From NCBI GenBank assembly GCA_001899175.1, contig MKVH01000008.1:1-64000 (forward strand): DNA of 64,000 nucleotides, given 5' to 3'. Source of the DNA: Candidatus Kapaibacterium thiocyanatum. Lineage in GTDB: Bacteria; Bacteroidota; Ignavibacteria; Kapaibacteriales; Kapaibacteriaceae. Under the pieces are notes generated by a model. The model was not told where the DNA came from. It did not search any database and worked only from the letters and a program-made list of their open reading frames with translations. Positions 1 to 64,000 of the stretch are shown here, in pieces (position 1 is the first letter of the stretch; each line of letters opens with the position of its first letter). The position numbers were made by a program, and so were the translations under genes.

Positions 1-31
1 TCGAGTCCTGCTACCTTCACCAAATGTCTTC

Positions 32-121
32 ATGTCACCCGCACTCGCGGGGATGATCCGGCACTCTCTCAGCTTCTCAGGTTGCCTCAAGAATTTCACC
101 CGCACATGCGGGGATGGACCG
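32..121 (+). CRISPR. Decayed type I-E-like repeats (trailer of an array to the left)
   Basis: Two 29-nt units at 32-60 and 93-121 match the repeat of the large array at 5660 with 2-4 substitutions each (core ATGTCACCCGC, then GGGGATG). They are separated by exactly 32 nt, the spacer length of the main array. The 31 nt before the first unit would fit another spacer, so the array probably continues to the left. Orientation is the same as the main array, and decay at the right-hand end is what a leader-distal trailer looks like. Confidence 0.8.
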
Positions 122-244
122 CAATGGAGGTGGGGTGATTTGGTACTCAAATAATCCGGCATACCGGATTCCGGGTATATGGTATATAGATTGAATAGTT
201 ATATTCACACGGGGTTAGTTACATAGTATCTATAGAGGTGCGAC

Positions 245-1282
245 GTGTTCCGCCAAATACTCAGAGTAGTGCTGACATTGTCGTGTTTGAACCTACCATT
301 ACTTGCCCAGTGCGACTCGCTCCGGCAGTTCTATCCGCCGGGAACAAAAGTGCATCCAAGGACGCCGACGGGACGAGATACCACCGTCTCCCTTGACCCT
401 CGTATCTATGTCACGCAGTGGCATTTCGAGACGCAGTCCGACTCGACCATCACCCGATTCGTCTTCGACGACTTTCTATCCAACGGACATCGGGTATGGC
501 TCAATAATTGGTGTAGGGGGAAGACGTGGAACTGGAGTGACTCGCTTCAGGCATATACTCCAGAGGTCACAAATGCACAGCTTAGCTCCATCTCCCATAC
601 GGCATACATGCCACTTATCGGTGGAGACACGATAGGCTTCTACCGTCATGCGTACTGGTTGTGGAGGGGACCACAGAGCGGTTCTATCGCGAAATACACC
701 TCCGATGATGCAGCGTCCTATTCCGTCGAACTCGTGAAGCAGACGACGGGCCAGCGGATGGCTCTCCTCGATACCTTCAGGATCAGCCAGAGCGGAGCAT
801 CTACACCCTGTGTTTATACATGGTATCCTCTCGCCTCGAAGGTCAGATACATCATTCCCTCGAACATTACGGATACGACGTTTGCATGTATTCGGATTAA
901 CGTCTACACAAGCGGTGCAACCAACGATACGTATTCGAGGTCAGACAATTTCGGTCCAACCAACTCCCGCTACTTCATTGGCAATCCGTACTTCAACAAC
1001 TTCATGGCCGTAGTGAATGCCGAGAACGCATGTACAGCGTCGAGCAGTGGTTGTGGGATGGTAGTAACCAACGGTACGCCCGGCAGTGTCAATGCTGCCG
1101 TATCCTCCAACTCAATCACCGAGGTCAGGGCGTTCTCACAGAACGGATACATGGTAAACAGTGCCTCTGTCACAAGCTGGCCAAGCACACACGCACTGAC
1201 GACAGGGGCGGGTCTGTTCATCGTCTGTGGCCTCAATAGTTCCGGTACCGTCGTATGTACCAGTACCATGCTCGTTCCGTAG
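245..1282 (+). CDS. Secreted cassette protein A, copy 1 (T9SS-type tail)
   Basis: 345 aa starting at GTG 245. An N-terminal signal peptide ends in LLAQ, followed by the mature start CDSLRQFYPPG. The body is rich in Ser/Thr/Asn and aromatic residues with scattered cysteines (NWC, PCVY, SGCG, FIVCG). The last ~70 residues look like a T9SS sorting domain: a strand with AFSQNG, a GLFIVCG stretch and a terminal TSTMLVP. No catalytic motif was seen. It has three paralogues at 12934, 14757 and 16758 and is closest to the last of these. A B-type gene follows after 22 nt, so the two are probably co-transcribed. Unlike copies 2-4 it lacks the upstream palindrome, and its start is preceded by an AT-rich stretch. 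The function is unknown; an adhesin or surface-displayed binding protein is only a guess. Confidence 0.85.
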   Translation: MFRQILRVVLTLSCLNLPLLAQCDSLRQFYPPGTKVHPRTPTGRDTTVSLDPRIYVTQWHFETQSDSTITRFVFDDFLSNGHRVWLNNWCRGKTWNWSDSLQAYTPEVTNAQLSSISHTAYMPLIGGDTIGFYRHAYWLWRGPQSGSIAKYTSDDAASYSVELVKQTTGQRMALLDTFRISQSGASTPCVYTWYPLASKVRYIIPSNITDTTFACIRINVYTSGATNDTYSRSDNFGPTNSRYFIGNPYFNNFMAVVNAENACTASSSGCGMVVTNGTPGSVNAAVSSNSITEVRAFSQNGYMVNSASVTSWPSTHALTTGAGLFIVCGLNSSGTVVCTSTMLVP

Positions 1283-1304
1283 TACCACCATCCCACAGTA
1301 GACC

Positions 1305-1742
1305 ATGATTGCGTTGATGACTCCTAGCAGGCGTCTTGTTAGCCTATTCATCCTATTCAGTTGCACTATCACGGTGAGTACCGCACTCACGTCCAAACGA
1401 AAGCCCGGCGGCCAGAACGACAAGAATCCGTTGTGCGATCCGGATGCAGGTGAAAGAGTTGATGTCGTAGCGGGTCCAAGACAATGCTATTGCTACGAGG
1501 CCATGACTGGACACCCGACGTTTACCCCGTTCTATCCACCCGGAATCCTCGGTACACTGTTCCATTCCCAAGTAGCGGTTTCCTGTGATCCGGAATCAGA
1601 AGCCACGAACACGCCCTACGTCTGTACATTCCGTAACGACTGCATGACAGACTACGAACAGACGGTACCGGGATGGTTCTACTACTTCAACATGGACTTC
1701 CCGATCTACATGATAGAGGGTGGTCCGGGAAGTTGGCCGTAG
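1305..1742 (+). CDS. Secreted Cys-rich cassette protein B, copy 1
   Basis: 145 aa. A hydrophobic signal peptide ends near VSTALTSKRKPG. The mature part has six cysteines (LCDPDAG, QCYCYE, SCDP, VCTF, NDC) that could form three disulfides, and it ends in IEGGPGSWP. It is a close relative of the protein at 17819, and more distant broken relatives lie at 14016 and 15867. In all four places a B gene directly follows an A gene, which suggests that the two exported products work together. No known family was recognised and no enzyme motif is visible. Confidence 0.8.
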   Translation: MIALMTPSRRLVSLFILFSCTITVSTALTSKRKPGGQNDKNPLCDPDAGERVDVVAGPRQCYCYEAMTGHPTFTPFYPPGILGTLFHSQVAVSCDPESEATNTPYVCTFRNDCMTDYEQTVPGWFYYFNMDFPIYMIEGGPGSWP

Positions 1743-1809
1743 GTATGGGTGCCGTCACTCCCGAACCTACATATGATTGTCTCGAACTCAAACAAACAGG
1801 AATGGCATC

Positions 1810-2448
1810 ATGGCAATCGATTACGAGCGTCGAAAGAAGATCAACAAGATCATCTACTCTGTTATCGGAGGAATTATTCTAGTAACAGTCGTCGCGGTTG
1901 TAATTCTTAAGCAAAGGCAGAAGGAGAATTTTAAGGAATGGCAGGAAGAGTTCACGAGAAACTTGGAGAAACAGAGTGCAGAGTTCCACAGGAAGGAATT
2001 GGAGGAAGAACGAGCTAAGGCAATTCATGATTCTATGATGCTGCATAATCCGAAATACCGGGACAGCATTCATACGAAGGATGTTATTTCAAAGATTGAT
2101 ACTGCTAGTAAGTGGTTGTATTGTACTATCACGCCGAGTGACGGAAAGGGGCGATTTCGCTATGCCAAGATTCAGGTTTTCAATAGATCGCTAGTAGCGT
2201 TTGACAACGTAGTAGTTGAATATTCATACGAACGCGAGGTTCAGCCGGGTAAGGCTATTACTCATACGACTACGTTTGAGCGCATCAATCCCGGTGAAAG
2301 CAAGTATGTAGAAGAATCTGTAGGTCAGACACGTTATAATGCCCCGATTAATCTTGTGTCAAGTATTATCTCAGCGTCGGAGGATAATGTATCATACAAG
2401 AAGATAAGAAAGGATAGTTCGAAGTACTTCGAGGGCGAGAAAAGATAA
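1810..2448 (+). CDS. Membrane-anchored coiled-coil protein, unknown function
   Basis: 212 aa from ATG 1810, preceded by AGGAA. A short basic N-terminus (ERRKKINK) leads into one hydrophobic segment at about residues 14-35, then a charged Lys/Glu-rich helix (residues ~38-75, probably coiled coil). A C-terminal domain of roughly 110 residues follows, with beta-strand character (WLYCTITPSDGKG, VVVEYSYE). The topology suggests a single-pass inner-membrane protein with an outside domain. Base composition is AT-richer than the flanking cassettes and codon choice differs from the core genes, consistent with transfer. An upstream in-frame start at 1777 is possible. No family was recognised. Confidence 0.7.
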   Translation: MAIDYERRKKINKIIYSVIGGIILVTVVAVVILKQRQKENFKEWQEEFTRNLEKQSAEFHRKELEEERAKAIHDSMMLHNPKYRDSIHTKDVISKIDTASKWLYCTITPSDGKGRFRYAKIQVFNRSLVAFDNVVVEYSYEREVQPGKAITHTTTFERINPGESKYVEESVGQTRYNAPINLVSSIISASEDNVSYKKIRKDSSKYFEGEKR

Positions 2449-2546
2449 CGCAATTATTCCTTCCCCGCCCGGAGCCGAAGAAAGTCAAGAGACCGAGGAG
2501 GCGACCGTACCAGTAGCGCTCTACCAATGTTCACTTGAGGGTTAAA

Positions 2547-3053
2547 ATGGCAAGTCAACTGATTGCAAAACTATCTAGGCACTGGGTTTACTCAGAGGAG
2601 GAAATACTTGTATTGCACAAGCGATTTCAATGTACGGCAGTACCAATGGACAGTCCACTACTTCCATTCATGACTTGGGAGGATGCTCAACATACTTCCG
2701 AAGCCCTTGTTGAACTCAGAGAATACAGAGAAGCGACGTGGTGCAGGGCTTGTTGTCCGGTGCCTGTCCAACAGGTAAAGTGCATTGTTAGGCCACCGAG
2801 AAGTGGAATAACAGCCATTGGTATCTGGGGCGTGAAAGGGGGCACACCAATTCCGATTGATGACATCATTACCGCTATTGAGAACGCCGAGTATCGACTC
2901 GTTACCATCGTTGGTAATGAGGAAGAAGGTTTTGTCGTCGCTAATGTCCACATCATGGACGGAATGGAGCTTAGGACTGACCCGGACGCAAGAGAGGAGA
3001 ACAATCTCTTAAACGTTGGCACCTGTAACATAGTGGGACAGCGGCGACCGTAG
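2547..3053 (+). CDS. Hypothetical protein in low-GC island
   Basis: 168 aa from ATG 2547; an in-frame TTG 12 nt upstream is also possible. There is no signal peptide or membrane segment. Residues ~60-75 contain WCRACC, a Cys cluster that might bind metal, and a mid-section with GIWGVKGGTPIPIDDIITAI follows. The last 45 nt overlap the end of the convergent gene at 3009-3536, unusual for this otherwise loosely packed stretch, so one of the two ends may be longer or shorter in reality. No function can be assigned. Confidence 0.55.
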   Translation: MASQLIAKLSRHWVYSEEEILVLHKRFQCTAVPMDSPLLPFMTWEDAQHTSEALVELREYREATWCRACCPVPVQQVKCIVRPPRSGITAIGIWGVKGGTPIPIDDIITAIENAEYRLVTIVGNEEEGFVVANVHIMDGMELRTDPDAREENNLLNVGTCNIVGQRRP

Positions 3054-3536
3054 AGACAGAATGGCTTTGCTTGGTGGACACATACCTGTGTCTACTGCCC
3101 ATTGAAGGGCTTGTGAAGCACTGAACAGTTCTCTCCAGTGCTGTTCATTTCCCCAATTATTGGACATCGCTAAGTATAGGTCACGTATTTCGCCGTTAAT
3201 ACGGCTCAGTATTTCTTCGGTGGTCTCTTCACCCTCAACAAGTGTTTGAAGACTCTCGTTCGTGCTTTTCAAGTTCCACTCCCACTCGCCCCGTCCAGTC
3301 CCAGCAGGGACAATCAACCCCGGAACCTTGCTCTGGGTCCCATATGGTCCTGTGATCTCGCGACCGTTGACGGTCGCTATCCCACTCCATCCATTGCCTC
3401 GTGCGAAATCCACACGAAGCTGTACGTGAGCGTTACCCTTGTACTCCGGCTTCGCCCTGCGAGTGAGGGGTAACGTGACCTCTACAACCTTCTCCACAGG
3501 CAGGTTGCTCTCGACGAGGGATTGAAGGTTCTTCAT
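3009..3536 (-). CDS. Hypothetical protein in low-GC island
   Basis: 175 aa from ATG 3536 on the minus strand. It reads as a soluble protein: an N-terminal strand-rich part (HVQLRVDFARGNG, GIATVNGREITGPYG) and a C-terminal helical part (ETTEEILSRINGEIRDLY). Its 3' end overlaps the plus-strand gene by 45 nt. The start faces the long inverted repeat at 3604-3680 and, beyond it, the BRO-type gene at 3795, so the two genes diverge from a shared control region. No family was recognised. Confidence 0.55.
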   Translation of the reverse strand: MKNLQSLVESNLPVEKVVEVTLPLTRRAKPEYKGNAHVQLRVDFARGNGWSGIATVNGREITGPYGTQSKVPGLIVPAGTGRGEWEWNLKSTNESLQTLVEGEETTEEILSRINGEIRDLYLAMSNNWGNEQHWRELFSASQALQWAVDTGMCPPSKAILSLRSPLSHYVTGANV

Positions 3537-3603
3537 ACCAATAAGACGTCTGGCCGCTGAGATGCTCTCCCAGCGGCCAGATTGATTCCTGAGGTATCGT
3601 TAC

Positions 3604-3680
3604 CGTATCCGTGGTTTCTTAAGGGAATAATTCCGTTACGGAACGGAATTATTCCCTTGAGAAACCAAGAATAGGATACG
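3604..3680. repeat. Long near-perfect inverted repeat (hairpin/cruciform)
   Basis: Two 25-nt arms (3613-3637 and 3642-3666) are complementary with one mismatch around a 4-nt ACGG loop. A second 7-bp layer (CGTATCC at 3604-3610, GGATACG at 3674-3680) lies outside small unpaired gaps, and GGTAT/ATACC pairing continues further out. It sits between divergent genes, so it is not an ordinary terminator. It could be an operator, a cruciform, or the tip of a lost mobile element. Confidence 0.85.
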
Positions 3681-3794
3681 AAATACCTGAAAACAGGTAA
3701 GTGTCTCTACGAATTGAATCTCAATGATTTGCTAGAGAAGTTTGGGGGCCACATTATATAGAAATGGCTACGTTCAAATGTTCAGGGCCCTGTT

Positions 3795-4559
3795 GTGCAG
3801 CAGCAAATTTTCAAGTATCAAGACGAGAATCATTTCTCGGACGTGAGAACCGTTGAAATTGATGGTGAAATATGGTTTGTAGCTAGAGATGTTGCGACAT
3901 TGCTTGGTTATACCACGCCTGCCAAAGCTGTTGCAGATCACTGCCGAGAGAAAGGTATCAAAAAGAACTACATGATGGAGACCAGTAGTGGAGTTCAGGG
4001 GTTTACTCTAATCAATGAGCCAAATGTATACCGCCTGATCTCTCGTTCAAAGCTGCCTTCCGCTGAAAAGTTCGAGGCTTGGGTTTTTGAAGAGGTCATA
4101 CCGCAGATCAGAAAACAAGGCTTCTACGGAAAGATTGACCGTACCGCTTTACCGAATTTCATCTCTAGGTACAAAGACAATTACCACAAGCTCGACCACA
4201 ACTACTTTTCAGTAATAAGTGAAATGTATGCTCGACTCTACATCGCACTTGAAAAGGTTGGGTATAGTATACCTGATAAAGGGGTGGGCGGTAAACAGAT
4301 GATGCCGGACATAAGCGTTGGAAGAGGCTTCGCATCTTTCTTAAAGAAGCAGAATTCTGAGTTTTATAACCAGCATCGAACGTATTGGCACTCATTTCCA
4401 GATGGCAGACCCGACGTAGAAGCTAACATGTACCACATTGACGCCTTGCCAATCTTTATCCGGTACATACATGAAAAATGGATTCCGGAAAACGCGCATG
4501 AATATTTCAAGCAACGCGATCCACTGGCCCTTGACTACTTGCCTAAGCTGCTGAACTAA
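3795..4559 (+). CDS. BRO-N family phage-type antirepressor
   Basis: 254 aa from GTG 3795. Residues ~1-110 match the BRO N-terminal DNA-binding domain: FKYQDENHFSDVRTVEIDGE, WFVARDVATLLGY, LISRSKLPSAEKFEAWVFEE and VIPQIRKQGFY are its typical blocks. The remaining ~140 residues form a second domain (SVISEMYARLYIALEKVGY, PDISVGRGF, YFKQRDPLALDYLPKLL) that I have seen attached to BRO-N in Bacteroidota but cannot name with certainty. BRO proteins are usually phage or mobile-element regulators. No phage structural genes are nearby, so this is an isolated relic or a domesticated regulator. A 10-bp palindrome (CAGGGCCCTG, 3783-3792) lies right before the start codon. Confidence 0.85.
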   Translation: MQQQIFKYQDENHFSDVRTVEIDGEIWFVARDVATLLGYTTPAKAVADHCREKGIKKNYMMETSSGVQGFTLINEPNVYRLISRSKLPSAEKFEAWVFEEVIPQIRKQGFYGKIDRTALPNFISRYKDNYHKLDHNYFSVISEMYARLYIALEKVGYSIPDKGVGGKQMMPDISVGRGFASFLKKQNSEFYNQHRTYWHSFPDGRPDVEANMYHIDALPIFIRYIHEKWIPENAHEYFKQRDPLALDYLPKLLN

Positions 4560-4579
4560 AACAGGTTATATCTCTTATA

Positions 4580-4613
4580 GGGGGGGGGGGGTGACGATTC
4601 GTCACCCCCCCCC
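4580..4613. terminator. Bidirectional hairpin terminator with long G/C runs
   Basis: A run of 12 G, then TGACG, a 3-nt turn, CGTCA and 9 C form one strong stem between the convergent genes ending at 4559 and 4625. The homopolymer is unusual and is a likely slippage or sequencing-error site. Confidence 0.8.
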
Positions 4614-4624
4614 TAATTTGACTT

Positions 4625-4903
4625 TCACTGGCTATTACCCTCCACCATTGCGGCCACTTCACGTAGCAAATCCCACGGCTCCATCTCCAGCTTTTTGGCC
4701 AACGCCACGAACATCGGCATGTAAACCTTCTGTTTTCCACGCTCCAACTTCGAAATCTGGGACTGGTTCACGTCATCGGATTCCAAGCTCTCCTGACTGA
4801 GTCCCAGTTCTTCTCTCCTCTCCCTTATAATCAGGGCTAGGGCAAGTTCGAAACTGAGTTTACCTCCTTCCGGAACCTTCAATTCTGAGAGCTTTCGTGG
4901 CAT
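4625..4903 (-). CDS. Small XRE/Cro-type helix-turn-helix regulator
   Basis: 92 aa from ATG 4903 (minus). Residues ~17-80 form a complete HTH_3 domain: LALALIIRERREELGLSQES, then the recognition part VNQSQISKLERGKQKVYMPM and the closing helix FVALAKKLEMEPWDLL. No partner toxin is next to it. It is transcribed away from the OB-fold membrane gene at 5001, and a perfect 20-bp palindrome lies 32 bp before its start, the classic layout of a self-repressing regulator. It may also control the divergent gene. Confidence 0.85.
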   Translation of the reverse strand: MPRKLSELKVPEGGKLSFELALALIIRERREELGLSQESLESDDVNQSQISKLERGKQKVYMPMFVALAKKLEMEPWDLLREVAAMVEGNSQ

Positions 4904-4934
4904 GAAAGCAAGCTACAGGGGTGTTTTACTCATG

Positions 4935-4954
4935 ATTAGTTGAATTCAACTAAT
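4935..4954. promoter_or_regulatory. Perfect 20-bp palindrome, likely XRE operator
   Basis: ATTAGTTGAATTCAACTAAT is self-complementary over all 20 bases. It lies between the divergent starts at 4903 (-) and 5001 (+), where a dimeric HTH repressor would block both promoters. Confidence 0.7.
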
Positions 4955-5000
4955 TGGCTATATTCGTTCCCTACTAACGTGTTGTTCAATGGAGGATGTA

Positions 5001-5477
5001 ATGAGCCAAGAGGCAGAGAAGAAACCCATCTACAAAAAATGGTGGTTTTGGGTAGGGGCGGTCGTCGTAATCGGAATAATCGGAAGTATGGCTGGTGGAA
5101 AGAAGGAAACGGCCAGCGCAGAGTCACCAGCGGCCATACCTTCCGCAGCAACGACGGAGACGCCGAAGGAAGAACCAGTACTGGCTGTTACGGCCACAGC
5201 CTTGTACGAGGCTTACGATGCCAATGAGGTCAGCGCAGATGCCCAATACAAGGGTAAGAAGCTGGAAGTCTCAGGTAAGGTAAAGGACGTAGAGAAAACC
5301 TTCGGAATGATCTACGTAAATCTTGAAGGTGACGATATGTTCGGACAAGTTACCTGCAAGCTGGAAAACGAAACGGAAGCAGCGTCCATGACCAAAGGTC
5401 AGAAGATCGTACTGCTTGGCGTCGGCGATGGGAAGGCTGGATTCCCACGTGTTACGGACTGTCGGATCAAGAAATAG
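5001..5477 (+). CDS. Membrane-anchored OB-fold (tRNA_anti-like) protein
   Basis: 158 aa. The start at ATG 5001 is set by GGAGG six bases upstream; the in-frame ATG at 4989 contains that ribosome site and is less likely. A Lys-rich N-terminus leads into one transmembrane helix (WWFWVGAVVVIGIIGSMAGG). An Ala/Ser/Pro/Glu linker (residues ~35-60) follows, and then a domain of ~90 residues starting ALYEAYDANEVSADAQYKGK with EVSGKV, IYVNLEG and VTCKLEN. This pattern is the tRNA_anti-like OB fold found in many exported bacterial proteins of unknown role. It faces the XRE gene across the palindrome and is followed by a clear terminator. Confidence 0.8.
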   Translation: MSQEAEKKPIYKKWWFWVGAVVVIGIIGSMAGGKKETASAESPAAIPSAATTETPKEEPVLAVTATALYEAYDANEVSADAQYKGKKLEVSGKVKDVEKTFGMIYVNLEGDDMFGQVTCKLENETEAASMTKGQKIVLLGVGDGKAGFPRVTDCRIKK

Positions 5478-5500
5478 TATTGGCTATAGAATCATTACCG

Positions 5501-5526
5501 AACGCCTCCATCAGGGGGCGTTTTTC
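5501..5526 (+). terminator. Rho-independent terminator
   Basis: AACGCC pairs with GGGCGTT around a short loop and is followed by TTTTTC, 24 bases after the stop codon of the OB-fold gene. Confidence 0.75.
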
Positions 5527-5659
5527 TTCCAATGAGCTACGTCCTACCCACAACCTGTATCCGGCTTTTTGCCGAACCTACGCTAACCGAGGAAGAACAT
5601 GAGTTTTTGGATTCTTTTGAATTCAAGACCTATTACGACGCAGCGTATGTCATAGACAT
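5527..5659 (+). promoter_or_regulatory. Probable CRISPR leader
   Basis: 133 gene-free bases immediately before the first repeat of the big array. The repeat reads in the same sense as the E. coli I-E repeat (GGGGAT-AACCG at its 3' end), which puts the leader on this side. It contains a T-rich patch (5602-5620) but no strong match to known leaders. A small CGGC-T5-GCCG hairpin lies at about 5562-5575. Confidence 0.5.
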
Positions 5660-8600
5660 ATGTCACCCGCACACGCGGGGATGAACCGTACAAAAACATG
5701 GGGGCGGACAAAGGAAATACATGTCACCCGCACACGCGGGGATGAACCGCCGTTTCTCTCGCCTTCAACTGCCTGAGATAGATGTCACCCGCACACGCGG
5801 GGATGAACCGATGGGTACGGACGAGATCAGAATGTCGTATCCATGTCACCCGCACACGCGGGGATGAACCGCCAAGCGTACGAGGTGCTACAACTGCGAA
5901 CATATGTCACCCGCACACGCGGGGATGAACCTCAATGGTGAAAGACAAGATCATTGCAGTGGACATGTCACCCGCACACGCGGGGATGAACCGCCACATA
6001 TCCATGTTGGAAAGAGGTCAACGCGATGTCACCCGCACACGCGGGGATGAACCGACCTCCCATTCGCGGCGGCTGACATCCAGCAGATGTCACCCGCACA
6101 CGCGGGGATGAACCGTATCCATCGGCTGTGGGTTGATTAGGCGGAGAATGTCACCCGCACACGCGGGGATGAACCGATACCGCACCACGCCTCCACCGTT
6201 TTGTTGGCATGTCACCCGCACACGCGGGGATGAACCGTATTGGAGGCCGTCCCATTCAACGCATTGATAATGTCACCCGCACACGCGGGGATGAACCGTC
6301 CGAATGGATTGCATCCGCGCGGGAATTCTAATGTCACCCGCACACGCGGGGATGAACCGAAGTCGGAGAAACAAAGTAAATCCGCTTACGAATGTCACCC
6401 GCACACGCGGGGATGAACCGCCAGAGCGCGCGGGGAGAGGGAGTATGACTGAATGTCACCCGCACACGCGGGGATGAACCGGACCTCGGCGTCTACATGG
6501 GATACCGGCACCCATGTCACCCGCACACGCGGGGATGAACCGGCATGGACCATTGGCAACCTGCTGTTAACCTAATGTCACCCGCACACGCGGGGATGAA
6601 CCGATATACTGCGATCCAGTCACGCCCGACGCGCGATGTCACCCGCACACGCGGGGATGAACCGGCGCAGACAATCTGTGCGCGTGTTTTGATTCTATGT
6701 CACCCGCACACGCGGGGATGAACCGCTGTCGGCGGACGATGCTCTGGCAGCAGGTATATGTCACCCGCACACGCGGGGATGAACCGTTCACGCCATTGCA
6801 GTTCCAGAGAACACCAGTATGTCACCCGCACACGCGGGGATGAACCGTTTGCCGCCATTGCCTCCGCGTCCACAGGCGAATGTCACCCGCACACGCGGGG
6901 ATGAACCGGCAACAACCGACATCGGAGGAGTAGGTCAGGAATGTCACCCGCACACGCGGGGATGAACCGGCCACTGGCAAGTCGCTCTCTGACATGGGCA
7001 AATGTCACCCGCACACGCGGGGATGAACCGATGCAGAGCCTCCAATGCCTGCACCTGTTTCGATGTCACCCGCACACGCGGGGATGAACCGCCGAGCAAT
7101 CGCAGGAAACACAACAACAGTCGATGTCACCCGCACACGCGGGGATGAACCGGCCCACGGCTTCGTCCTCGATGCATTCTCTGCATGTCACCCGCACACG
7201 CGGGGATGAACCGACGTCCGGTACCGTTGCCAGAGGCACGACGTACATGTCACCCGCACACGCGGGGATGAACCGACGTTACCGATATCTGTGGCGATAC
7301 CTGCTGCATGTCACCCGCACACGCGGGGATGAACCGTCGCAAATGGTGTAGCGTTCTTTGCTACTGCTATATCACCCGCACACGCGGGGATGAACCGTTT
7401 TTCAGATTCTACTAGTTCTACATTACTTGATATCACCCGCACACGCGGGGATGAACCGTCGAGGAGCGGGCGTTCGCGTTTCGTCGTGGCATATCACCCG
7501 CACACGCGGGGATGAACCGGACCTACCCTTCGCAGCGGCTGACATTCAGCAATATCACCCGCACACGCGGGGATGAACCGACAGGTGCATGGCGATGAAT
7601 GCAGTTAAACCCATATCACCCGCACACGCGGGGATGAACCGGCCCACGGCTTCGTCCTCGATGCATTCTCTGCATATCACCCGCACACGCGGGGATGAAC
7701 CGTCTTCGATCCCATTTCCCTATACGCTGCGCCCATATCACCCGCACACGCGGGGATGAACCGCGATTCCTCGCCATCATGCTCGACACGCTTGAATATC
7801 ACCCGCACACGCGGGGATGAACCGATCGCAAACGCATCGTGGTGCAACGAACGGCAATATCACCCGCACACGCGGGGATGAACCGTTTTGCGCTGGCCTG
7901 ATATTCGCGATGCCGATATATCACCCGCACACGCGGGGATGAACCGTCGATTACAACGTTTTCATGCCTGATGCGGAGATATCACCCGCACACGCGGGGA
8001 TGAACCGAGAAACGAGAGGATGCCGAGCGACATGATACCATATCACCCGCACACGCGGGGATGAACCGGGGCATCGGCGCTGCCGCCGGTTGTCCCATGA
8101 ATATCACCCGCACACGCGGGGATGAACCGGTCCTATACGGCGACGCCGACGCCGTCCGTGGATGTCACCCGCACACGCGGGGATGAACCGGCCCCCGCGC
8201 CTGCACCGGATTCTAAACAAACATGTCACCCGCACACGCGGGGATGAACCGCAATGGATAATTGTTGTCTGTAATACGCGGCTATGTCACCCGCACACGC
8301 GGGGATGAACCGTGACGATAGGTATTATATAAAACCTCCCGCACATGTCACCCGCACACGCGGGGATGAACCGACCGGTGACTATTCCATATCAAATACT
8401 ACGGGATGTCACCCGCACACGCGGGGATGAACCGGAGTTCTATTGGCACGATGTACTATTCAGGGCATGTCACCCGCACACGCGGGGATGAACCGCGTGC
8501 ACGGTTGTTGCGGGCGGCGACCCCCTCATGTCACCCGCACACGCGGGGATGAACCGCAACGTGCATGGACGGTGGCGGCGCATGACGCATATCACCCGCA

Positions 8601-9775
8601 CACGCGGGGATGAACCGGCGCCGGGCGTGGCCTATATCGATACGACGACATATCACCCGCACACGCGGGGATGAACCGACTCCGTACGCGGAACCAACCT
8701 ATCAATCACTATATCACCCGCACACGCGGGGATGAACCGCGGTGTTCGGCCACTGTTCCAGTGTCTGAAGAATATCACCCGCACACGCGGGGATGAACCG
8801 TTTAAATCACCCTTCAATGGATCAGAACCAGTATATCACCCGCACACGCGGGGATGAACCGTATATGGACGAAGGCGATGCAGCTGCACTCCAATATCAC
8901 CCGCACACGCGGGGATGAACCGCGGACCCAACGCCGCCGCTCACGGCCTCGGAGATGTCACCCGCACACGCGGGGATGAACCGGTCTCTATCAATATGAT
9001 GAGGACACCAAACGGATGTCACCCGCACACGCGGGGATGAACCGTATCCTCCGTCATCGACGCGTGTATCATGGATATGTCACCCGCACACGCGGGGATG
9101 AACCGACGTCGCATACGATCTGGTGATTATCGGCTGGATGTCACCCGCACACGCGGGGATGAACCGACCAGGGCGTCAGGTTCAAAAAACAACACTATAT
9201 GTCACCCGCACACGCGGGGATGAACCGGGCAGTACGTGCGCGGCACGGTCATCGAGGGTATGTCACCCGCACACGCGGGGATGAACCGAGGGAGAGAATG
9301 GATATTACGATCGCTACCGTATATCACCCGCACACGCGGGGATGAACCGCATGCTGCCGCGTTGCAGCAGTACGACGCGCAATGTCACCCGCACACGCGG
9401 GGATGAACCGTGGCATAGTGGTTTTTTCGTTGCCATATCTAGATGTCACCCGCACACGCGGGGATGAACCGGTCATAGGCCCACCGGGATATTCGTGATT
9501 CCGATGTCACCCGCACGCGGGGATGAACCGGAACTCGATATCAAAATCACCGAGGAGAAAAAATGTCACCCGCACACGCGGGGATGAACCGGCAACACGT
9601 CAAGGTCAAGGGGCCGATGGGAAAATGTCACCCGCACACGCGGGGATGAACCGAGAATCATCATCAACGGAGCGCCTGGTGCGTGATGTCACCCGCACAC
9701 GCGGGGATGAACCGGGCAAGTCTCAGTGGGACGATACAGAACAGATATGTCACCCGCACACGCGGGGATGAAGAG
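5660..9775 (+). CRISPR. Type I-E-like CRISPR array, 68 repeats and 67 spacers
   Basis: A 29-nt repeat begins ATGTCACCCGC, carries a CGCGGGGAT block and ends AACCG; the inner part can form the usual short hairpin. Starts recur every 61 nt. I followed the unit starts from 5660 to 9747 and get 68 repeats. Spacers are 32 nt except two of 33 nt (7214-7246 and 9592-9624). Repeat 64 (9504-9530) has lost 2 nt. Repeat 5 ends in T instead of G. The last unit loses its final CCG, which marks the trailer. Base 3 of the repeat is G in most units but A in three blocks (units 29-41, 49-54 and 61). Spacers 25 and 33 are identical. No cas gene is in the window. Confidence 0.98.
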
Positions 9776-9791
9776 GCACATGGAATGACAA

Positions 9792-9822
9792 AACGCCTGT
9801 CGGACTCCGTCCGACAGGCGTT
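9792..9822 (-). terminator. Terminator after dps
   Basis: A perfect 14-bp stem (AACGCCTGTCGGAC and its complement) with a 3-nt loop. On the minus strand it is followed by TTTTG, and it lies 70 bases past the dps stop. It also insulates the end of the CRISPR array. Confidence 0.85.
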
Positions 9823-9895
9823 CCTGTTTCGATGCTGACCGAGTGCCGATACGACGATACCGTCGTATCACATGCCACTGCACATCATCCCGACG

Positions 9896-10369
9896 TCATC
9901 CCATATAGGCGGAGTACATCCACACGAGTTTTTCCTGGGCGCGGATGTAGTCGCTCATCAGGGCATTGGTTCCCTCGTCGTGGGCTTCGGCCGAAATCTG
10001 CAGTATCTGGCGCTGAAGCACCAGGTTCGTCCTGAAGGCATCGAGGATATGACCGACGGCATCGCGGCCCTCCGTCACGTCTTCGACGGGCTTGAGTTCC
10101 GAGCGCTTCAGATAGGCCGTGAACGAGTGCAGAGGCCTGTCGCCCAGCGTCAGGATGCGCTCGGCGATCTCGTCGATCTTGAGTTGCAGGTCGGTATACA
10201 GTTCCTCGAACTTCACATGCAGCTCGAAGAACTTCTCTCCACGGATGTTCCAGTGGAAACCGCGGACGTTCTGGTAGAAGATCTGGTAGTTGGCCAGAAG
10301 GGTATTCAGTTCCTGGGACAGGGACGACGTCTTCTTGACGTCGAGGCCGATAGCACTACGCTTTGCCAT
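9896..10369 (-). CDS. dps: Dps-type ferritin-like DNA-protection protein
   Basis: 157 aa from ATG 10369 (minus), with AAGGAG eight bases upstream; that ribosome site overlaps the stop codon of the M42 gene before it, so the two are coupled. The sequence follows the Dps/ferritin-like family: LNTLLANYQIFYQNVRGFHW followed by NIRGEKFFELHVKFEELYTD gives the ferroxidase His/Asp/Glu ligands, then DEIAERILTLGDRPL. Dps forms a dodecamer that oxidises Fe(II) with H2O2, stores iron and shields DNA under oxidative stress. Length and motif spacing are normal for the family. Confidence 0.93.
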   Translation of the reverse strand: MAKRSAIGLDVKKTSSLSQELNTLLANYQIFYQNVRGFHWNIRGEKFFELHVKFEELYTDLQLKIDEIAERILTLGDRPLHSFTAYLKRSELKPVEDVTEGRDAVGHILDAFRTNLVLQRQILQISAEAHDEGTNALMSDYIRAQEKLVWMYSAYMG

Positions 10370-10371
10370 TT

Positions 10372-11391
10372 CTACTCCTTGAACGAATGATGGATATATG
10401 CCATACCGAGGTCTACCGTCGCAACGATGCCATTGACGTGCGTGCGCTCCATTCCGTGCGACGCATGGACGCCGGGACCGATCAATGCCACACGTGCGTC
10501 GATTCCTGCGCGCCAGGCCGCCGTTCCATCCGAGCTGTAGAACGGATAGATATCCACTGCATGGGGAATCGACCGCTCTTCGGCCAGCTTCGTCAACGTC
10601 GTACGGAAGGTGTAGTCGTACGGTCCTCCCGAATCCTTGGCACAGATGGAACAGAGCGTCTCCGATCCGTCGAGTGGATCGCCCACCACGCCCATGTCGA
10701 CGACGAGGATCTCTTCGACGGACGGGGCCCATCCTGCGGCACCGCCGTGGCCGACTTCCTCGTACGTGGAGAAGAACAGTTCGACGGGAACGTTCAGACC
10801 CTCCTGCTTGCATCGACGGGCGATCTCGAAGAGGACGAAGCATCCGGCCTTGTTGTCGAGAAAATGACTCTTCACGTAGCCGTTCTCCAGCGCCCGATAG
10901 CGCGGGTCCACGGCAACGATGTCACCGACGCGTATTCCCAGCTTCAGGACGTCGTCCTTACTCGCTACCTGCTCGTCGATCCTTACGTGCATCGTATCGA
11001 CGGACCGCTCGGTGGAACCGGCCTTGTTGTTCGAATGGGCTGACGGGTTGTTGAGCAGAACGGTTCCATCGTACGTCCTTCCGTCCGTGGTGTGGACGCG
11101 CACGTAGGAGCCTTCGAAGCTCGGCAGCAATGGGCCACCGAGGAGGGAGAAGCGCAGCGTACCGTTCGGATTGATGGCCGCCACGATCATGCCCAGCGTA
11201 TCCGTATGGGCGGCGATGGCCAGGCGGGAAGCCGATGATCCGAGGGAGCAGCGGACGGCACCTTTGGCCGTACGTTCGGGGACGTAGCCCATTCCCTCGA
11301 GGGTGCGCATGATGAAGGCCGCCGCGTTGTCCGTATACCCGGACGGTGAATCGATGGCGATCAGTTCTTCGAGCAGATGGAGCGTTTCCAT
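10372..11391 (-). CDS. M42-family metallo-aminopeptidase
   Basis: 339 aa from ATG 11391; an alternative start 14 codons upstream exists. It shows the full M42 ligand set: AAHTDT (His/Asp near residue 62), FLDNKAG (bridging Asp), TYEEVGHGG (catalytic Glu pair), VVDMGVVGD (Asp) and ASHGMERTH near the end (His). M42 enzymes (CelM/FrvX/TET type) are di-metal, often tetrahedral, cytosolic aminopeptidases that trim peptides. It lies 2 bp before dps on the same strand. Its substrate preference cannot be told from sequence. Confidence 0.92.
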   Translation of the reverse strand: METLHLLEELIAIDSPSGYTDNAAAFIMRTLEGMGYVPERTAKGAVRCSLGSSASRLAIAAHTDTLGMIVAAINPNGTLRFSLLGGPLLPSFEGSYVRVHTTDGRTYDGTVLLNNPSAHSNNKAGSTERSVDTMHVRIDEQVASKDDVLKLGIRVGDIVAVDPRYRALENGYVKSHFLDNKAGCFVLFEIARRCKQEGLNVPVELFFSTYEEVGHGGAAGWAPSVEEILVVDMGVVGDPLDGSETLCSICAKDSGGPYDYTFRTTLTKLAEERSIPHAVDIYPFYSSDGTAAWRAGIDARVALIGPGVHASHGMERTHVNGIVATVDLGMAYIHHSFKE

Positions 11392-11593
11392 TGAGGAGGC
11401 ATCATATGATGAACAAGTCTCCAAAAGTAGCAATGAACAATGAACGTGGTGTGATGACGATCACCGCTACGACATCGGGGATCTGCCGGCGGAGTCAGGA
11501 AGCGAAGCTCGTCCGATGGCTGCCGGCCTGAACGAGGAATATCGCGCAGGGAGAAGAATATCGCGTACGAATATGACGTTATGGATATGAAGG

Positions 11594-11628
11594 ACACGCC
11601 GGCGGGCGATGGGGATCCGCCGGCGTGT
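11594..11628 (-). terminator. Hairpin after the Cys-rich exported protein
   Basis: A perfect 11-bp stem, ACACGCCGGCG with CGCCGGCGTGT, sits 26 bases past the stop at 11654. The T-run is weak on both strands. The rest of 11392-11653 shows nothing convincing. Confidence 0.55.
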
Positions 11629-11653
11629 ACGGTCGATCATCGTACGGCCATCG

Positions 11654-12298
11654 TCATGGACAGCATGGCTCGGGATTCAGATTGCATCCGATGGACAGGC
11701 AGGTCAGCGGTACGGTCGGCGGATGACATTCTTCTGGACCCGTACCGCAGACAGGCCCCCAGTTGAAGCTGCAGTCGCCCGGATTTGGAATGTTGAACTG
11801 ATAGTGCAGTAGATACGTGCAGCACGGTGCGTTCAGGCATGGTTCCCAGCAGTTCGCGGCAGTGTATTCCCAGCACGTGGGGTAGTTCACCAGCCATACG
11901 AAGTCCGGGTTGGACGGGCAGGCCGACAGGTACGTATTGCCACCGCAGCACACGCCGATCTTCGGTATCACCTTGTTCAGGATGATCTGGATATCGCCCG
12001 TCGTACCGGTCCATCCCACAGGACAGATCTTCTTGATGACCGTACGGGCGTTGATGGGATTCGGCACGCAGGGTTCGCCGAGCGGCCGTGCAGGGCAGTA
12101 CGTCTCGTTGCATACGGTCACATCCACCGTGCGGGTCTGTCCGCCCGGCATGCAGATATCTATCCGCCACACCTGATCGGGCTGGGCGCAGCTCGTACAG
12201 TAGGCCTGACCGAAGGCGCGTTGATCCGGCATCGACAGGCAGGCGACGAATAGCAGCGCTCCGAGGAGCGGACGGAGAAACGAGGAGCGTCGTGACAT
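11654..12298 (-). CDS. Exported Cys-rich protein of unknown function
   Basis: 214 aa from ATG 12298 (four codons inside a longer frame starting at 12310). A signal peptide (SRRSSFLRPLLGALLFVACL, cleavage near AFGQA) is followed by a ~180-residue mature part with more than twenty cysteines, several paired (GVCCGG, NAPCCTY, PEPCCP at the very end). It reads like a tightly disulfide-bonded surface or periplasmic protein. It is not a clear relative of the B cassette proteins, but like them it is small, exported, and rich in Cys, Pro and Trp. It is transcribed away from cassette 2. Confidence 0.75.
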   Translation of the reverse strand: MSRRSSFLRPLLGALLFVACLSMPDQRAFGQAYCTSCAQPDQVWRIDICMPGGQTRTVDVTVCNETYCPARPLGEPCVPNPINARTVIKKICPVGWTGTTGDIQIILNKVIPKIGVCCGGNTYLSACPSNPDFVWLVNYPTCWEYTAANCWEPCLNAPCCTYLLHYQFNIPNPGDCSFNWGPVCGTGPEECHPPTVPLTCLSIGCNLNPEPCCP

Positions 12299-12556
12299 CA
12301 GACACCTCATCCGAATATGTGGAAGAACGGCAATCGATATTCATTCCGGGCCCCATCCCGGAAATACAGGATGAATATATGGGAATATTCCGGTGAGTGT
12401 GAAACTCACCGGAACATCATCGGTTGGACGAATCACCCTTCCCGATGGATATGCGGTGTACGATACCGACGACCTCTGCTCGACAGGGTATAGAATTCCG
12501 AAGGTCACGGTGACCCATTCGCAAAGCGATGTTCGTCGTACCGGAATCATTGCCAA

Positions 12557-12581
12557 GACTATGACCGTAAGTGGCATAGTC
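12557..12581. promoter_or_regulatory. Recurrent palindrome, copy 1
   Basis: GACTATGAC-N7-GGCATAGTC, arms of 9 bp with one mismatch. This is the same element as at 14671, 16667 and 18607, but here it is ~350 bp before the A2 start instead of ~65. The rest of the 12300-12933 stretch holds no gene I can support. Confidence 0.6.
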
Positions 12582-12933
12582 GTCTCTCTACAATTGCGTA
12601 CGATCACGGTTCGATCGCCATGGTCCATGGCGTGCCCGGCGGTATCCAGGCGGACTTGTCACGAATCCGAAGCGACACACACGATATACGCTACGTGCCG
12701 GGATCGCGGACCGTGCATGGTATGACCGTGTCGACGGTAGACGACGTCGACCATGCATCGCTTCAAGAACGGAAGTCACACACATGCGAATCATGATACC
12801 GGGCTTGCATCGTTTCGAATCGATCCATATGTTCGATTCGTTATCTGTCTGCATATGTCGCTATAGAAGTTGTCGGGATAGGATAGTACGTACGGATCGC
12901 GGCTACATGGAAATACATTTGATAGAGGGTTAT

Positions 12934-13986
12934 ATGTTCACGATGTTCCATTGGGCTATCGGTGCTCTCGCCGTATGCCTGATGTCCTTGTACGGCACCC
13001 TTCCCGCATGGGCGCAGTGCGATTCCTCCTTCCAGTTCTATCCGCCGGATGCGAGGATCTATCCTACCACAGCGGACGGTCCCGATACGTCCCATCCGAT
13101 CGATCCCCGCATCTACACCGCACAATGGCATTTCGAGACGCAGTCCGATTCGACGACGACGCATATCATCGTCGATGACTTCATCGGCAACGGGCGTCGT
13201 ATCTGGATGCACAACTGGTGCCGCGACAAGGTGTGGAACTGGAACAAGGTCACGAAGCAGTACTTCGTCGAGATCAGCAATGCCGGGATGAGCGAGATGT
13301 CCCGCACATCGTACATGCCCATCGTCGCCGGTGATACCATCGGCTTCTTCCGCTGCATCTACTGGGGAAGCCGGAGTGCGACGGAACCACGGTTCAGATA
13401 TGTTTCCGACGACGTCGTGTCCTACAGCGCCGAGCTCGTGCGACAGACGACAGGTCAGCGTCTCGCCCTTCTCGATACGTTCCGCATCAGCCAGAACGGA
13501 GCGTCGACGCCATGCTTCCATGCCCGGTACCCTCTCGCCTCGAAGGTCAGATACGTGATACCGTCGCATATCACGGACACCATCCATGCATGCATCCGGA
13601 TCAACGTCCATACGAACGGTGCATCCAACGATACGTTCTCCCGATCCGACGTATTCAGCACGGCCCGTGTGCGCCTCTTTCTCGACAATGCCTACTTCGA
13701 GAACTTCATGTCGACGGTGAATACGGAGAATGCCTGCGGTGCATCTCCGGTAAACTGCGGTGTGACCATCGCGAACGGTACGGCAGGGACGATCAATGCG
13801 ATGATCTCTTCGAATACCGTCGCTCTCGTCAAGGCATACTCCCAGCAAGGGCTACCGGTAGCGGAAGCTGCCATCACGAGCTGGCCCAGTACGAAGACGT
13901 TGACGACGAATTCGGGTCTGTTCATGGTATGCGGTCTGGACGATACCGGTACCATCATCTGCACGAGTATGGTAATGGTACCGTGA
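12934..13986 (+). CDS. Secreted cassette protein A, copy 2
   Basis: 350 aa. I chose ATG 12934 over longer in-frame starts because it gives a clean signal peptide (ending PAWAQ before CDSSFQFYPPDA) and because the same AGGGTTATATG context precedes the A4 start at 16758. The body follows A1 closely (AQWHFETQSDSTTTH, VWNWNK, GDTIGFFR, RISQNGASTPC), with the same T9SS-like tail ending TSMVMVP. The paired B gene 29 nt downstream is interrupted by a stop codon. The function is unknown. Confidence 0.85.
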   Translation: MFTMFHWAIGALAVCLMSLYGTLPAWAQCDSSFQFYPPDARIYPTTADGPDTSHPIDPRIYTAQWHFETQSDSTTTHIIVDDFIGNGRRIWMHNWCRDKVWNWNKVTKQYFVEISNAGMSEMSRTSYMPIVAGDTIGFFRCIYWGSRSATEPRFRYVSDDVVSYSAELVRQTTGQRLALLDTFRISQNGASTPCFHARYPLASKVRYVIPSHITDTIHACIRINVHTNGASNDTFSRSDVFSTARVRLFLDNAYFENFMSTVNTENACGASPVNCGVTIANGTAGTINAMISSNTVALVKAYSQQGLPVAEAAITSWPSTKTLTTNSGLFMVCGLDDTGTIICTSMVMVP

Positions 13987-14015
13987 TATACTACATCACT
14001 GGATAATGGACGATC

Positions 14016-14435
14016 GTGATCCGACTCTTCATACATCTGATAGTGCTACTGTGCGTGTCCACCATATCGACGAAGGCCCTGACGTCGAAACGGTCGCCGG
14101 CTTCCGACGGAAGCGATCCCGTATGCAATCCCGGGGTCGACGATATCATCATCGCCGTCGCAGGGCCGCGCGAATGCTACTGCTCGGAGACATCCACCGG
14201 AGGAATCGGCAGTGCCACGACGATATAGCCACCGAGATTGTACGACATCATCTTCTATTTCGCCGTTCAGTATCAATGCAATCCGGAACAGTACAACAGT
14301 ACGACGTCGATCTGCACACGGCGCAGTGAATGTGCATCCGATGCCAGCTACCAGGTACCCGGATGGAACTTCTACGTCATCACCGGTGGTTATCCCGTCT
14401 TCACGATCGAGGCGGGTCCGGGCAGTACGCCGTAG
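14016..14435 (+). pseudogene. Cassette protein B, copy 2, with an in-frame stop
   Basis: Starts at GTG 14016 with a signal peptide (FIHLIVLLCVSTISTKAL) and the B-type start LTSKRSP. It reads through PVCNPG and RECYCSE to a TAG at 14226-14228, then continues in the same frame (YDIIFYFAVQYQCNPE, ending IEAGPGSTP). In B1 and B4 the stop position is the Tyr of FYPPG, so one base change (TAT/TAC to TAG) explains the break. The downstream half still aligns to the end, so the loss looks recent, unless the stop is read through. Confidence 0.75.
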
Positions 14436-14551
14436 CCGGCAGTGATATCAGGTGATCTTCGCTGCGTACATCATGTCGTCCGGATATGCATCGTATCCAT
14501 GTATATCATCAGATACGAAACCCGGGAAGTCGCTCTGCCCTTCGCAGTATT

Positions 14552-14703
14552 GCCGCCGATGGATCGATCCCGTATCCTCTCCCTGGAACGCTCGCGTCAG
14601 ATATTCTCCCTTGATGGATTCGATTCCTGCTTCATGAAGTATAGGTCATCCTGCACGGTGCATGATGGAGACTATGCCCGTAGATGGCATAGTGCGCCCC
14701 ATA
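14552..14703 (+). repeat. Upstream block duplicated at 16526-16699
   Basis: About 80 bases beginning GCCGCCGATGGATCGATCCC are identical to 16526-16605. After ~22 extra bases in the second copy, another ~70 bases with the palindrome are nearly identical. This is a recent duplication of the control region in front of A3 and A4. Confidence 0.85.
14671..14693. promoter_or_regulatory. Recurrent palindrome, copy 2
   Basis: ACTATGCC-CGTAGAT-GGCATAGT, perfect 8-bp arms, 63 bases before the A3 start codon. Confidence 0.7.
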
Positions 14704-14756
14704 GGTTCGTACCGCGCGATCGCGGTATTCCGTATGCAGATAGGAACGAGGGAAAC

Positions 14757-15788
14757 ATGCCTGCTATGGTTCGAGGAGTCATCAATATGATGATTCTGTG
14801 TTCGATGCCCTTTCCCGTATTCGCCCAGTGCGATTCTCTCGAACAACTCTTCCTCGCAGACACCGCCCTGCGTATCGTGGCCAGTAACGGAATACGTCAG
14901 GCAGGAGAATTCGTGCCGTCATTCGATTTCGAACATCAGACGGACTCGACGCGGTTCTTCTTCAAGATCAGTGAATTCCGCAAGAACTCGCTGTGGGTCT
15001 TCGCCGACAACTGGTGCATGGACAAGGTCTGGAACTGGTCCGACTATCTCGATACCGACACGACTGAAGTCACCAATACCATGCTTAGCGTGTTGTCCAG
15101 ATCGAGAATGATCAGTATTGCGGCAGGTGATACGTTCTCCGTATTCAAACGTATCTACTGGGAGGATCGCAGCGGAGACACTTTCGCATTCGAGAAGCTG
15201 ATCAATCCCGATGCCGTGTCCATGTGGATCGAACTCGTGAACGCATCGACCGGGGCCCGGATTTCACTGCTTGATTCGGCGCACTTCTCTTCGACAACGT
15301 CAAGTACGAAGCCTTGTCTTTACGCCATGCTTCCGTTGACAGCTCGCTGTGTGTATATCGCTCCGGCCGGATTCCCGGCGACGGATGCATACCTTCAGGT
15401 GAACGTGTCGTCAGACGGTGCGGTAAACAAGCGATGGACGCGATGGGACAACATCGTACATGCAGGTTCGAACATCATCCTGAACTATGAAGGAACGCGC
15501 AACTACTGCACGGTCATCGATGAAGCGAATCAGTGTTCTCCAACGTCGACGTCCTGCACCTTCACCGTGGCGACGTTGTCGGGGCCGAGGCGAGTACGCA
15601 CGGTGCTCACCCCCAGGTCGGGAATAACGAACTTCGATCTCTACACGTCCGGCGGCCAGTTCATCGCCACGACGAACGTAGTGTCCGGCACTACCACCTA
15701 CGACATTCCTGTGAATCCCGGTCTCTACTATGTCATCGCACGTACAGACTCGGGCATGCAGTGTACCAGGAACATCCTGGTGTACTGA
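14757..15788 (+). CDS. Secreted cassette protein A, copy 3 (divergent)
   Basis: 343 aa from ATG 14757, chosen for its signal peptide (VINMMILCSMPFPVFAQ before CDSLEQLF) and for lying just past the palindrome; the frame is open far upstream but that part is the duplicated control block. It is the most divergent A copy, sharing the FEHQTDSTRFFFKISEF, NWCMDKVWNWSD and GDTFSVFKRIYW blocks. Its end is the most typical T9SS type A tail of the four (FDLYTSGGQFIATT, then PGLYYVIARTDSG and NILVY). The paired B gene at 15867 is frameshifted. The export route is therefore well supported, but the function is unknown. Confidence 0.85.
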   Translation: MPAMVRGVINMMILCSMPFPVFAQCDSLEQLFLADTALRIVASNGIRQAGEFVPSFDFEHQTDSTRFFFKISEFRKNSLWVFADNWCMDKVWNWSDYLDTDTTEVTNTMLSVLSRSRMISIAAGDTFSVFKRIYWEDRSGDTFAFEKLINPDAVSMWIELVNASTGARISLLDSAHFSSTTSSTKPCLYAMLPLTARCVYIAPAGFPATDAYLQVNVSSDGAVNKRWTRWDNIVHAGSNIILNYEGTRNYCTVIDEANQCSPTSTSCTFTVATLSGPRRVRTVLTPRSGITNFDLYTSGGQFIATTNVVSGTTTYDIPVNPGLYYVIARTDSGMQCTRNILVY

Positions 15789-15866
15789 TGAAGGGCCATC
15801 CGGCATTATTGGTGGGTCGTCGCGCATCCAGAATATTCAGATGTACTACCCCAAGGGGCTCGGTCG

Positions 15867-16275
15867 TGAAGTATCGTATATCCTTCGTGATTCTTCTCTC
15901 CATCATCGTCCGTCTATCTCTCCAGCGTTACCCAAGCAACCACGTAGTCAGCGGAAGTGCGCGATTCCGCAGGCACGCGCCAATCCCCCAGCGGAAATAG
16001 GACGTTGTCAATGTGGTGACTTCATCACGCAGTCCGGCAGCATCACGCTCGGCACGACATTCTGCCGATGTACGCCGGTGTACTGTCCGCCACAGGCGCC
16101 CAACATTCCTGCAGTGAACGACTGTACGTTCGATACGAGCTGCACGAACTCTGGCGGGGGACCATGTCAGAAGTTCAAGTATGAGCAGGATCCGCAACGT
16201 GACATTCCGGACTGGGCTGGCGGAGTGATGCCCAAGTACGGAGTGTACACATCCTTCGAACTGTTCGGACCATGA
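15867..16275 (+). pseudogene. Cassette protein B, copy 3, frameshifted in the signal peptide
   Basis: From GTG 15867 one frame encodes a signal-peptide-like start (KYRISFVILLSIIVRLSL). The matching mature part (SPALPKQPRSQRKCAIPQ, then GRCQCGD, CRCTPVYCPPQ, NDCTFDTSCTN) is in the next frame from about 15920 to the stop at 16275. SPALPKQPRSQRK lines up with STALTSKRKPG of the other B proteins. A one-base insertion or deletion near 15905-15930 would join them. The mature part is a diverged B homologue with about ten cysteines. It could instead be a shorter gene with another start. Confidence 0.6.
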
Positions 16276-16525
16276 TTCGTACAGATCTATGCCACACAGA
16301 AGTGTTCGCATACATGATCCGATTCCACTACTACGCGTTTCGGCTTCGAGGGCAGTCGTACATAACGACCGATGCAAGTGGTCCAACAGTGTGGTTGACG
16401 AAAGCACCATGGTTGCGCGGTACGATGGAGTCACTCTCCACGCCGTATATCATACGGACATGCATTACTTCCACGTATACCGTCAGGCGGGACCCAGGGA
16501 TCGTTCCATACCACCCGCATATCTC

Positions 16526-16699
16526 GCCGCCGATGGATCGATCCCGTATCCTCTCCCTGGAACGCTCGCGTCAGATATTCTCCCTTGATGGATTCGATTC
16601 CTGCTCTCATCGTTCGCGATAACCCCTTCATGAAGTATAGGTCATCCTGCACGATGCATGATGGAGACTATGCCCGTAGATGGCATAGTGCGCCCCGTA
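16526..16699 (+). repeat. Second copy of the duplicated upstream block
   Basis: Matches 14552-14703, with an insertion of roughly 22 bases at 16606-16627. It contains the third palindrome and leads into A4. Confidence 0.85.
16667..16689. promoter_or_regulatory. Recurrent palindrome, copy 3
   Basis: ACTATGCC-CGTAGAT-GGCATAGT, identical to the copy at 14671, 68 bases before the A4 start. Confidence 0.7.
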
Positions 16700-16757
16700 C
16701 GTTCGTGCCGACGATAGTATCGTCGATGACGAACTACATACTACAATCAAGGGTTAT

Positions 16758-17801
16758 ATGCGCACGACGCTTCGAATAGCCATGCCGGTGCTGGCTATGT
16801 GCTTCCTGTCGCTGTCCGCATTCGCACAATGCGACTCGCTGCGACAGTTCTATCCACCTGGGACGAGGGTCCATCCACGGACGCCGACCGGTAGCGATAC
16901 CAGCGTCTCCATCGATCCACGGATCTACGTCACACAATGGCATTTCGAGACGCAGTCCGATTCCACCATCACCCGCTTCGTCTTCGACGACTTCGTCGGC
17001 AACGGACAGCGGGTCTGGCTCAACAACTGGTGCAAGGGCAAGACGTGGAACTGGAGCGACTCGCTGCAGGACTACATTCCGGAAGTCACGAATGCCCAGC
17101 TCAGTTCCATTTCGCATACGACCTACATGCCGCTCATCGGTGGAGATACGATAGGGTTCTACCGTCATGCCTACTGGCTATGGCGTGGACCGCAGAACGG
17201 ATCCATCGCCAGGTATCAGTCGCTCGATGTCGTCTCCTATTCCGTCGAACTCGTGAAGCAGACGACGGGACAACGGATGGCTCTGCTCGACACGTTCAGG
17301 ATCAGCCAGAGCGGAGCGTCGGCGCCATGCGTCTATACGTGGTATCCACTCGCCTCGAAGGTCAGATACGTCGTTCCCGCAAGCGTGACGGATACGACGT
17401 ATGCATCCATCCGCATCAATGTCTACACCGACGGAGGCACGAACGACACGTTCTCACGATCCGACAATTTCGGACCGACCAACTCCCGCTACTTCATCAA
17501 CAATTCGTACTTCAACAACTTCATGTCGACGGTGAATGCGGAGAACGCATGCGCTGCGTCGAGTGGTGGTTGTGGCATGGCGGTGACGAACGGTACCTCG
17601 GGTACCGTGGATGCAGCCGTATCGTCCGGTTCCATCGTCCAGGTCAAGGCCTTTTCACAGAGCGGCTTCATGGTCACCAGTGCGAACGTCACGAGCTGGC
17701 CCAGCACCAAGGTCCTGACGACGGGATCCGGGCTCTTCATCATCTGCGGCATCGACGGTTCGGGCTCCGTCGTCTGCACCAGCACCATGCTTGTTCCATA
17801 A
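16758..17801 (+). CDS. Secreted cassette protein A, copy 4
   Basis: 347 aa from ATG 16758 in the context AAGGGTTATATG. The signal peptide ends SAFAQ before CDSLRQFYPPG. Very close to A1 along the whole length (YVTQWHFETQSDSTITRFVF, RVWLNNWCKGKTWNWSDS, TQ-type tail ending CTSTMLVP), yet with many synonymous differences, so the two copies separated some time ago under purifying selection. An intact B gene follows after 17 nt and the pair ends in a strong terminator. The function is unknown; selection on both members suggests that the pair is used. Confidence 0.88.
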   Translation: MRTTLRIAMPVLAMCFLSLSAFAQCDSLRQFYPPGTRVHPRTPTGSDTSVSIDPRIYVTQWHFETQSDSTITRFVFDDFVGNGQRVWLNNWCKGKTWNWSDSLQDYIPEVTNAQLSSISHTTYMPLIGGDTIGFYRHAYWLWRGPQNGSIARYQSLDVVSYSVELVKQTTGQRMALLDTFRISQSGASAPCVYTWYPLASKVRYVVPASVTDTTYASIRINVYTDGGTNDTFSRSDNFGPTNSRYFINNSYFNNFMSTVNAENACAASSGGCGMAVTNGTSGTVDAAVSSGSIVQVKAFSQSGFMVTSANVTSWPSTKVLTTGSGLFIICGIDGSGSVVCTSTMLVP

Positions 17802-17818
17802 CACCAGACACTTCAACG

Positions 17819-18259
17819 ATGATCCTCTCCAAGAAATTCCCGACAAGGAGCCTTGTCGGCCTGCTGGTCGCGTTCCTTTGCATCACCACACTGGGTACGG
17901 CGTTGACGGCGAAGCGCAAGCCTGGCTCGCAAGGTGGCAGCAATCCCATGTGCGATCCGGACGCCGGCGAAAAGGTCGACGTCGTGGCCGGTCCACGGCA
18001 ATGCTATTGCTACGAGGCAAGGGCCGGATACTATACGTTCACGCCGTTCTATCCGCCTGGGCTGGTCGGGACGCTCTTCCATTCCCAGGTCGTGGTGTCC
18101 TGCGATCCCGAGACGGAAGCGACGAACACGCCGTACAACTGTACCTATCGCAACGACTGTATGTCGGACTACGAGCAGACGCAACCCGGGTGGTTCTACT
18201 TCTTCAACTCGGACTTTCCCATCTACATGATCGAGGGAGGTCCGGGAAGCTGGCCCTAG
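17819..18259 (+). CDS. Secreted Cys-rich cassette protein B, copy 4
   Basis: 146 aa from ATG 17819. Signal peptide SLVGLLVAFLCITTLGTALT, then KRKPGSQGG and a mature domain with six cysteines in the same positions as B1 (MCDPDAGEK, QCYCYE, SCDP, NCTY, NDC), ending YMIEGGPGSWP. With A4 it forms the only complete cassette in the 12.9-18.3 kb group. No family was recognised. Confidence 0.82.
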   Translation: MILSKKFPTRSLVGLLVAFLCITTLGTALTAKRKPGSQGGSNPMCDPDAGEKVDVVAGPRQCYCYEARAGYYTFTPFYPPGLVGTLFHSQVVVSCDPETEATNTPYNCTYRNDCMSDYEQTQPGWFYFFNSDFPIYMIEGGPGSWP

Positions 18260-18283
18260 GATGACGTATCGATCCGGTGATTC

Positions 18284-18334
18284 CACGGCCCGCATGTTCC
18301 TTATCGAAAGGAGCTGCGGGCCGTGTGGTTTTTT
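18284..18334 (+). terminator. Terminator after cassette 4
   Basis: The 11-bp stem CACGGCCCGCA / TGCGGGCCGTG spans a 20-base loop and is followed by TGGTTTTTT. Confidence 0.85.
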
Positions 18335-18431
18335 GGGAGCTCCATTCATCGAGCAACGGGATCGCCCCATATCAAGCGATGATGTACGATATGCTCCTAC
18401 CAAACCGATAACGGTGTGGTGCCAGTCGGTT

Positions 18432-18519
18432 TCTATCGGCCCCGCATGTGCGGGTGACATGGATTCTTCATCGACACGCTGGGCGTACGATCCGGCTCAT
18501 CCCCGCATGCGGGGTGATC
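18432..18519 (-). CRISPR. Inverted, decayed two-repeat CRISPR remnant
   Basis: 18432-18460 and 18493-18519 match the reverse complement of the main repeat (CCCCGC and GCGGGTGACAT cores). The first is eroded at its left end and the second lacks about 2 nt. Exactly 32 nt separate them, so this is a real array remnant and not chance similarity. The remaining bases of 18335-18696 hold only the palindrome at 18607. Confidence 0.8.
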
Positions 18520-18606
18520 TGTGTGTTCGTGAGCAAATATCCGATAGTCATCGGTCTCCGTCTATTCTATAGTACTGCTCAACAAACTAATGTCATGAAT
18601 GGTAGC

Positions 18607-18629
18607 GCTGTGACAATAGATGGCATAGT
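18607..18629. promoter_or_regulatory. Recurrent palindrome, copy 4 (degenerate left arm)
   Basis: GCTGTGAC-AATAGAT-GGCATAGT followed by a TACGTTCGTGC block that is also downstream of the copy at 16667. It lies 67 bases before the start at 18697, the same distance as in cassettes 3 and 4. Confidence 0.6.
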
Positions 18630-18696
18630 CACCTCCCTACGTTCGTGCGTACGAGTCATCGTCGATGCTAGTTCACACACAACGGGTATGACTACT

Positions 18697-19692
18697 ATGC
18701 GCATGAGACAAAGATTCTGTCGGACCATCCCGACTATTCTGGTACAATCTGCTTCCGTCATCGTCAGTTCATGTGGCAATGATCGCACGCCGGTTACAGC
18801 GACACCACCGCTTGGACAATCGGGCCAACTGAGCTTTACCGAGCAACCACAGCCCAGCAATGAATACGACTGGTTTGGCGTATTCCATAACCGGGCGATG
18901 CTGTATGGTATCCGGTACCTGGCCGACTATGAGGGTATCGACCTGACGACGGTCGGCTTCATGGCAGCCGACTTCCTTGTCGATTACAACACGACCGATA
19001 GTTATACTGTTACCGATATTCCGTCGATCGGTGCATCGTGCGACACCATCTTCGCAGAGTTCTACAACTGGCGGAATGGACGGACGGTGCAACAGTGCAT
19101 CGCCAGCCTGAACACGACGAGGTACGTCAAGGCGCACATCCTGACGATGGTCAACGACATCCATACCTGTCAACTACCCAATTGCTGACGTCATTCGATA
19201 CTGAGGTTGCTGCCGTAAAGGCCGATGCGAACCTGGACAGCGCGCAGAAGGCGCTGCTGCTGGTTGGTATCGCCGTCGGCTACCACAGTGCCCAGTTGTG
19301 GGACAACTATTGCACGAACGGCGGTTATATCGTGGGAGGATAGGGGTGGCCACATCAACTACATCGATACTGCGAACAGACCGTCTATCATCGAAATGGA
19401 TATGGTTGGCCTGTTCTGGGGCGCACTCACGGTCGGACTCGTTGAGGGCGTGGTCGGCGCAATCGGTGGTACGGCGGCCGGTGCGGTAATCACGGGCGGG
19501 CCTGGCGCACCCGTTGGTGCTGCCGCCGGCCTCGCACAAGGGGCGATGAGAGGCGCAATTTCGGGCGGCCTGCTGGGCGCGATCGGGGCCTCGCTATGGG
19601 ATGGCGTCATCAAGCCGTCGATCGACGGACCAGCGCCGGAAACACATACGCCGGGTGGTGGTGGAAACAAGGGTAAGAAACGAGGGGGCTAG
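18697..19692 (+). pseudogene. Exported Gly-zipper lipoprotein gene broken by two frameshifts
   Basis: Three consecutive reading frames look like pieces of one protein. Piece 1 (18697-19188) has a lipobox-like VIVSSCGN and a YDWFGVFHNRAMLYGIRYL block. Piece 2 (to 19343) continues LLTSFDTEVAAVKADANLDS and a YHSAQLWDNY block. Piece 3 (from about 19350 to 19692) ends in a Gly/Ala-rich segment (VGAIGGTAAGAVITGG and onward) like the C-terminus of a family of Bacteroidota lipoproteins that begin YDxxGxxHN. Changes near 19165-19190 and near 19340 would restore one frame of ~330 aa. Sequencing error is the main alternative. The gene carries the same upstream palindrome as the A genes. Confidence 0.6.
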
Positions 19693-19693
19693 T

Positions 19694-19873
19694 ATGAAAA
19701 AGGGCTCTGCTGTGTATATCGCGTTCTTCATAGGTAGCATGTTCATCCTCGGATGCGGAGCGTTCGCGACGCTCTATCGTCAGCACGGGATAGCGATCGC
19801 CTGTCTCGTCGCATTCGGGATTCTCGCCACATTCTACGTGCGCTATCGTCAGGCCCAGGCGCGTATCAAGTGA
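19694..19873 (+). CDS. Small two-helix membrane protein
   Basis: 59 aa from ATG 19694, one base after the preceding stop. Two hydrophobic stretches (VYIAFFIGSMFILGCGAFAT and IAIACLVAFGILATFYV) and a basic tail. The immediate adjacency suggests it was an operon partner of the broken lipoprotein gene, possibly an immunity-type or accessory membrane protein, though nothing proves that. Confidence 0.6.
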   Translation: MKKGSAVYIAFFIGSMFILGCGAFATLYRQHGIAIACLVAFGILATFYVRYRQAQARIK

Positions 19874-19904
19874 TCCAAGGCCCACCGGGATGATGCAGCG
19901 GGGC

Positions 19905-20116
19905 CGATACATCCCCGCGTGTGCGGGTGACATATGACCTCGACTCGCTCAGTTGTGTGAAAACTCGGCCCATTCCCGCATGCGCCGGTGACATGGGTTT
20001 CACTATCTCCCCATCGATGAACAGGCAGGAACATCCCCGCGTATGCGCGTGACATGTCGTCCACGTGCCACCGCCCGCTTCGAGCAGCGGAACATCCCCG
20101 CGTGCGCGAATATCAT
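19905..20116 (-). CRISPR. Inverted, decayed four-repeat CRISPR remnant
   Basis: Units at 19905-19933, 19966-19994, 20027-20055 and 20088-20116 match the reverse complement of the main repeat (ATCCCCGCGT, GGTGACAT cores) with 2-7 changes. All three spacers are exactly 32 nt. The unit at 19905 is the best preserved. Orientation is opposite to the main array. Confidence 0.88.
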
Positions 20117-20178
20117 CTCATACTTGTGACCCACTGTTCACTCGTCGACCGCGCGTACCTCCATCTTCCACACCTTCC

Positions 20179-20508
20179 TCACCACTCCTTGAACGTGACC
20201 CATACGGCCGCGATGATGAGGACGAAGCCGGCGATGTGATTCCACTTCACGGGTTCGCGCAGATAGAACGTGCTGAAGATGACGAAGACGGTGAGCGTAA
20301 TGACTTCCTGAATGGTCTTCAACTGGAAGGCGCTGAATGTTCCATGACCATACCTGTTGGCCGGAACCTGGAAGATGTATTCCGGCAAGGCGATCAACCA
20401 GCTCGCCATGATGACCTTCCACAAGGCTTCCTGCTTGTACTTGAGATGTCCGTACCAGGCGAACGTCATGAAGATGTTCGAGATGATCAGCAGGCCGATA
20501 GTGAGCAT
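20179..20508 (-). CDS. DUF486 family small membrane protein
   Basis: 109 aa from ATG 20508 with four predicted helices: an N-terminal LLIISNIFMTFAWYGHLKYK, the signature SWLIALPEYIFQVPANRYGH, then QLKTIQEVITLTVFVIFSTF and VLIIAAVWVTF at the end. This is the DUF486 (DMT-superfamily-like) pattern and length. The role is unknown. It lies 17 bp downstream of the bestrophin-like gene on the same strand. Confidence 0.9.
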   Translation of the reverse strand: MLTIGLLIISNIFMTFAWYGHLKYKQEALWKVIMASWLIALPEYIFQVPANRYGHGTFSAFQLKTIQEVITLTVFVIFSTFYLREPVKWNHIAGFVLIIAAVWVTFKEW

Positions 20509-20525
20509 GATGTTGCGTACAGACG

Positions 20526-21344
20526 TTATTGAATCAGGGCTCTGACCGATACACCGATCTTCTCGGCCAGTTCGTCGGTCGACAGGTCGTTCGCATCAAG
20601 ACCGAACGGATCTTCTATTTCCTCGGCCACGAGTTCGAGACTGGCCAGAGCATAGAAGATGAACACGGTGAGAAGAATGGTCGAGTATCCGTACGACTCG
20701 ACGAAGGCATACGGCAACGTGGCAGTATAGAAGAAGATGAACTTCTTGATGAAGATGTTGTAGGAGTAGGGGATCGGTGTGGAACGAATCCGCTCGCACC
20801 CGCCGGTGATGTCGGTCAGCGCCGTCACTTCCGGATTGAGGATGATGAGCTGATCGCCCGTGATGAGCTTCCTGCTGTAGGCTTCGTGCAGCAGACGTAT
20901 GATGCCCGAGGCGATGGTATTCGGCCTGTGTTCGCCGACGCTGTTGCCACGCAGGTGTTCCTTCAGTTCGATCGGAAACTGCGTCAGCAGTCTCCGCATG
21001 TCACCGCGAAGGTGGACATACTGGGGATCGATCATCACCGACCACTTCATGGCGATGTTCCTGCTCGTATTGACGAGGCTCCCCCAGAGTTTGCGGCCTT
21101 CCCACCACCGGTCATAGGCGCTGTTCGTACGGAAGACGAGAAGCAGGGAGATCACGATACCGAGCAGACTGTGGATCGCCGTCGTGTTGAGCGTATGGAA
21201 ATGCAGGTATTCGAGTTCGACGACGGAGAAGATCGCAGTGTAGAAGCTGACGGCCAGCATGGCGGGAAGCAGCTTCCTTGCCGTGTCGGCCGGGTGGAAC
21301 TGGAAGATCAGCCGTAGCCACTGCTTGGGATTGTAGATGATCAT
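20526..21344 (-). CDS. Bestrophin-like (RFP-TM) anion channel protein
   Basis: 272 aa from ATG 21344. Family marks: an N-terminal Trp-rich start (NPKQWLRLIFQFHPADTARK), the block VISLLLVFRTNSAYDRWWEG close to RKLWGSLVNTSRN, and near the end PFGLDANDLSTDELAEKI. Four membrane segments are visible. Bacterial bestrophin homologues form pentameric channels in the inner membrane; the ion carried here is unknown. Probably co-transcribed with the DUF486 gene. Confidence 0.9.
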   Translation of the reverse strand: MIIYNPKQWLRLIFQFHPADTARKLLPAMLAVSFYTAIFSVVELEYLHFHTLNTTAIHSLLGIVISLLLVFRTNSAYDRWWEGRKLWGSLVNTSRNIAMKWSVMIDPQYVHLRGDMRRLLTQFPIELKEHLRGNSVGEHRPNTIASGIIRLLHEAYSRKLITGDQLIILNPEVTALTDITGGCERIRSTPIPYSYNIFIKKFIFFYTATLPYAFVESYGYSTILLTVFIFYALASLELVAEEIEDPFGLDANDLSTDELAEKIGVSVRALIQ

Positions 21345-21875
21345 GGGGATTACTGCGGTAGTAGGCGGCCAAAATAACGGATGTCCGTTTCATACGACAT
21401 GGATCGTTCTCGTCATCCACCGTCTTTCCACGATCCTGAGGATAGCCAACCTGCGTTCCACGAACGGGATAGGAGGCCGACACGATGCAAGGGGCTTCTC
21501 TCCACGATCTTGTTCACGACGGTTGTCAATTGATCGGGAAAAGTTCTGGAAACAGGACGGTAATGCACAGGTGAACATCCGGCCAAGGAAAAGTTATGGG
21601 AGGTTGTCGGAAGTCCTCACGGGGAAACCCGAGATTATCCACTTGTTCACACCCTCCGTGTGGATTGCTCTAATTGCCTTTGGTTCATGCCGGTTAGGTC
21701 AGCTCCGAGGTCGAAATCGACGAGTCATCCACACTATCCACAGGCTTATTACTCTTACTGTTCTTTACCCTCTCCAAAAGAACAATACACAGAGTGGTCG
21801 AGTGTGGAAGACGCTGCCGGTTGTGCAGTTGGACGATTGTTTCGAAATTGCATCGTTGATGTAAACGACGTCAAC
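21345..21875. other. Gene-free stretch with DnaA-box-like repeats: candidate oriC
   Basis: About 530 bases before the serS terminator carry no credible gene. On the plus strand it has one-mismatch DnaA boxes TAATGCACA (about 21561), TTATCCACT (21635-21643), TTGTTCACA (21643-21651), TCATCCACA (21725-21733) and CTATCCACA (21734-21742). The last two are directly abutting. They are followed by GGC and then TTA-TTA-CTC-TTA-CTG, resembling the DnaA-box/GC-patch/DnaA-trio order of bacterial unwinding elements. Two parS sites lie 7 kb away. There is no dnaA gene in the window and no perfect DnaA box. Confidence 0.55.
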
Positions 21876-21914
21876 GAAAAACGGGCCGCTCCTCATCGAA
21901 GGAACGGCCCGTTT
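21876..21914 (-). terminator. Terminator after serS
   Basis: On the minus strand AACGGGCCG and CGGCCCGTT pair around a ~16-base loop and are followed by TTTTCG, 32 bases past the stop. Confidence 0.8.
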
Positions 21915-21945
21915 CACGTTTCGACAGGAGCGGCAATCGGGTCGG

Positions 21946-23208
21946 TCAGATTTCCGAGAATCCGGTATACGGACGCAGGACTTCGGGAATGACGATCCGG
22001 CCATCTTCCGTCTGATACTGTTCGAGCAATGCCACCATGATGCGCGACGTCGCCAGACCGCTGCCGTTGAGCGTATGGACGTAGTCGGGCTTCGATGCCG
22101 ACGTGGCCTTGTACCGGATGTTGGCACGACGTGCCTGGAAGGATTCGAAGTTCGTGCAGCTCGATACTTCGAGCCACTTCTGCTCGTACGGCGACCATAC
22201 TTCCAGATCGTAGGTCTTGGCACCGCCGAACGTCATGTCTCCCGTGCAGAGAAGAAGCACCCTGTAGGTGAAGCCGAGAGCGCGGAGGATGTATTCGACG
22301 TTGCCGACGAGGGCTTCGAGTTCGTCGTAGGACGAGTCGGGCGTCACGAACTTCACCAGTTCGACCTTGTTGAACTGATGCACGCGCAGGAATCCGCGCG
22401 TGTCCTTGCCATAGCTGCCGGCTTCCCTGCGGAAACAGGCACTGTAGCCCGCGAAGCGTACGGGAAGGTCTTCCCCGGCCAGGACGTCGTCACGATGGAA
22501 GTTCGTGATCGGTACCTCGGCCGTCGGAATGAGGTAGAGCTCGTCCTTCGAGATGTGATACATGTCCTCTTCACTCTTCGGAAGCTGACCGGTTCCTCTC
22601 AACGACGCCGTATTGGCGACGAAGGGAGGCATGATTTCCCTGTAGCCGTGGACGGCCGTATTCGTATCGAGGAAGAAGTTGATCAGGGCACGTTCCAGAC
22701 GCGCACCCTTTCCGACGTAGAAGCCGAATCCCGTGCCGGTGACCTTGGCTCCGCGTTCGAAGTCGAGGATTCCGAGCTGGCGCGACAATTCGATGTGATC
22801 CTTCCGCCAAGCGCGTTCCAGCGGCTGACCTTCGCGGCGTACTTCGACGTTGTCGTCTGCCGTCTTTCCGATGGGTACGGAAGGATCGGCCATGTTCGGA
22901 ATGCGGAGCATGATGCCGTCGATGCGCTCTTCCGTGGACCGCAGATCCTCGTCGAGGTCCTTGATACGGACATTGACGACCCGCATCTCCTCGATCTGCT
23001 GCGTGGCGTCGCCACCGCTCTTCTTCAGGACGGCCACTTCTTCCGAGACCTTGTTGCGCCGGGACTTCAGTTCTTCCACTTCCTGGATGATCGTCCGGCG
23101 GCGGATATCGAGTTCGAGAAGGCCGTCGATATCGCTGTTATCGTTCTTGTTGACGCAGTTCCGACGGACGTCGTCTGCATGTTCGCGTATGAACTTCAGG
23201 TCGAGCAT
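21946..23208 (-). CDS. serS: Seryl-tRNA synthetase
   Basis: 420 aa from ATG 23208, giving the standard start MLDLKFIREHADDVRRN; the frame is open further upstream but that part has no family match. An N-terminal tRNA-binding coiled coil (residues ~30-110, VEELKSRRNKVSEEVAVLKK) is followed by the class II catalytic core: motif 2 with FRREAGSYGKDTRG, and motif 3 with NGSGLATSRIMVALLEQYQ. It charges tRNA-Ser with serine in the cytosol. Length is normal. Confidence 0.97.
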   Translation of the reverse strand: MLDLKFIREHADDVRRNCVNKNDNSDIDGLLELDIRRRTIIQEVEELKSRRNKVSEEVAVLKKSGGDATQQIEEMRVVNVRIKDLDEDLRSTEERIDGIMLRIPNMADPSVPIGKTADDNVEVRREGQPLERAWRKDHIELSRQLGILDFERGAKVTGTGFGFYVGKGARLERALINFFLDTNTAVHGYREIMPPFVANTASLRGTGQLPKSEEDMYHISKDELYLIPTAEVPITNFHRDDVLAGEDLPVRFAGYSACFRREAGSYGKDTRGFLRVHQFNKVELVKFVTPDSSYDELEALVGNVEYILRALGFTYRVLLLCTGDMTFGGAKTYDLEVWSPYEQKWLEVSSCTNFESFQARRANIRYKATSASKPDYVHTLNGSGLATSRIMVALLEQYQTEDGRIVIPEVLRPYTGFSEI

Positions 23209-23264
23209 GAGTGGATTCGTATTGGAATGGATGAGTCCGCAAGATAACACCTGCAGAAAGCGCG

Positions 23265-24020
23265 TCAGTTCCGCTTCTTCCGGGCCAGGTCCGTGGCCTT
23301 GGCCACTTTCACGAAGGGATACCACGTCGAGAGCACGGACCAGACCAGGCCCTGCCATCCGTTCAGGCAGTGTCCACCGATCAGGTAGTGTTTCACGAAG
23401 TACAGCGGCAGCATCAGTGCCGTGGCGGCTACGGACCGCCGTTTGCCCCGTTCCACGAGGGCAGTGGCGGCCAAACTCGTATACCTGTTGAATTTCTCGA
23501 GATAGTGGTCGATGGAACGATAGCTGTAATGAAGCATCTCATGTTTCATCCGGCCCGTCGACCCTGTGGTGATGAGGTGTTCGTGGACGGTATCGAGACT
23601 GAATTCGGCCGAATCCTTCCGGAAAAGGCGTAGCGGGTAATCGCACGAGCCCCGTCCATGAGCGAAGACCTTGCCCAGAAAGACGAATCTGCGGGGAAGA
23701 GAATAGACCAGGTGGCGTGGTTCGTCGTCCAGGGTGGTACATATCTCATTGGCCAGGTCGGCGGACAGCACTTCGTCGGCATCGAGGGAGAGAATCCAGG
23801 GATACCGTGCCAGGGAACAGGCATACCGTTTCTGGGCACCGTAGCCGGTGAAATTGTGGTGTTCCACCCTGCATCCGGATGAGCGGGCCAGGTCGACGGT
23901 TCGATCGGTGCTTCCGGAGTCCACGACGATGATTTCGGAGCACCACCGAAGCGCTTCGAGGCATTCGAGGATGGATTCTTCCTCGTTCAGGGTGATGATG
24001 ACGGCGCTGATCTGGGCCAT
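23265..24020 (-). CDS. Family 2 glycosyltransferase (lipopolysaccharide-core type)
   Basis: 251 aa from ATG 24020. GT-A fold: ISAVIITLNEEESILECLEA at the N-terminus, EIIVVDSGSTDRTVDLA, and the metal-binding DAD motif in WILSLDADEVLS. The C-terminal part (HYSYRSIDHYLEKFNRYTSL and a hydrophobic YFVKHYLIGGHCL) matches the WaaE/KdtX-like branch that adds sugars to lipopolysaccharide core. No transmembrane anchor except the weak C-terminal segment. It lies upstream of serS on the same strand but ~55 bp apart; the functions are unrelated. Confidence 0.88.
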   Translation of the reverse strand: MAQISAVIITLNEEESILECLEALRWCSEIIVVDSGSTDRTVDLARSSGCRVEHHNFTGYGAQKRYACSLARYPWILSLDADEVLSADLANEICTTLDDEPRHLVYSLPRRFVFLGKVFAHGRGSCDYPLRLFRKDSAEFSLDTVHEHLITTGSTGRMKHEMLHYSYRSIDHYLEKFNRYTSLAATALVERGKRRSVAATALMLPLYFVKHYLIGGHCLNGWQGLVWSVLSTWYPFVKVAKATDLARKKRN

Positions 24021-24170
24021 GAAGGTGGGGAGGTGATGGACGTGTGGCCGCCAAGATAGCGGAGCCGTGTATTTTCATCGCACAGCGATGGGTAACGATC
24101 GAAACGTTTCCGGGTTATTCGTCAGAGGAACTACCATCCATGAGCTAGTAATCGGTTATCTGGAGTGGAA

Positions 24171-26942
24171 ATGAAACGAATTTTCGCCGCAATCGGCATG
24201 GGGATGTTGATAGGATCTGCGGGTATGTCCGCGCAAACGGCCGAGTATCTCTCGCCTGCGCCCGGATCGACGGCAGCATCCACCGAAACACGGATCATCG
24301 TACGGTCATCGGCACGCGTAACGGCCGCACCGGAACGGATGTCCCGTCATATCACGTTGAAGGGAGATGGTACGGCAGCCGTCGAATGCACGATCGTCCT
24401 GGGCAGGGATGGTCGTACGATCAACGTCGTTCCTCTGGAGCCGTTGAAGTCTTCGACACGCTACGTCGTGGCCATCAAGGGGAACAGGGATATCGGTCTT
24501 CCCGACACATCGTACAGCTTCCGGACGGCACGACCTGCAGTTCCTGAGCGTCCCGACGTTTCGCCGGTCGTGCAGGAAGGCGAGGAAGTCCCGACGGACG
24601 TCGTTCCGTTGACGGTGACGGTGAATACGACGCCGGCACCCGGCTATCTCTACATATCGCCGTTCTGCCGTACGCCGAAGCCCGTCTATGCACCGTATCT
24701 CATGGTTCTCGACAATGCCGGGAACCTCAAGCACTGGAAGTCGATACCGGAGTATGCCTTCGACTTCCGCCCACTTCCGGATGGACGTCTTGGGTATACG
24801 GTCTTCCAGATGGCGGCCTCCGGCGCCCGCGCATTCTCGCAGGCATTCCAACTTGACTCGAATCTCGACATCATCCGTGAACTGAAGCCGTCCAACGGCT
24901 ATCAGCTCGCACAGCATGCCTTCACTGTACTTCCGAACGGCAACAGGATTCTCCTGAGCCAGGAAGACGTGGTAATGGATCTCAGCGACGTCGTTCCGGG
25001 AGGAGACCCTGCGGCGACGGTAACGCAGCCTATCGTTCAGGAAGTGGATCCGAATGGCGTCGTTCTCTTCCAATGGCGCAGCCTGGACTACTTCCCGGTC
25101 ACAGCATCGTACGAACCGCTCAATGCCGCCACCATCCGCTATTCCCATAACAACGCCCTCGAAATCGATACGGATGGGAACTTCCTCCTGAGCCTTCGCC
25201 ACATGTCCACGATCATCAAGGTGAACCGGAGTACGGGCGAGATCATGTGGATCCTCGGCGGAAAGCTGAACCAGTTCAGATTCGTCGGCGAGGACGAAGC
25301 GAACGCACCGAACTACTTCTCCTACCAGCACGACATCCGCAGGCTTCCGAACGGCAACATTTCGATGTTCGACAACGGAAACCAGAAGAATCCTCCGCAT
25401 ACGCGGGCCGTGGAGTATACCATCGACGAGCAGGCGAAGACCTGTACGCTCGCATGGTCGTATCGTCATGTTCCCGATATCTATGCCCAGGCACAGGGTG
25501 CCGTCCAGACGCTGCCGAACGGGCATCGCATCATCGCATGGGGCAATGCGGTCCAGAACGGATCGCCGGCCATCACGGAAGTGGATGCCGCGGGTACGGT
25601 GGTGTTCGAAGCCACGTTGCCCACGACGATGCATCCCTACAAGGTGGAGAAGCTGCCGTATCCGATGGGACGCCCGGCATCGAAGGTCTTCATCGACGAA
25701 GTGCTCCGCGGCAACACGTACACCTACACGCGCGGTACCGACACGATCGGTCTGACCATCACGTGGAACGTTCTCGAATCGTTCTTCTACAATGCCACGG
25801 TGGCCTATCGGTATCCGTACGCACCGGAAGATCCGGTGTTCGAGGGAACGGCGCCGACGATCTTCCCCGTGCGTGTTACCGTGGAACAGGAAGGTATCAC
25901 GAGTCATGAAGCGGAATTCCGCTTCAAGGCTTCCGTTCTCGGTCTCGAACGTGTCGCCGACCGTATCACGGTCTTCCATCGCGATACGATCGGAAAAGGT
26001 CTGTTCACACCCCTGAAGACCCGCTACAACCCTGCATCGCAGGAGATCGTCGTCGATACCGCACAGGTCGGTGAGTTCACGTTCGGCCTCGTCAACACGA
26101 GCGGGCGTCCTTCCGTACCGGCACTGCTCTCGCCGCCGAGCGATGGGAAGGTTCTCGCCAACGCCGAAGTCCAGCTCCGCATCTCGCCGAAGGGGAACTT
26201 CCTGACGCATACGATCGAAGTATCGACACGTCAGGACATGTCGAACGTCATCTTCAGAAGCACGTCGAACAACGACAAGGCACGTACGACTCCGCTTTCC
26301 GCAGGACGCTATTACTGGCGCGCGCGCTCCGTCTCCGATACGGATCAACCCGGTGACTGGACCGCGGTGGACAGCTTCCTCGTGACCGATGCCTATACGA
26401 AGCTGGTGGCTCCCGACAACAACGTCGTCTGGTATCAGGACAGCGCCTACGTCATCAAATGGGAAACGAACGTGTCGACGCGTATCCGGCTCGAGCTGAT
26501 GAGCGGCGAGACGGTGGTGGCCCTGATCCGCGATTCCGTGGCATCGGTCAACAAGGGTCTGTTGTGGAAGGTTCCGGTAAGTGTTCCTGCAGGTAAGGAT
26601 TACAGGGTCCGCATCACGCTTCTCGACGAGACCTTCGGAACGATGGACGTATCTCTCGGTACGGTCGAGATCCGCCAGATCACGAGCAGCGTCCAGGAGA
26701 AGGATCGCGGCGCCGGAATCATGATCATTCCCAATCCGTCGACGAACTCGTTCTTCATCGGTGGCATCGAGAACATCACCGAGGTCTCCTTTTTCACGAA
26801 CGATGGCTCGCATGTCCGTACCGACGAGGTGATGGGTACGGGAGCGCAATTCAACGTGAGCGATCTCGCATCGGGCATGTATCAGCTCGTCATCCGCACG
26901 GGAAGCAATGCCTATACGAAGCCTCTCGTCATCAGCAGATGA
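24171..26942 (+). CDS. Exported arylsulfotransferase-like protein with T9SS tail
   Basis: 923 aa from ATG 24171 (TGGAG seven bases upstream). A signal peptide ending GMSAQ is followed by a Big_5-like Ig domain (residues ~25-125). A six-bladed ASST-type propeller follows (residues ~150-480), with YSHNNALEIDTDGNFLLSLR, GEIMWILGGKLNQF, YQHDIRRLPNGNISMFDNGN and VQTLPNGHRIIAWG blocks. Then come FnIII-like repeats (WRARSVSD around residue 725) and a type A T9SS sorting domain (IPNPSTNSFFIGG ending KPLVISR). ASST enzymes move sulfate between phenols; whether the histidines here are catalytic cannot be decided from sequence. Displayed outside the cell. Related to the genes at 40011 and 45076. Confidence 0.85.
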   Translation: MKRIFAAIGMGMLIGSAGMSAQTAEYLSPAPGSTAASTETRIIVRSSARVTAAPERMSRHITLKGDGTAAVECTIVLGRDGRTINVVPLEPLKSSTRYVVAIKGNRDIGLPDTSYSFRTARPAVPERPDVSPVVQEGEEVPTDVVPLTVTVNTTPAPGYLYISPFCRTPKPVYAPYLMVLDNAGNLKHWKSIPEYAFDFRPLPDGRLGYTVFQMAASGARAFSQAFQLDSNLDIIRELKPSNGYQLAQHAFTVLPNGNRILLSQEDVVMDLSDVVPGGDPAATVTQPIVQEVDPNGVVLFQWRSLDYFPVTASYEPLNAATIRYSHNNALEIDTDGNFLLSLRHMSTIIKVNRSTGEIMWILGGKLNQFRFVGEDEANAPNYFSYQHDIRRLPNGNISMFDNGNQKNPPHTRAVEYTIDEQAKTCTLAWSYRHVPDIYAQAQGAVQTLPNGHRIIAWGNAVQNGSPAITEVDAAGTVVFEATLPTTMHPYKVEKLPYPMGRPASKVFIDEVLRGNTYTYTRGTDTIGLTITWNVLESFFYNATVAYRYPYAPEDPVFEGTAPTIFPVRVTVEQEGITSHEAEFRFKASVLGLERVADRITVFHRDTIGKGLFTPLKTRYNPASQEIVVDTAQVGEFTFGLVNTSGRPSVPALLSPPSDGKVLANAEVQLRISPKGNFLTHTIEVSTRQDMSNVIFRSTSNNDKARTTPLSAGRYYWRARSVSDTDQPGDWTAVDSFLVTDAYTKLVAPDNNVVWYQDSAYVIKWETNVSTRIRLELMSGETVVALIRDSVASVNKGLLWKVPVSVPAGKDYRVRITLLDETFGTMDVSLGTVEIRQITSSVQEKDRGAGIMIIPNPSTNSFFIGGIENITEVSFFTNDGSHVRTDEVMGTGAQFNVSDLASGMYQLVIRTGSNAYTKPLVISR

Positions 26943-26967
26943 CCTGTTGAAAAATACTCGATTTTAT

Positions 26968-27000
26968 AAAAAGCGCTATCAATCCGATAGCGCTTTTTTT
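26968..27000. terminator. Bidirectional terminator
   Basis: AAAAAGCGCTATC / GATAGCGCTTTTTTT with a 5-nt loop, shared by the convergent genes ending at 26942 and 26999. Confidence 0.9.
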
Positions 27001-28858
27001 ATGTCCTGAGGTAGAGGGAAAGGACGGAAACGTCGGCGGCGCTCACGCCGGGAATTCTCGATGCCTGGCCGAGCGATCCCGGGCGTATACGGGAGAGCTT
27101 TTCCCGTGCTTCCTTCGAAAGCGATGAAACGGCATCGTAGACGAAGTCGTCGGGAATGCGCTTCCGTTCGTTGTCTGCGAAGCGTTCCACTTCACGGAGC
27201 TGCTTCTGGATGTAGCCATCGTAGCGGATGGACGTTTCCGCACCATGGATGGCACCAGGATGTTCGGCCATCAGCGAGGGCATGGGATGATGACCGGCTT
27301 CGAGGAGATCCGCGAGGGGAACCGTCGGACGTCGCGCGAGGGTTCCCACCGTCGTCGTTTCCATGACGGGATCTTCGCCGAAGCGTTCCAGGAGCGGGTT
27401 GGCGTCGGCCGGGCCGATCTTCGACGCACCGAGCCAGTCCATTATTCCCGACTGGATTTCATGGGTCCGTTGCCACCGTTCACGGACGTCGTCCGTGATG
27501 AGGCCCAGACGATGGCCATGGGGGAGCAGACGATCGTAGACGCTGTCGATTCTCAGCAATAGCCTGTATTCAGCCAACGACGTGAAGATCCGGTAGGGCT
27601 CTTCCGTATTCTTGTTCACGAGGTCGTCGATCAGCACACCTATGTATGCTTCCGACCTTCCAGGGGTGAAGGGGGCTTCGCCCTTGATCTTCAGGGCCGC
27701 ATTGATACCTGCGATCAGGCCCTGGCTTGCAGCTTCCTCATAACCCGACGTTCCGTTGATCTGTCCTGCGAAGAAGAGTCCGTCGATGGCCTTGGTTTCC
27801 AGCGTGAACTTCAACTGATAGGGGAAGAAGAAGTCATATTCCACGGCATAGCCGTACTTCAGGATGGAGGCATGTTCCAGTCCGGGGATCGTCCTGAGTC
27901 CCGTGTCCTGTACGTCAGCAGGGAGGCTCGTCGAGAAGCCGTTGACGTAGACGGAGTCGGCCGTCAGTCCTTCGGGTTCGAGGACGATGATATGGGAGTC
28001 CTTATCGGCGAAGCGGGCGATCTTGTCCTCGATGGAAGGGCAGTACCGGGGCCCGGCCCCGTGAATCAGCCCGCTGAACATCGGCGATCTGTCGAAGCCC
28101 GTACGCAGGATATCGTGTGTGTGGACGGATGTCGTGCTGGCGAAGCAGGCCAGGCGATTCGTTACCGTTCGTGTACGGATGGAGAAGGGTTGGGGACGTT
28201 CGTCTCCGTTATGGGGAACCAGGAGGCTATAGTCGATGGAATCCTTATGGATTCTGGGGGGTGTTCCGGTCTTCAGACGTCCTTTCTCCAGACCGTACGA
28301 AGCCAGAAGGTCGGAAATACGCTCTGCGGGACGTTCTCCGACACGCCCTCCCTTCGTGGTCTGCATTCCCGTATACATCACGGCATTCAGGAAGGTACCG
28401 GAGCAGAGTATGACGGCTTTGGCCGTAATGACCTCGTCCTTCGTCGTTCTGATGCCTTGCACCACATCGTTCTTCACGATGATTTCCGATACCGTCTCGG
28501 AGATAATGTCGAGATTCGGCGTGGAGCGGACCAGATTCTGCGCGAAGAGGGGATAGAGGTCCTTGTCGTTCTGTGATCGGGGAGACCAGACAGCGGGGCC
28601 CTTCGACGTATTCAGCATCTTGAACTGGAGTCCGCTCGCATCCGCGATCCGGGGCATGACGCCTCCGAGGGCGTCTATTTCCTTTGCGAGGTGCCCCTTG
28701 GCACTCCCTCCGATCGAAGGGTTGCAGGAAAGGCGGCCTATGGTGTGAAAGTCCATGCTTACCAGACCTACCCGCAAGCCCATTCGGGCTGCAGCACAGG
28801 AGGCCTCGATGCCGGCATGGCCGCCACCAATGACGATAATATCGAATCGATGATCCAT
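26999..28858 (-). CDS. mnmG: tRNA uridine 5-carboxymethylaminomethyl modification enzyme MnmG
   Basis: 619 aa. ATG 28858 gives the family start [18 protein letters not shown] with the FAD-binding GxGxxG-type loop. Further upstream the frame runs through two parS sites and is not coding. Family blocks: [55 protein letters not shown], and the C-terminal [19 protein letters not shown] region that contacts MnmE and tRNA. With MnmE it installs the cmnm5 group on wobble U34 of several tRNAs. It follows mnmE and a GNAT gene on the same strand. Confidence 0.97.
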
Positions 28859-28867
28859 AGAATCCGA

Positions 28868-28883
28868 TGTTCCACGTGGAACA
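28868..28883. promoter_or_regulatory. parS centromere site 1
   Basis: TGTTCCACGTGGAACA, a perfect 16-bp palindrome that equals a known bacterial parS (ParB-binding) variant, 9 bp before the mnmG start. Confidence 0.85.
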
Positions 28884-28925
28884 ATAATGGATGTTCGTAG
28901 AATACCGAAAGCAGGTATACCGGAA

Positions 28926-28941
28926 TGTTCCACGTGGAACA
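28926..28941. promoter_or_regulatory. parS centromere site 2
   Basis: A second exact copy of TGTTCCACGTGGAACA, 58 bp from the first. Two identical copies in 75 bp exclude chance. ParB would spread from here to organise the origin region. Confidence 0.85.
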
Positions 28942-29019
28942 TTCGCGTACCAGGCGATTGGCTCCATCCGGTAGGGTGCATCCCTCGAACCTTCTTGCGG
29001 ATATCCCTGACGAGCAGGC

Positions 29020-29550
29020 CTAACGGAGGAACTTGACCATGAGGTACTCGTCAACGTAGGCGTCGCCGATCTTCATGGCTCGGAGCTCCGTTCCATAGAC
29101 GATAAAGCCCATCCTCAGGTATAAGGCATAGGAGGCGTCGTTGCGGGTCGAGACGGACAACTGGATCTGTTCACAGCCTACAACGTCCCGGGCATTCTCC
29201 ATAACCGACTTCAGGAGCATGGATGCCAGACCCTGCCGACGGTATTGCTCACGGACGTACATCCCCCAGACACGGCTTTTGTGCTTGACCTTGCTCAGTG
29301 TATAGTCGCAGGAAAAGCCTGCCATTCCGGCAATCGTGCCGTCCGGAAGAATGGCGCCGAGCAGATAGGCATAGGGAAAGTTCATGTAGCGCTCGAATCT
29401 CTGCTCCTTGTAGAGAATGGAGAGGGAATCGAACCAATCGTAGTCCGAACCGAACAGCTCGGGAGAACGCTCCAGGGCCTCGCGCTGAATATCCAGGAAG
29501 GCATTGAGGTCGTCGATTTCGAGTGGCCGAACAACGATCGAGGGATTCAT
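29020..29550 (-). CDS. GNAT family N-acetyltransferase
   Basis: 176 aa from ATG 29550, three bases after the mnmE stop, so translation is probably coupled. GNAT fold: [20 protein letters not shown] at the N-terminus, the acetyl-CoA loop [15 protein letters not shown] (R/QxxGxG/A type), then [19 protein letters not shown] and a closing [17 protein letters not shown]. The substrate is unknown. Its place between mnmE and mnmG is unusual. Confidence 0.9.
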
Positions 29551-29553
29551 GCT

Positions 29554-30924
29554 CTACTTTCCGATGCAAAAACGTGAGAATACTGTGTCGAGAAGGTCCG
29601 GATTCCAGGTCTCTCCGGAAATATCGCCAAGGAGTCTGATGGCGGCACGGACGTCGACGGAGATGAGTTCATTGGAGCGTCCGGCCGTGAGGCTTTCGAG
29701 AGCGCTGGAGAGATGTTGGACGATCTGGCGGAGCAGACCTGCCTGACGGGCATTGACGAGAATGTCGGTGATGTGTTCCGAGCTCTTCCGGACGTATCCG
29801 GCCAGAACTGCCTTCAGTTCGGAAATACCTGCACCGGTGCGGGCAGAACACAGGATGTCCGTCGGGCGGCTGTCGGAAAGAGTCCGGTCGAAGAGATCGG
29901 CCTTGTTCTGGACGACGAGACATGGAATATGACCGAAGCGCTGCCGGATATCGGCAAGAAGGTCATCGGAATGGTCCAGTCCGGCCGATCCGTCATTGAC
30001 GATCAGGACGAGGTTGCTGCGTTCGATGAGGGAGGATGTGAGCACGATACCCTGCAGTTCGATGCTGTCGGCCGTATCACGCAGTCCGGCAGTGTCGTAG
30101 AGGTGGATCGTACAGCCTTCGACGACGATACTTTCCTCGAGATAGTCGCGGGTCGTTCCGGGAATATCGCTGACGATGGCCCGGTCGCGATCCAGCAGGG
30201 CATTGAACAGCGAGCTTTTGCCGGCATTGGGATAGCCCACGACGGCGCAGTAGAATCCCGATCTCAGGATTTCCGCCGAAGCAGCCGTATCGGCCAGCTC
30301 GGCAGTGAAGCGCCGGATCTCTTCCAGGGTTCCTGCCAGTTTCCGTTTGTCGACGAACTCGACGTCTTCCTCCGAAAAATCGAGCTCGAGTTCCATCAGG
30401 CCCGCTACGTCGAGAAGCTGCTGACGCAGTCCGGCGAGACGCCTGGTGAAGCCACCCGCAAGTTGTCGGGCGGCTGTCTGGGCCCCGGCCTTCGATTCGG
30501 AGTGGATGATATCCGCCACGGCCTCTACCTGCGTGAGATCGAGCTTTCCGTTCAGAAAGGCCCTGCGTGTGAACTCGCCCGGCTCGGCCATGCGTACTCC
30601 TGCGTCCACGAGCGACGAGACGATCTGGCGCGTGACCTGATGCCCGCCATGACAACCTATCTCGACGACATCTTCACCCGTATAGGAATGAGGTGCACGG
30701 AAGACCGAGCAGGTGACGCTGTCGATGCGTTGGCCATGGGCCTGCCACCACCCGTAGTGGATGGTATGGGCCGGAACGTCCCGCAACGTAGCTCCGGAAA
30801 AAAGACGGTCGCAGACGTCGAAGGTCGCAGGACCGGAGACGCGCACCACGGCAAGACCGGCGATCCCGGGTGGCGTCGCCAGAGCGCATATGGTGTCGTG
30901 GATGGAATCCTGCATCATGGACAT
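29554..30924 (-). CDS. mnmE: tRNA modification GTPase MnmE
   Basis: 456 aa from ATG 30924 (ATGs at 30918 and 30915 are also possible; longer frames do not match the family). An N-terminal folate-binding domain (DTICALATPPGIAGLAVVRV, RRAFLNGKLDLTQVEAVADI), a helical domain, and an inserted Ras-like G domain: P-loop GYPNAGKSSLFN, DIPGTTRDYLEE, DTAGLRDT, NKAD. The protein ends FCIGK, with the catalytic C(I/L/V)GK cysteine intact. It partners MnmG in U34 modification. Confidence 0.97.
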   Translation of the reverse strand: MSMMQDSIHDTICALATPPGIAGLAVVRVSGPATFDVCDRLFSGATLRDVPAHTIHYGWWQAHGQRIDSVTCSVFRAPHSYTGEDVVEIGCHGGHQVTRQIVSSLVDAGVRMAEPGEFTRRAFLNGKLDLTQVEAVADIIHSESKAGAQTAARQLAGGFTRRLAGLRQQLLDVAGLMELELDFSEEDVEFVDKRKLAGTLEEIRRFTAELADTAASAEILRSGFYCAVVGYPNAGKSSLFNALLDRDRAIVSDIPGTTRDYLEESIVVEGCTIHLYDTAGLRDTADSIELQGIVLTSSLIERSNLVLIVNDGSAGLDHSDDLLADIRQRFGHIPCLVVQNKADLFDRTLSDSRPTDILCSARTGAGISELKAVLAGYVRKSSEHITDILVNARQAGLLRQIVQHLSSALESLTAGRSNELISVDVRAAIRLLGDISGETWNPDLLDTVFSRFCIGK

Positions 30925-31019
30925 GCAAAATACAATGCTTCTGGTTCGATATTTGCTATGATGCCGGAAGGCCGTAGTATTGTCCGCAACGGAAATCGTA
31001 ATGAAATTTATTATCCACG

Positions 31020-31772
31020 ATGACGGTATCGTCGATGGTCGGACCGATTGAGTTTCATCTGCCGAGTGTGAGTTCCACGAACGACTACGCTCGGGAGCTT
31101 CTCGGTTCCTATCCGTTCGTCTACGTGAGTGCCCAGCACCAGACGGCAGGCAGGGGACGTAACGGTCGGACGTGGCATGGCGATTTCGGAACCAACGTCT
31201 ACTGTTCCTTCGGTATCCGGCATGCCGACTCACCGTCGACGGAAGATGCGGCATCGTACATGGCGCGTGGTGCCCTGGCCGCGCTCGACGTCCTGCGGAC
31301 TCTGGCCCCGGGAACAGTCTTCCGTTTGAAGTATCCTAACGACATCCAGGTTCGCACCGAACAGGGGTGGGCCAAGATTGCCGGAGTCCTCGTGGAACAT
31401 GAGTATCACGGAACGCGCTGCGTCACGACGACGGTCGGTATAGGGGTAAATGTCGGTCAGCGAACGTTTCCGGATACTATCGGCCAGCCTTGTTCGTCGT
31501 TAGTCCTTCTTGGAGTCTCGGTTGATTTGCCGGTATTTCTCTCCGATCTTCGTGATCGGTTTACGCAGGCCCGTTCGCGCCCATGGTTCGAGATACACGA
31601 GGTATGGGTGCGGGAACTGGATGTTCTGGGGAAGCCAGCCAGGATCGCAGGTATGCACGAATCATGGACGATGCATCGTGTCCTGCAGGATGGTCGTTTG
31701 ATAGTACGTCAGGATGTTACACAGCAAGAACGGACCGTCACCGATGGCGACACTATACGATACGACGATTGA
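31020..31772 (+). CDS. birA: Biotin-[acetyl-CoA-carboxylase] ligase (no DNA-binding domain)
   Basis: 250 aa from ATG 31020 (a second ATG lies at 31035). The biotin-ligase core is complete: LPSVSSTNDYARELLG, the adenylate loop HQTAGRGRNGRTWHGDFGTN, RLKYPNDIQV, GVLVEHEYHG and TTVGIGVNVGQ. It lacks the N-terminal HTH of E. coli BirA, so it is a mono-functional enzyme that attaches biotin to carboxyl carrier protein and does not repress biotin genes. A one-mismatch DnaA box (TTATCCACG) ends at its start codon. It diverges from mnmE and is followed directly by coaX. Confidence 0.94.
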   Translation: MTVSSMVGPIEFHLPSVSSTNDYARELLGSYPFVYVSAQHQTAGRGRNGRTWHGDFGTNVYCSFGIRHADSPSTEDAASYMARGALAALDVLRTLAPGTVFRLKYPNDIQVRTEQGWAKIAGVLVEHEYHGTRCVTTTVGIGVNVGQRTFPDTIGQPCSSLVLLGVSVDLPVFLSDLRDRFTQARSRPWFEIHEVWVRELDVLGKPARIAGMHESWTMHRVLQDGRLIVRQDVTQQERTVTDGDTIRYDD

Positions 31773-31773
31773 A

Positions 31774-32577
31774 ATGAACGGCGTCGAGTACGGCATCTGC
31801 GGTATCGACGTCGGAAACAGTCGCGTCAAGATCCACCACGACGACGTCTTTCTTTCCTTCCCGTACGACAAGGAATGGAAGAAGAACGTCCAGCATCACT
31901 TCCGTGATCATACGACGCGTCGTTATCTGATCGGTCTGTCGAGTGTCAATCCAAAGCAGACGACGGCCATCGTCAAGGTGATCCAGCGTTGTCCGGGTCA
32001 CCTCGTCGTCAACGCACACTCGCTCCTGATGCGGAACGAGAAACTCCTGTCATTCGGTGCCGTGGAACATGCGGGTATCGACAGACTTCTCGGCACGATC
32101 GGCGCCATGAATGACGTCAAGCCGCCGCTCATCACCGTCGACTGCGGCACGGCCGTCACGATCAACGTCATCTCGAAGGAACGGGTCTTCCTCGGCGGAA
32201 TGATCTTCGCCGGATTCACGACGCAACTGTTCGGTCTGGCCAAGCAGACGGCCGCCATTCCGGAAATGAAGTTCGTCGCCCCCGCCGACGCGATCGGCAT
32301 CAATACGCAACAATGCCTCATGGCCGGCGTTACGTCATCCGTCGTCGGTGGTATCGCCCATGCCATCCGCAACATCTTCGCGACGCAATTCAAGGGCAAG
32401 CCGGTGCCCGTCGTCCTTACCGGCGGAGAGGCGTCGCACGTCATCGAACGCCTCGGTGCGGAGTCGATCGAAGCTACGTATCACCAGCATATGGTGACGG
32501 ACGGCATTCTCTCGATTCTCGCCAGCGCTCCGATGATCGACGTCCAGGATTCCGTCATCGGCAAGATCCTCACCTGA
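31774..32577 (+). CDS. coaX: Type III pantothenate kinase
   Basis: 267 aa from ATG 31774, two bases after the birA stop; an in-frame ATG at 31744 would overlap birA by 29 bp and add ten residues. Family marks: ICGIDVGNSRVKI (phosphate loop), the block HAGIDRLLGTIGAM (GxDR), ITVDCGTAVTINVISKERVF with the catalytic Asp, and GGMIFAGFTTQLFGLAKQTA. It phosphorylates pantothenate in the first step of CoA synthesis. A birA-coaX pair is common in bacteria and ties two cofactor pathways. Confidence 0.95.
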   Translation: MNGVEYGICGIDVGNSRVKIHHDDVFLSFPYDKEWKKNVQHHFRDHTTRRYLIGLSSVNPKQTTAIVKVIQRCPGHLVVNAHSLLMRNEKLLSFGAVEHAGIDRLLGTIGAMNDVKPPLITVDCGTAVTINVISKERVFLGGMIFAGFTTQLFGLAKQTAAIPEMKFVAPADAIGINTQQCLMAGVTSSVVGGIAHAIRNIFATQFKGKPVPVVLTGGEASHVIERLGAESIEATYHQHMVTDGILSILASAPMIDVQDSVIGKILT

Positions 32578-32580
32578 TCC

Positions 32581-33456
32581 ATGGCTCATCCCGTTCATGC
32601 CGTCGCCATTCATGGTGGTGCAGGCAATCTCGCGCGCTATACAGGAACAGGACGTCTCGAAGAAGCACGGGACATGCTGGACTCGTTGATTCGTGAGCTC
32701 AAGGAACGTCTGCACAGAGGTGATGCCGCACTCGACGTCGTGACGCATGCCATCAAGGTGATGGAAGATTCGGCCCTGTTTCATGCAGGCCGCGGTTCCT
32801 CACCGACGTCCGAAGGATATACCGAACTCGATGCGTCGATCATGGACGGCAATTCGCTGAAGGCCGGTGCCGTAGCGGCCGTCCGTACCGTACGGAATCC
32901 GATCCTCGCCGCCAGAGCCGTGATGGAGCGGACAGGACATGTTCTGCTCGTCGGTCATGAAGCCGACCGGTTCGCAGGCGACAACGGACTGGACATCATC
33001 GACGAGACATACTTCGTTCCCTGCGATACCGCTGCCGTCAGCGACCCAGGTCATGGCACCGTAGGTGCGGTGGCGATGGACGTGCATGGCAACATGGCCG
33101 CTGCGACGTCGACGGGTGGGACGCTACGCAAACGCGCGGGCCGAGTGGGCGATACGCCGATCATCGGTGCAGGTACGTATGCACGCAATACGATCGGTGC
33201 CGTTTCATGTACGGGAACAGGGGAGTACTTCATCAGGGCGAATGCCGCAGGCCGCCTCATCGCCCGCATGGAACTGCTCGGAGAGCATGTCGGCGCTGCC
33301 ACGGGCGAAGTCCTTTCACGTATCGTCGATATCGGAGGATCGGGTGGCATCATCGCCATCGATACCAGGGGTAACGTATCGATGCCGTACAGCACGGAAG
33401 GCATGTACCGTGCGTCGGCCGACGCATCGGGAACGATCACCGTCGGGACGTTATAG
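32581..33456 (+). CDS. Isoaspartyl peptidase / L-asparaginase (Ntn hydrolase)
   Basis: 291 aa, three bases after coaX. N-terminal AVAIHGGAGNLARYTGTGRL is the family start. The autocleavage/catalytic Thr lies in GHGTVGAVAMDVHGNMAAAT, followed by STGGTLRKRAGRVGDTPIIG and GTYARNTIGAVSCTGTGEYF. The precursor splits before this Thr into two chains. It hydrolyses beta-aspartyl dipeptides formed by protein ageing, and asparagine weakly. No signal peptide, so cytosolic. Confidence 0.93.
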   Translation: MAHPVHAVAIHGGAGNLARYTGTGRLEEARDMLDSLIRELKERLHRGDAALDVVTHAIKVMEDSALFHAGRGSSPTSEGYTELDASIMDGNSLKAGAVAAVRTVRNPILAARAVMERTGHVLLVGHEADRFAGDNGLDIIDETYFVPCDTAAVSDPGHGTVGAVAMDVHGNMAAATSTGGTLRKRAGRVGDTPIIGAGTYARNTIGAVSCTGTGEYFIRANAAGRLIARMELLGEHVGAATGEVLSRIVDIGGSGGIIAIDTRGNVSMPYSTEGMYRASADASGTITVGTL

Positions 33457-33593
33457 TGTTTCACGTCGACCGCATGTCGTGCGGAATGGCACGCGATACG
33501 GAGTCGTGCATATCGGCGTAGATCGGCCGATGAAGTCGTCGCATGGAGATCGCCGTCGAACCGATGTACGGATGATCCTCCGGTGTTCCACGA

Positions 33594-35915
33594 TCAGAAG
33601 GCATGACCGAGACCGATGCTGAGCTGGAAGTTGCTCAGCTTGAGAGCGCCCTGTCTGTTCCAGATGAATGCTTCGTTCCTGCGGACGGGATCGTAGATAC
33701 TCGTCCCGACATCGATACGGAACGGGCCGACGGGCGTATCGAAGCGATAGCCGAAGCCAGCGGCCATGACCGAACCTATGACGAAGTCTTCCAGACGCGC
33801 AGAACCGTATGCCGATGGCACGAGGCGGTTGAAGGCATTGCCGAAGTCCGTGAAGAACGTGATACCGCTCCGCTCGATGAGCGACGCCCAGAGATCGTCG
33901 ATGCCCTGTGGCCGCGGAAACGTGTAACGCAGTTCGAAACTGAGTTCGAGCAGCGACGCGCTGCCGAGGATGTTGGCGAAGACGTACTGGTCGGCCGACG
34001 TGATGTCTTCGATGCCGAGCTTGCCCGATGCCGTATCGTGCAGTTGCCGTGACGGATACGAACGGATGCTTGCCGCCCCCCCTGCGAAGAACTGTCGTTC
34101 CAGAGGGACGTAGAGCTGGGACTGGTCGAGCAGGATGATGTGTCCGAGACGTACCTTCGTCGCTGCCACCAGACGTTCGCGTAACGGTGATGCCGTGGTG
34201 TTGAAGAACTGGAGACGGATGAACTTCCCTGCGCCGTAGCCGAATTCCGTTGCCAGCGTCGTGAACGTACCGCTCGTGGGATTCACCGGATTGTCCCTGT
34301 GTTCGCCCCGGAAGCTGATACCGAAGAACGTACCGGTGAAGAAGCCACGTTCGTCGGACAGGTACCTGTCGAGAGCGGAGAACTGGACGAACGTCTGCAA
34401 CACGGCGATGGTATCGGTCACCGACGTCGCTTCCTTCAAAGCCGTCTGGAGAGCGTCCTGGAAATTGCGCGGAACCTGACGTTCGAGGCCGAGCGTGAGA
34501 TCGATACCGTTGAAGAACGTATGAGCGTAGAGCGAGAGGGGGAGCCGTGCATTCAGACCGGCCGACTCGAGACGGAACGGATGGATGAGGTTCCGTTGCG
34601 AATAGAAGACGTTGAGATTGAGGGCCGCACGCTGGTCGAAGATCCGGGCGAAGCTCGGCCATCCGAAGTTGAGCGAAGCGAGGGCTTCCGACTCCAGTTG
34701 CTGTGACTGGAAGAGTCGACTCAGGTCCTGGAAGACGTACTGCAGCGTGATGCTTGCCGTCTGCGCACCACCGAAGACGTTCCTGTACAATGCCGTGGCG
34801 CCACCGCCACCGTTGAGGTAGTTGTCGATGGACGTCTGGAACATCAGGAGGTTCGCGCCGACGTCGTAGACCTTCTGATTCCTCGTGAAGACGCGCAGCG
34901 TGAGCGTACTGTCCGTATTCAACTGTCCATCCGGCACGGCCGTATCGCGGGCCAGCGTATCGATGGTGGCGATCTCGAACGCACCGAGATTCATCAGATT
35001 GGTGCGTGTACGCGCGACCTTTTCCTCGCTGTACCACTCACCTTCTTCGAACTCCAGTTGCCGGCGTCGGGCACTGACGTTGATCGACGGCTGGCCGTTG
35101 GTGTTCTCCTCGAAGACGATGCGTGCGATCCTGCATCGTGTGCCCGGCTCTATCAGCACTGCGAGCGTATCGCGCAGCTTGTCGCGCGAGATGCCGATGG
35201 CCGGCCGCCCGCTTCGCGCTCGGTAGTATCCGTTGTTGCGGAGTATGACGAGGATGTTCTTGATTTCCTGATCGAAGGCCGCCTCGCTGAAGGGATCGCC
35301 GGTCTTCAACGTCATGTTGGAGCGTATGCGGTCGAGCACATCGGGAGGGACGTCTTCCATGCCGAGATAGATGATCGTATCGATCACGGCACGTGGCCCT
35401 TCGTTGACGACGAACGTCAGGCGGTTCACACGGGCCGCGGCGTCCTGCTGGAATCGGTAGCCTACCGTCGCCGTATGGAAACCGTTCTGTCCGAGGTATT
35501 CCAGAAGGGCGGTGCTGTCGCCTTCGGCGACGCGGGGATCGTAGTATCGCAGTTCGTTCTGCAGGTCGCGCTGGATGGAGTCGAGCAACCGGAGCACGAC
35601 GCGGGGTGTCGCCGGATTGCGCCGGAGGTTCGTCAGATAGTATCGTGAGAGACGCCGCGTTACGGAAAGTTCGCTGGGGCGGGACTGGATGACGCCGATG
35701 AGCTGGCTGGGCGAGGTCTGTACATAGCCTTCGAACGTCACCTCGTGAAGTTCCTGCAGGCGCTCGAACCGTACGGGATCGCCGGCCCGCTCGAGGCGAA
35801 CGCCACGAGCTTCCTGTCCGGTCAGGTCCGTAGCCATGAGGATCATCATGGAACAGAGAACCCAGACGAGTCGAAGGGCGTATCGGTAAACGACGAAAGG
35901 GGCTACGGGATTCAC
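33594..35915 (-). CDS. BamA/TamA-family outer-membrane protein
   Basis: 773 aa from ATG 35915; starts ~22 residues later are possible, since the hydrophobic signal segment is LRLVWVLCSMMILMATDLTG. POTRA-like domains follow (residues ~55-330: LHEVTFEGYVQTSPSQLIGV, FVVNEGPRAVIDTIIYLGME, GDPFSEAAFDQEIKNILVIL). A 16-strand barrel of the surface-antigen type comes next, with the family blocks FFAGGAASIRSYPSRQLHD (R of the VRG-like loop) and a C-terminal aromatic strand FQLSIGLGHAF. It acts in outer-membrane protein insertion or transport. It is probably an accessory (TamA-like) copy, because the usual BamA neighbours are absent. Confidence 0.85.
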   Translation of the reverse strand: MNPVAPFVVYRYALRLVWVLCSMMILMATDLTGQEARGVRLERAGDPVRFERLQELHEVTFEGYVQTSPSQLIGVIQSRPSELSVTRRLSRYYLTNLRRNPATPRVVLRLLDSIQRDLQNELRYYDPRVAEGDSTALLEYLGQNGFHTATVGYRFQQDAAARVNRLTFVVNEGPRAVIDTIIYLGMEDVPPDVLDRIRSNMTLKTGDPFSEAAFDQEIKNILVILRNNGYYRARSGRPAIGISRDKLRDTLAVLIEPGTRCRIARIVFEENTNGQPSINVSARRRQLEFEEGEWYSEEKVARTRTNLMNLGAFEIATIDTLARDTAVPDGQLNTDSTLTLRVFTRNQKVYDVGANLLMFQTSIDNYLNGGGGATALYRNVFGGAQTASITLQYVFQDLSRLFQSQQLESEALASLNFGWPSFARIFDQRAALNLNVFYSQRNLIHPFRLESAGLNARLPLSLYAHTFFNGIDLTLGLERQVPRNFQDALQTALKEATSVTDTIAVLQTFVQFSALDRYLSDERGFFTGTFFGISFRGEHRDNPVNPTSGTFTTLATEFGYGAGKFIRLQFFNTTASPLRERLVAATKVRLGHIILLDQSQLYVPLERQFFAGGAASIRSYPSRQLHDTASGKLGIEDITSADQYVFANILGSASLLELSFELRYTFPRPQGIDDLWASLIERSGITFFTDFGNAFNRLVPSAYGSARLEDFVIGSVMAAGFGYRFDTPVGPFRIDVGTSIYDPVRRNEAFIWNRQGALKLSNFQLSIGLGHAF

Positions 35916-35924
35916 GAGCGATAA

Positions 35925-35963
35925 AATAATAAACGCCCGACGGACACAGGGTCAGCCGGGCGT
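35925..35963 (-). terminator. Terminator after the DUF2795 gene
   Basis: ACGCCCG / CGGGCGT stem followed on the minus strand by TTATTATTTT. Confidence 0.8.
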
Positions 35964-35982
35964 ATGGCGTGGAGCGACCACG

Positions 35983-36222
35983 TCAATAGTCGTTCATGTC
36001 GTCGTCGTCGTTGAAGAACAGATCGTCCGAAGCGCTTTCGTACTCCGGCCAGATGTCTTCGATGCCTTCGAACGTCACCTCATCGGAGTCATCGAGTTCC
36101 TGAAGGTTCTCGATAACCTGCAGAGGTGCACCCGTCCGGTTGGCATAGTCAATCAGCTCTTCCTTGGTTGCGGGCCAAGGAGCGTCCTCAAGATATGAGG
36201 CAAGTTCAGGGGTCCAAAACAT
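35983..36222 (-). CDS. DUF2795 family small acidic protein
   Basis: 79 aa. ATG 36222 is chosen because CCGGAG stands eight bases upstream and the family start is FWTPELASYLEDAPWPATKE; the frame is open further up without a match. The core (LIDYANRTGAPLQVIENLQE, then EVTFEGIEDIWPEY) is the DUF2795 fold. The tail is a run of Asp/Glu/Asn. Many Bacteroidota carry such a gene; the function is unknown. Confidence 0.88.
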   Translation of the reverse strand: MFWTPELASYLEDAPWPATKEELIDYANRTGAPLQVIENLQELDDSDEVTFEGIEDIWPEYESASDDLFFNDDDDMNDY

Positions 36223-36390
36223 ATGCTCTACTCCGGAAATTCGTGACCATCGTTGGCAAGGCGGGCGCAAAGATACATGTCGGGTAGTGTAACCGCAACA
36301 GGTCGGCCAGGCAGTTTTTTCATTCGAAACCGCTTGACGCACGAAGAGCGATAAAGTTGCTTCGGATGTCCATACGACGCCAGAGGGCGA

Positions 36391-37086
36391 TCAACGTTCC
36401 AATAGTAATGTCTCGGCCAGAATCATGTCGAACGATGACGTAATCTTGATGTTGGCTTCCTCGCCGTCGATGCAGACGACGGTATGCCCCGCCGCTTCGA
36501 TGAGGGAGGCATCGTCCGTACCCAGGAAACCGTCACGTTCGGCCTTGTCGTAGGCCTCGAGCATCACCGTACGCAGGGCGCCCTGCGGCGTCTGAACGCT
36601 CCGGAGCTCACTGCGTTCCAGTGTCGCGACGACGCGTCCATACGTGTCGACACGCTTCACCGTATCCTTCACGGGCAGGCACGGAATGGCCGCACCGTGG
36701 AGTGCCGCAGCCTGCACGATGTTCCTGAAGAGGTCGGCCGACGCCAGGGGGCGCACGGCATCGTGAACGAGGACGATGCGGGCGTCGTTCACCGTCGGGT
36801 GCCGCATGGCATTGGCGATGGTGTACTGGCGCTCGTGGGCACCATCCACGATATGGATACGTGGATCGGAGATCCCGGCCCGTTCGAGGATGTCCGTGAG
36901 GGCGGTGCGTTGATCGGGCTGAACGGCGATGAGGATGGACAGGAGGCCTTCCACGGTAAGAGCCGTACGCAGCGCATGGGTGATGACGGGATGGTGGCCC
37001 AGCGTCAGATACTGTTTCGGCAGTGGGCCCCCGAAACGGCGGCCGCTGCCTGCAGCGGGAAGGATCAGTGACCAGGTGTCGGACAC
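36391..37086 (-). CDS. ispD: 2-C-methyl-D-erythritol 4-phosphate cytidylyltransferase
   Basis: 231 aa from GTG 37086. No ATG lies before the nucleotide-binding loop, and a TTG at 37122 would add 12 residues. The family core is intact: LILPAAGSGRRFGGPLPKQY, ILIAVQPDQR, VLVHDAVRPLASADLFRNIV, CLPVKDTVKRVD, LRSVQTPQGALRTVMLEAYD, FLGTDDASLIEAAGHTV and NIKITSSFDMILAE. It makes CDP-methylerythritol in the MEP isoprenoid route. It is a stand-alone enzyme (no IspF fusion). Confidence 0.95.
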   Translation of the reverse strand: MSDTWSLILPAAGSGRRFGGPLPKQYLTLGHHPVITHALRTALTVEGLLSILIAVQPDQRTALTDILERAGISDPRIHIVDGAHERQYTIANAMRHPTVNDARIVLVHDAVRPLASADLFRNIVQAAALHGAAIPCLPVKDTVKRVDTYGRVVATLERSELRSVQTPQGALRTVMLEAYDKAERDGFLGTDDASLIEAAGHTVVCIDGEEANIKITSSFDMILAETLLLER

Positions 37087-37127
37087 GTTCGGTACCGGAA
37101 TGAATGGACAGGGACGGTACAAAATAG

Positions 37128-37163
37128 CGACGGGCGCATCTCCTTGCGGAAATGCGCCCGTCG
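37128..37163 (-). terminator. Terminator after the Ig-like protein gene
   Basis: A perfect 12-bp stem, CGACGGGCGCAT / ATGCGCCCGTCG, followed on the minus strand by CTATTTTG. Confidence 0.85.
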
Positions 37164-37190
37164 AGGACGTCGTCTGCGATCGTGCAGTGC

Positions 37191-39875
37191 TTAGCGCACC
37201 ACGGACAGCGGAACGTTGATCGTCGAAGCGCCGTTGCGGATCACGACGGCATACATGCCGGAAGGAACGAGGGATCCGGCCGCGTCGCGACCGTTCCAGC
37301 GTACTTCCTGTGCACCGTCGGTCATCGGCACCGTGGCCACCAGCATACCGGCCGTGTTCACGATGGAGATCGTGCCGGCGGCGCTGGAGTTGGCGAAGCG
37401 GATGACGATACCGTCGTGCGTCGGATTCGGATAGACGGAGATGCCCGCGATTTCTGCCGACTCGTTGACCGATACGTCGACCTGACCGTCACCGGACAGG
37501 ACGAGGGACGAGTTGCCGCCCGTGCTCGATGCGAAGTCGATGCTGGCGGAACGTGCGCCCGTGGCCGACGGGGCGAACTTGATGCAGACATCCTGCGATG
37601 CCGAAGCGGCGATATCCATGGGGATCGTCGAAACGACCGTGTAGTCGCCGGCGTTACCACCGGTGATGGTCGCTGCATCGATCTTGATCGCGACCGCCGA
37701 CGTGTTCGTCAGCGTAACGCACAGTTCCTTGTCCTTGTTGATGAAGACCGACTCGAAGTTGAGTCCGGCTGCATGCGAGTAGCGAACGACGGAGAGTGCA
37801 CCGAGGGCGACCGTGCCCGTCGGAACGGGAGCGTTCGTGGTGACCGTCATCGTGCCGGTGAGCGGGCCGACGGCGGTCGGCGTCGCCTTGAGAACGACCG
37901 TCGACGTTTCGTTCGGAGCGAGCGTGAACGGTGCGCCACCGCTAACGATCGTGAAGCCCGACGTTACCGCGACATCGGTGACGTTCATCGGAGCCAGACC
38001 CGTGTTCTTGATCACGCCCGTGAGCGTGGCGTCGGAGGAGTATCCGAAGGGAATCTCGCCGAAGTCGGCCGTGTTCTGCATGAGCGTGAGTTCCGGGCGA
38101 TCCAGCGAAGGATCCTTGACGGAGACGCGTGCATAACCGGACGTCACGCCACCGCAACCGTTGCGGATGATGGCGGAGTAGATACCGTTATCGCTGACGG
38201 CTGCCTTTTCCACGGTATACGTCGGCGACGTGGCACCGGGGATTGCCGTACCGTTCTTCATCCATTGTACCGAACGCCAGTCCGAAGCTTCTACCGTAAG
38301 GGTGAGCATGTCGCCTACGCGCAGGCTCTGATCCGTCGGGTTCTTCGTCAGCTTGGGCTGTTCGATCACGGCGATGCTGGCCACTGCGCTGGTGGCGGAG
38401 AGACCGCAGGTCGACGAGACGCGGACGCTGTAGTCACCGGCATCCGTGCGCTTGGCGTTGTTGATAGCCAGGGCGAACGTATTGGAATTCGGGATCGGCG
38501 TGCCGCCCTTGTACCATTGATAGGTGACATCCGTGCCTTCGGCCTGAACGACGAGCGTCGTGGAACCACCGACGCAGGCATCACCACCGACAGGATCGGC
38601 GACGACCTTCGGCGGCTTGAAGCCGACGACGTTGATCGTGCGGGTTTGTGCCTGGAGATTGCAACCCGTGGGGTTCGGAATGTTCGACGTGATGATGAGC
38701 TGGTATTGACCATCCATCGTATAGTCGTAGTTCGTGAACGTCAGCGTCGGATTGATGCCGTTCGGAACGGGCTTGCCATCCTTCAGCCATTGATAGTTGA
38801 GGTTGTTGCCCGTTGCCGTTGCGCTGAGCTGACCATTCTGACCCATGCAGATCACGAGTTCGCTCGGTTGAGCCGTGATGCGCGGGCGCGTCGGAACCTT
38901 GAGAACGGCGATACCGCTCGTTACCGACGGCGGGCAGCTACCCGTGATGACGCAGTCGTAGTTGCCTTCGTTGGCCGTCACCGCATTGTCGACGACGAAC
39001 GTGGAATCCGTAGCGCCCGGAATCGGCGTTCCGTTCTTGCGCCACTGATACGTCTTGCCGGCGCCTACCGCACCTACGCTGAACGATCCACGATCGTTTT
39101 CGCAGATGTAGACCGTTGCCGGGGGCTGACGAGTGATCGTCGGCGGAACGTTGACCGTAAGCTTGGCAAGACCGGAAGCACGCTCGGCACCGCAGCCGTC
39201 GGTCACGACGACGTCATAGAAGCCGTCCTGGGAAACCTGGACATTGGAGAGGCTGAGCGTCGGCGTCGTGGCGATCACGTTGCCGTCCTTGCGCCATTTG
39301 TACGTCGGGTTCTCACCGTCGGTAGCGACGCTGAAGGATGCGGAACCGCCGGCGCAGATCGTCTGGCTCAGCGGCTGTTGCGAGAACGTCGGCGGGAAGC
39401 AACCCTTCAGTACCGTGAAGGTACCGACCGTGCCTGCATAGTTGTAGGCACAGTAGCTCCACGACTGGTTCGGCATTTCGACGACGCGGATCATCCACTG
39501 ATTGCTGAACTGCGACGTGATCGGAATACCCCAGTTGTAGGAGCGGTCGTTATAGTTGATGCCTTCCTTGACGATCTTCCACGTCGCACCACCATCGGTG
39601 CTGTAGTGGATAGCGAACGTAGGCGGATAGCTCGAATACCAGTAGCCTACGTAACCGGGATACCACCTGATCGTCATGACGTCGCCACGCGTATACGTGC
39701 TGCCCGCCGTGGGCGCCGTCACGTAGACGTAGCTGTATCCGTACGAACAGGGGACCGTCTGTGCGGTCGTGTCGGTACTGCTTGCGAATAGCAGCAGGAC
39801 CACCCCCAGGAATAGAGCCAAAAAGCCCGAAACGGAACTGTGTCCGCGGGCGGTGGCAGTGTAGATCTCCCTCAT
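37191..39875 (-). CDS. Large exported Ig-like repeat protein with T9SS tail
   Basis: 894 aa from ATG 39875 (GGAGGG seven bases upstream; a GTG one codon earlier is in frame). A signal peptide (FLALFLGVVLLLFASSTDTT) is followed by a Ser-Thr-rich N-terminal domain with GDVMTIRWYPGYVG. At least five immunoglobulin-like units come next, each of ~80-90 residues (TYKWRKDGNVI, TYQWRKNGTPIPGATDSTF, YQWLKDGKPVP, YQWYKGGTPIPNS, VQWMKNGTAIPGATSPTY). A choice-of-anchor-type part with MNVTDVAVTSGFTIV is next. The end is a T9SS type A sorting domain (VYPNPTHDGIVIRF, GMYAVVIRNG, PLSVVR). Probably a surface adhesin or scaffold. Confidence 0.9.
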   Translation of the reverse strand: MREIYTATARGHSSVSGFLALFLGVVLLLFASSTDTTAQTVPCSYGYSYVYVTAPTAGSTYTRGDVMTIRWYPGYVGYWYSSYPPTFAIHYSTDGGATWKIVKEGINYNDRSYNWGIPITSQFSNQWMIRVVEMPNQSWSYCAYNYAGTVGTFTVLKGCFPPTFSQQPLSQTICAGGSASFSVATDGENPTYKWRKDGNVIATTPTLSLSNVQVSQDGFYDVVVTDGCGAERASGLAKLTVNVPPTITRQPPATVYICENDRGSFSVGAVGAGKTYQWRKNGTPIPGATDSTFVVDNAVTANEGNYDCVITGSCPPSVTSGIAVLKVPTRPRITAQPSELVICMGQNGQLSATATGNNLNYQWLKDGKPVPNGINPTLTFTNYDYTMDGQYQLIITSNIPNPTGCNLQAQTRTINVVGFKPPKVVADPVGGDACVGGSTTLVVQAEGTDVTYQWYKGGTPIPNSNTFALAINNAKRTDAGDYSVRVSSTCGLSATSAVASIAVIEQPKLTKNPTDQSLRVGDMLTLTVEASDWRSVQWMKNGTAIPGATSPTYTVEKAAVSDNGIYSAIIRNGCGGVTSGYARVSVKDPSLDRPELTLMQNTADFGEIPFGYSSDATLTGVIKNTGLAPMNVTDVAVTSGFTIVSGGAPFTLAPNETSTVVLKATPTAVGPLTGTMTVTTNAPVPTGTVALGALSVVRYSHAAGLNFESVFINKDKELCVTLTNTSAVAIKIDAATITGGNAGDYTVVSTIPMDIAASASQDVCIKFAPSATGARSASIDFASSTGGNSSLVLSGDGQVDVSVNESAEIAGISVYPNPTHDGIVIRFANSSAAGTISIVNTAGMLVATVPMTDGAQEVRWNGRDAAGSLVPSGMYAVVIRNGASTINVPLSVVR

Positions 39876-40010
39876 CACTGTCCCTCCGATAATGATGTAA
39901 TAGAAAATGTGGCTGAAAAAGCCTCTCTTTCTACGTGTGGAAAACCCTACAACCAGCTATCCTCCCAAATAGTTGGTTAAGGTTCTATGTTTTCTCGTGT
40001 AAAATATACT

Positions 40011-43000
40011 TTATCGCACAATAGAAACCACCATGCTTTCTACGGCATATGTTCCGGAAATCGTGAGAATGTAGATTCCCGGGGCAATTCCCCCCGTTCG
40101 AAGCATCCAGAAGCCCTCGCCCGTCCCCATTTCCGTGCCCATCATGAGCCTGCCGGAAACGTCGTGAAGTACGATGGATGCTCGATCCGGAGCCGTTCCA
40201 TCGTAGCGCCCGCTCACCACGCTGCCGTCAGGCTCGACGCGGATATGCCATGCTGAAAGGTTCGCAGTTTCTTCGGGGGTATGCGTGACTTCGTCGGTTC
40301 CGGTCGTAAACGAGAAGACAGGACCGTTGCCGACGGGCTGGCCGTTCCTGAGACCGGTGACCCGCCAGTAATACAGGGTATTCGGACTGAGTCCCGTATA
40401 GCTGACAGTCGTATCGGTCGATGCCAGGAAGAGCACAGGAGATCTGAATTCTCCTGTCCTGTCGAATTCGACGTTGTAGTTGTCGCATCGTTCGTCGGAC
40501 GTGAAGCGGACCGTTCCGCTGAGCGGCAGACCTGCCGCTCCATTGGCCGGATACGACGGGATGAGCCCCTGCTTCGCACGTGGCAGCGTCGTGAATGAAC
40601 CTACGTCCGACCACGTACCCGAAGCCTCGTCGCTGAGACCGATTACACGCCATCTGTAGGTCGTACCGGGCTCGAGGGAAGCCAGCCGATAGCTCGTCCC
40701 GGGATGTCCGTAGACGTTGACTTCGGGATTGCTCATGTTCTCCGACCAGACCTGGAGCTGATAGTAGGCTGCACGCTGCACGGTCGTCCATGCGAAGGTC
40801 AGATCCGTCGTATCGGCCATCTCACTGCCGTCGGCAGGGCTGACGAGAGCGGGTGCCGACAGAACGGTGACGGCGGCGGTACGGAAGGAGTAGATGGAGG
40901 ACGATAGTCCGGGACCATACTTGCCGACGGCCGTGACGGACCATTCATAGCGCGTGGCCAGGGCGAGCGAACGAAGAACGAGAGATTCCTTCGACGTCGT
41001 TTCGTCGACGACCGGCTTCGTCTCTCCCGACTTCCATGCGCGGACGCGGTAGAGACGCGCGCCACCGACAGGAGACCATGACAGCAGGACGCTGTCCCTC
41101 GTGACTCCCATCTCGTTGTTGGCGGGCGCCGTGAGCTCCGGAGTATCGGGTGCCGTGACGAACGTTTCGTTGGCGGAAACCTCGCTCACGAAATCGTCGT
41201 GGATGGCCATGACGTTCCATACGAAGAACGTGTTGGAGGCGAGCGGCGGATACTTCCGCATGCGCACGTCCTGGACGATCGTATCCAGGATGAAGACCGT
41301 CGGAGCATCGCGTCGTGCGATACGCAGGCGGTATTCCCTGGCATTGGTGGACGACGACCAGCGGAAGGAACTGTCCGAAACCATCGCTACCGTATCGGCA
41401 ACGATCTTGGGATAGAGAGGCAGGGGCGTCGCTAGCTTCGTCGTGAACGTGCCGATGGCCGACCACGTTCCGGGCCCTGCATTCCGCAGGCCACGGACCC
41501 GCCAGTAATACTTGTTGAAGGAGATCAGAGTCGCCGGCGTCGTTGTCGTCAAGTCCGTCGTCCTCGTCATGAAGGCTACACTGGCGAAGGTGGGACTCGT
41601 CGACACCTGTACTTCGTAGCCCTCGTCCTGGACGCATTCGCCCCACGTCAGCACAGCGGCGAACGGAATATCATGGGCTCCCTCTTCCGGTCCGAGAAGC
41701 GTGGGAACGAAGCAGGACCGGTATCCGATGAGGTACTCGCCGTTCTTCGCGGTTGCGATCCGATACGTCTTGGCCGCGTCATCGTACGTGCCTGCGATAC
41801 TCTCGAACTGTCCTTTCCCTTCCGTCGGACGATAGTAGATCCTGGCCAGTTCCGGGCTGACGACGGACGGCAATCCGGAGAAATCGAAGGTCATGTTCGC
41901 CGTGATGTTCTGCGGCTCCCTGATACGCACGACCCACCGGGCTGGAATCCGCTCGCACGGGGGAATTTGCTTGAAGCTGATGTCGTGCGGCAGATAGGAA
42001 TGACGCTCCACGATGGCATTCGTCGGTGCCGAAACGGCAGATACCGCCATGCGTACGTACGTCGAGCTGTCGTTGCTGGAGAAGGTGATCGTTCCGGGGG
42101 CCGAGATGGTCTTCTCGACGCCCGTCATGCCGATGGTGGTCTTCCATACGCCATAGGAGGCGAAGAAATCCAGGGGCGAGGTGGCGATCTCGGCGTCGAT
42201 CGTGCCGTCTCTCCGTACTTCCGTCGCGATGATGGTATCCTTCGACGATCCCCAGCCGATGAGGACGTTGTTGTTCGGAAGGACCTGGACGCTGCCCTGC
42301 GACGAGGCGAAGATATCGGGAACGTGACGGTACTGCCAGACGCGTTCGGCGGTCATGGCCTGCTGATCCACACGGTATTCCACGGCTCGGGAAAACTTCT
42401 GGTCCCGCAGTTCGCCGTTGTCGAAAAGAATGAGATTGCCACCGGGCAGCCAGTGCGCGCTGTGTTGATGGGAAAAGCCCGTGAAACCGTCGATGTCGTC
42501 GTTGATGAAGGTGAACTGATTGCCCTTCGACTTCGATCCGCCCATGCGCCAGATGACGTCACCGGTAAGGCGATCGATCTTCACGACCTCATCGAGGTGG
42601 CGGCATGACAGCAGCAGGTTGCCGTCGTTATCCTCCGCGATGTCGTTGACGTGGATGTAGTCGATATTCTTCTGCCGGAGGTCGATATCCTCCGTGGCAT
42701 CGGTGACGGGAATGTGGTCGAGGGAATACCATTCGAAGACGATCTGGCCGTCGAGCGTGCGCTCCTGGATGACGGCACTCGCGATCTCCGCCTCGGCATG
42801 TCCACCGCTGACGACGGCGGACATGTCCACCGTGCGCCGGCCGATGCCGAGTACGGCATAGTTGCCGTTACGCAACATGCGTACGACGTGGAAGTCCGTA
42901 TCGTATCCGAGAGCGGACAACGTATCGGTGACTTCCAGCCTGGCGTTACGGCGGATATAGGCCCTCGCCGCGGAGAAGTGGGTGATCGATCCGTCGGGTT

Positions 43001-43220
43001 GAAGCTGGATGTTGAAGACGCCTCGTTCCGCGAACGGATACACGGCGGTGCCCGATTGATCGACCATGCCGGAGGAGTCGTTGGACAGGGGAGCGATGAG
43101 ATAATAACCCGGTTGGGGGTAGCGAATACCCGTCATCGTCACGGTGCGAAGTACTTGCTGCGCATGGAGCGATCCCGCGAGCAACAGGAATATTGCCAGA
43201 TGAAGAGTTGTCCGTAACAT
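40011..43220 (-). CDS. Exported arylsulfotransferase-like protein with FnIII repeats and T9SS tail
   Basis: 1069 aa from ATG 43220 (AGGGGAT upstream; ATG 43235 would place that site inside the gene). The signal peptide ends SLHAQ. Residues ~20-400 are the ASST-type propeller (IVFEWYSLDHIPVTDATEDI, NIDYIHVNDIAEDNDGNLLL, IWRMGGSKSKGNQFTFINDD, FSHQHSAHWLPGGNLILFDN, VQVLPNNNVLIGWG). At least four FnIII-like units follow (YYWRVRGLRNAGPGTWS, YYWRVTGLRNGQPV), and the end is a sorting domain (GIYILTISGTYAVESMVVSI). The propeller half is close to the gene at 45076. Surface or secreted. Confidence 0.87.
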   Translation of the reverse strand: MLRTTLHLAIFLLLAGSLHAQQVLRTVTMTGIRYPQPGYYLIAPLSNDSSGMVDQSGTAVYPFAERGVFNIQLQPDGSITHFSAARAYIRRNARLEVTDTLSALGYDTDFHVVRMLRNGNYAVLGIGRRTVDMSAVVSGGHAEAEIASAVIQERTLDGQIVFEWYSLDHIPVTDATEDIDLRQKNIDYIHVNDIAEDNDGNLLLSCRHLDEVVKIDRLTGDVIWRMGGSKSKGNQFTFINDDIDGFTGFSHQHSAHWLPGGNLILFDNGELRDQKFSRAVEYRVDQQAMTAERVWQYRHVPDIFASSQGSVQVLPNNNVLIGWGSSKDTIIATEVRRDGTIDAEIATSPLDFFASYGVWKTTIGMTGVEKTISAPGTITFSSNDSSTYVRMAVSAVSAPTNAIVERHSYLPHDISFKQIPPCERIPARWVVRIREPQNITANMTFDFSGLPSVVSPELARIYYRPTEGKGQFESIAGTYDDAAKTYRIATAKNGEYLIGYRSCFVPTLLGPEEGAHDIPFAAVLTWGECVQDEGYEVQVSTSPTFASVAFMTRTTDLTTTTPATLISFNKYYWRVRGLRNAGPGTWSAIGTFTTKLATPLPLYPKIVADTVAMVSDSSFRWSSSTNAREYRLRIARRDAPTVFILDTIVQDVRMRKYPPLASNTFFVWNVMAIHDDFVSEVSANETFVTAPDTPELTAPANNEMGVTRDSVLLSWSPVGGARLYRVRAWKSGETKPVVDETTSKESLVLRSLALATRYEWSVTAVGKYGPGLSSSIYSFRTAAVTVLSAPALVSPADGSEMADTTDLTFAWTTVQRAAYYQLQVWSENMSNPEVNVYGHPGTSYRLASLEPGTTYRWRVIGLSDEASGTWSDVGSFTTLPRAKQGLIPSYPANGAAGLPLSGTVRFTSDERCDNYNVEFDRTGEFRSPVLFLASTDTTVSYTGLSPNTLYYWRVTGLRNGQPVGNGPVFSFTTGTDEVTHTPEETANLSAWHIRVEPDGSVVSGRYDGTAPDRASIVLHDVSGRLMMGTEMGTGEGFWMLRTGGIAPGIYILTISGTYAVESMVVSIVR

Positions 43221-43255
43221 GAATCCCCTGAGCATTATAGAAGGATCAACCCAGC

Positions 43256-45064
43256 GTGCGCTTCGTCTTCTGGTTTCTCGTGCTTGTCGTCTTGCTCGGT
43301 CCGAACAAGATCCACCTCGACGCCCAAATAACCCGCGATGGGGAGAAAGGTTTCTTGGACGTCGAAATGCTGAAGCCCGTCGGCCAGCAGGCCGTCCTTT
43401 CGATGGTCAAATGCGGACCCTCCTGGATCGCAGGCGGTAATATGGATATCCTGCGGTCGGACGACGGGTGCCAGACCTGGGTCAACATGGCGAGCTCCCT
43501 GCCACAGAAATACATCGTCGGCGCCGTCCGTAGCGGTTCCGCCATTATCGCTACTGGGGGTACGGGAGGCGTCTTTCTCACGGAGGATGAAGGACTTACG
43601 TGGAAAAAGCTGCCTCAGTCCGGGGCAGGGCAACCGCATCGGCTCCACTCCGCGAAGGGAATTCTCTATGCCCTTTCGGGTGATAGCGGAATGTACGTTT
43701 CGGTGGACAGAGGGGCGACCTGGACCCCCCACAAGGTCTGCAGGGAACGGTATCGCGATCTCAGGGTGAACGACGACAGGGGGTGGACGCTCGACGACAG
43801 TCTGAAGGTCGCATGCTGGTCCCCGGAGTGGTCGATGCTGGGCTTCGACACCATTCCGGGCACGGTGCGGAGTCCGCTGCTCGGAGCATCGTCGTCGTGG
43901 TGCGCCGTCGTGGCCGATTCCGCATTGTTCCTCATCGATACGTCCGGTACCATTCGACGCACGGTCGTGCTGCCCTCGAAGGGGTGGTCGACGATCTGCG
44001 TGTCGGGGACGGACGTCTATCTCTCGAAACAGCGTGGTTCCATCGTCCGTGTCGCTGTCGCCGACGGTTCGGTGAACGACGTATCGCTGGGTGCACTGGA
44101 CAAGGAGCGGGTAACCGCCCTCGAGTGGTACAAGGGCGGGTTGTACGTCGGCTTGCGCGAAGGCGCCGGTGGACTGCATCGATGGGATTCCGCGACGGAC
44201 ACATGGAGGCGTATCCATCCATCCGTCATGCCGTCGTCCACGGGACAGGAAATCACGATGCTGGCGGTATCGGGAGGACGGCTCTACGTCGGCAGCAGGG
44301 AAGATGGACTCTACGAACTGGATACTGCCACGTCGATCATGAAGGCGCTCAACGAAACGCTCGGTCAGGTTCTTGCACACCAGGTCGTGCCTTTCGGCAG
44401 GGGCTTCGTCATCGCATCGCGTATCAAGGGTCTGCTCGCTATCGATTCATGCGACGGATCGTTGAGGTTCTTCGCGAGAAACCTTCCCCACGGCTCCGAA
44501 TACAGCGTCGCCGCCATGGATGACAAGCTTCTCGTCTCCATCATGAATGCCGGCGTCTGGATGTCGGCCGACTCGGGAAGGACGTGGACGCGCCGCTCCG
44601 AGCCCTACGAGAAGGCTATCATCAACAGGCTCGAAACGAGAGGGAAGAGCATCTACGCCTGTTCGGTCAACGGACTATGGTCGACGAACGATCTCGGCGC
44701 GACGTGGATCAACGAAGGTGCCGAGCTTGCAGGCGAGGACGTGGAATGGACGGTGACGAACGGCAGGTCGACCTATGCCGGTACGCGGACGACGACATGG
44801 TTGCGCATCGGAAACAAGCCGTGGAAGGAATGCCGTACGCATCTCATCAGGCTCGGACCGGACCGGTTCTCGACGATGTCCTTCGTCGGCAAGACGGTCT
44901 ACGGCATGGCCAACACGACGATCTATCGCTCGACCAATGACGGCCGCACCTGGACCGAAATGGAACTGGTGGATGTAGGGCCGATCCGTCATTCCTTCGT
45001 CGCCGATGGCTTCCTCTTCATCACCACGGACCGCGGTGCCGTCATGCGCGCGCCCGTCCATTGA
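43256..45064 (+). CDS. Exported BNR/sortilin-type beta-propeller protein
   Basis: 602 aa from GTG 43256 (AGAAGGATC upstream), diverging from the ASST gene across only 35 bp. A signal peptide (FVFWFLVLVVLLGP) is followed by repeated Asp-box units: ILRSDDGCQTWVN, LTEDEGLTWKKL, VSVDRGATWTPH, MSADSGRTWTRRSE, STNDLGATWIN, RSTNDGRTWTEME. Such S-x-D-x-G-x-T-W boxes mark sialidase/sortilin/YCF48-like propellers. No T9SS tail and no catalytic set is visible, so it may be a periplasmic binding or scaffold protein. It lies between two ASST paralogues. Confidence 0.85.
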   Translation: MRFVFWFLVLVVLLGPNKIHLDAQITRDGEKGFLDVEMLKPVGQQAVLSMVKCGPSWIAGGNMDILRSDDGCQTWVNMASSLPQKYIVGAVRSGSAIIATGGTGGVFLTEDEGLTWKKLPQSGAGQPHRLHSAKGILYALSGDSGMYVSVDRGATWTPHKVCRERYRDLRVNDDRGWTLDDSLKVACWSPEWSMLGFDTIPGTVRSPLLGASSSWCAVVADSALFLIDTSGTIRRTVVLPSKGWSTICVSGTDVYLSKQRGSIVRVAVADGSVNDVSLGALDKERVTALEWYKGGLYVGLREGAGGLHRWDSATDTWRRIHPSVMPSSTGQEITMLAVSGGRLYVGSREDGLYELDTATSIMKALNETLGQVLAHQVVPFGRGFVIASRIKGLLAIDSCDGSLRFFARNLPHGSEYSVAAMDDKLLVSIMNAGVWMSADSGRTWTRRSEPYEKAIINRLETRGKSIYACSVNGLWSTNDLGATWINEGAELAGEDVEWTVTNGRSTYAGTRTTTWLRIGNKPWKECRTHLIRLGPDRFSTMSFVGKTVYGMANTTIYRSTNDGRTWTEMELVDVGPIRHSFVADGFLFITTDRGAVMRAPVH

Positions 45065-45075
45065 GTCGCCCAGCG

Positions 45076-46623
45076 CTAGAGTGCACTGCCCACGAAGTAT
45101 TCGCCGGATCTGACGAAGGGAAGCAGCAGCGTATGCTTCGTGGCATCGTAGACGGCGGGTAACAACGAGAATGTCCCGTCGCCTTCCTTCGGACGATAGT
45201 AGAGGCGAACACCCGTATCGGAAGCGATGTGCTGGACGTGATCGATGGCGAACGTCGTCGTTCCCTGCACGGCATCCGAATCACGGATACGGATCACCCA
45301 CCGGGCGTCGGTCATCCGTGCCGGTGCCTCGGATGCGAACGTCATGGCATGCGGTGCATAGGAATGCCGTTCGACGATGATGGACGTCGGGGTGAGGACG
45401 TTCGTCAGCAACATCGACACGTAGGTCGTACTGTCCTTCACCGAGAAATCCTGCGGCCCATCTGCCGACACCATGCGCTCCACACCCGTCATGCCGACGA
45501 TGGCCTTGAAGACACCATAGGTCAGGAATGGTTTCGGAGAGATGTTCGTGAGCTCCATCTCCACGGTACCGTCGCGTTGCACTTCGGTGCCGATGACGGA
45601 TCCCTGGATGGTTCCCCATCCGATGAGGACGTTCTCGTTGGGCAGTACCTGGACGCTCCCCATCGAGCGCGCGAAGACGTCCGGTTTTCTGCGATACTGC
45701 CAGACGCGTTCGGCGGTATGACTGGCTTCGTCGATCTTGTATTCCACGGCACGGGAAAACGGAAAGGCCCGCAGGTTGCCGTTGTCGAACATGATGATGT
45801 TTCCGTTGGGCAGACGGGAGACGGAATGCTGATGCGAGAAGCCCGTGAAGCCATCGATGTCGTCGTTGAGGAACGTGAACTGGTTGCCCTTCGACTTCGA
45901 TCCACCCATGCGCCAGATGATCGTACCCTTCGTACGGTCGATCTTCACGACCTCGTCAGTGTTGCGACAGGAGACCAGGAAGTTTCCGTCGATGTCTTCA
46001 TCGATGCTGTTCACGTGGATGTAGTCGATCGTCCGCTGCTTCAGATCGATGTCTTCCGTCGCATCGGTGACGGGAATGTGATCAAGGGACTTCCATTCGA
46101 AGACCACCTGACCTGACCGTGTTCGCTCCTGGATGACGGCGCCGAGGATGGCGACTTCGTCGAGGCCGCCGGGAACGGTCTTCGAAAGATTCGTCATCCG
46201 CTGCTCGGTCCCGAGAATGGCACAGTTGCCGTTCTTCAGCACGCGTACCGCATGGAAGTTCACTTCGAAGCCCTTCGTGACGCGCAGGGTATCGATGACG
46301 TCCATGTTCGCATTCCTGCGAAGGAAATAGCCGTTCGTGGAATAGTGCGTGACGGATCCGTCGGGCTGGTACTGGAAGTTGTTCGTGCCTTGTGCAGGAC
46401 GTGCGAAGACGTTGATGCCCGTGTTGTCGACGAAGGCGATGGAATCCGGTGAATTCGGTGCCAGAAGAATGTAGCCCGGCGATGGATGTCCGTTCACCGT
46501 CATGCCCACGGTGCGTAACGGCCACTGACCGGACGAATTCGAAACGGACATCACGATCAAAGCGAACGAGATGACATATCTTGTGTAATTGTCGTACAAC
46601 CTGCCCATTCCCAGCATGCCCAT
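45076..46623 (-). CDS. Arylsulfotransferase-like propeller protein without sorting tail
   Basis: 515 aa from ATG 46623 (GGGGAGC upstream). A signal segment (RYVISFALIVMSVSNSSGQ) precedes the propeller: VFEWKSLDHIPVTDATEDID, IDYIHVNSIDEDIDGNFLVS, IWRMGGSKSKGNQFTFLNDD, FSHQHSVSRLPNGNIIMFDN, VQVLPNENVLIGWG. It matches the N-terminal half of the 40011 gene over its length but ends GEYFVGSAL, before the FnIII and sorting parts. So it is either a truncated duplicate or a periplasmic form. It converges on the BNR gene with 11 bp between stops. Confidence 0.85.
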   Translation of the reverse strand: MGMLGMGRLYDNYTRYVISFALIVMSVSNSSGQWPLRTVGMTVNGHPSPGYILLAPNSPDSIAFVDNTGINVFARPAQGTNNFQYQPDGSVTHYSTNGYFLRRNANMDVIDTLRVTKGFEVNFHAVRVLKNGNCAILGTEQRMTNLSKTVPGGLDEVAILGAVIQERTRSGQVVFEWKSLDHIPVTDATEDIDLKQRTIDYIHVNSIDEDIDGNFLVSCRNTDEVVKIDRTKGTIIWRMGGSKSKGNQFTFLNDDIDGFTGFSHQHSVSRLPNGNIIMFDNGNLRAFPFSRAVEYKIDEASHTAERVWQYRRKPDVFARSMGSVQVLPNENVLIGWGTIQGSVIGTEVQRDGTVEMELTNISPKPFLTYGVFKAIVGMTGVERMVSADGPQDFSVKDSTTYVSMLLTNVLTPTSIIVERHSYAPHAMTFASEAPARMTDARWVIRIRDSDAVQGTTTFAIDHVQHIASDTGVRLYYRPKEGDGTFSLLPAVYDATKHTLLLPFVRSGEYFVGSAL

Positions 46624-48850
46624 GTGCTCCCCATTGCGATGTGTCGTGCCAACGACACAACAACCGTCGGAAAGTTTCCCTCGCCCGAAAGTTTTTCTGT
46701 CTCTCCTCGTCGCCCTGTGCGTCTCTACCGGCCTCCCGCTTCGTGCGCAGGGGGGTGGAAAAAATGCGAAGGACACCGCCGTCTATACCAAACCGACGAT
46801 CACGGTCATGGCGGCACGCACATCCGAGGACGCGCTGGAAGTTCCGATGGCCGTGACGGTCGTACCGTGGCAGTTGTGGCAATCGACGCGTGGAGTAGGG
46901 CTCGATGAAGCCCTGTCGCTCGTTCCCGGCGCCCTCGTGCAGAGCAGGAGTGGCGGTACGGACGTTCGCGTGCAGATACGCGGCTTCGGTGCACGCGGCG
47001 CAGGTGAGCGTTCCAATGCCGGAACGTCACGTGGCATACGGTTCTACACCGATGGCATTCCCGAAACGGAACCGGACGGACGTACATCCTTCGACCTCAT
47101 CGATCTTTCCAACGCATCGAGTATCGAAGTGGTCCGATCCAACGCATCCGCTCTCTGGGGCAATGCCTCCGGCGGCGTGGTATCGATATCGACGGTGCCG
47201 ACCGACAATACGCCCTACGTCCGGGCCGGCTACATGGCGGGGAGCTTCGGTCTGATGAAGGAAACGATCCAGGCCAACACACCATTGTCGGGCGGACAGC
47301 TCTATGCCAATATTACCAACACGACGATGGACGGATGGCGGGCACATTCGAACCTGGGGCTGACGCAGGCGACGGTCGGTATGATTTCCGACATCGACAC
47401 GCGTTCGAGGCTGAAGGTCTTCGTAACCGGTGCGAGCAACATGTACCGGATTCCCGGCGCACTCACGCCAGCCCAGGCCGATGCCGATCCGCAACAGGCC
47501 CAGGACGACCGGACCGTCTACAATCCCACCTACGTCCAGCGTGACGAACACCGGTTCAATCGCCTCGGCCGCATCGGCGTCGTCCTCGACCATGCCTTCA
47601 GCACCGAGCATGGTCTGAGTGCCACGGCCTTCCTGCAGAGCAAGTACCTGCAACGCTCCGAACGCAATACGTTCCGTGACTTCACGCGTTATCACCTCGG
47701 TGGCAATCTCGTCTATCGCTATTCCACCGTCTTCGATACCGTGATGTCGAACAAGGTACTGGTCGGTATGGATGTACAGCGACAGGACGGAGCGATTCTC
47801 TTCTACAACCTGGACCCCGTCACACGATCACGAGGAACGGACCTCCGCAGCAACAAGGGTGAAGGTGGAACGAACCTCGGCATCTTCCTGCAGGACGAAT
47901 TCATGATCGGCCGGCTGAGCGTCGTCGGTGGCCTGCGCTACGACGACATCGTCTACGACTATCGCGATTTCATCGATCCGGTCCTGAACGTCGAGAAGAC
48001 ATTCTCGCGTCTGACGCCGAAGATCGGCCTGTCCTACAACCTCGACCAGCTCGCGCATGTTTATGCCAACATCGGTGGCGGTATCGAAGTACCGGCCGGC
48101 AACGAGCTCGATCCGCCTGCGGTGACGGGAGAGGACACGGTGACGGCCATCAATCCACGCCTCGATGCCATCCGCTCCGTGACGTACGAAGTCGGTATCA
48201 AGGGAAGCCGTCGGTCGAACGGCAGCTTCATCACGTCGTTGAACTACGATGCCGCGCTGTATCTCATCGACATCACGAACGACATCGTACCGTATCGCAA
48301 CGGACGGTTCTATACGACGGCCGGTCAGTCACGCCGTATGGGTGGCGAACTCGGCCTGAGCATGACGTCCGACGTCGGTCTTTCCCTCTACGCCTCCATC
48401 ACCGTGATGAAGAGTGAGTACAGGAACTATCGCGTCGACAGTGCCCTCATCGATCCGGGTGCGGCCGGACGATTCCAGTCGTTCGACGGGAACGAGATGG
48501 CAGGTATTCCCATGACGTTCGGCAGTCTTCGCCTGCGCTACGACATTCCGTGGCTGACGGGCCTGTATGCCGAGGCGGAAGCCCGCAGCATCGGTTCCTA
48601 CTATGCCGATGACGCGAATACGCTGGAGGTGGAATGCTATGGTATGGCCGATGCGGCCATCGGTGCGGATATCGAAATATCGTCCCTGTTGCTCGTGACG
48701 GCGGGTGTGCGCGTCAACAACATCCTCGACAAGAGGTATACGGCGTCGGCATGGATCAATCCCGATCGTACCGGCGGAGGTGTGCCGTACATCGAACCGG
48801 GTCTGCCGCGTAACGTCGCCGCGAACGTCGCACTGAAGGTCCGGTTATAG
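46622..48850 (+). CDS. TonB-dependent outer-membrane receptor
   Basis: 742 aa if started at ATG 46622; GTG 46646 is another choice, and the ATG overlaps the start codon of the divergent gene at 46623. The signal peptide is KVFLSLLVALCVSTGLPLRA. Plug domain: TITVMAARTSEDALEVPMAV, GVGLDEALSLVPGALVQSRS, VRVQIRGFGARGAGERSNAG, GIRFYTDGIPETEPDGRTSF, VVRSNASALWGNASGGVVSI. A 22-strand barrel follows, ending GLPRNVAANVALKVRL. Closest in feel to siderophore/FecA-like receptors; the ligand is unknown. Confidence 0.92.
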   Translation: MCSPLRCVVPTTQQPSESFPRPKVFLSLLVALCVSTGLPLRAQGGGKNAKDTAVYTKPTITVMAARTSEDALEVPMAVTVVPWQLWQSTRGVGLDEALSLVPGALVQSRSGGTDVRVQIRGFGARGAGERSNAGTSRGIRFYTDGIPETEPDGRTSFDLIDLSNASSIEVVRSNASALWGNASGGVVSISTVPTDNTPYVRAGYMAGSFGLMKETIQANTPLSGGQLYANITNTTMDGWRAHSNLGLTQATVGMISDIDTRSRLKVFVTGASNMYRIPGALTPAQADADPQQAQDDRTVYNPTYVQRDEHRFNRLGRIGVVLDHAFSTEHGLSATAFLQSKYLQRSERNTFRDFTRYHLGGNLVYRYSTVFDTVMSNKVLVGMDVQRQDGAILFYNLDPVTRSRGTDLRSNKGEGGTNLGIFLQDEFMIGRLSVVGGLRYDDIVYDYRDFIDPVLNVEKTFSRLTPKIGLSYNLDQLAHVYANIGGGIEVPAGNELDPPAVTGEDTVTAINPRLDAIRSVTYEVGIKGSRRSNGSFITSLNYDAALYLIDITNDIVPYRNGRFYTTAGQSRRMGGELGLSMTSDVGLSLYASITVMKSEYRNYRVDSALIDPGAAGRFQSFDGNEMAGIPMTFGSLRLRYDIPWLTGLYAEAEARSIGSYYADDANTLEVECYGMADAAIGADIEISSLLLVTAGVRVNNILDKRYTASAWINPDRTGGGVPYIEPGLPRNVAANVALKVRL

Positions 48851-48862
48851 GACGCCGTGCGG

Positions 48863-50185
48863 TCAGCGTTCCAGCGGATGATCCGATCGTGTGAAACGTC
48901 CGTTCCGCATCACGTCCCCGATGTGATACGTCCCGAGCTTGCGCGCCCGCAGGAAGCCGAGCCATGCCATGTCGGCGAACCGTCCGTTGGCGAGCATGTC
49001 GAACAGCCATTCGTTCGCGAAGTCCGGCTTCTCCTGACGCATGCCGGCGCCTGTTTCCAGCAGCCACTTGCGGTTGAACTTCTCCTGTGATCCTATCGTC
49101 GGCGTCATCACGATGGGCAGGCCGAGGCCCGCGTAGAAGGACAGTTCACTCGGCTTGGTCCACAGGATATCCGTCGTTCTGATCGCACGGTTGAACGTGG
49201 CGAAGTAATCGTCGAGGCGTTCGTCGAACAGGACGGAGACGCCCGGAACGTCGCCGACGAGTGAACGTTTCCGTTCCATGAAGTAATCGCGGACTTCGGG
49301 GCGCGTACCGGCGACGAGATTCAGGCGCATCGTTCCATCCTTCAGACGATGGGCGAACGTTCGCAGCAACGTCGCACCCATTTCCTTCTGCGCACCTGCA
49401 CCGCCGACGGCATAGGTGACGGTCAGGACTCGGCCGTGAGGTACATCCTGATGGATGGCATCGCCGAGGAAGTGTTCCACGCTGCGCCCGTGCGACATCA
49501 TGAAGCGTCGTGTTGGGTCGAGTACCTTCAGTCGTATGGCCAGGTCGTGCTTCAGCGTCGGCAGATCCCTGCCTCCGAGCAGATCCTCGTCGAGCGGGAA
49601 GCCCGTAAGGTAGATCCGTTCCTGGGGGACGCCGTAGGACTGGAGTCTGAGGGCGGCCTTGCCGCATGGAGCGAAGTAGTTGATGCGCGAATCCCATGGC
49701 TCGCGGGCCACCCAGACGCGGTTCAGGTCGGCATCGCAGATGATGCAGTAGATGGGCTCGTATCCGGACAGGTCGGCAGCGATGGCCGGCACGTAGAACG
49801 ACGTGAGAAGGGGGAGGCGCTGACGTTCGAGGATGGAGGTCACACCGCGGCCGAGTCCCTTTCGGATCTGCGAGTCCAGCATATCCGTCTGGAAGGTGGC
49901 GTGGGACAGATTCCGTATCGGATAGAGCGACGGAATATGAAGCATCCTGTCCAGCAATGCGAACAACCGTTTTCCTATCAGTGGTACGTCCTTCGCGCGC
50001 GAGAAGCGCTCGTACAGACGGAGGTAGCGGCGCCAGAGCTTGCGCTCCGCAGGGGATGCATGCTCGTTGTCGCCTGCGGCGACGATGCCTTCGTTGGCGA
50101 GATGTCGAAAGGGGAAGGCAGCGCGCTGATGTCCATATCCCATGTCGGCGCTGACGACCCAGTATCGTTCTTCGGAATCGGGCAT
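48863..50185 (-). CDS. Putative GT-B glycosyltransferase (MurG/MGDG-synthase-like)
   Basis: 440 aa from ATG 50185. The start YWVVSADMGYGHQRAAFPFR resembles the GHxR/AA loop of MGDG-synthase/MurG-type enzymes. Mid-protein PIYCIICDADLNRVWV and INYFAPCGKAALRLQSYGVP would be the domain junction, with VLTVTYAVGGAGAQKEMGAT and IRTTDILWTKPSELSFYAGL in the sugar-nucleotide half. No signal peptide or clear membrane helix. Convergent with the TonB gene (12 bp). The acceptor is unknown. It stands upstream of the cell-wall genes, but a role there is only a guess. Confidence 0.65.
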   Translation of the reverse strand: MPDSEERYWVVSADMGYGHQRAAFPFRHLANEGIVAAGDNEHASPAERKLWRRYLRLYERFSRAKDVPLIGKRLFALLDRMLHIPSLYPIRNLSHATFQTDMLDSQIRKGLGRGVTSILERQRLPLLTSFYVPAIAADLSGYEPIYCIICDADLNRVWVAREPWDSRINYFAPCGKAALRLQSYGVPQERIYLTGFPLDEDLLGGRDLPTLKHDLAIRLKVLDPTRRFMMSHGRSVEHFLGDAIHQDVPHGRVLTVTYAVGGAGAQKEMGATLLRTFAHRLKDGTMRLNLVAGTRPEVRDYFMERKRSLVGDVPGVSVLFDERLDDYFATFNRAIRTTDILWTKPSELSFYAGLGLPIVMTPTIGSQEKFNRKWLLETGAGMRQEKPDFANEWLFDMLANGRFADMAWLGFLRARKLGTYHIGDVMRNGRFTRSDHPLER

Positions 50186-50271
50186 CGGGCAAGATACGCC
50201 GATCGGAACTTCACCGTTTCATGAATCGGAAGAATGCGTCGGCTCCCATGTGTGTCATGGGGGACGCCCGG

Positions 50272-51402
50272 TCACCTCACCTTGAACGATGCCATCGTGA
50301 CGATGGCGAGCATGATGGCGACGATGTAGAAGCGTGTGACGATCTTGGCTTCGTGCCAGCCGCTTTTCTCGAAGTGATGATGGAGTGGTGCCATCAGGAA
50401 GATACGTCGCCCCTCACCGAACCGCTTCTTGGTGTACTTGAAGTACAGGACCTGGACGATGACGGACAGCGTTTCCGCGAAGAAGACGCCACCGACGATG
50501 GGAAGGAGGAATTCCTTCTTGATGAGGATGCAGAGCACACCGATGGCTCCGCCGAGAGCGAGGGAGCCGGTGTCGCCCATGAAGACCTGGGCAGGATAGG
50601 CGTTGTACCACAGGAAGCCCATGGCAGCACCGACGATGGCTGCGCAGAAGATCGTCAGCTCGTCCGTGCCGCGCAGGTGCATGATCGTCAGATAGTCGGC
50701 GAAGAACGCGTTGCCGCTCATGTAGGCGATCACTGCGAGTGCCAGGGCGCTGACGCCTACGGTGCCGATGCACAGGCCGTCGAGACCGTCGGTGAGATTG
50801 ACGGCATTCGACGTGGCCGTGATGAGGAAGATGACGACGGGGATATAGAGGATGCCGAAGTCGAAGTTGAGATGCTTGGCGAACGGAATGGTGGTGAGCG
50901 TGCGTACGCTTTCGAAGGACGACGAGAACCACTCGGGGAAGAAGTAGATCGTTCCGCCGACGACGAGGCCGGTGAGGACCTGGCCGACGATCTTGTAGCG
51001 TCCGATCAGCCCCTTCGGCAGTTTCTTGATGACTTTCAGATAGTCGTCGAGAAATCCTACGGCACCGAGCGATGCCATCGTGAAGACGGCGAGGATGACG
51101 AACATGTTGAGGATGTTCGCCCACAGTATCGTGGGAATCAGCACGGAGGCGAGGACGATCAGACCGCCCATCGTCGGCGTGCCGGCCTTGAGGGAATGGC
51201 GTCCGACCTGCTGGAGTTCGGACTTCGCCTGCTCACCGATCTGGCGGCGCTTGAGTGCACGGATGATCTTCGGTCCGAGGAAGAGCGAGATCAGCAATGC
51301 CAGGATGGCCGCCGCGGCTGCGCGGAAGGTGACGTACTGGAACAGGTTGATGCCGGGAATGTCGGTGATTCCCTTCAACCAGTAGGCGAGATAGTAGAGC
51401 AT
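50272..51402 (-). CDS. mraY: Phospho-MurNAc-pentapeptide transferase
   Basis: 376 aa from ATG 51402. Ten membrane segments and the family motifs: HSLKAGTPTMGGLIVLAS, GFLDDYLKVIKK (DD motif), NAVNLTDGLDGLCIGTV, GFLWYNAYPAQVFMGDTGSL, and the loop APLHHHFEKSGWHEAKIVTR. It moves phospho-MurNAc-pentapeptide from UDP to undecaprenyl phosphate, giving lipid I. It follows murF with a 24-bp gap, as in the standard dcw order. Confidence 0.97.
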   Translation of the reverse strand: MLYYLAYWLKGITDIPGINLFQYVTFRAAAAAILALLISLFLGPKIIRALKRRQIGEQAKSELQQVGRHSLKAGTPTMGGLIVLASVLIPTILWANILNMFVILAVFTMASLGAVGFLDDYLKVIKKLPKGLIGRYKIVGQVLTGLVVGGTIYFFPEWFSSSFESVRTLTTIPFAKHLNFDFGILYIPVVIFLITATSNAVNLTDGLDGLCIGTVGVSALALAVIAYMSGNAFFADYLTIMHLRGTDELTIFCAAIVGAAMGFLWYNAYPAQVFMGDTGSLALGGAIGVLCILIKKEFLLPIVGGVFFAETLSVIVQVLYFKYTKKRFGEGRRIFLMAPLHHHFEKSGWHEAKIVTRFYIVAIMLAIVTMASFKVR

Positions 51403-51426
51403 GGTCGTTCCCCCCGGAGCGAATCG

Positions 51427-52812
51427 TCATTCGTGCAATAGGGCGATGACCTTTTCCATGGTCATGCCGCGTGAACCTTTGACAAGGATGATGGCTTCCG
51501 TTCCTGCGAGGGACCGGATCTGTTCGACGCACCCGCTATGGGTGGCGCACCACAGGACGTGCGGCGCGTCGAGGCGTTCAACCGCACGACGGAACTCGTC
51601 GCCGGTGACGATGACGGCGTCGGCATGGCTGGCGGCTTCGCCGAGGATGGCCATGTGTTCGTCTTCGGAAGCGTCACCGAGCTCGCGCATGTCGCCGAGA
51701 ACGGCGAGCCGTCTCGTTCCGGGATACCGCCCGAGCGTGTCCAGTGCCACGCGCATCGACTCGGGATTGGCGTTGTACGTATCGTTCAGGATCGTCAGGC
51801 CGCCCATGCGTTCCACGGACATGCGTGCATATCCATGCGATGCGGGCGGATCGTACGACTCCAGCCCCACACGTACTTCGTCGGCCGACATCTGCAGGGA
51901 CCATCCGATGGCGATGGCACAGGCTGCATTGCGTGCCGCGGCGATACCCGGCGTGGCCAGACGAGCGCGGAACGTGAAGGTATCCTTGATGATATGGACG
52001 ACCGGCAGAAGTGAAGCGTCGAAGGTCACGCCGATCCTGATGTCGGCGTCGTGGTCGAGTCCGAAGGTGATCGTACGACCGACCTTCCGTTCGTAGGTAC
52101 GAAGCCGTTCGTCGTCGGCATTCACGAAGGCCAGCCCGTCATGGTCGTTCAGATAGTCGAACAGGGCCGTTTCCTCGCGCTCGACGCCATCGAGGTCGAT
52201 CAGCTTTTCGAGATGTTCCTTGCCGATATTGGTGATCAGGCCGTGGGTGGGCTGCACCATGGCACTGAGCAGTTCGATCTCGCCGGGTTCGTTGGTGCCG
52301 ATCTCGATCACGGCAGCCTGATGCTCGGCGGCGAGCTGCAGCAGCGTCAGCGGTGTGCCGACCTGATTGTTGTAGTTGGCTTCGGTCTTGAGGACGCGGA
52401 AAGCCTGCGAAACCACCGCCGCCGTGAGTTCCTTCGTCGATGTCTTTCCTGCCGCACCGGCGATGGCGATGACGGGGATCCCGAAACGCCGCCGGTGCCA
52501 CCATGCGAACGAACCCAGCGCACGCAGCGTATCGGGAACGCCGATGAGGCGTGGCCGCAGATCCGCGGCAGCGTGGTGGAGATAGTCTTCGGAAACGACG
52601 GCGCAGGAAGCGTTCCCTTCCCTCAGGACGCGATCGACGTGGTCATGGCCGTCGAAGCGTTCGCCTCGCAGCGCGATGAAGACGTTGCCGTCGGTGAGCG
52701 TTCTGGAATCGGTACTGACGCCGACGATGGAAATGTCGGCTGGCAGGTGTGCGGCGGCATAGCCGATAACGGCCTGAAGGTCCCGATATGAAAAGGGGGC
52801 GACGTTGGTCAT
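51427..52812 (-). CDS. murF: UDP-MurNAc-tripeptide D-Ala-D-Ala ligase
   Basis: 461 aa from ATG 52812. N-terminal MurF domain (ISIVGVSTDSRTLTDGNVFI, ALRGERFDGHDHV), the ATP loop AIAGAAGKTSTKELTAAVV, VIEIGTNEPGEIELLSAMVQ, ITNIGKEHLEKLID and ILNDTYNANPESMRVALDTL. The C-terminal domain carries VLGDMRELG and ILVKGSRGMTMEKVI. It adds D-Ala-D-Ala to the peptidoglycan precursor. Length is normal. Confidence 0.97.
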   Translation of the reverse strand: MTNVAPFSYRDLQAVIGYAAAHLPADISIVGVSTDSRTLTDGNVFIALRGERFDGHDHVDRVLREGNASCAVVSEDYLHHAAADLRPRLIGVPDTLRALGSFAWWHRRRFGIPVIAIAGAAGKTSTKELTAAVVSQAFRVLKTEANYNNQVGTPLTLLQLAAEHQAAVIEIGTNEPGEIELLSAMVQPTHGLITNIGKEHLEKLIDLDGVEREETALFDYLNDHDGLAFVNADDERLRTYERKVGRTITFGLDHDADIRIGVTFDASLLPVVHIIKDTFTFRARLATPGIAAARNAACAIAIGWSLQMSADEVRVGLESYDPPASHGYARMSVERMGGLTILNDTYNANPESMRVALDTLGRYPGTRRLAVLGDMRELGDASEDEHMAILGEAASHADAVIVTGDEFRRAVERLDAPHVLWCATHSGCVEQIRSLAGTEAIILVKGSRGMTMEKVIALLHE

Positions 52813-52862
52813 GAGGAGGAAGGAAGGACTTCGTGCAGCAGCCGCGAAAATAACGATGACCG

Positions 52863-53774
52863 TTACCTTTCGCCGGCTGTTTTTTCCGCGACGCGCAGTC
52901 GGGCGCTCCTGGAGCGGGGATTGCGGGCGATTTCTTCGGACGACGGTTCGATGGGACGCTTGGTGAGGATGGTCAGGACATCACGTCCGTGATCACGGAA
53001 GACGTTCTTGACGATGCGGTCCTCGAGCGAGTGATAGCTCATCACGACGAGGCGTCCACCCGGTGCGAGCAGGGGAATCATGCTCACCAGGACATGCTCC
53101 AGCCGCTCGAGCTCCCGGTTGACGGCGATGCGCAGCGCTTGGAAGACGCGCGCCATGGTCCTGGGCTGATGCTGGGGTGGAATGATGCCTACGACGATGT
53201 CGCGAACGTCGATGGTCGTGCGGATGGCCGCGATGCGGCGTCGCTGCACGATGGCGGCCGCGATGCGGCGTGCGGATGGATCCTCGCCGTAATCGAAGAG
53301 GATCCGCGCTATTTCCGCTTCGTCGCGTGTGTTCAGGATGTCGGCTGCCGTCTCGCCTTCTGCGGTGAAGCGCATGTCGAGGGGAGCCTGCTGCCGGAAC
53401 GAGAAACCACGGCCATGATGGTCGAACTGGTAGGAGCTCACCCCAAGATCGAGAAGGATGCCGTCGACCCGACGCTTGTCCCGCATCACGTCCGGCATCT
53501 CTTCGAAGTTGGTATGGACGAGGATGAGGCGGCTGTCGTCACCGCGTGCGAGCTCGTCGGCGAAGCGCTCCGTGCAATGACGGATGGCGACGTCGTCGGC
53601 ATCGAACGAATACAGCCGTCCTTCGTCGTTCAATCGCTCCAGGATCAGCGATGTGTGGCCACCGCCGCCCAGTGTACCATCACAGTACGTTCCATCCGGC
53701 CGGATGCGGAGCATGTCCAGACATTCCGTGGCCATGACGGGGACGTGATACGTCGATTCTTCCAGCCGTGCCAT
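52863..53774 (-). CDS. rsmH: 16S rRNA m4C1402 methyltransferase
   Basis: 303 aa from ATG 53774, overlapping the bshB1 stop (TGATG). Motifs: YHVPVMATECLDML, YCDGTLGGGGHTSLILERL (SAM loop), DGILLDLGVSSYQFDHHGRG, FSFRQQAPLDMR, ARVFQALRIAVNRELERLE and VVMSYHSLEDRIVKN. It methylates N4 of C1402 in 16S rRNA. In most bacteria ftsL, ftsI and murE come next; here murF follows after 50 bp. Confidence 0.97.
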   Translation of the reverse strand: MARLEESTYHVPVMATECLDMLRIRPDGTYCDGTLGGGGHTSLILERLNDEGRLYSFDADDVAIRHCTERFADELARGDDSRLILVHTNFEEMPDVMRDKRRVDGILLDLGVSSYQFDHHGRGFSFRQQAPLDMRFTAEGETAADILNTRDEAEIARILFDYGEDPSARRIAAAIVQRRRIAAIRTTIDVRDIVVGIIPPQHQPRTMARVFQALRIAVNRELERLEHVLVSMIPLLAPGGRLVVMSYHSLEDRIVKNVFRDHGRDVLTILTKRPIEPSSEEIARNPRSRSARLRVAEKTAGER

Positions 53775-54505
53775 CAGAGCAGGACGGAAAGGGATGAAAC
53801 GCCGAGAGGTTCGACGGCCAGGAACGCTTCCGCATGGGCCACGCCGATACGGCTTCCGTAGTAGCGCGAACGTGCCTCGATCTCTTCCAGGAATTCCGGG
53901 CGGGAGATGAAGGTGGACGGTTCGTCCGACGCATACAGTTCGGGCAGATGGAACTGCGACGAAAAGGCGCGGATGGAGCGCATCTTGTCCTCGAACGTTT
54001 CCGAGATATCGACATACAGATCCGGCAGACGCGGGAAGTCGTACTGCTGCTGGAAGCAGAGCAGACGTTTCGGACGGTGTGGTTCCAGCACGACTCCGTC
54101 TCTCGCTATCTCCACCTTGGCCAGTCCGGCGACGAAGGCCGCGGCCCGTGCGAGACGATGTACGGCTTCGTGGTCGGGATGACGTTCGAATGGCGGGGGA
54201 ATGAGCATCAGGGTCGGACGATGTGCGCGGATGGCACCTGCCACGCGACGGATGTTCTCGTCCGTATGCATGATGGCGCCGTCAGTCATGTCGAGACATT
54301 CGCGGATATGGACGCCGAGGATCTCGGATGCTGCCGCGGCTTCTTTCTCGCGGAGTTCGGGCGTGCCGCGCGTACCCAGTTCGCCACGCGTTGCGTCGAC
54401 GAAGGCGACCGTGCGGCCTTCCTTCGTGAGCTTCCTGATCGTACCCGAGCAGGCCAGTTCAGCATCGTCGGGGTGGGCCGACAGAACGAGGACGTCGACA
54501 CTCAT
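53774..54505 (-). CDS. bshB1: Bacillithiol-pathway N-acetyl-glucosaminyl malate deacetylase
   Basis: 243 aa from ATG 54505; the start overlaps the rpiB stop by ATGA. PIG-L/LmbE deacetylase fold: VDVLVLSAHPDDAELACSG (zinc-binding HPDD), FVDATRGELGTRGTPELREK, IPPPFERHPDHEAVHRLARA (third ligand His). The RYYGSRIGVAHAEAF block near the end is typical for BshB1. It frees the amine of GlcNAc-malate in bacillithiol synthesis. No bshA or bshC lies in the window. Confidence 0.9.
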   Translation of the reverse strand: MSVDVLVLSAHPDDAELACSGTIRKLTKEGRTVAFVDATRGELGTRGTPELREKEAAAASEILGVHIRECLDMTDGAIMHTDENIRRVAGAIRAHRPTLMLIPPPFERHPDHEAVHRLARAAAFVAGLAKVEIARDGVVLEPHRPKRLLCFQQQYDFPRLPDLYVDISETFEDKMRSIRAFSSQFHLPELYASDEPSTFISRPEFLEEIEARSRYYGSRIGVAHAEAFLAVEPLGVSSLSVLL

Positions 54506-54945
54506 CCGATGTCTCCCAGTGTATGGATCTTGGCCACGCGGCGCTCGTGACGGCCGCCTTCGAAGGGAGTCGAGAGGAAGGTGCGGACGATCTCCTTGGC
54601 CAGCTCTTCACTGACCAGGCGTTCGCCTACGGCGACCATGTTGGCATTGTTGTGCATGCGTGCCAGGCGTGCCATTTCCACGCTCGTGCAATTCGCCGCG
54701 CGGATACCCTTGACCTTGTCGGCGGCCATGGCGATGCCGATGCCGCTACCGCAGACGAGGACTCCGAACTCCGCCGTACCGTTCTGGACGAGGCGAGCTG
54801 CCGCCACACCGTAGTCGGGATAGTCGGTGGATTCCGTGGAATGCGTTCCGACGTCGATCACGTCATGACCGTCCGCGATGAGCATGGCCTTGAGGGCTTC
54901 CTTGTAGGCGAATCCTGCATGATCCGAACCGATGCTGAGCGTCAT
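54502..54945 (-). CDS. rpiB: Ribose-5-phosphate isomerase B
   Basis: 147 aa from ATG 54945, overlapping the dut stop by 4 bp. Family blocks: LSIGSDHAGFAYKEALKAML, GTHSTESTDYPDYGVAAARL, LVCGSGIGIAMAADKVKGIR (catalytic Cys), ARMHNNANMVAVGERL, and a C-terminal FEGGRHERRVAKI. It interconverts ribulose-5-P and ribose-5-P in the pentose phosphate route. Confidence 0.96.
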   Translation of the reverse strand: MTLSIGSDHAGFAYKEALKAMLIADGHDVIDVGTHSTESTDYPDYGVAAARLVQNGTAEFGVLVCGSGIGIAMAADKVKGIRAANCTSVEMARLARMHNNANMVAVGERLVSEELAKEIVRTFLSTPFEGGRHERRVAKIHTLGDIG

Positions 54946-55394
54946 GGATGTACTCCTGTGCTGCCGAATCCGCCGCTGCCGCGTTCGGTGGCGTCGACGG
55001 CCTCCACGGCGCGCCACTCCACCTGCTCGTGGCGTGCCACGACGAGTTGGGCGATACGTGATCCACGTTCGATGGTGAACGGATCACCTGAAATGTTGGC
55101 GAGAATGACCTTCACTTCACCGCGATAGTCGCTGTCGATCGTACCCGGTGCGTTGAGTGCGAAGACGCCGTTCCTGGCCGCGAGGCCACTTCTGGAACGT
55201 ACCTGGCATTCGAATCCTTTCGGGATGGCCATGACGAGTCCGGTCGGAACGAGGGCAATGGAGCCCGGCTGGACGACGAGGGCCTGGTCGACGGCCGCAT
55301 GGACGTCCATACCGGCCGCACCCGACGTAGCGTAGGAGGGCAGTGGAAGGTCTGCCGCGTGGGGCAGCCGTGTGATGTTGATCTGGAGATTCAT
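54942..55394 (-). CDS. dut: dUTP diphosphatase
   Basis: 150 aa from ATG 55394. Trimeric dUTPase motifs in order: SGAAGMDVHAAV (I), RSRSGLAARNG (II), NAPGTIDSDYRGEVKVIL (III), RGSRIAQLVV (IV), and ERGSGGFGSTG (V, the flexible C-terminal arm). It keeps dUTP out of DNA and supplies dUMP. First gene of the four-gene run dut-rpiB-bshB1-rsmH, whose members overlap by 1-4 bases. Confidence 0.97.
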   Translation of the reverse strand: MNLQINITRLPHAADLPLPSYATSGAAGMDVHAAVDQALVVQPGSIALVPTGLVMAIPKGFECQVRSRSGLAARNGVFALNAPGTIDSDYRGEVKVILANISGDPFTIERGSRIAQLVVARHEQVEWRAVEAVDATERGSGGFGSTGVHP

Positions 55395-55412
55395 GGATGC
55401 AAAACTACCGAA

Positions 55413-56048
55413 CTACTTCCGTCCGAAGTCGGCCGGATTCTCGCCCCAGCGCTCCGTCTCCCATTTGAGCACGACGTTGGGCCACGTATTCGTGTTCAGC
55501 CAGCGCTCCGCACGGTCGAGGAGTTCGAACACGTCGGCATTGCCTGCCGTACGGGCTACGGTGGTCTTGGCATGCTTGTGCCGCAGCCACGAGAGTGCCG
55601 TCCGGCTGTCGCTGTAGATCGGAACGGACGACCCCTTCTGCTTGAGGAGGCCCAGTGCGTGGACGACGGCGAGGAATTCACCGATGTTGTTCGTGCTGTC
55701 CTGGAACGGGCCCATCCTGAAAAGTTCCACGCCGGTGGCGGTATCCACACCGCGATACTCCATGACACCCGTCGTCATGTCGCATGCCGCATCGACGGAA
55801 AGACTCGGCAGACGGGGGCCATCGCCTTCCTTGAAGGTGCGTGGTTTCGCGGGTTTCCTCGTTCCTGCGCCTACGTGCAGATGGGCCGATTCCTCCAGTG
55901 CCGCTTCGGCTTCCGCACGGCTGGGAAAGGCCTTGTACTTGGCACCCGGCACACCGTGAATCTGTGCCTTGCAGGCCTCCCATGAATCGTAGACGCCGGA
56001 ATTGTGGCCATGCCACACGACGTACCATTTGTTCTTTGCTGCTGCCAT
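55413..56048 (-). CDS. RNase HI with N-terminal viroplasmin-like domain
   Basis: 211 aa from ATG 56048. Residues ~1-50 are the hybrid-binding viroplasmin-type domain (KWYVVWHGHNSGVYDSWEAC, then GVPGAKYKAFPSRAEAEAAL). After a linker the RNase H fold begins SLSVDAACDMTTGVMEYRGV (first Asp), then STNNIGEFLAVVHALGLL (Glu), IYSDSRTALSWLRHKHA (Asp), and closes KWETERWGENPADFGRK (last Asp). It removes RNA from RNA-DNA hybrids. This domain pair is common in Bacteroidota. It is 18 bp upstream of dut. Confidence 0.93.
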   Translation of the reverse strand: MAAAKNKWYVVWHGHNSGVYDSWEACKAQIHGVPGAKYKAFPSRAEAEAALEESAHLHVGAGTRKPAKPRTFKEGDGPRLPSLSVDAACDMTTGVMEYRGVDTATGVELFRMGPFQDSTNNIGEFLAVVHALGLLKQKGSSVPIYSDSRTALSWLRHKHAKTTVARTAGNADVFELLDRAERWLNTNTWPNVVLKWETERWGENPADFGRK

Positions 56049-56128
56049 GACCTTCAAGTTGCGAATTGTCACACTATCGGCAGCGCCGTGTACGATCATA
56101 CCGTCAACTTTCTCCCTGGAACGGTGCC

Positions 56129-57673
56129 ATGTATGCACGGACCATCTCCGCTTCGGTCTTCGGTATCGATGCCTTCCGCATCGAAGTGGAAACGCACATC
56201 GATACGGGGCTACCCGGATTCCAGATCGTCGGTCTTCCGGATTCGGCGGTTCGTGAATCGCGCGAGCGGGTCATGGCCGCCATCAAGAACAGTGGCTACG
56301 ACATACCGGCACGCAAGATCATGGTCAATCTCGCCCCTGCGGACGTCCGCAAGGAAGGCAGTGCCTTCGATCTGCCCGTTGCCGTCGGCATTCTCGCCGC
56401 CTACATGAAGGTCGTGCCGAAGGACCTGGACGGAACGGTCATGCTCGGTGAACTGGCATTCGATGGATCGCTGCGCACGATACATGGCGTATTGCCCATC
56501 GCCCTGGCGATGCGCGGACGTCGCATCCGCAGGATGATCGTCCCCGTCCGGAATGCCGGTGAAGCCGCCATCGTCGACGGTGTGGACGTCATACCGGTCT
56601 CGACACTCGTGGAGGCGCTGGAATATCTGGAGGGCAGCCGGGCCATCGAACCGTACCACGTGGACGTCGACCGAATGTTCGAGACGTCACCATCGGTGCA
56701 GATGCCGGATATCCACGACGTGAAAGGACAGGAAGCGGTGAAGCGGGCGATGGAGGTCGCGGCTGCAGGTGGCCATAACATGATCATGGTCGGTCCACCC
56801 GGTGCGGGCAAGACGATGCTCGCGAAGCGCATCGCCACGATATTGCCGCCATTGTCCCTTGCCGAAGCGCTGGAGACGACGAAGATCCATTCCGTGGCGG
56901 GGCTGCTTCCGTCCGGTACGGCCATGGTGACGCAGCGGCCATTCCGCGCGCCGCACCATACCATCAGCGATGCCGCACTGGTCGGAGGAGGTGTAGGTGT
57001 GGTTCGGGCAGGGGAGATATCGCTGGCACATCATGGAGTGCTCTTTCTCGACGAAGTGCCCGAGTTCCAGCGGAACGTGCTCGAAGTCCTTCGTCAGCCA
57101 CTCGAGGACAAGTACATCAGCATCGCACGTTCGAAGATGAGCGTCGAATATCCGGCCAACTTCATGCTCGTCTGTTCCATGAATCCATGTCCGTGCGGCC
57201 AGTTCGGCAATGCCCATCAGGAATGCACCTGTTCCCAGCACGACATCCAGCGTTACATGTCCAGGATCTCGGGACCCCTGCTGGACCGTATCGACATCCA
57301 TGTGGACGTACCTGCCGTACGTATTCATGAACTGGCCGGAACGGGACAGGGTGAAACCAGTGCCGTGATTCGCGGCAGGGTCGTCCATGCCAGGCGCAGG
57401 CAGGCGGCGCGCTTCGAACGGAGTCCACACCTGCACAAGAATGCCGATATGTCGGGCAAGGACGTGGAACGGTATTGCCGTCTGGATGAGGAAAGCCTGA
57501 ACCAGCTCAGAACGGCGATGACCAGGCTCGGACTGTCCGCCAGAGCCTATGACCGCATCCTGAAGGTCTCGAGAACCATCGCCGATCTGGCAGGTACCGA
57601 TGCCATCGATGTCGGACATGTCCGGGAAGCCATCCAGTATCGCAGTCTGGACCGTCCGTACTGGAACGGATGA
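56129..57673 (+). CDS. comM: ComM/YifB family AAA+ ATPase
   Basis: 514 aa from ATG 56129, with the family start YARTISASVFGIDAF. N-terminal Lon-like domain (GLPGFQIVGLPDSAVRESRE, VNLAPADVRKEGSAFDLPVA), then Mg-chelatase-type AAA+: Walker A GPPGAGKTMLAKR, RPFRAPHHTISDAALVGGG, Walker B GVLFLDEVPEF, CSMNPCPCGQFG, and SRISGPLLDRIDIHVDVPAV. A C-terminal helical lid ends QYRSLDRPYW. ComM is a hexameric branch-migration helicase that helps recombine DNA taken up by natural transformation. Confidence 0.95.
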   Translation: MYARTISASVFGIDAFRIEVETHIDTGLPGFQIVGLPDSAVRESRERVMAAIKNSGYDIPARKIMVNLAPADVRKEGSAFDLPVAVGILAAYMKVVPKDLDGTVMLGELAFDGSLRTIHGVLPIALAMRGRRIRRMIVPVRNAGEAAIVDGVDVIPVSTLVEALEYLEGSRAIEPYHVDVDRMFETSPSVQMPDIHDVKGQEAVKRAMEVAAAGGHNMIMVGPPGAGKTMLAKRIATILPPLSLAEALETTKIHSVAGLLPSGTAMVTQRPFRAPHHTISDAALVGGGVGVVRAGEISLAHHGVLFLDEVPEFQRNVLEVLRQPLEDKYISIARSKMSVEYPANFMLVCSMNPCPCGQFGNAHQECTCSQHDIQRYMSRISGPLLDRIDIHVDVPAVRIHELAGTGQGETSAVIRGRVVHARRRQAARFERSPHLHKNADMSGKDVERYCRLDEESLNQLRTAMTRLGLSARAYDRILKVSRTIADLAGTDAIDVGHVREAIQYRSLDRPYWNG

Positions 57674-57817
57674 GCCGCGGTCGAATCTGTCTCGCGACAC
57701 GACTGCGGTGCACGAACCGTGCCGCATACGGGCAGGGCAGTGCGAAAAAATATCTGCCCGGAGGTGGGACGATGTTCCGCCATGCGGTTCATGCTCATAA
57801 CAAGTACGTGTAGCATA

Positions 57818-57996
57818 GGACGTAGAGGAACAGGGACGTTGGTGGTTCCATTCCGGTAGAATGGTTCATATGCGCCCCATGGACCAAGATAAGCTCCGGA
57901 ATGAGTGAAACCTTTCCCTGGGCCTCCCGTAACTCGTTCCGTCCCTCTTTCACATACATCTCGAGGAAGAACAACGTCCCCTGTTCTTCTACGTCC
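57818..57996. repeat. Long-range inverted repeat in a gene-free stretch
   Basis: 57818-57840 and 57973-57996 are complementary over 23-24 bases with one indel and one mismatch (GGACGTAGAGGAACAGGGAC side). In between a CCATTC/GAATGG hairpin (57848-57864) sits in the loop. The whole 57674-58047 gap has no credible gene. It may be a structured RNA or a remnant of a small mobile element. Confidence 0.7.
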
Positions 57997-58047
57997 CATG
58001 CAGGCCGCATCGCACCACGATGAGGCCTGTTTTGTTTTCAGAGACGG

Positions 58048-58968
58048 TCACCGCTCCGGAAGCGGCGGTCGCTGCTGCTTCGTGACGAGCTTGTGGCGCA
58101 GGCTTGCGAGGCCGCTTTCCACGCTCGACATCTTCATCATCAGGTCGGTTTCCGCCTTCAGCGTCACCAGCCCACCGTGGACGGGTCGCCTGGCGGCTTG
58201 CTGCAGTTCGTTCGTCGACACCGGGGAAATGAGCGACGCATCGAGTTTGAACATGGTCGCGATTTTCAGGGCGAAGTCATAGCGGGTCATGTAGTCCGCG
58301 CCTCCGACATGATACAGGCCGGTCCTGCGACGCCGGATGATGCGCGTCACGGCTTCGGCCAGATCTTCCGCATACGTCGGATTCGAATACTGGTCGTTGA
58401 CGACGCGGATGGCAATGCCGGCGTCGATGGACTGGAGTACCCAGCGGACGAAGTCCGGACGGTCGCCGTCGGGGCCATAGACGACATTGGTCCTGACGAC
58501 GGTCGACGGGATGCCCGAACCGAGGCAGACGTTCTCGCCCGCCAGCTTCGATTTGCCGTAATAATTGATCGGATGAGGCGTGTCGAGTTCGGAGTATGGT
58601 CCCTTCTGCCCGTCGAAGACGTAGTCCGTACTGAAGTGGACGAGATGGGCGTCGGCGATGCGAGCCATGCGTGCGAGTTGTTCTACGAGTGTGACGTTCA
58701 GGCTCCATGCCAGTCCGCGGTCGGTCTCGCATTTGTCGACGTTCGTGAGAGCCGCGGTGTTGACGATGACGTTGGGGAGTCGGCCAAGGATGGCTTCCTT
58801 CAGGGCGTTCCGGTCCGTGATGTCCAGGATGCTCGTCTCCACACGGTCATGCGCATACGGTAGTTCGCGTGACGTTATGAGATGCAGTGTGGCGTCCGTT
58901 TCATCCAGCAGCATCGGAATCAACGCTCCTGCGGTCATGCTGCCTGCGCCGATGATGGTTATGGTCAT
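58048..58968 (-). CDS. RmlD-like NAD(P)-dependent sugar reductase
   Basis: 306 aa from ATG 58968. Rossmann start TITIIGAGSMTAGALIPMLL, then the extended-SDR blocks VIVNTAALTNVDKCE, HLVHFSTDYVFDGQKGPYSE, and PINYYGKSKLAGE (the YxxxK pair). RTNVVYGPDGDRPDFVRWVL and VNDQYSNPTYAEDLAEAV are characteristic of RmlD (dTDP-4-dehydrorhamnose reductase). The first loop is GAGSMTAG rather than the standard GxxGxxG, so the cofactor loop is slightly unusual. The other rml genes are not in the window. Confidence 0.8.
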   Translation of the reverse strand: MTITIIGAGSMTAGALIPMLLDETDATLHLITSRELPYAHDRVETSILDITDRNALKEAILGRLPNVIVNTAALTNVDKCETDRGLAWSLNVTLVEQLARMARIADAHLVHFSTDYVFDGQKGPYSELDTPHPINYYGKSKLAGENVCLGSGIPSTVVRTNVVYGPDGDRPDFVRWVLQSIDAGIAIRVVNDQYSNPTYAEDLAEAVTRIIRRRRTGLYHVGGADYMTRYDFALKIATMFKLDASLISPVSTNELQQAARRPVHGGLVTLKAETDLMMKMSSVESGLASLRHKLVTKQQRPPLPER

Positions 58969-58993
58969 GGTCGATGAAGAAGGGTGAAGTGGA

Positions 58994-59590
58994 TCAGGTA
59001 TCGAGGGTTCGTGCGATGCGGTCGACGATGACGTCGATGTGTGAGGTCGATTGCGATGCGGGCATGGTGGAGATGTGAACGACGGCGGCATAGAGTGCTG
59101 AGCTGATCACCGCGGCCATCATATCGGCCTGCTGTTTCGCGGTACTCGTCTTCTTGCCGGCATCGTCGAGCAGTCGCTCGTGGATGTATTCACGCAACTG
59201 CATCTTCACCTCGACTTCGATGGAGGCCTCGAAGACGCGGAGCTCGTTCGAATTCCTTCCTTTCGCCTTGCAGTCGGCATGGACGGTCCGGCGATGTTCG
59301 AGCGTGGCCATGAACAGGTTATGGAGGCATTCGTGCATCGTCTTGCCCTTGACGGCCGTGTGCTTCTGCAGGATCCGTTCGAAACCTTCACGGAGAAAGG
59401 CATCGGCCAGCTCCTGCTTGTCCGCGAAATGGGCATAGAAGGTGGCCCTGTTCACGGTCGCCCTGGTGGCGATCTCCGTGATGGAAATATCCTCGAACGG
59501 CTTCTCGCCCATCAGACCGATGAAGGCATCGAGAAGCAGTCTGCGTGTGCGGACGACACGGGGGTCGACCTGAAGTTCGGTATCCGACAT
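58994..59590 (-). CDS. TetR/AcrR-family repressor
   Basis: 198 aa from ATG 59590. The N-terminal HTH is clear (RTRRLLLDAFIGLMGEKPFE, then DISITEIATRATVNRATFYA and HFADKQELADAFLREGFER). The all-helical C-terminal half is the ligand/dimer domain. It diverges from doxX across 135 bp with three small palindromes, which suggests that it controls itself and the doxX gene. Confidence 0.9.
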   Translation of the reverse strand: MSDTELQVDPRVVRTRRLLLDAFIGLMGEKPFEDISITEIATRATVNRATFYAHFADKQELADAFLREGFERILQKHTAVKGKTMHECLHNLFMATLEHRRTVHADCKAKGRNSNELRVFEASIEVEVKMQLREYIHERLLDDAGKKTSTAKQQADMMAAVISSALYAAVVHISTMPASQSTSHIDVIVDRIARTLDT

Positions 59591-59612
59591 AAGGCTCGTT
59601 CTGTTGGTTAGG

Positions 59613-59699
59613 CGACAGAATGGGCCTTCTGTCGTCTTGGCTCGAAACTCGACGCCTGTAAGTTAGGCAACAGTTGTTGTTTAATCAACGACAGTCGTT
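59613..59699. promoter_or_regulatory. Cluster of small palindromes between tetR and doxX
   Basis: CGACAGAA-N6-TTCTGTCG (59613-59634), CAACAGTTG (59668-59676) and AACGACAGTCGTT (59687-59699). One or more are probably TetR operators. Confidence 0.55.
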
Positions 59700-59725
59700 T
59701 GTCTCATCCAAAACAGAGCGTCGAT

Positions 59726-60160
59726 ATGAAAAGTATTCCTCTCCTCGGCCGTATCCTGTTCGTCGTCATTTTCGTGATGTCGTCATTCGGCCACTTCAGC
59801 AGCGAAAGCATCGGCTTCGCCGCAGCACAGGGCGTCCCGATGGCCGGCGTACTGGTGCCGCTGTCGGGCATCATGGAGCTCATCGGTGCGTTGAGTATCC
59901 TGTTCGGCTACAAGGCCCGGTGGGGTGCCTGGCTCATCGTGCTGTTCCTGCTTCCCGTCACCTTCACCATGCATACGTTCTGGAAGGTCCAGGATCCGAT
60001 GATGGCACGGATGGACATGGTGATGTTCATGAAGAACCTCTCCATGGTCGGTGCGGCCCTCATCATTGCGTACTTCGGTACCGGTCCATTGAGCCTCGAC
60101 CGTCGCGGTGGCCTTGCCGGTCAGGCCGACCTGAACCGGAGTGAACCGTCCGGAGCATGA
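59726..60160 (+). CDS. DoxX-family membrane protein
   Basis: 144 aa from ATG 59726; a start 27 bases upstream would begin inside the last palindrome. Four membrane segments: LLGRILFVVIFVMSSFGHF, GVLVPLSGIMELIGALSILF, WGAWLIVLFLLPVTFTMHTF and MFMKNLSMVGAALIIAYFGT. DoxX proteins sit in the inner membrane and are often part of redox or stress responses. Its 3' end overlaps the convergent VOC gene by 40 bp. Confidence 0.9.
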   Translation: MKSIPLLGRILFVVIFVMSSFGHFSSESIGFAAAQGVPMAGVLVPLSGIMELIGALSILFGYKARWGAWLIVLFLLPVTFTMHTFWKVQDPMMARMDMVMFMKNLSMVGAALIIAYFGTGPLSLDRRGGLAGQADLNRSEPSGA

Positions 60161-60561
60161 TCGAACATCGGTCCCCACGCCACTTCCCAGTGGAATCCGT
60201 CGGGATCGGCGAAGTACCCGCTGAAGCCTCCCCAGAACGTATCCTGGGGAGGTTTGGCGATGGTGGCACCTGCCTGTGCGACGTGATCGAAGATGGCAAG
60301 TACTTCGTCCTTCGAGCGGGCGTTGTAGGCGAGGGTCATGCCTCTGAACCCGCCGGTACGATCGAAGGCAAGGCCGGGATCGATGTCCTCGGCGAGCTTG
60401 TCGAGGGGATAGAGCGCCAGCCATACTCCAGGCAGTTCGAAGAATGCGATTCCGTCGAAGTCGCTGTTGGGATGGATTCCGAAGACCATCCGGTAGAATG
60501 TCGTGGAGAGTTCGAGATCGGTCACGCCGAGTGTCACGATCGTCATGCGGGGAAGTGTCAC
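60121..60561 (-). CDS. VOC/glyoxalase-type protein
   Basis: 146 aa. The start is GTG 60561 because AGGAGG stands five bases upstream, one of the best ribosome sites in the window; ATG 60546 lacks one. Two beta-alpha-beta-beta-beta modules: MTIVTLGVTDLELSTTFYRM and YFADPDGFHWEVAWGP (the usual metal Glu in WEV). Similar to the glyoxalase/bleomycin-resistance group. The substrate is unknown. Confidence 0.88.
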   Translation of the reverse strand: MTLPRMTIVTLGVTDLELSTTFYRMVFGIHPNSDFDGIAFFELPGVWLALYPLDKLAEDIDPGLAFDRTGGFRGMTLAYNARSKDEVLAIFDHVAQAGATIAKPPQDTFWGGFSGYFADPDGFHWEVAWGPMFDHAPDGSLRFRSA

Positions 60562-60753
60562 GGTTACCTCCTGTCGATCCGTCAGGGGAAGATCGACGAT
60601 GAAATGGTACGAACGCTGCCGACACCGTCAAACCTAGTATACCTGACTATTATTGTGCGAGACCGATCACAGGTACGATGGCATATATGTGACCGGAATG
60701 GACCGGACGATATGACGGAGCATGTACGACATACCAGTCCGGAAGACGCACCG

Positions 60754-61125
60754 ATGTCATGGTTGAAGAACCTGTTCACCTTCGGCGGCTTGTTCGGTCG
60801 CGGGGCCGAACCGGATCCGCGTGAACAAGCCGTGATCGTCCACTTCCTGTTCGATGATGGAACGATCGATCTGGAAGAACTCTATCAGCTGGAAGAAGAA
60901 CTCGAGAATCTGCTCGACAAGCGGATCGGCCTGTGCGATGGTCACGAAGTGGGTGGTGAGCCTGCCGAAGGGACGATATTCCTCTATGGACCGGATGCCA
61001 GACGTCTGTTCGAAACGGTGGCTCCGGCCCTCCGCCGAGCATCGTTCATGAGACGACCCATCGTCATCCTGCGATTCGGTCCGGCCGAAGACGATAGCTC
61101 GCCTGAGGAAGTGATAGTGATCTGA
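60754..61125 (+). CDS. Small protein of unknown function
   Basis: 123 aa from ATG 60754; an in-frame ATG at 60712 would add 14 residues. It begins SWLKNLFTFGGLFGRG, then a strand VIVHFLFDDGTIDLEELYQL and a Glu-rich helix, then GHEVGGEPAEGTIFLYGPDA and RRPIVILRFGP before an acidic tail. No signal peptide or membrane helix. It looks like a compact alpha/beta cytosolic protein; no family was recognised. The gene-free 60562-60753 stretch before it holds only an AT-richer patch that may be its promoter. Confidence 0.65.
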   Translation: MSWLKNLFTFGGLFGRGAEPDPREQAVIVHFLFDDGTIDLEELYQLEEELENLLDKRIGLCDGHEVGGEPAEGTIFLYGPDARRLFETVAPALRRASFMRRPIVILRFGPAEDDSSPEEVIVI

Positions 61126-61290
61126 AAACGGAGGAACAGACCATGATGTCGGATGGTATCTCGCAGGCCTGGCTCGTCCGTGGGGACCGCATCCGCCGGT
61201 CTGGACCCGGTACCGAAGAGCGGGATCGGCAAGACATGTATGGACATCATCGAGCTCCTGATGACCTCGCAACCATACTGGAGAAGACCG

Positions 61291-61759
61291 ATGGACGGAC
61301 CGGAATTCGTCTACGTCGCCTATATCGCCACGACGCCGGACAAGCTGTAGCAGTCTCACATCGGGAGCGATCACGAGACTCTACTGGTACGATCGGCGCA
61401 TCGAGTCGGAGTGGAGCGTCGGTTCTCCCGTACGGTTCTACGATGGAGACTCGAATGTCGTGACCGATGAAGGGAAGGTCTTCCAAACCGATCCTACACG
61501 TCGCCTTTCCTACAGTTTCCGCCCTGTGTTCGATGATGAGGTGCAGGAGATGGGAACATCGCGCGTCAGCTTCACCATGGAGCCCGTCGATGGTATGATG
61601 AAACTCACCCTCGTACACGACGAACTCCGGAGTGAGGAAGAAGTTGCCGGATTCCGTGAGGGATGGTCGCCGATCCTTTCATCGCTCAAGACCCTTCTCG
61701 AAACGAACAAGCCCCTGCCTCGCATCAAGGCACTGGAAGAACGAGGCAGGTCGAAGTGA
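61291..61759 (+). pseudogene. AHSA1/SRPBCC-domain gene with a nonsense mutation and a frameshift
   Basis: From ATG 61291 (GGAG upstream) the frame gives DGPEFVYVAYIATTPDKL and then TAG, where the family has Trp (TGG). After a few bases the match goes on in another frame (LTSGAITRLYWYDRRIE, SEWSVGSPVRFYDGD), continuing into the intact C-terminal half (DEGKVFQTDPTRRLSYSF to the stop at 61759). A lost 2-nt unit in a TCTC run explains the shift. AHSA1 proteins of this kind bind small hydrophobic ligands and often pair with an ArsR regulator, which is not seen here. Confidence 0.8.
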
Positions 61760-61790
61760 TTCGGGAACTTCTCGTTCATATGTGATGATA

Positions 61791-61931
61791 GGGTCCGTGA
61801 ATGTGACGCCGACCCCGCATCGTCGGTCGATCAACCGACAATGAGGCGAATGCACGGACCCATTCAGTACTGTTGTCACGAAGTGCTCCCATACCGTCAC
61901 GTATACGTTGTCGATGGTTCATTGACAACGT
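61791..61931. repeat. Two nested hairpins in a gene-free stretch
   Basis: GGGTCCGTG (61791-61799) pairs with CACGGACCC (61853-61861) and encloses a GTCGGT/ACCGAC stem (61822-61839). ACGTTGTC (61905-61912) pairs with GACAACGT (61924-61931). No gene lies between 61760 and 62048. Confidence 0.65.
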
Positions 61932-61990
61932 ACTCGGTCGGATGTGTCGGTTCGACCTGGTCCTATCGGAGCCATATCATCCCGTAACGT

Positions 61991-62026
61991 GAAACGGCGT
62001 ATGGCTTGCCGCCGATACGCCGTTTC
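61991..62026 (-). terminator. Hairpin after the peroxiredoxin gene
   Basis: A perfect 12-bp stem, GAAACGGCGTAT / ATACGCCGTTTC, 22 bases past the stop at 62049. No clear T-run. Confidence 0.6.
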
Positions 62027-62048
62027 CGAACGATGTCGATGATGCCGA

Positions 62049-62687
62049 TCAAAGGTTCGGCTGCGGAGTCATGCGGAGATAGGGCTTTACTTCGGTGAAG
62101 CCCTTGGGGAACTGCTCCATGGCCTGCTCGTTCGTTACGGCGGGAACGATGACGCAGTCGTCGCCGTTCTTCCAGTTCGCCGGCGTGGCCACCTTGTAGT
62201 AGGCCGTGAGCTGGAGCGAGTCGATCACACGCAGCAGCTCGTCGAAGTTGCGCCCCGTCGATGCAGGATAGGTGATCATGAGCTTCACCTTCTTGTCCGG
62301 ACCGATGATGAAGACCGAGCGTACCGTTGCCTTCTCGCTCGCATTGGGATGGATCATATCGTACAGCTCGGAGACATGGCGATCCTCATCCGCGATGATG
62401 GGGAAGTTCACCGTCGTGTGCTGTGTCTCGTTGATATCCTTGATCCACGATGCGTGGGAGTCGAGGGGGTCGACGCTGAGGGCGACAACCTTGACGTTAC
62501 GCTTGTCGAACTCACTCCTGTACCTGGCTACCGTACCGAGTTCGGTCGTGCATACCGGAGTGAAGTCCGCGGGATGGGAGAAGAGTACGCCCCATGTATC
62601 GCCGAGCCATTCATGGAAACGTATCGGTCCTTCGGAGGATTCCGCATTGAAGTCCGGGGCGGTGTCGCCCAGTCTGATCGTTGCCAT
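62049..62687 (-). CDS. 1-Cys peroxiredoxin (Prx6 type)
   Basis: 212 aa from ATG 62687. ATIRLGDTAPDFNAESSEG, then the peroxidatic motif SHPADFTPVCTTELGTVARY (the T/Ser/Cys active site), VVALSVDPLDSHASWIKDIN, TVRSVFIIGPDKKVKLMITY and the C-terminal Prx6 extension with LQLTAYYKVATPANWKNGDD. There is no second redox Cys, so it is 1-Cys. It reduces peroxides in the cytosol. Like dps it is an oxidative-stress gene, but there is no shared operon. Confidence 0.95.
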   Translation of the reverse strand: MATIRLGDTAPDFNAESSEGPIRFHEWLGDTWGVLFSHPADFTPVCTTELGTVARYRSEFDKRNVKVVALSVDPLDSHASWIKDINETQHTTVNFPIIADEDRHVSELYDMIHPNASEKATVRSVFIIGPDKKVKLMITYPASTGRNFDELLRVIDSLQLTAYYKVATPANWKNGDDCVIVPAVTNEQAMEQFPKGFTEVKPYLRMTPQPNL

Positions 62688-62820
62688 AGCGGTGATGAAC
62701 AGTGAAGTGGGAAAAATGTTGCCCCAGGAAGGGAAGGACCAAAATACATCGACGATCCAGGTTGTCGCGCGACCCATTCACGAAGGTTCCGACCATCCGG
62801 GGTTTTCATATTCTTGCGTC

Positions 62821-64000
62821 ATGAATCGTACATCCGCACTCGCATTCGCGTCGTTCCTGATGTTGTCGGTAACCACACTGACAGGACAGCAGCGGCGAAG
62901 CATCGAAAAAATCGATGCCCAACTGAAGTTATGGATCGGAAATCCGCACCTGGTTCTCGAACGGCAGACGCCCTTGCCCGCGAATGCCGTGGCTGCGGCG
63001 CCCGTCATCTCCGTGATCTTCAAGACGAAAGAGACGGATGTCCGCAGCCTCGTCGAACGCCATGGGGGTACCTTGCGGTCCGTCATGGGAAGCATCTGCA
63101 CCGCCGATCTGCCGTTGGACGCCATTACTGGCTTCGCTGCAGAGCCGGACGTCGTGCGCGTGGAGTCACCGCAACCGATGCAACTCCACAACGATACCGG
63201 ACGGCGGCTCATCGGTGCGGACAAGGTGTCCAGTGGCGCGTTGCCCGGTAGTATGTCGTTCACGGGAAAGGGTATCATCGTGGGTGTCGTGGACACAGGT
63301 CTCGACTTTCTCCATCCGGACTTCCGCAAGAAGGACGACACGACGAAGACACGTGTGTTGTCGATCTGGGATCAGACGGCGTCCGGCGGCATTCCACCAT
63401 CGGAACCCGGATACGGGTCGGAATGGACCATGCAGCAGATCCAGACGGAGCTCGAATCTTCGCCCGGAATCGTCACGCAGCGCGACAGTGCGGGACATGG
63501 TACGCATGTGATGGGAACGGCAGGCGGACTGCGCGGAGTGGCCTACGATGCAGACCTGATGATGGTGAAGACGCGTCTCGTGGGTAATGGCGATTATACG
63601 TTCTCCAATTCCGTCAAGACCCTCGATGCCGTCAACTACATCTACCGGAAAGCACGCGCTCTCGGTCGTCCGGCAGTGGTGAATCTCAGTCTCGGCTTCG
63701 TCTTCGGTGCGCCGCACGATGGCACCAGTCTTTTCGAGCAGGGTCTGGACCAGATGACCGGTAGTGGCCGCGGCTTCATCGTCTGTGCCTCCGCCGGTAA
63801 TGAAGGCGGGAGCTTCAGTCATCATGGCGGTTATCCTATATCCGATGACTCGGTGTGGACCTACATCAACACGCTGAATGGGGCAACGTGGTATGGAGTG
63901 AACGAGGCGAAGTACGACGACAGTCTCTCGATCGCGGTATCTCTCGACAGCATCAAGGCGAGTTTCCGCGGTTCGGGAGCGATCGGGCAGAAGAACATGT
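62821..64000 (+). CDS. Subtilisin-like (S8) serine protease, 3' end outside the window
   Basis: Reads open from ATG 62821 to the window end (393 codons so far). A signal peptide (ALAFASFLMLSVTTLTGQ) and an inhibitor-like propeptide (VISVIFKTKETDVRSLVERH and LPLDAITGFAAEPDVVRVES) come first. The catalytic domain follows: GIIVGVVDTGLDFLHPDFR (Asp), DSAGHGTHVMGTAGG (His) and VVNLSLGFVFGAPHDG with CASAGNEGG (oxyanion Asn). The catalytic Ser must lie to the right of the window. An exported protease, possibly another T9SS substrate. Confidence 0.9.
   Translation, partial: MNRTSALAFASFLMLSVTTLTGQQRRSIEKIDAQLKLWIGNPHLVLERQTPLPANAVAAAPVISVIFKTKETDVRSLVERHGGTLRSVMGSICTADLPLDAITGFAAEPDVVRVESPQPMQLHNDTGRRLIGADKVSSGALPGSMSFTGKGIIVGVVDTGLDFLHPDFRKKDDTTKTRVLSIWDQTASGGIPPSEPGYGSEWTMQQIQTELESSPGIVTQRDSAGHGTHVMGTAGGLRGVAYDADLMMVKTRLVGNGDYTFSNSVKTLDAVNYIYRKARALGRPAVVNLSLGFVFGAPHDGTSLFEQGLDQMTGSGRGFIVCASAGNEGGSFSHHGGYPISDDSVWTYINTLNGATWYGVNEAKYDDSLSIAVSLDSIKASFRGSGAIGQKNM

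Follow-up and report, generated by a model that had tools for sequence, protein, structure and literature searches.

Results

The intergenic region between serS and a bestrophin-like gene

The window, the 64,000-nucleotide stretch of Candidatus Kapaibacterium thiocyanatum DNA that was analyzed, contains a gap (positions 21345–21945) that is flanked by a bestrophin-like gene (20526–21344, minus strand) and serS (21946–23358, minus strand). No recognizable gene lies between the start of the bestrophin-like gene (21344) and the end of serS (21946), and the spurious open reading frames in this gap, including one of 175 amino acids (21337–21864), have no Pfam match, in agreement with an earlier reading of this DNA from its letters (the sequence-only reading), which had described a gene-free stretch here. 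The best named relative of this serS is ZLKRG33 (Candidatus Kapaibacterium), and the next neighbors are labeled Chlorobiota/Ignavibacteria. A GC-rich inverted repeat just past serS (21873–21920), obtained in a repeat search, is a probable serS terminator, although it was absent from the output of a consensus terminator scan. The earlier reading had also placed mnmE, mnmG, and two parS sites nearby, and all are present: mnmG occupies positions 26999–28981 and mnmE 29554–31254, and a motif search located the parS sites at 28868–28883 (TGTTCCACGTGGAACA) and 28926–28941, both inside mnmG.

Elsewhere in the window, positions 5666–9772 hold a CRISPR array in which the repeat core CCCGCACACGCGGGGATGAA is present 67 times, spaced by 61–62 bp except for one 120-bp interval; this repeat reads like type I-E. 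Positions 1–5500 form a contig end of lower GC content (0.47–0.51) with a BRO-N domain gene (3795–4559) and DUF3892 and tRNA_anti-like genes, and are possibly a mobile or prophage region.

DnaA boxes in the gap

When positions 21345–21875 were scanned for DnaA boxes, three sites with one mismatch to TTATCCACA were found, all on the plus strand (21635, 21725, and 21734), together with two-mismatch plus-strand sites at 21413, 21561, and 21643 and three more candidates on the minus strand. The sequence-only reading had counted five one-mismatch boxes, which is incorrect, the remainder having two or more mismatches. Its tandem abutting boxes are real, box 1 (TCATCCACA, 21725–21733) being followed directly by box 2 (CTATCCACA, 21734–21742), each with one mismatch and on the plus strand. 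A weaker upstream pair (TTATCCACT/TTGTTCACA, 21635–21651, plus strand) does start exactly 90 bp earlier, at 21635, as that reading had it, but its members overlap by one base instead of abutting, and the second one, TTGTTCACA, has two mismatches. On the minus strand, the scan gave a weak inverted DnaA-like box, TCTTCCACA, with two mismatches (21803–21811). There is no perfect DnaA box in the serS-bestrophin gap. Three imperfect 15-mers ending in TTCCACGA or CTCCACGA that emerged from a repeat search (starts 21419, 21449, and 21493, spanning 21419–21507, plus strand) may be weak DnaA boxes like those of the GTTTCCACG type in relatives.

Over the whole window, the number of one-mismatch boxes is at chance (8 found versus 9.0 expected). 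An abutting one-mismatch pair was found once in a 334-kb sample of the organism's own genome versus 0.0025 expected (0.025 for the whole genome); it is the abutting arrangement, and not the number of one-mismatch boxes, that departs from chance. The published rule for a BUS box pair allows up to 2 and up to 4 mismatches and a gap of up to 3 bp (PMC8287927), and boxes 1 and 2 have 1 and 1 mismatches and a gap of 0. The gene-free stretch carries the DnaA-box cluster that is looked for in an oriC, in the form of three one-mismatch boxes and weaker ones, none perfect, in a conserved arrangement.

The sequence that follows the tandem boxes

Box 2 is followed on the plus strand by a GC patch (GGC, 21743–21745) and then by seven DnaA-trio-like triplets (TTA TTA CTC TTA CTG TTC TTT, 21746–21766) that were identified in a triplet scan and coincide with a family-wide period-3 signal, so that the GGC patch and period-3 triplets of the sequence-only reading hold. 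All seven triplets have T in the middle, and on the bottom strand (3′-AAT AAT GAG AAT GAC AAG AAA-5′) A is always in the middle and G or A is first. A run of at least seven triplets with a middle T, starting 0–4 bp from a random position, has a frequency of 0.00044. Under the BUS rule for trios, three or more NAN trios are needed no farther than 16 bp from the first located box; in the window, seven begin 3 bp after box 2, which is 12 bp after box 1. Comparison with relatives further defines a pyrimidine-rich tract after the trios (21758–21775) and a purine-rich tract, AAAAGAACAATACACAGAG (21776–21794), both on the plus strand, the latter in the part of the gap with the lowest GC content (0.40 at 21740–21799).

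Conservation of the element beside serS

Every genome of the GTDB family with a locatable serS, 21 in all, has the same organization just past the serS 3′ end: a box, a second box 9 bp on, a GC patch, a period-3 tract, and a pyrimidine-to-purine switch. In two fragmented genomes, serS was missing. Alignment positions T15, C17, A18, and C19 of box 2 are invariant in the 21 genomes, and the first box is poor in three of them (G002, G004, and G005). The spacer between box 2 and the trios is mostly 3–4 bp in relatives. Family-wide, AT steps recur after box 2 at spacings of 3, 6, and 9 (z 6.2, 5.0, and 3.3, respectively) and not at spacings of 2, 4, 5, or 7. The published trio consensus is 3′-GAT-5′. 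The window triplets are near-canonical; most relatives have ATC-type repeats (bottom strand 3′-TAG/GTA-5′) without a 3′-GA-5′ dinucleotide within the repeat, and several fall short of three NAN trios in the canonical frame, as the strict rule demands. At the DNA level, the gap matched in one relative only, over 45 bp at the bestrophin end, so the comparison across relatives rests on architecture.

Since a first model of the element (R1) was partly circular, a second one (R2) was built from 19 relatives without the organism's own genus (G000, the genome of the window, and G001, a sister species, were left out). In the 3.27-Mb genome of the window, R2 has a single match at E ≤ 5, at positions 21727–21783 of contig C8 (E = 4e-5). 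The sister species likewise has a single match at E ≤ 5 (C9:103871, E = 5.6e-4), again beside serS.

A compacted version of the element, with a cluster of perfect boxes and two core boxes 8 bp apart, lies beside serS in G027, which belongs to another family; in the named genomes of other families, the element is not next to serS. The use of serS as a position marker is thus a feature of the Kapaibacterium-like family plus G027. In G031, from another family of the order, a DnaA-box cluster (L045, 540–752) lies ∼750–960 bp from the serS 3′ end and is perhaps the origin of that genome.

The pyrimidine-to-purine switch is sharp in the window (21758–21794) and occurs at the same place in 21 relatives, with a conservation score of 0.82 versus 0.31 ± 0.03 at control positions. 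A conserved hairpin across the junction, which had looked plausible by eye, was rejected and does not account for the switch, as its pairing (141) equals that of shuffles that keep the purine/pyrimidine pattern (142.2 ± 3.1). The conserved switch would fit an extension of the reading of this gap as an origin, in which a mirror-image second BUS beyond the trios loads a second helicase. Weak inverted boxes do better than shuffles (summed mismatches of 54 versus 63.8 ± 3.1; 2/1000), and two relatives (G013 and G008) are symmetric by eye. However, when a matrix of the left-half tandem boxes is applied to the right halves, their score does not exceed that of shuffles (reached by 103 of 300), and the right-side period-3 signal is weak (z 1.4), so we regard a second BUS as improbable.

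GC skew and parS sites

GC skew was read from sampled stretches of the genomes. The organism's own contig (C8) starts with 20 kb of near-zero or negative skew, after which the skew is mostly positive up to 174 kb. Because this genome is in 28 contigs and only 21.6 kb lie to the left of the site, just one flank of the flip is well covered and the minimum is not bracketed. In the closed genome of a relative (G005, 2.84 Mb), sampled skew is mostly negative from 0.15 to 1.46 Mb and mostly positive from 1.48 to 2.72 Mb, apart from a single stretch at 1.95 Mb that disagrees; the local minimum is noisy. The switch coincides with serS and the box pair at 1.474 Mb, and the opposite switch lies near 0–0.15 Mb, as expected of a terminus. 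The skew of G027 is consistent with an origin at the element beside serS, and no clear flip was seen in the stretches read from the sister species. The skew minimum that marks an oriC is represented by the flip at serS in the closed relative and by the one-sided turn of C8 at ∼20 kb, which is followed by mostly positive skew for 150 kb; the sequence-only reading had named a skew switch at ∼21.6 kb as support for its candidate.

The parS motif GTTNCACGTGNAAC has two sites in the whole genome of the organism, both in mnmG and 7 kb from the element. The distance is 3 kb in G005, 2 and 4 kb in G001, and 30 kb in G027, so that parS is found 2–30 kb from the element in three relatives.

The dnaA locus and other candidate sites

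The dnaA gene is at ∼248 kb of contig C3, apart from the proposed oriC. The true origin could in principle be elsewhere, either beside this gene or at positions 244133–244153 of contig C2 (L009), with the serS-side gap acting only as a DnaA-binding regulatory or titration site. In favor of the former position is a single perfect DnaA box that directly precedes dnaA (C3:246785–246793) and suggests autoregulation. In the stretches read, however, the surroundings of dnaA have no box cluster, mostly positive skew, and no flip, so that the counter-scenario of the sequence-only reading, a better oriC with perfect boxes beside dnaA, was not borne out in these stretches. In the closed genome of G005, moreover, dnaA is 150 kb from the skew flip and serS is at the flip. 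The C2 site, which is flanked by lipB and a tRNA gene, has two perfect DnaA boxes 12 bp apart, but it lacks a sustained skew switch (V) in the stretches read. Of the other 22 genomes of the family, just one has such a close pair of perfect boxes (G014, C89:3820–3846, on a contig other than that of serS). The C2 pair may be a site of DnaA titration or of regulation. Taken together, these results make an origin at either position very unlikely. Hardly credible is a DnaA-controlled promoter region of the bestrophin-like gene with no origin, as the gap is upstream of that gene but the element keeps its place at the serS 3′ end throughout the family, the single promoter-like match is near the shuffle average, and skew, parS, and trios would be left unexplained.

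Discussion

Based on the GC skew, the comparison with the dnaA locus, the layout kept in 21 of 21 genomes, and the unique match of model R2, we conclude that the intergenic region at 21345–21945, proposed from the gene layout and the organization kept in the family, is very probably the chromosome oriC and has a BUS-type core, in support of the candidate oriC of the sequence-only reading. The position of this element, its conservation and uniqueness, the skew in the closed relative, and the proximity of parS were obtained by computation. We infer DnaA binding, unwinding, helicase loading, and segregation at this gap, the steps up to helicase loading by analogy with the B. subtilis BUS (PMC8287927, PMC10721633). 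DnaA made at its distant locus would bind the abutting boxes (21725–21742) as duplex, and a DnaA oligomer would extend from them along the period-3 tract (21746–21766) on its bottom strand, capturing bases. This would open the AT-rich segment that contains the pyrimidine-to-purine switch, to about 21795, and the helicase would be loaded on the exposed strands. Accumulation of DnaA may be aided by the weaker upstream boxes (the 21635–21651 pair and the TTCCACGA repeats), and new origins would be segregated by ParB through the parS sites 7 kb away.

In Escherichia coli, mnmG (gidA) lies in the neighborhood of oriC, and the proposed origin is similar both in this respect and in its location away from dnaA. 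The E. coli oriC has been named as separated from dnaA, and E. coli scored weakly for a BUS (PMC8287927), whereas the serS-side gap has a clear BUS and serS as its immediate neighbor.

The BUS of the Bacillus subtilis oriC and its bacterial relatives was described by Pelliciari et al. 2021 (PMC8287927). The window shares with B. subtilis the tandem boxes, the short GC patch, and bottom-strand triplets with a middle A (seven in the window), and it differs in that oriC is unlinked from dnaA and has no perfect box. A conserved pyrimidine-to-purine switch follows the triplets, and most relatives differ further in having repeats of the ATC type instead of 3′-GAT. In B. subtilis, the DnaD recognition element, opposite the DnaA-trios, consists of TnnT motifs that DnaD reads (PMC10201434). 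The serS-side gap resembles it in that its unwinding region also carries sequence information, on the opposite strand to the trios, but shows a strand-composition switch alone.

The DnaA proteins of G000, G001, and G005 were aligned to B. subtilis chain 8btg. In all three proteins, contacts E183, I190, and I193 are kept and three of the six contacts checked are replaced (N187M, R202T, and E228M/Q); N196 is kept in G000 and G005. The DnaA of G027 also departs, with T, N, and M by motif position. None of the trio-capturing DnaA residues (N187, I190, I193, R202, and E228) is universally conserved, although their properties generally are (PMC10721633). The change of the DnaA reader and that of the trio sequence may be linked, as judged from a correlation in one clade, but the co-change is incomplete, since G000 and G001 have changed residues and yet near-canonical trios. 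It is possible, though doubtful, that the base-capture code has been re-tuned, such that DnaA lost the N187, R202, and E228 contacts that read 3′-GAT, most origins shifted to ATC-type repeats, and the conserved pyrimidine-to-purine switch may direct a second helicase. With its paired change in trios and DnaA contacts, this family is a natural experiment on how closely the BUS code has to fit the protein that reads it.

For an uncultured bacterial family, these results give an origin with good support, one that searches next to dnaA would miss. Its position allows growth rates to be inferred from coverage (peak-to-trough ratio) in metagenome assemblies of this family.
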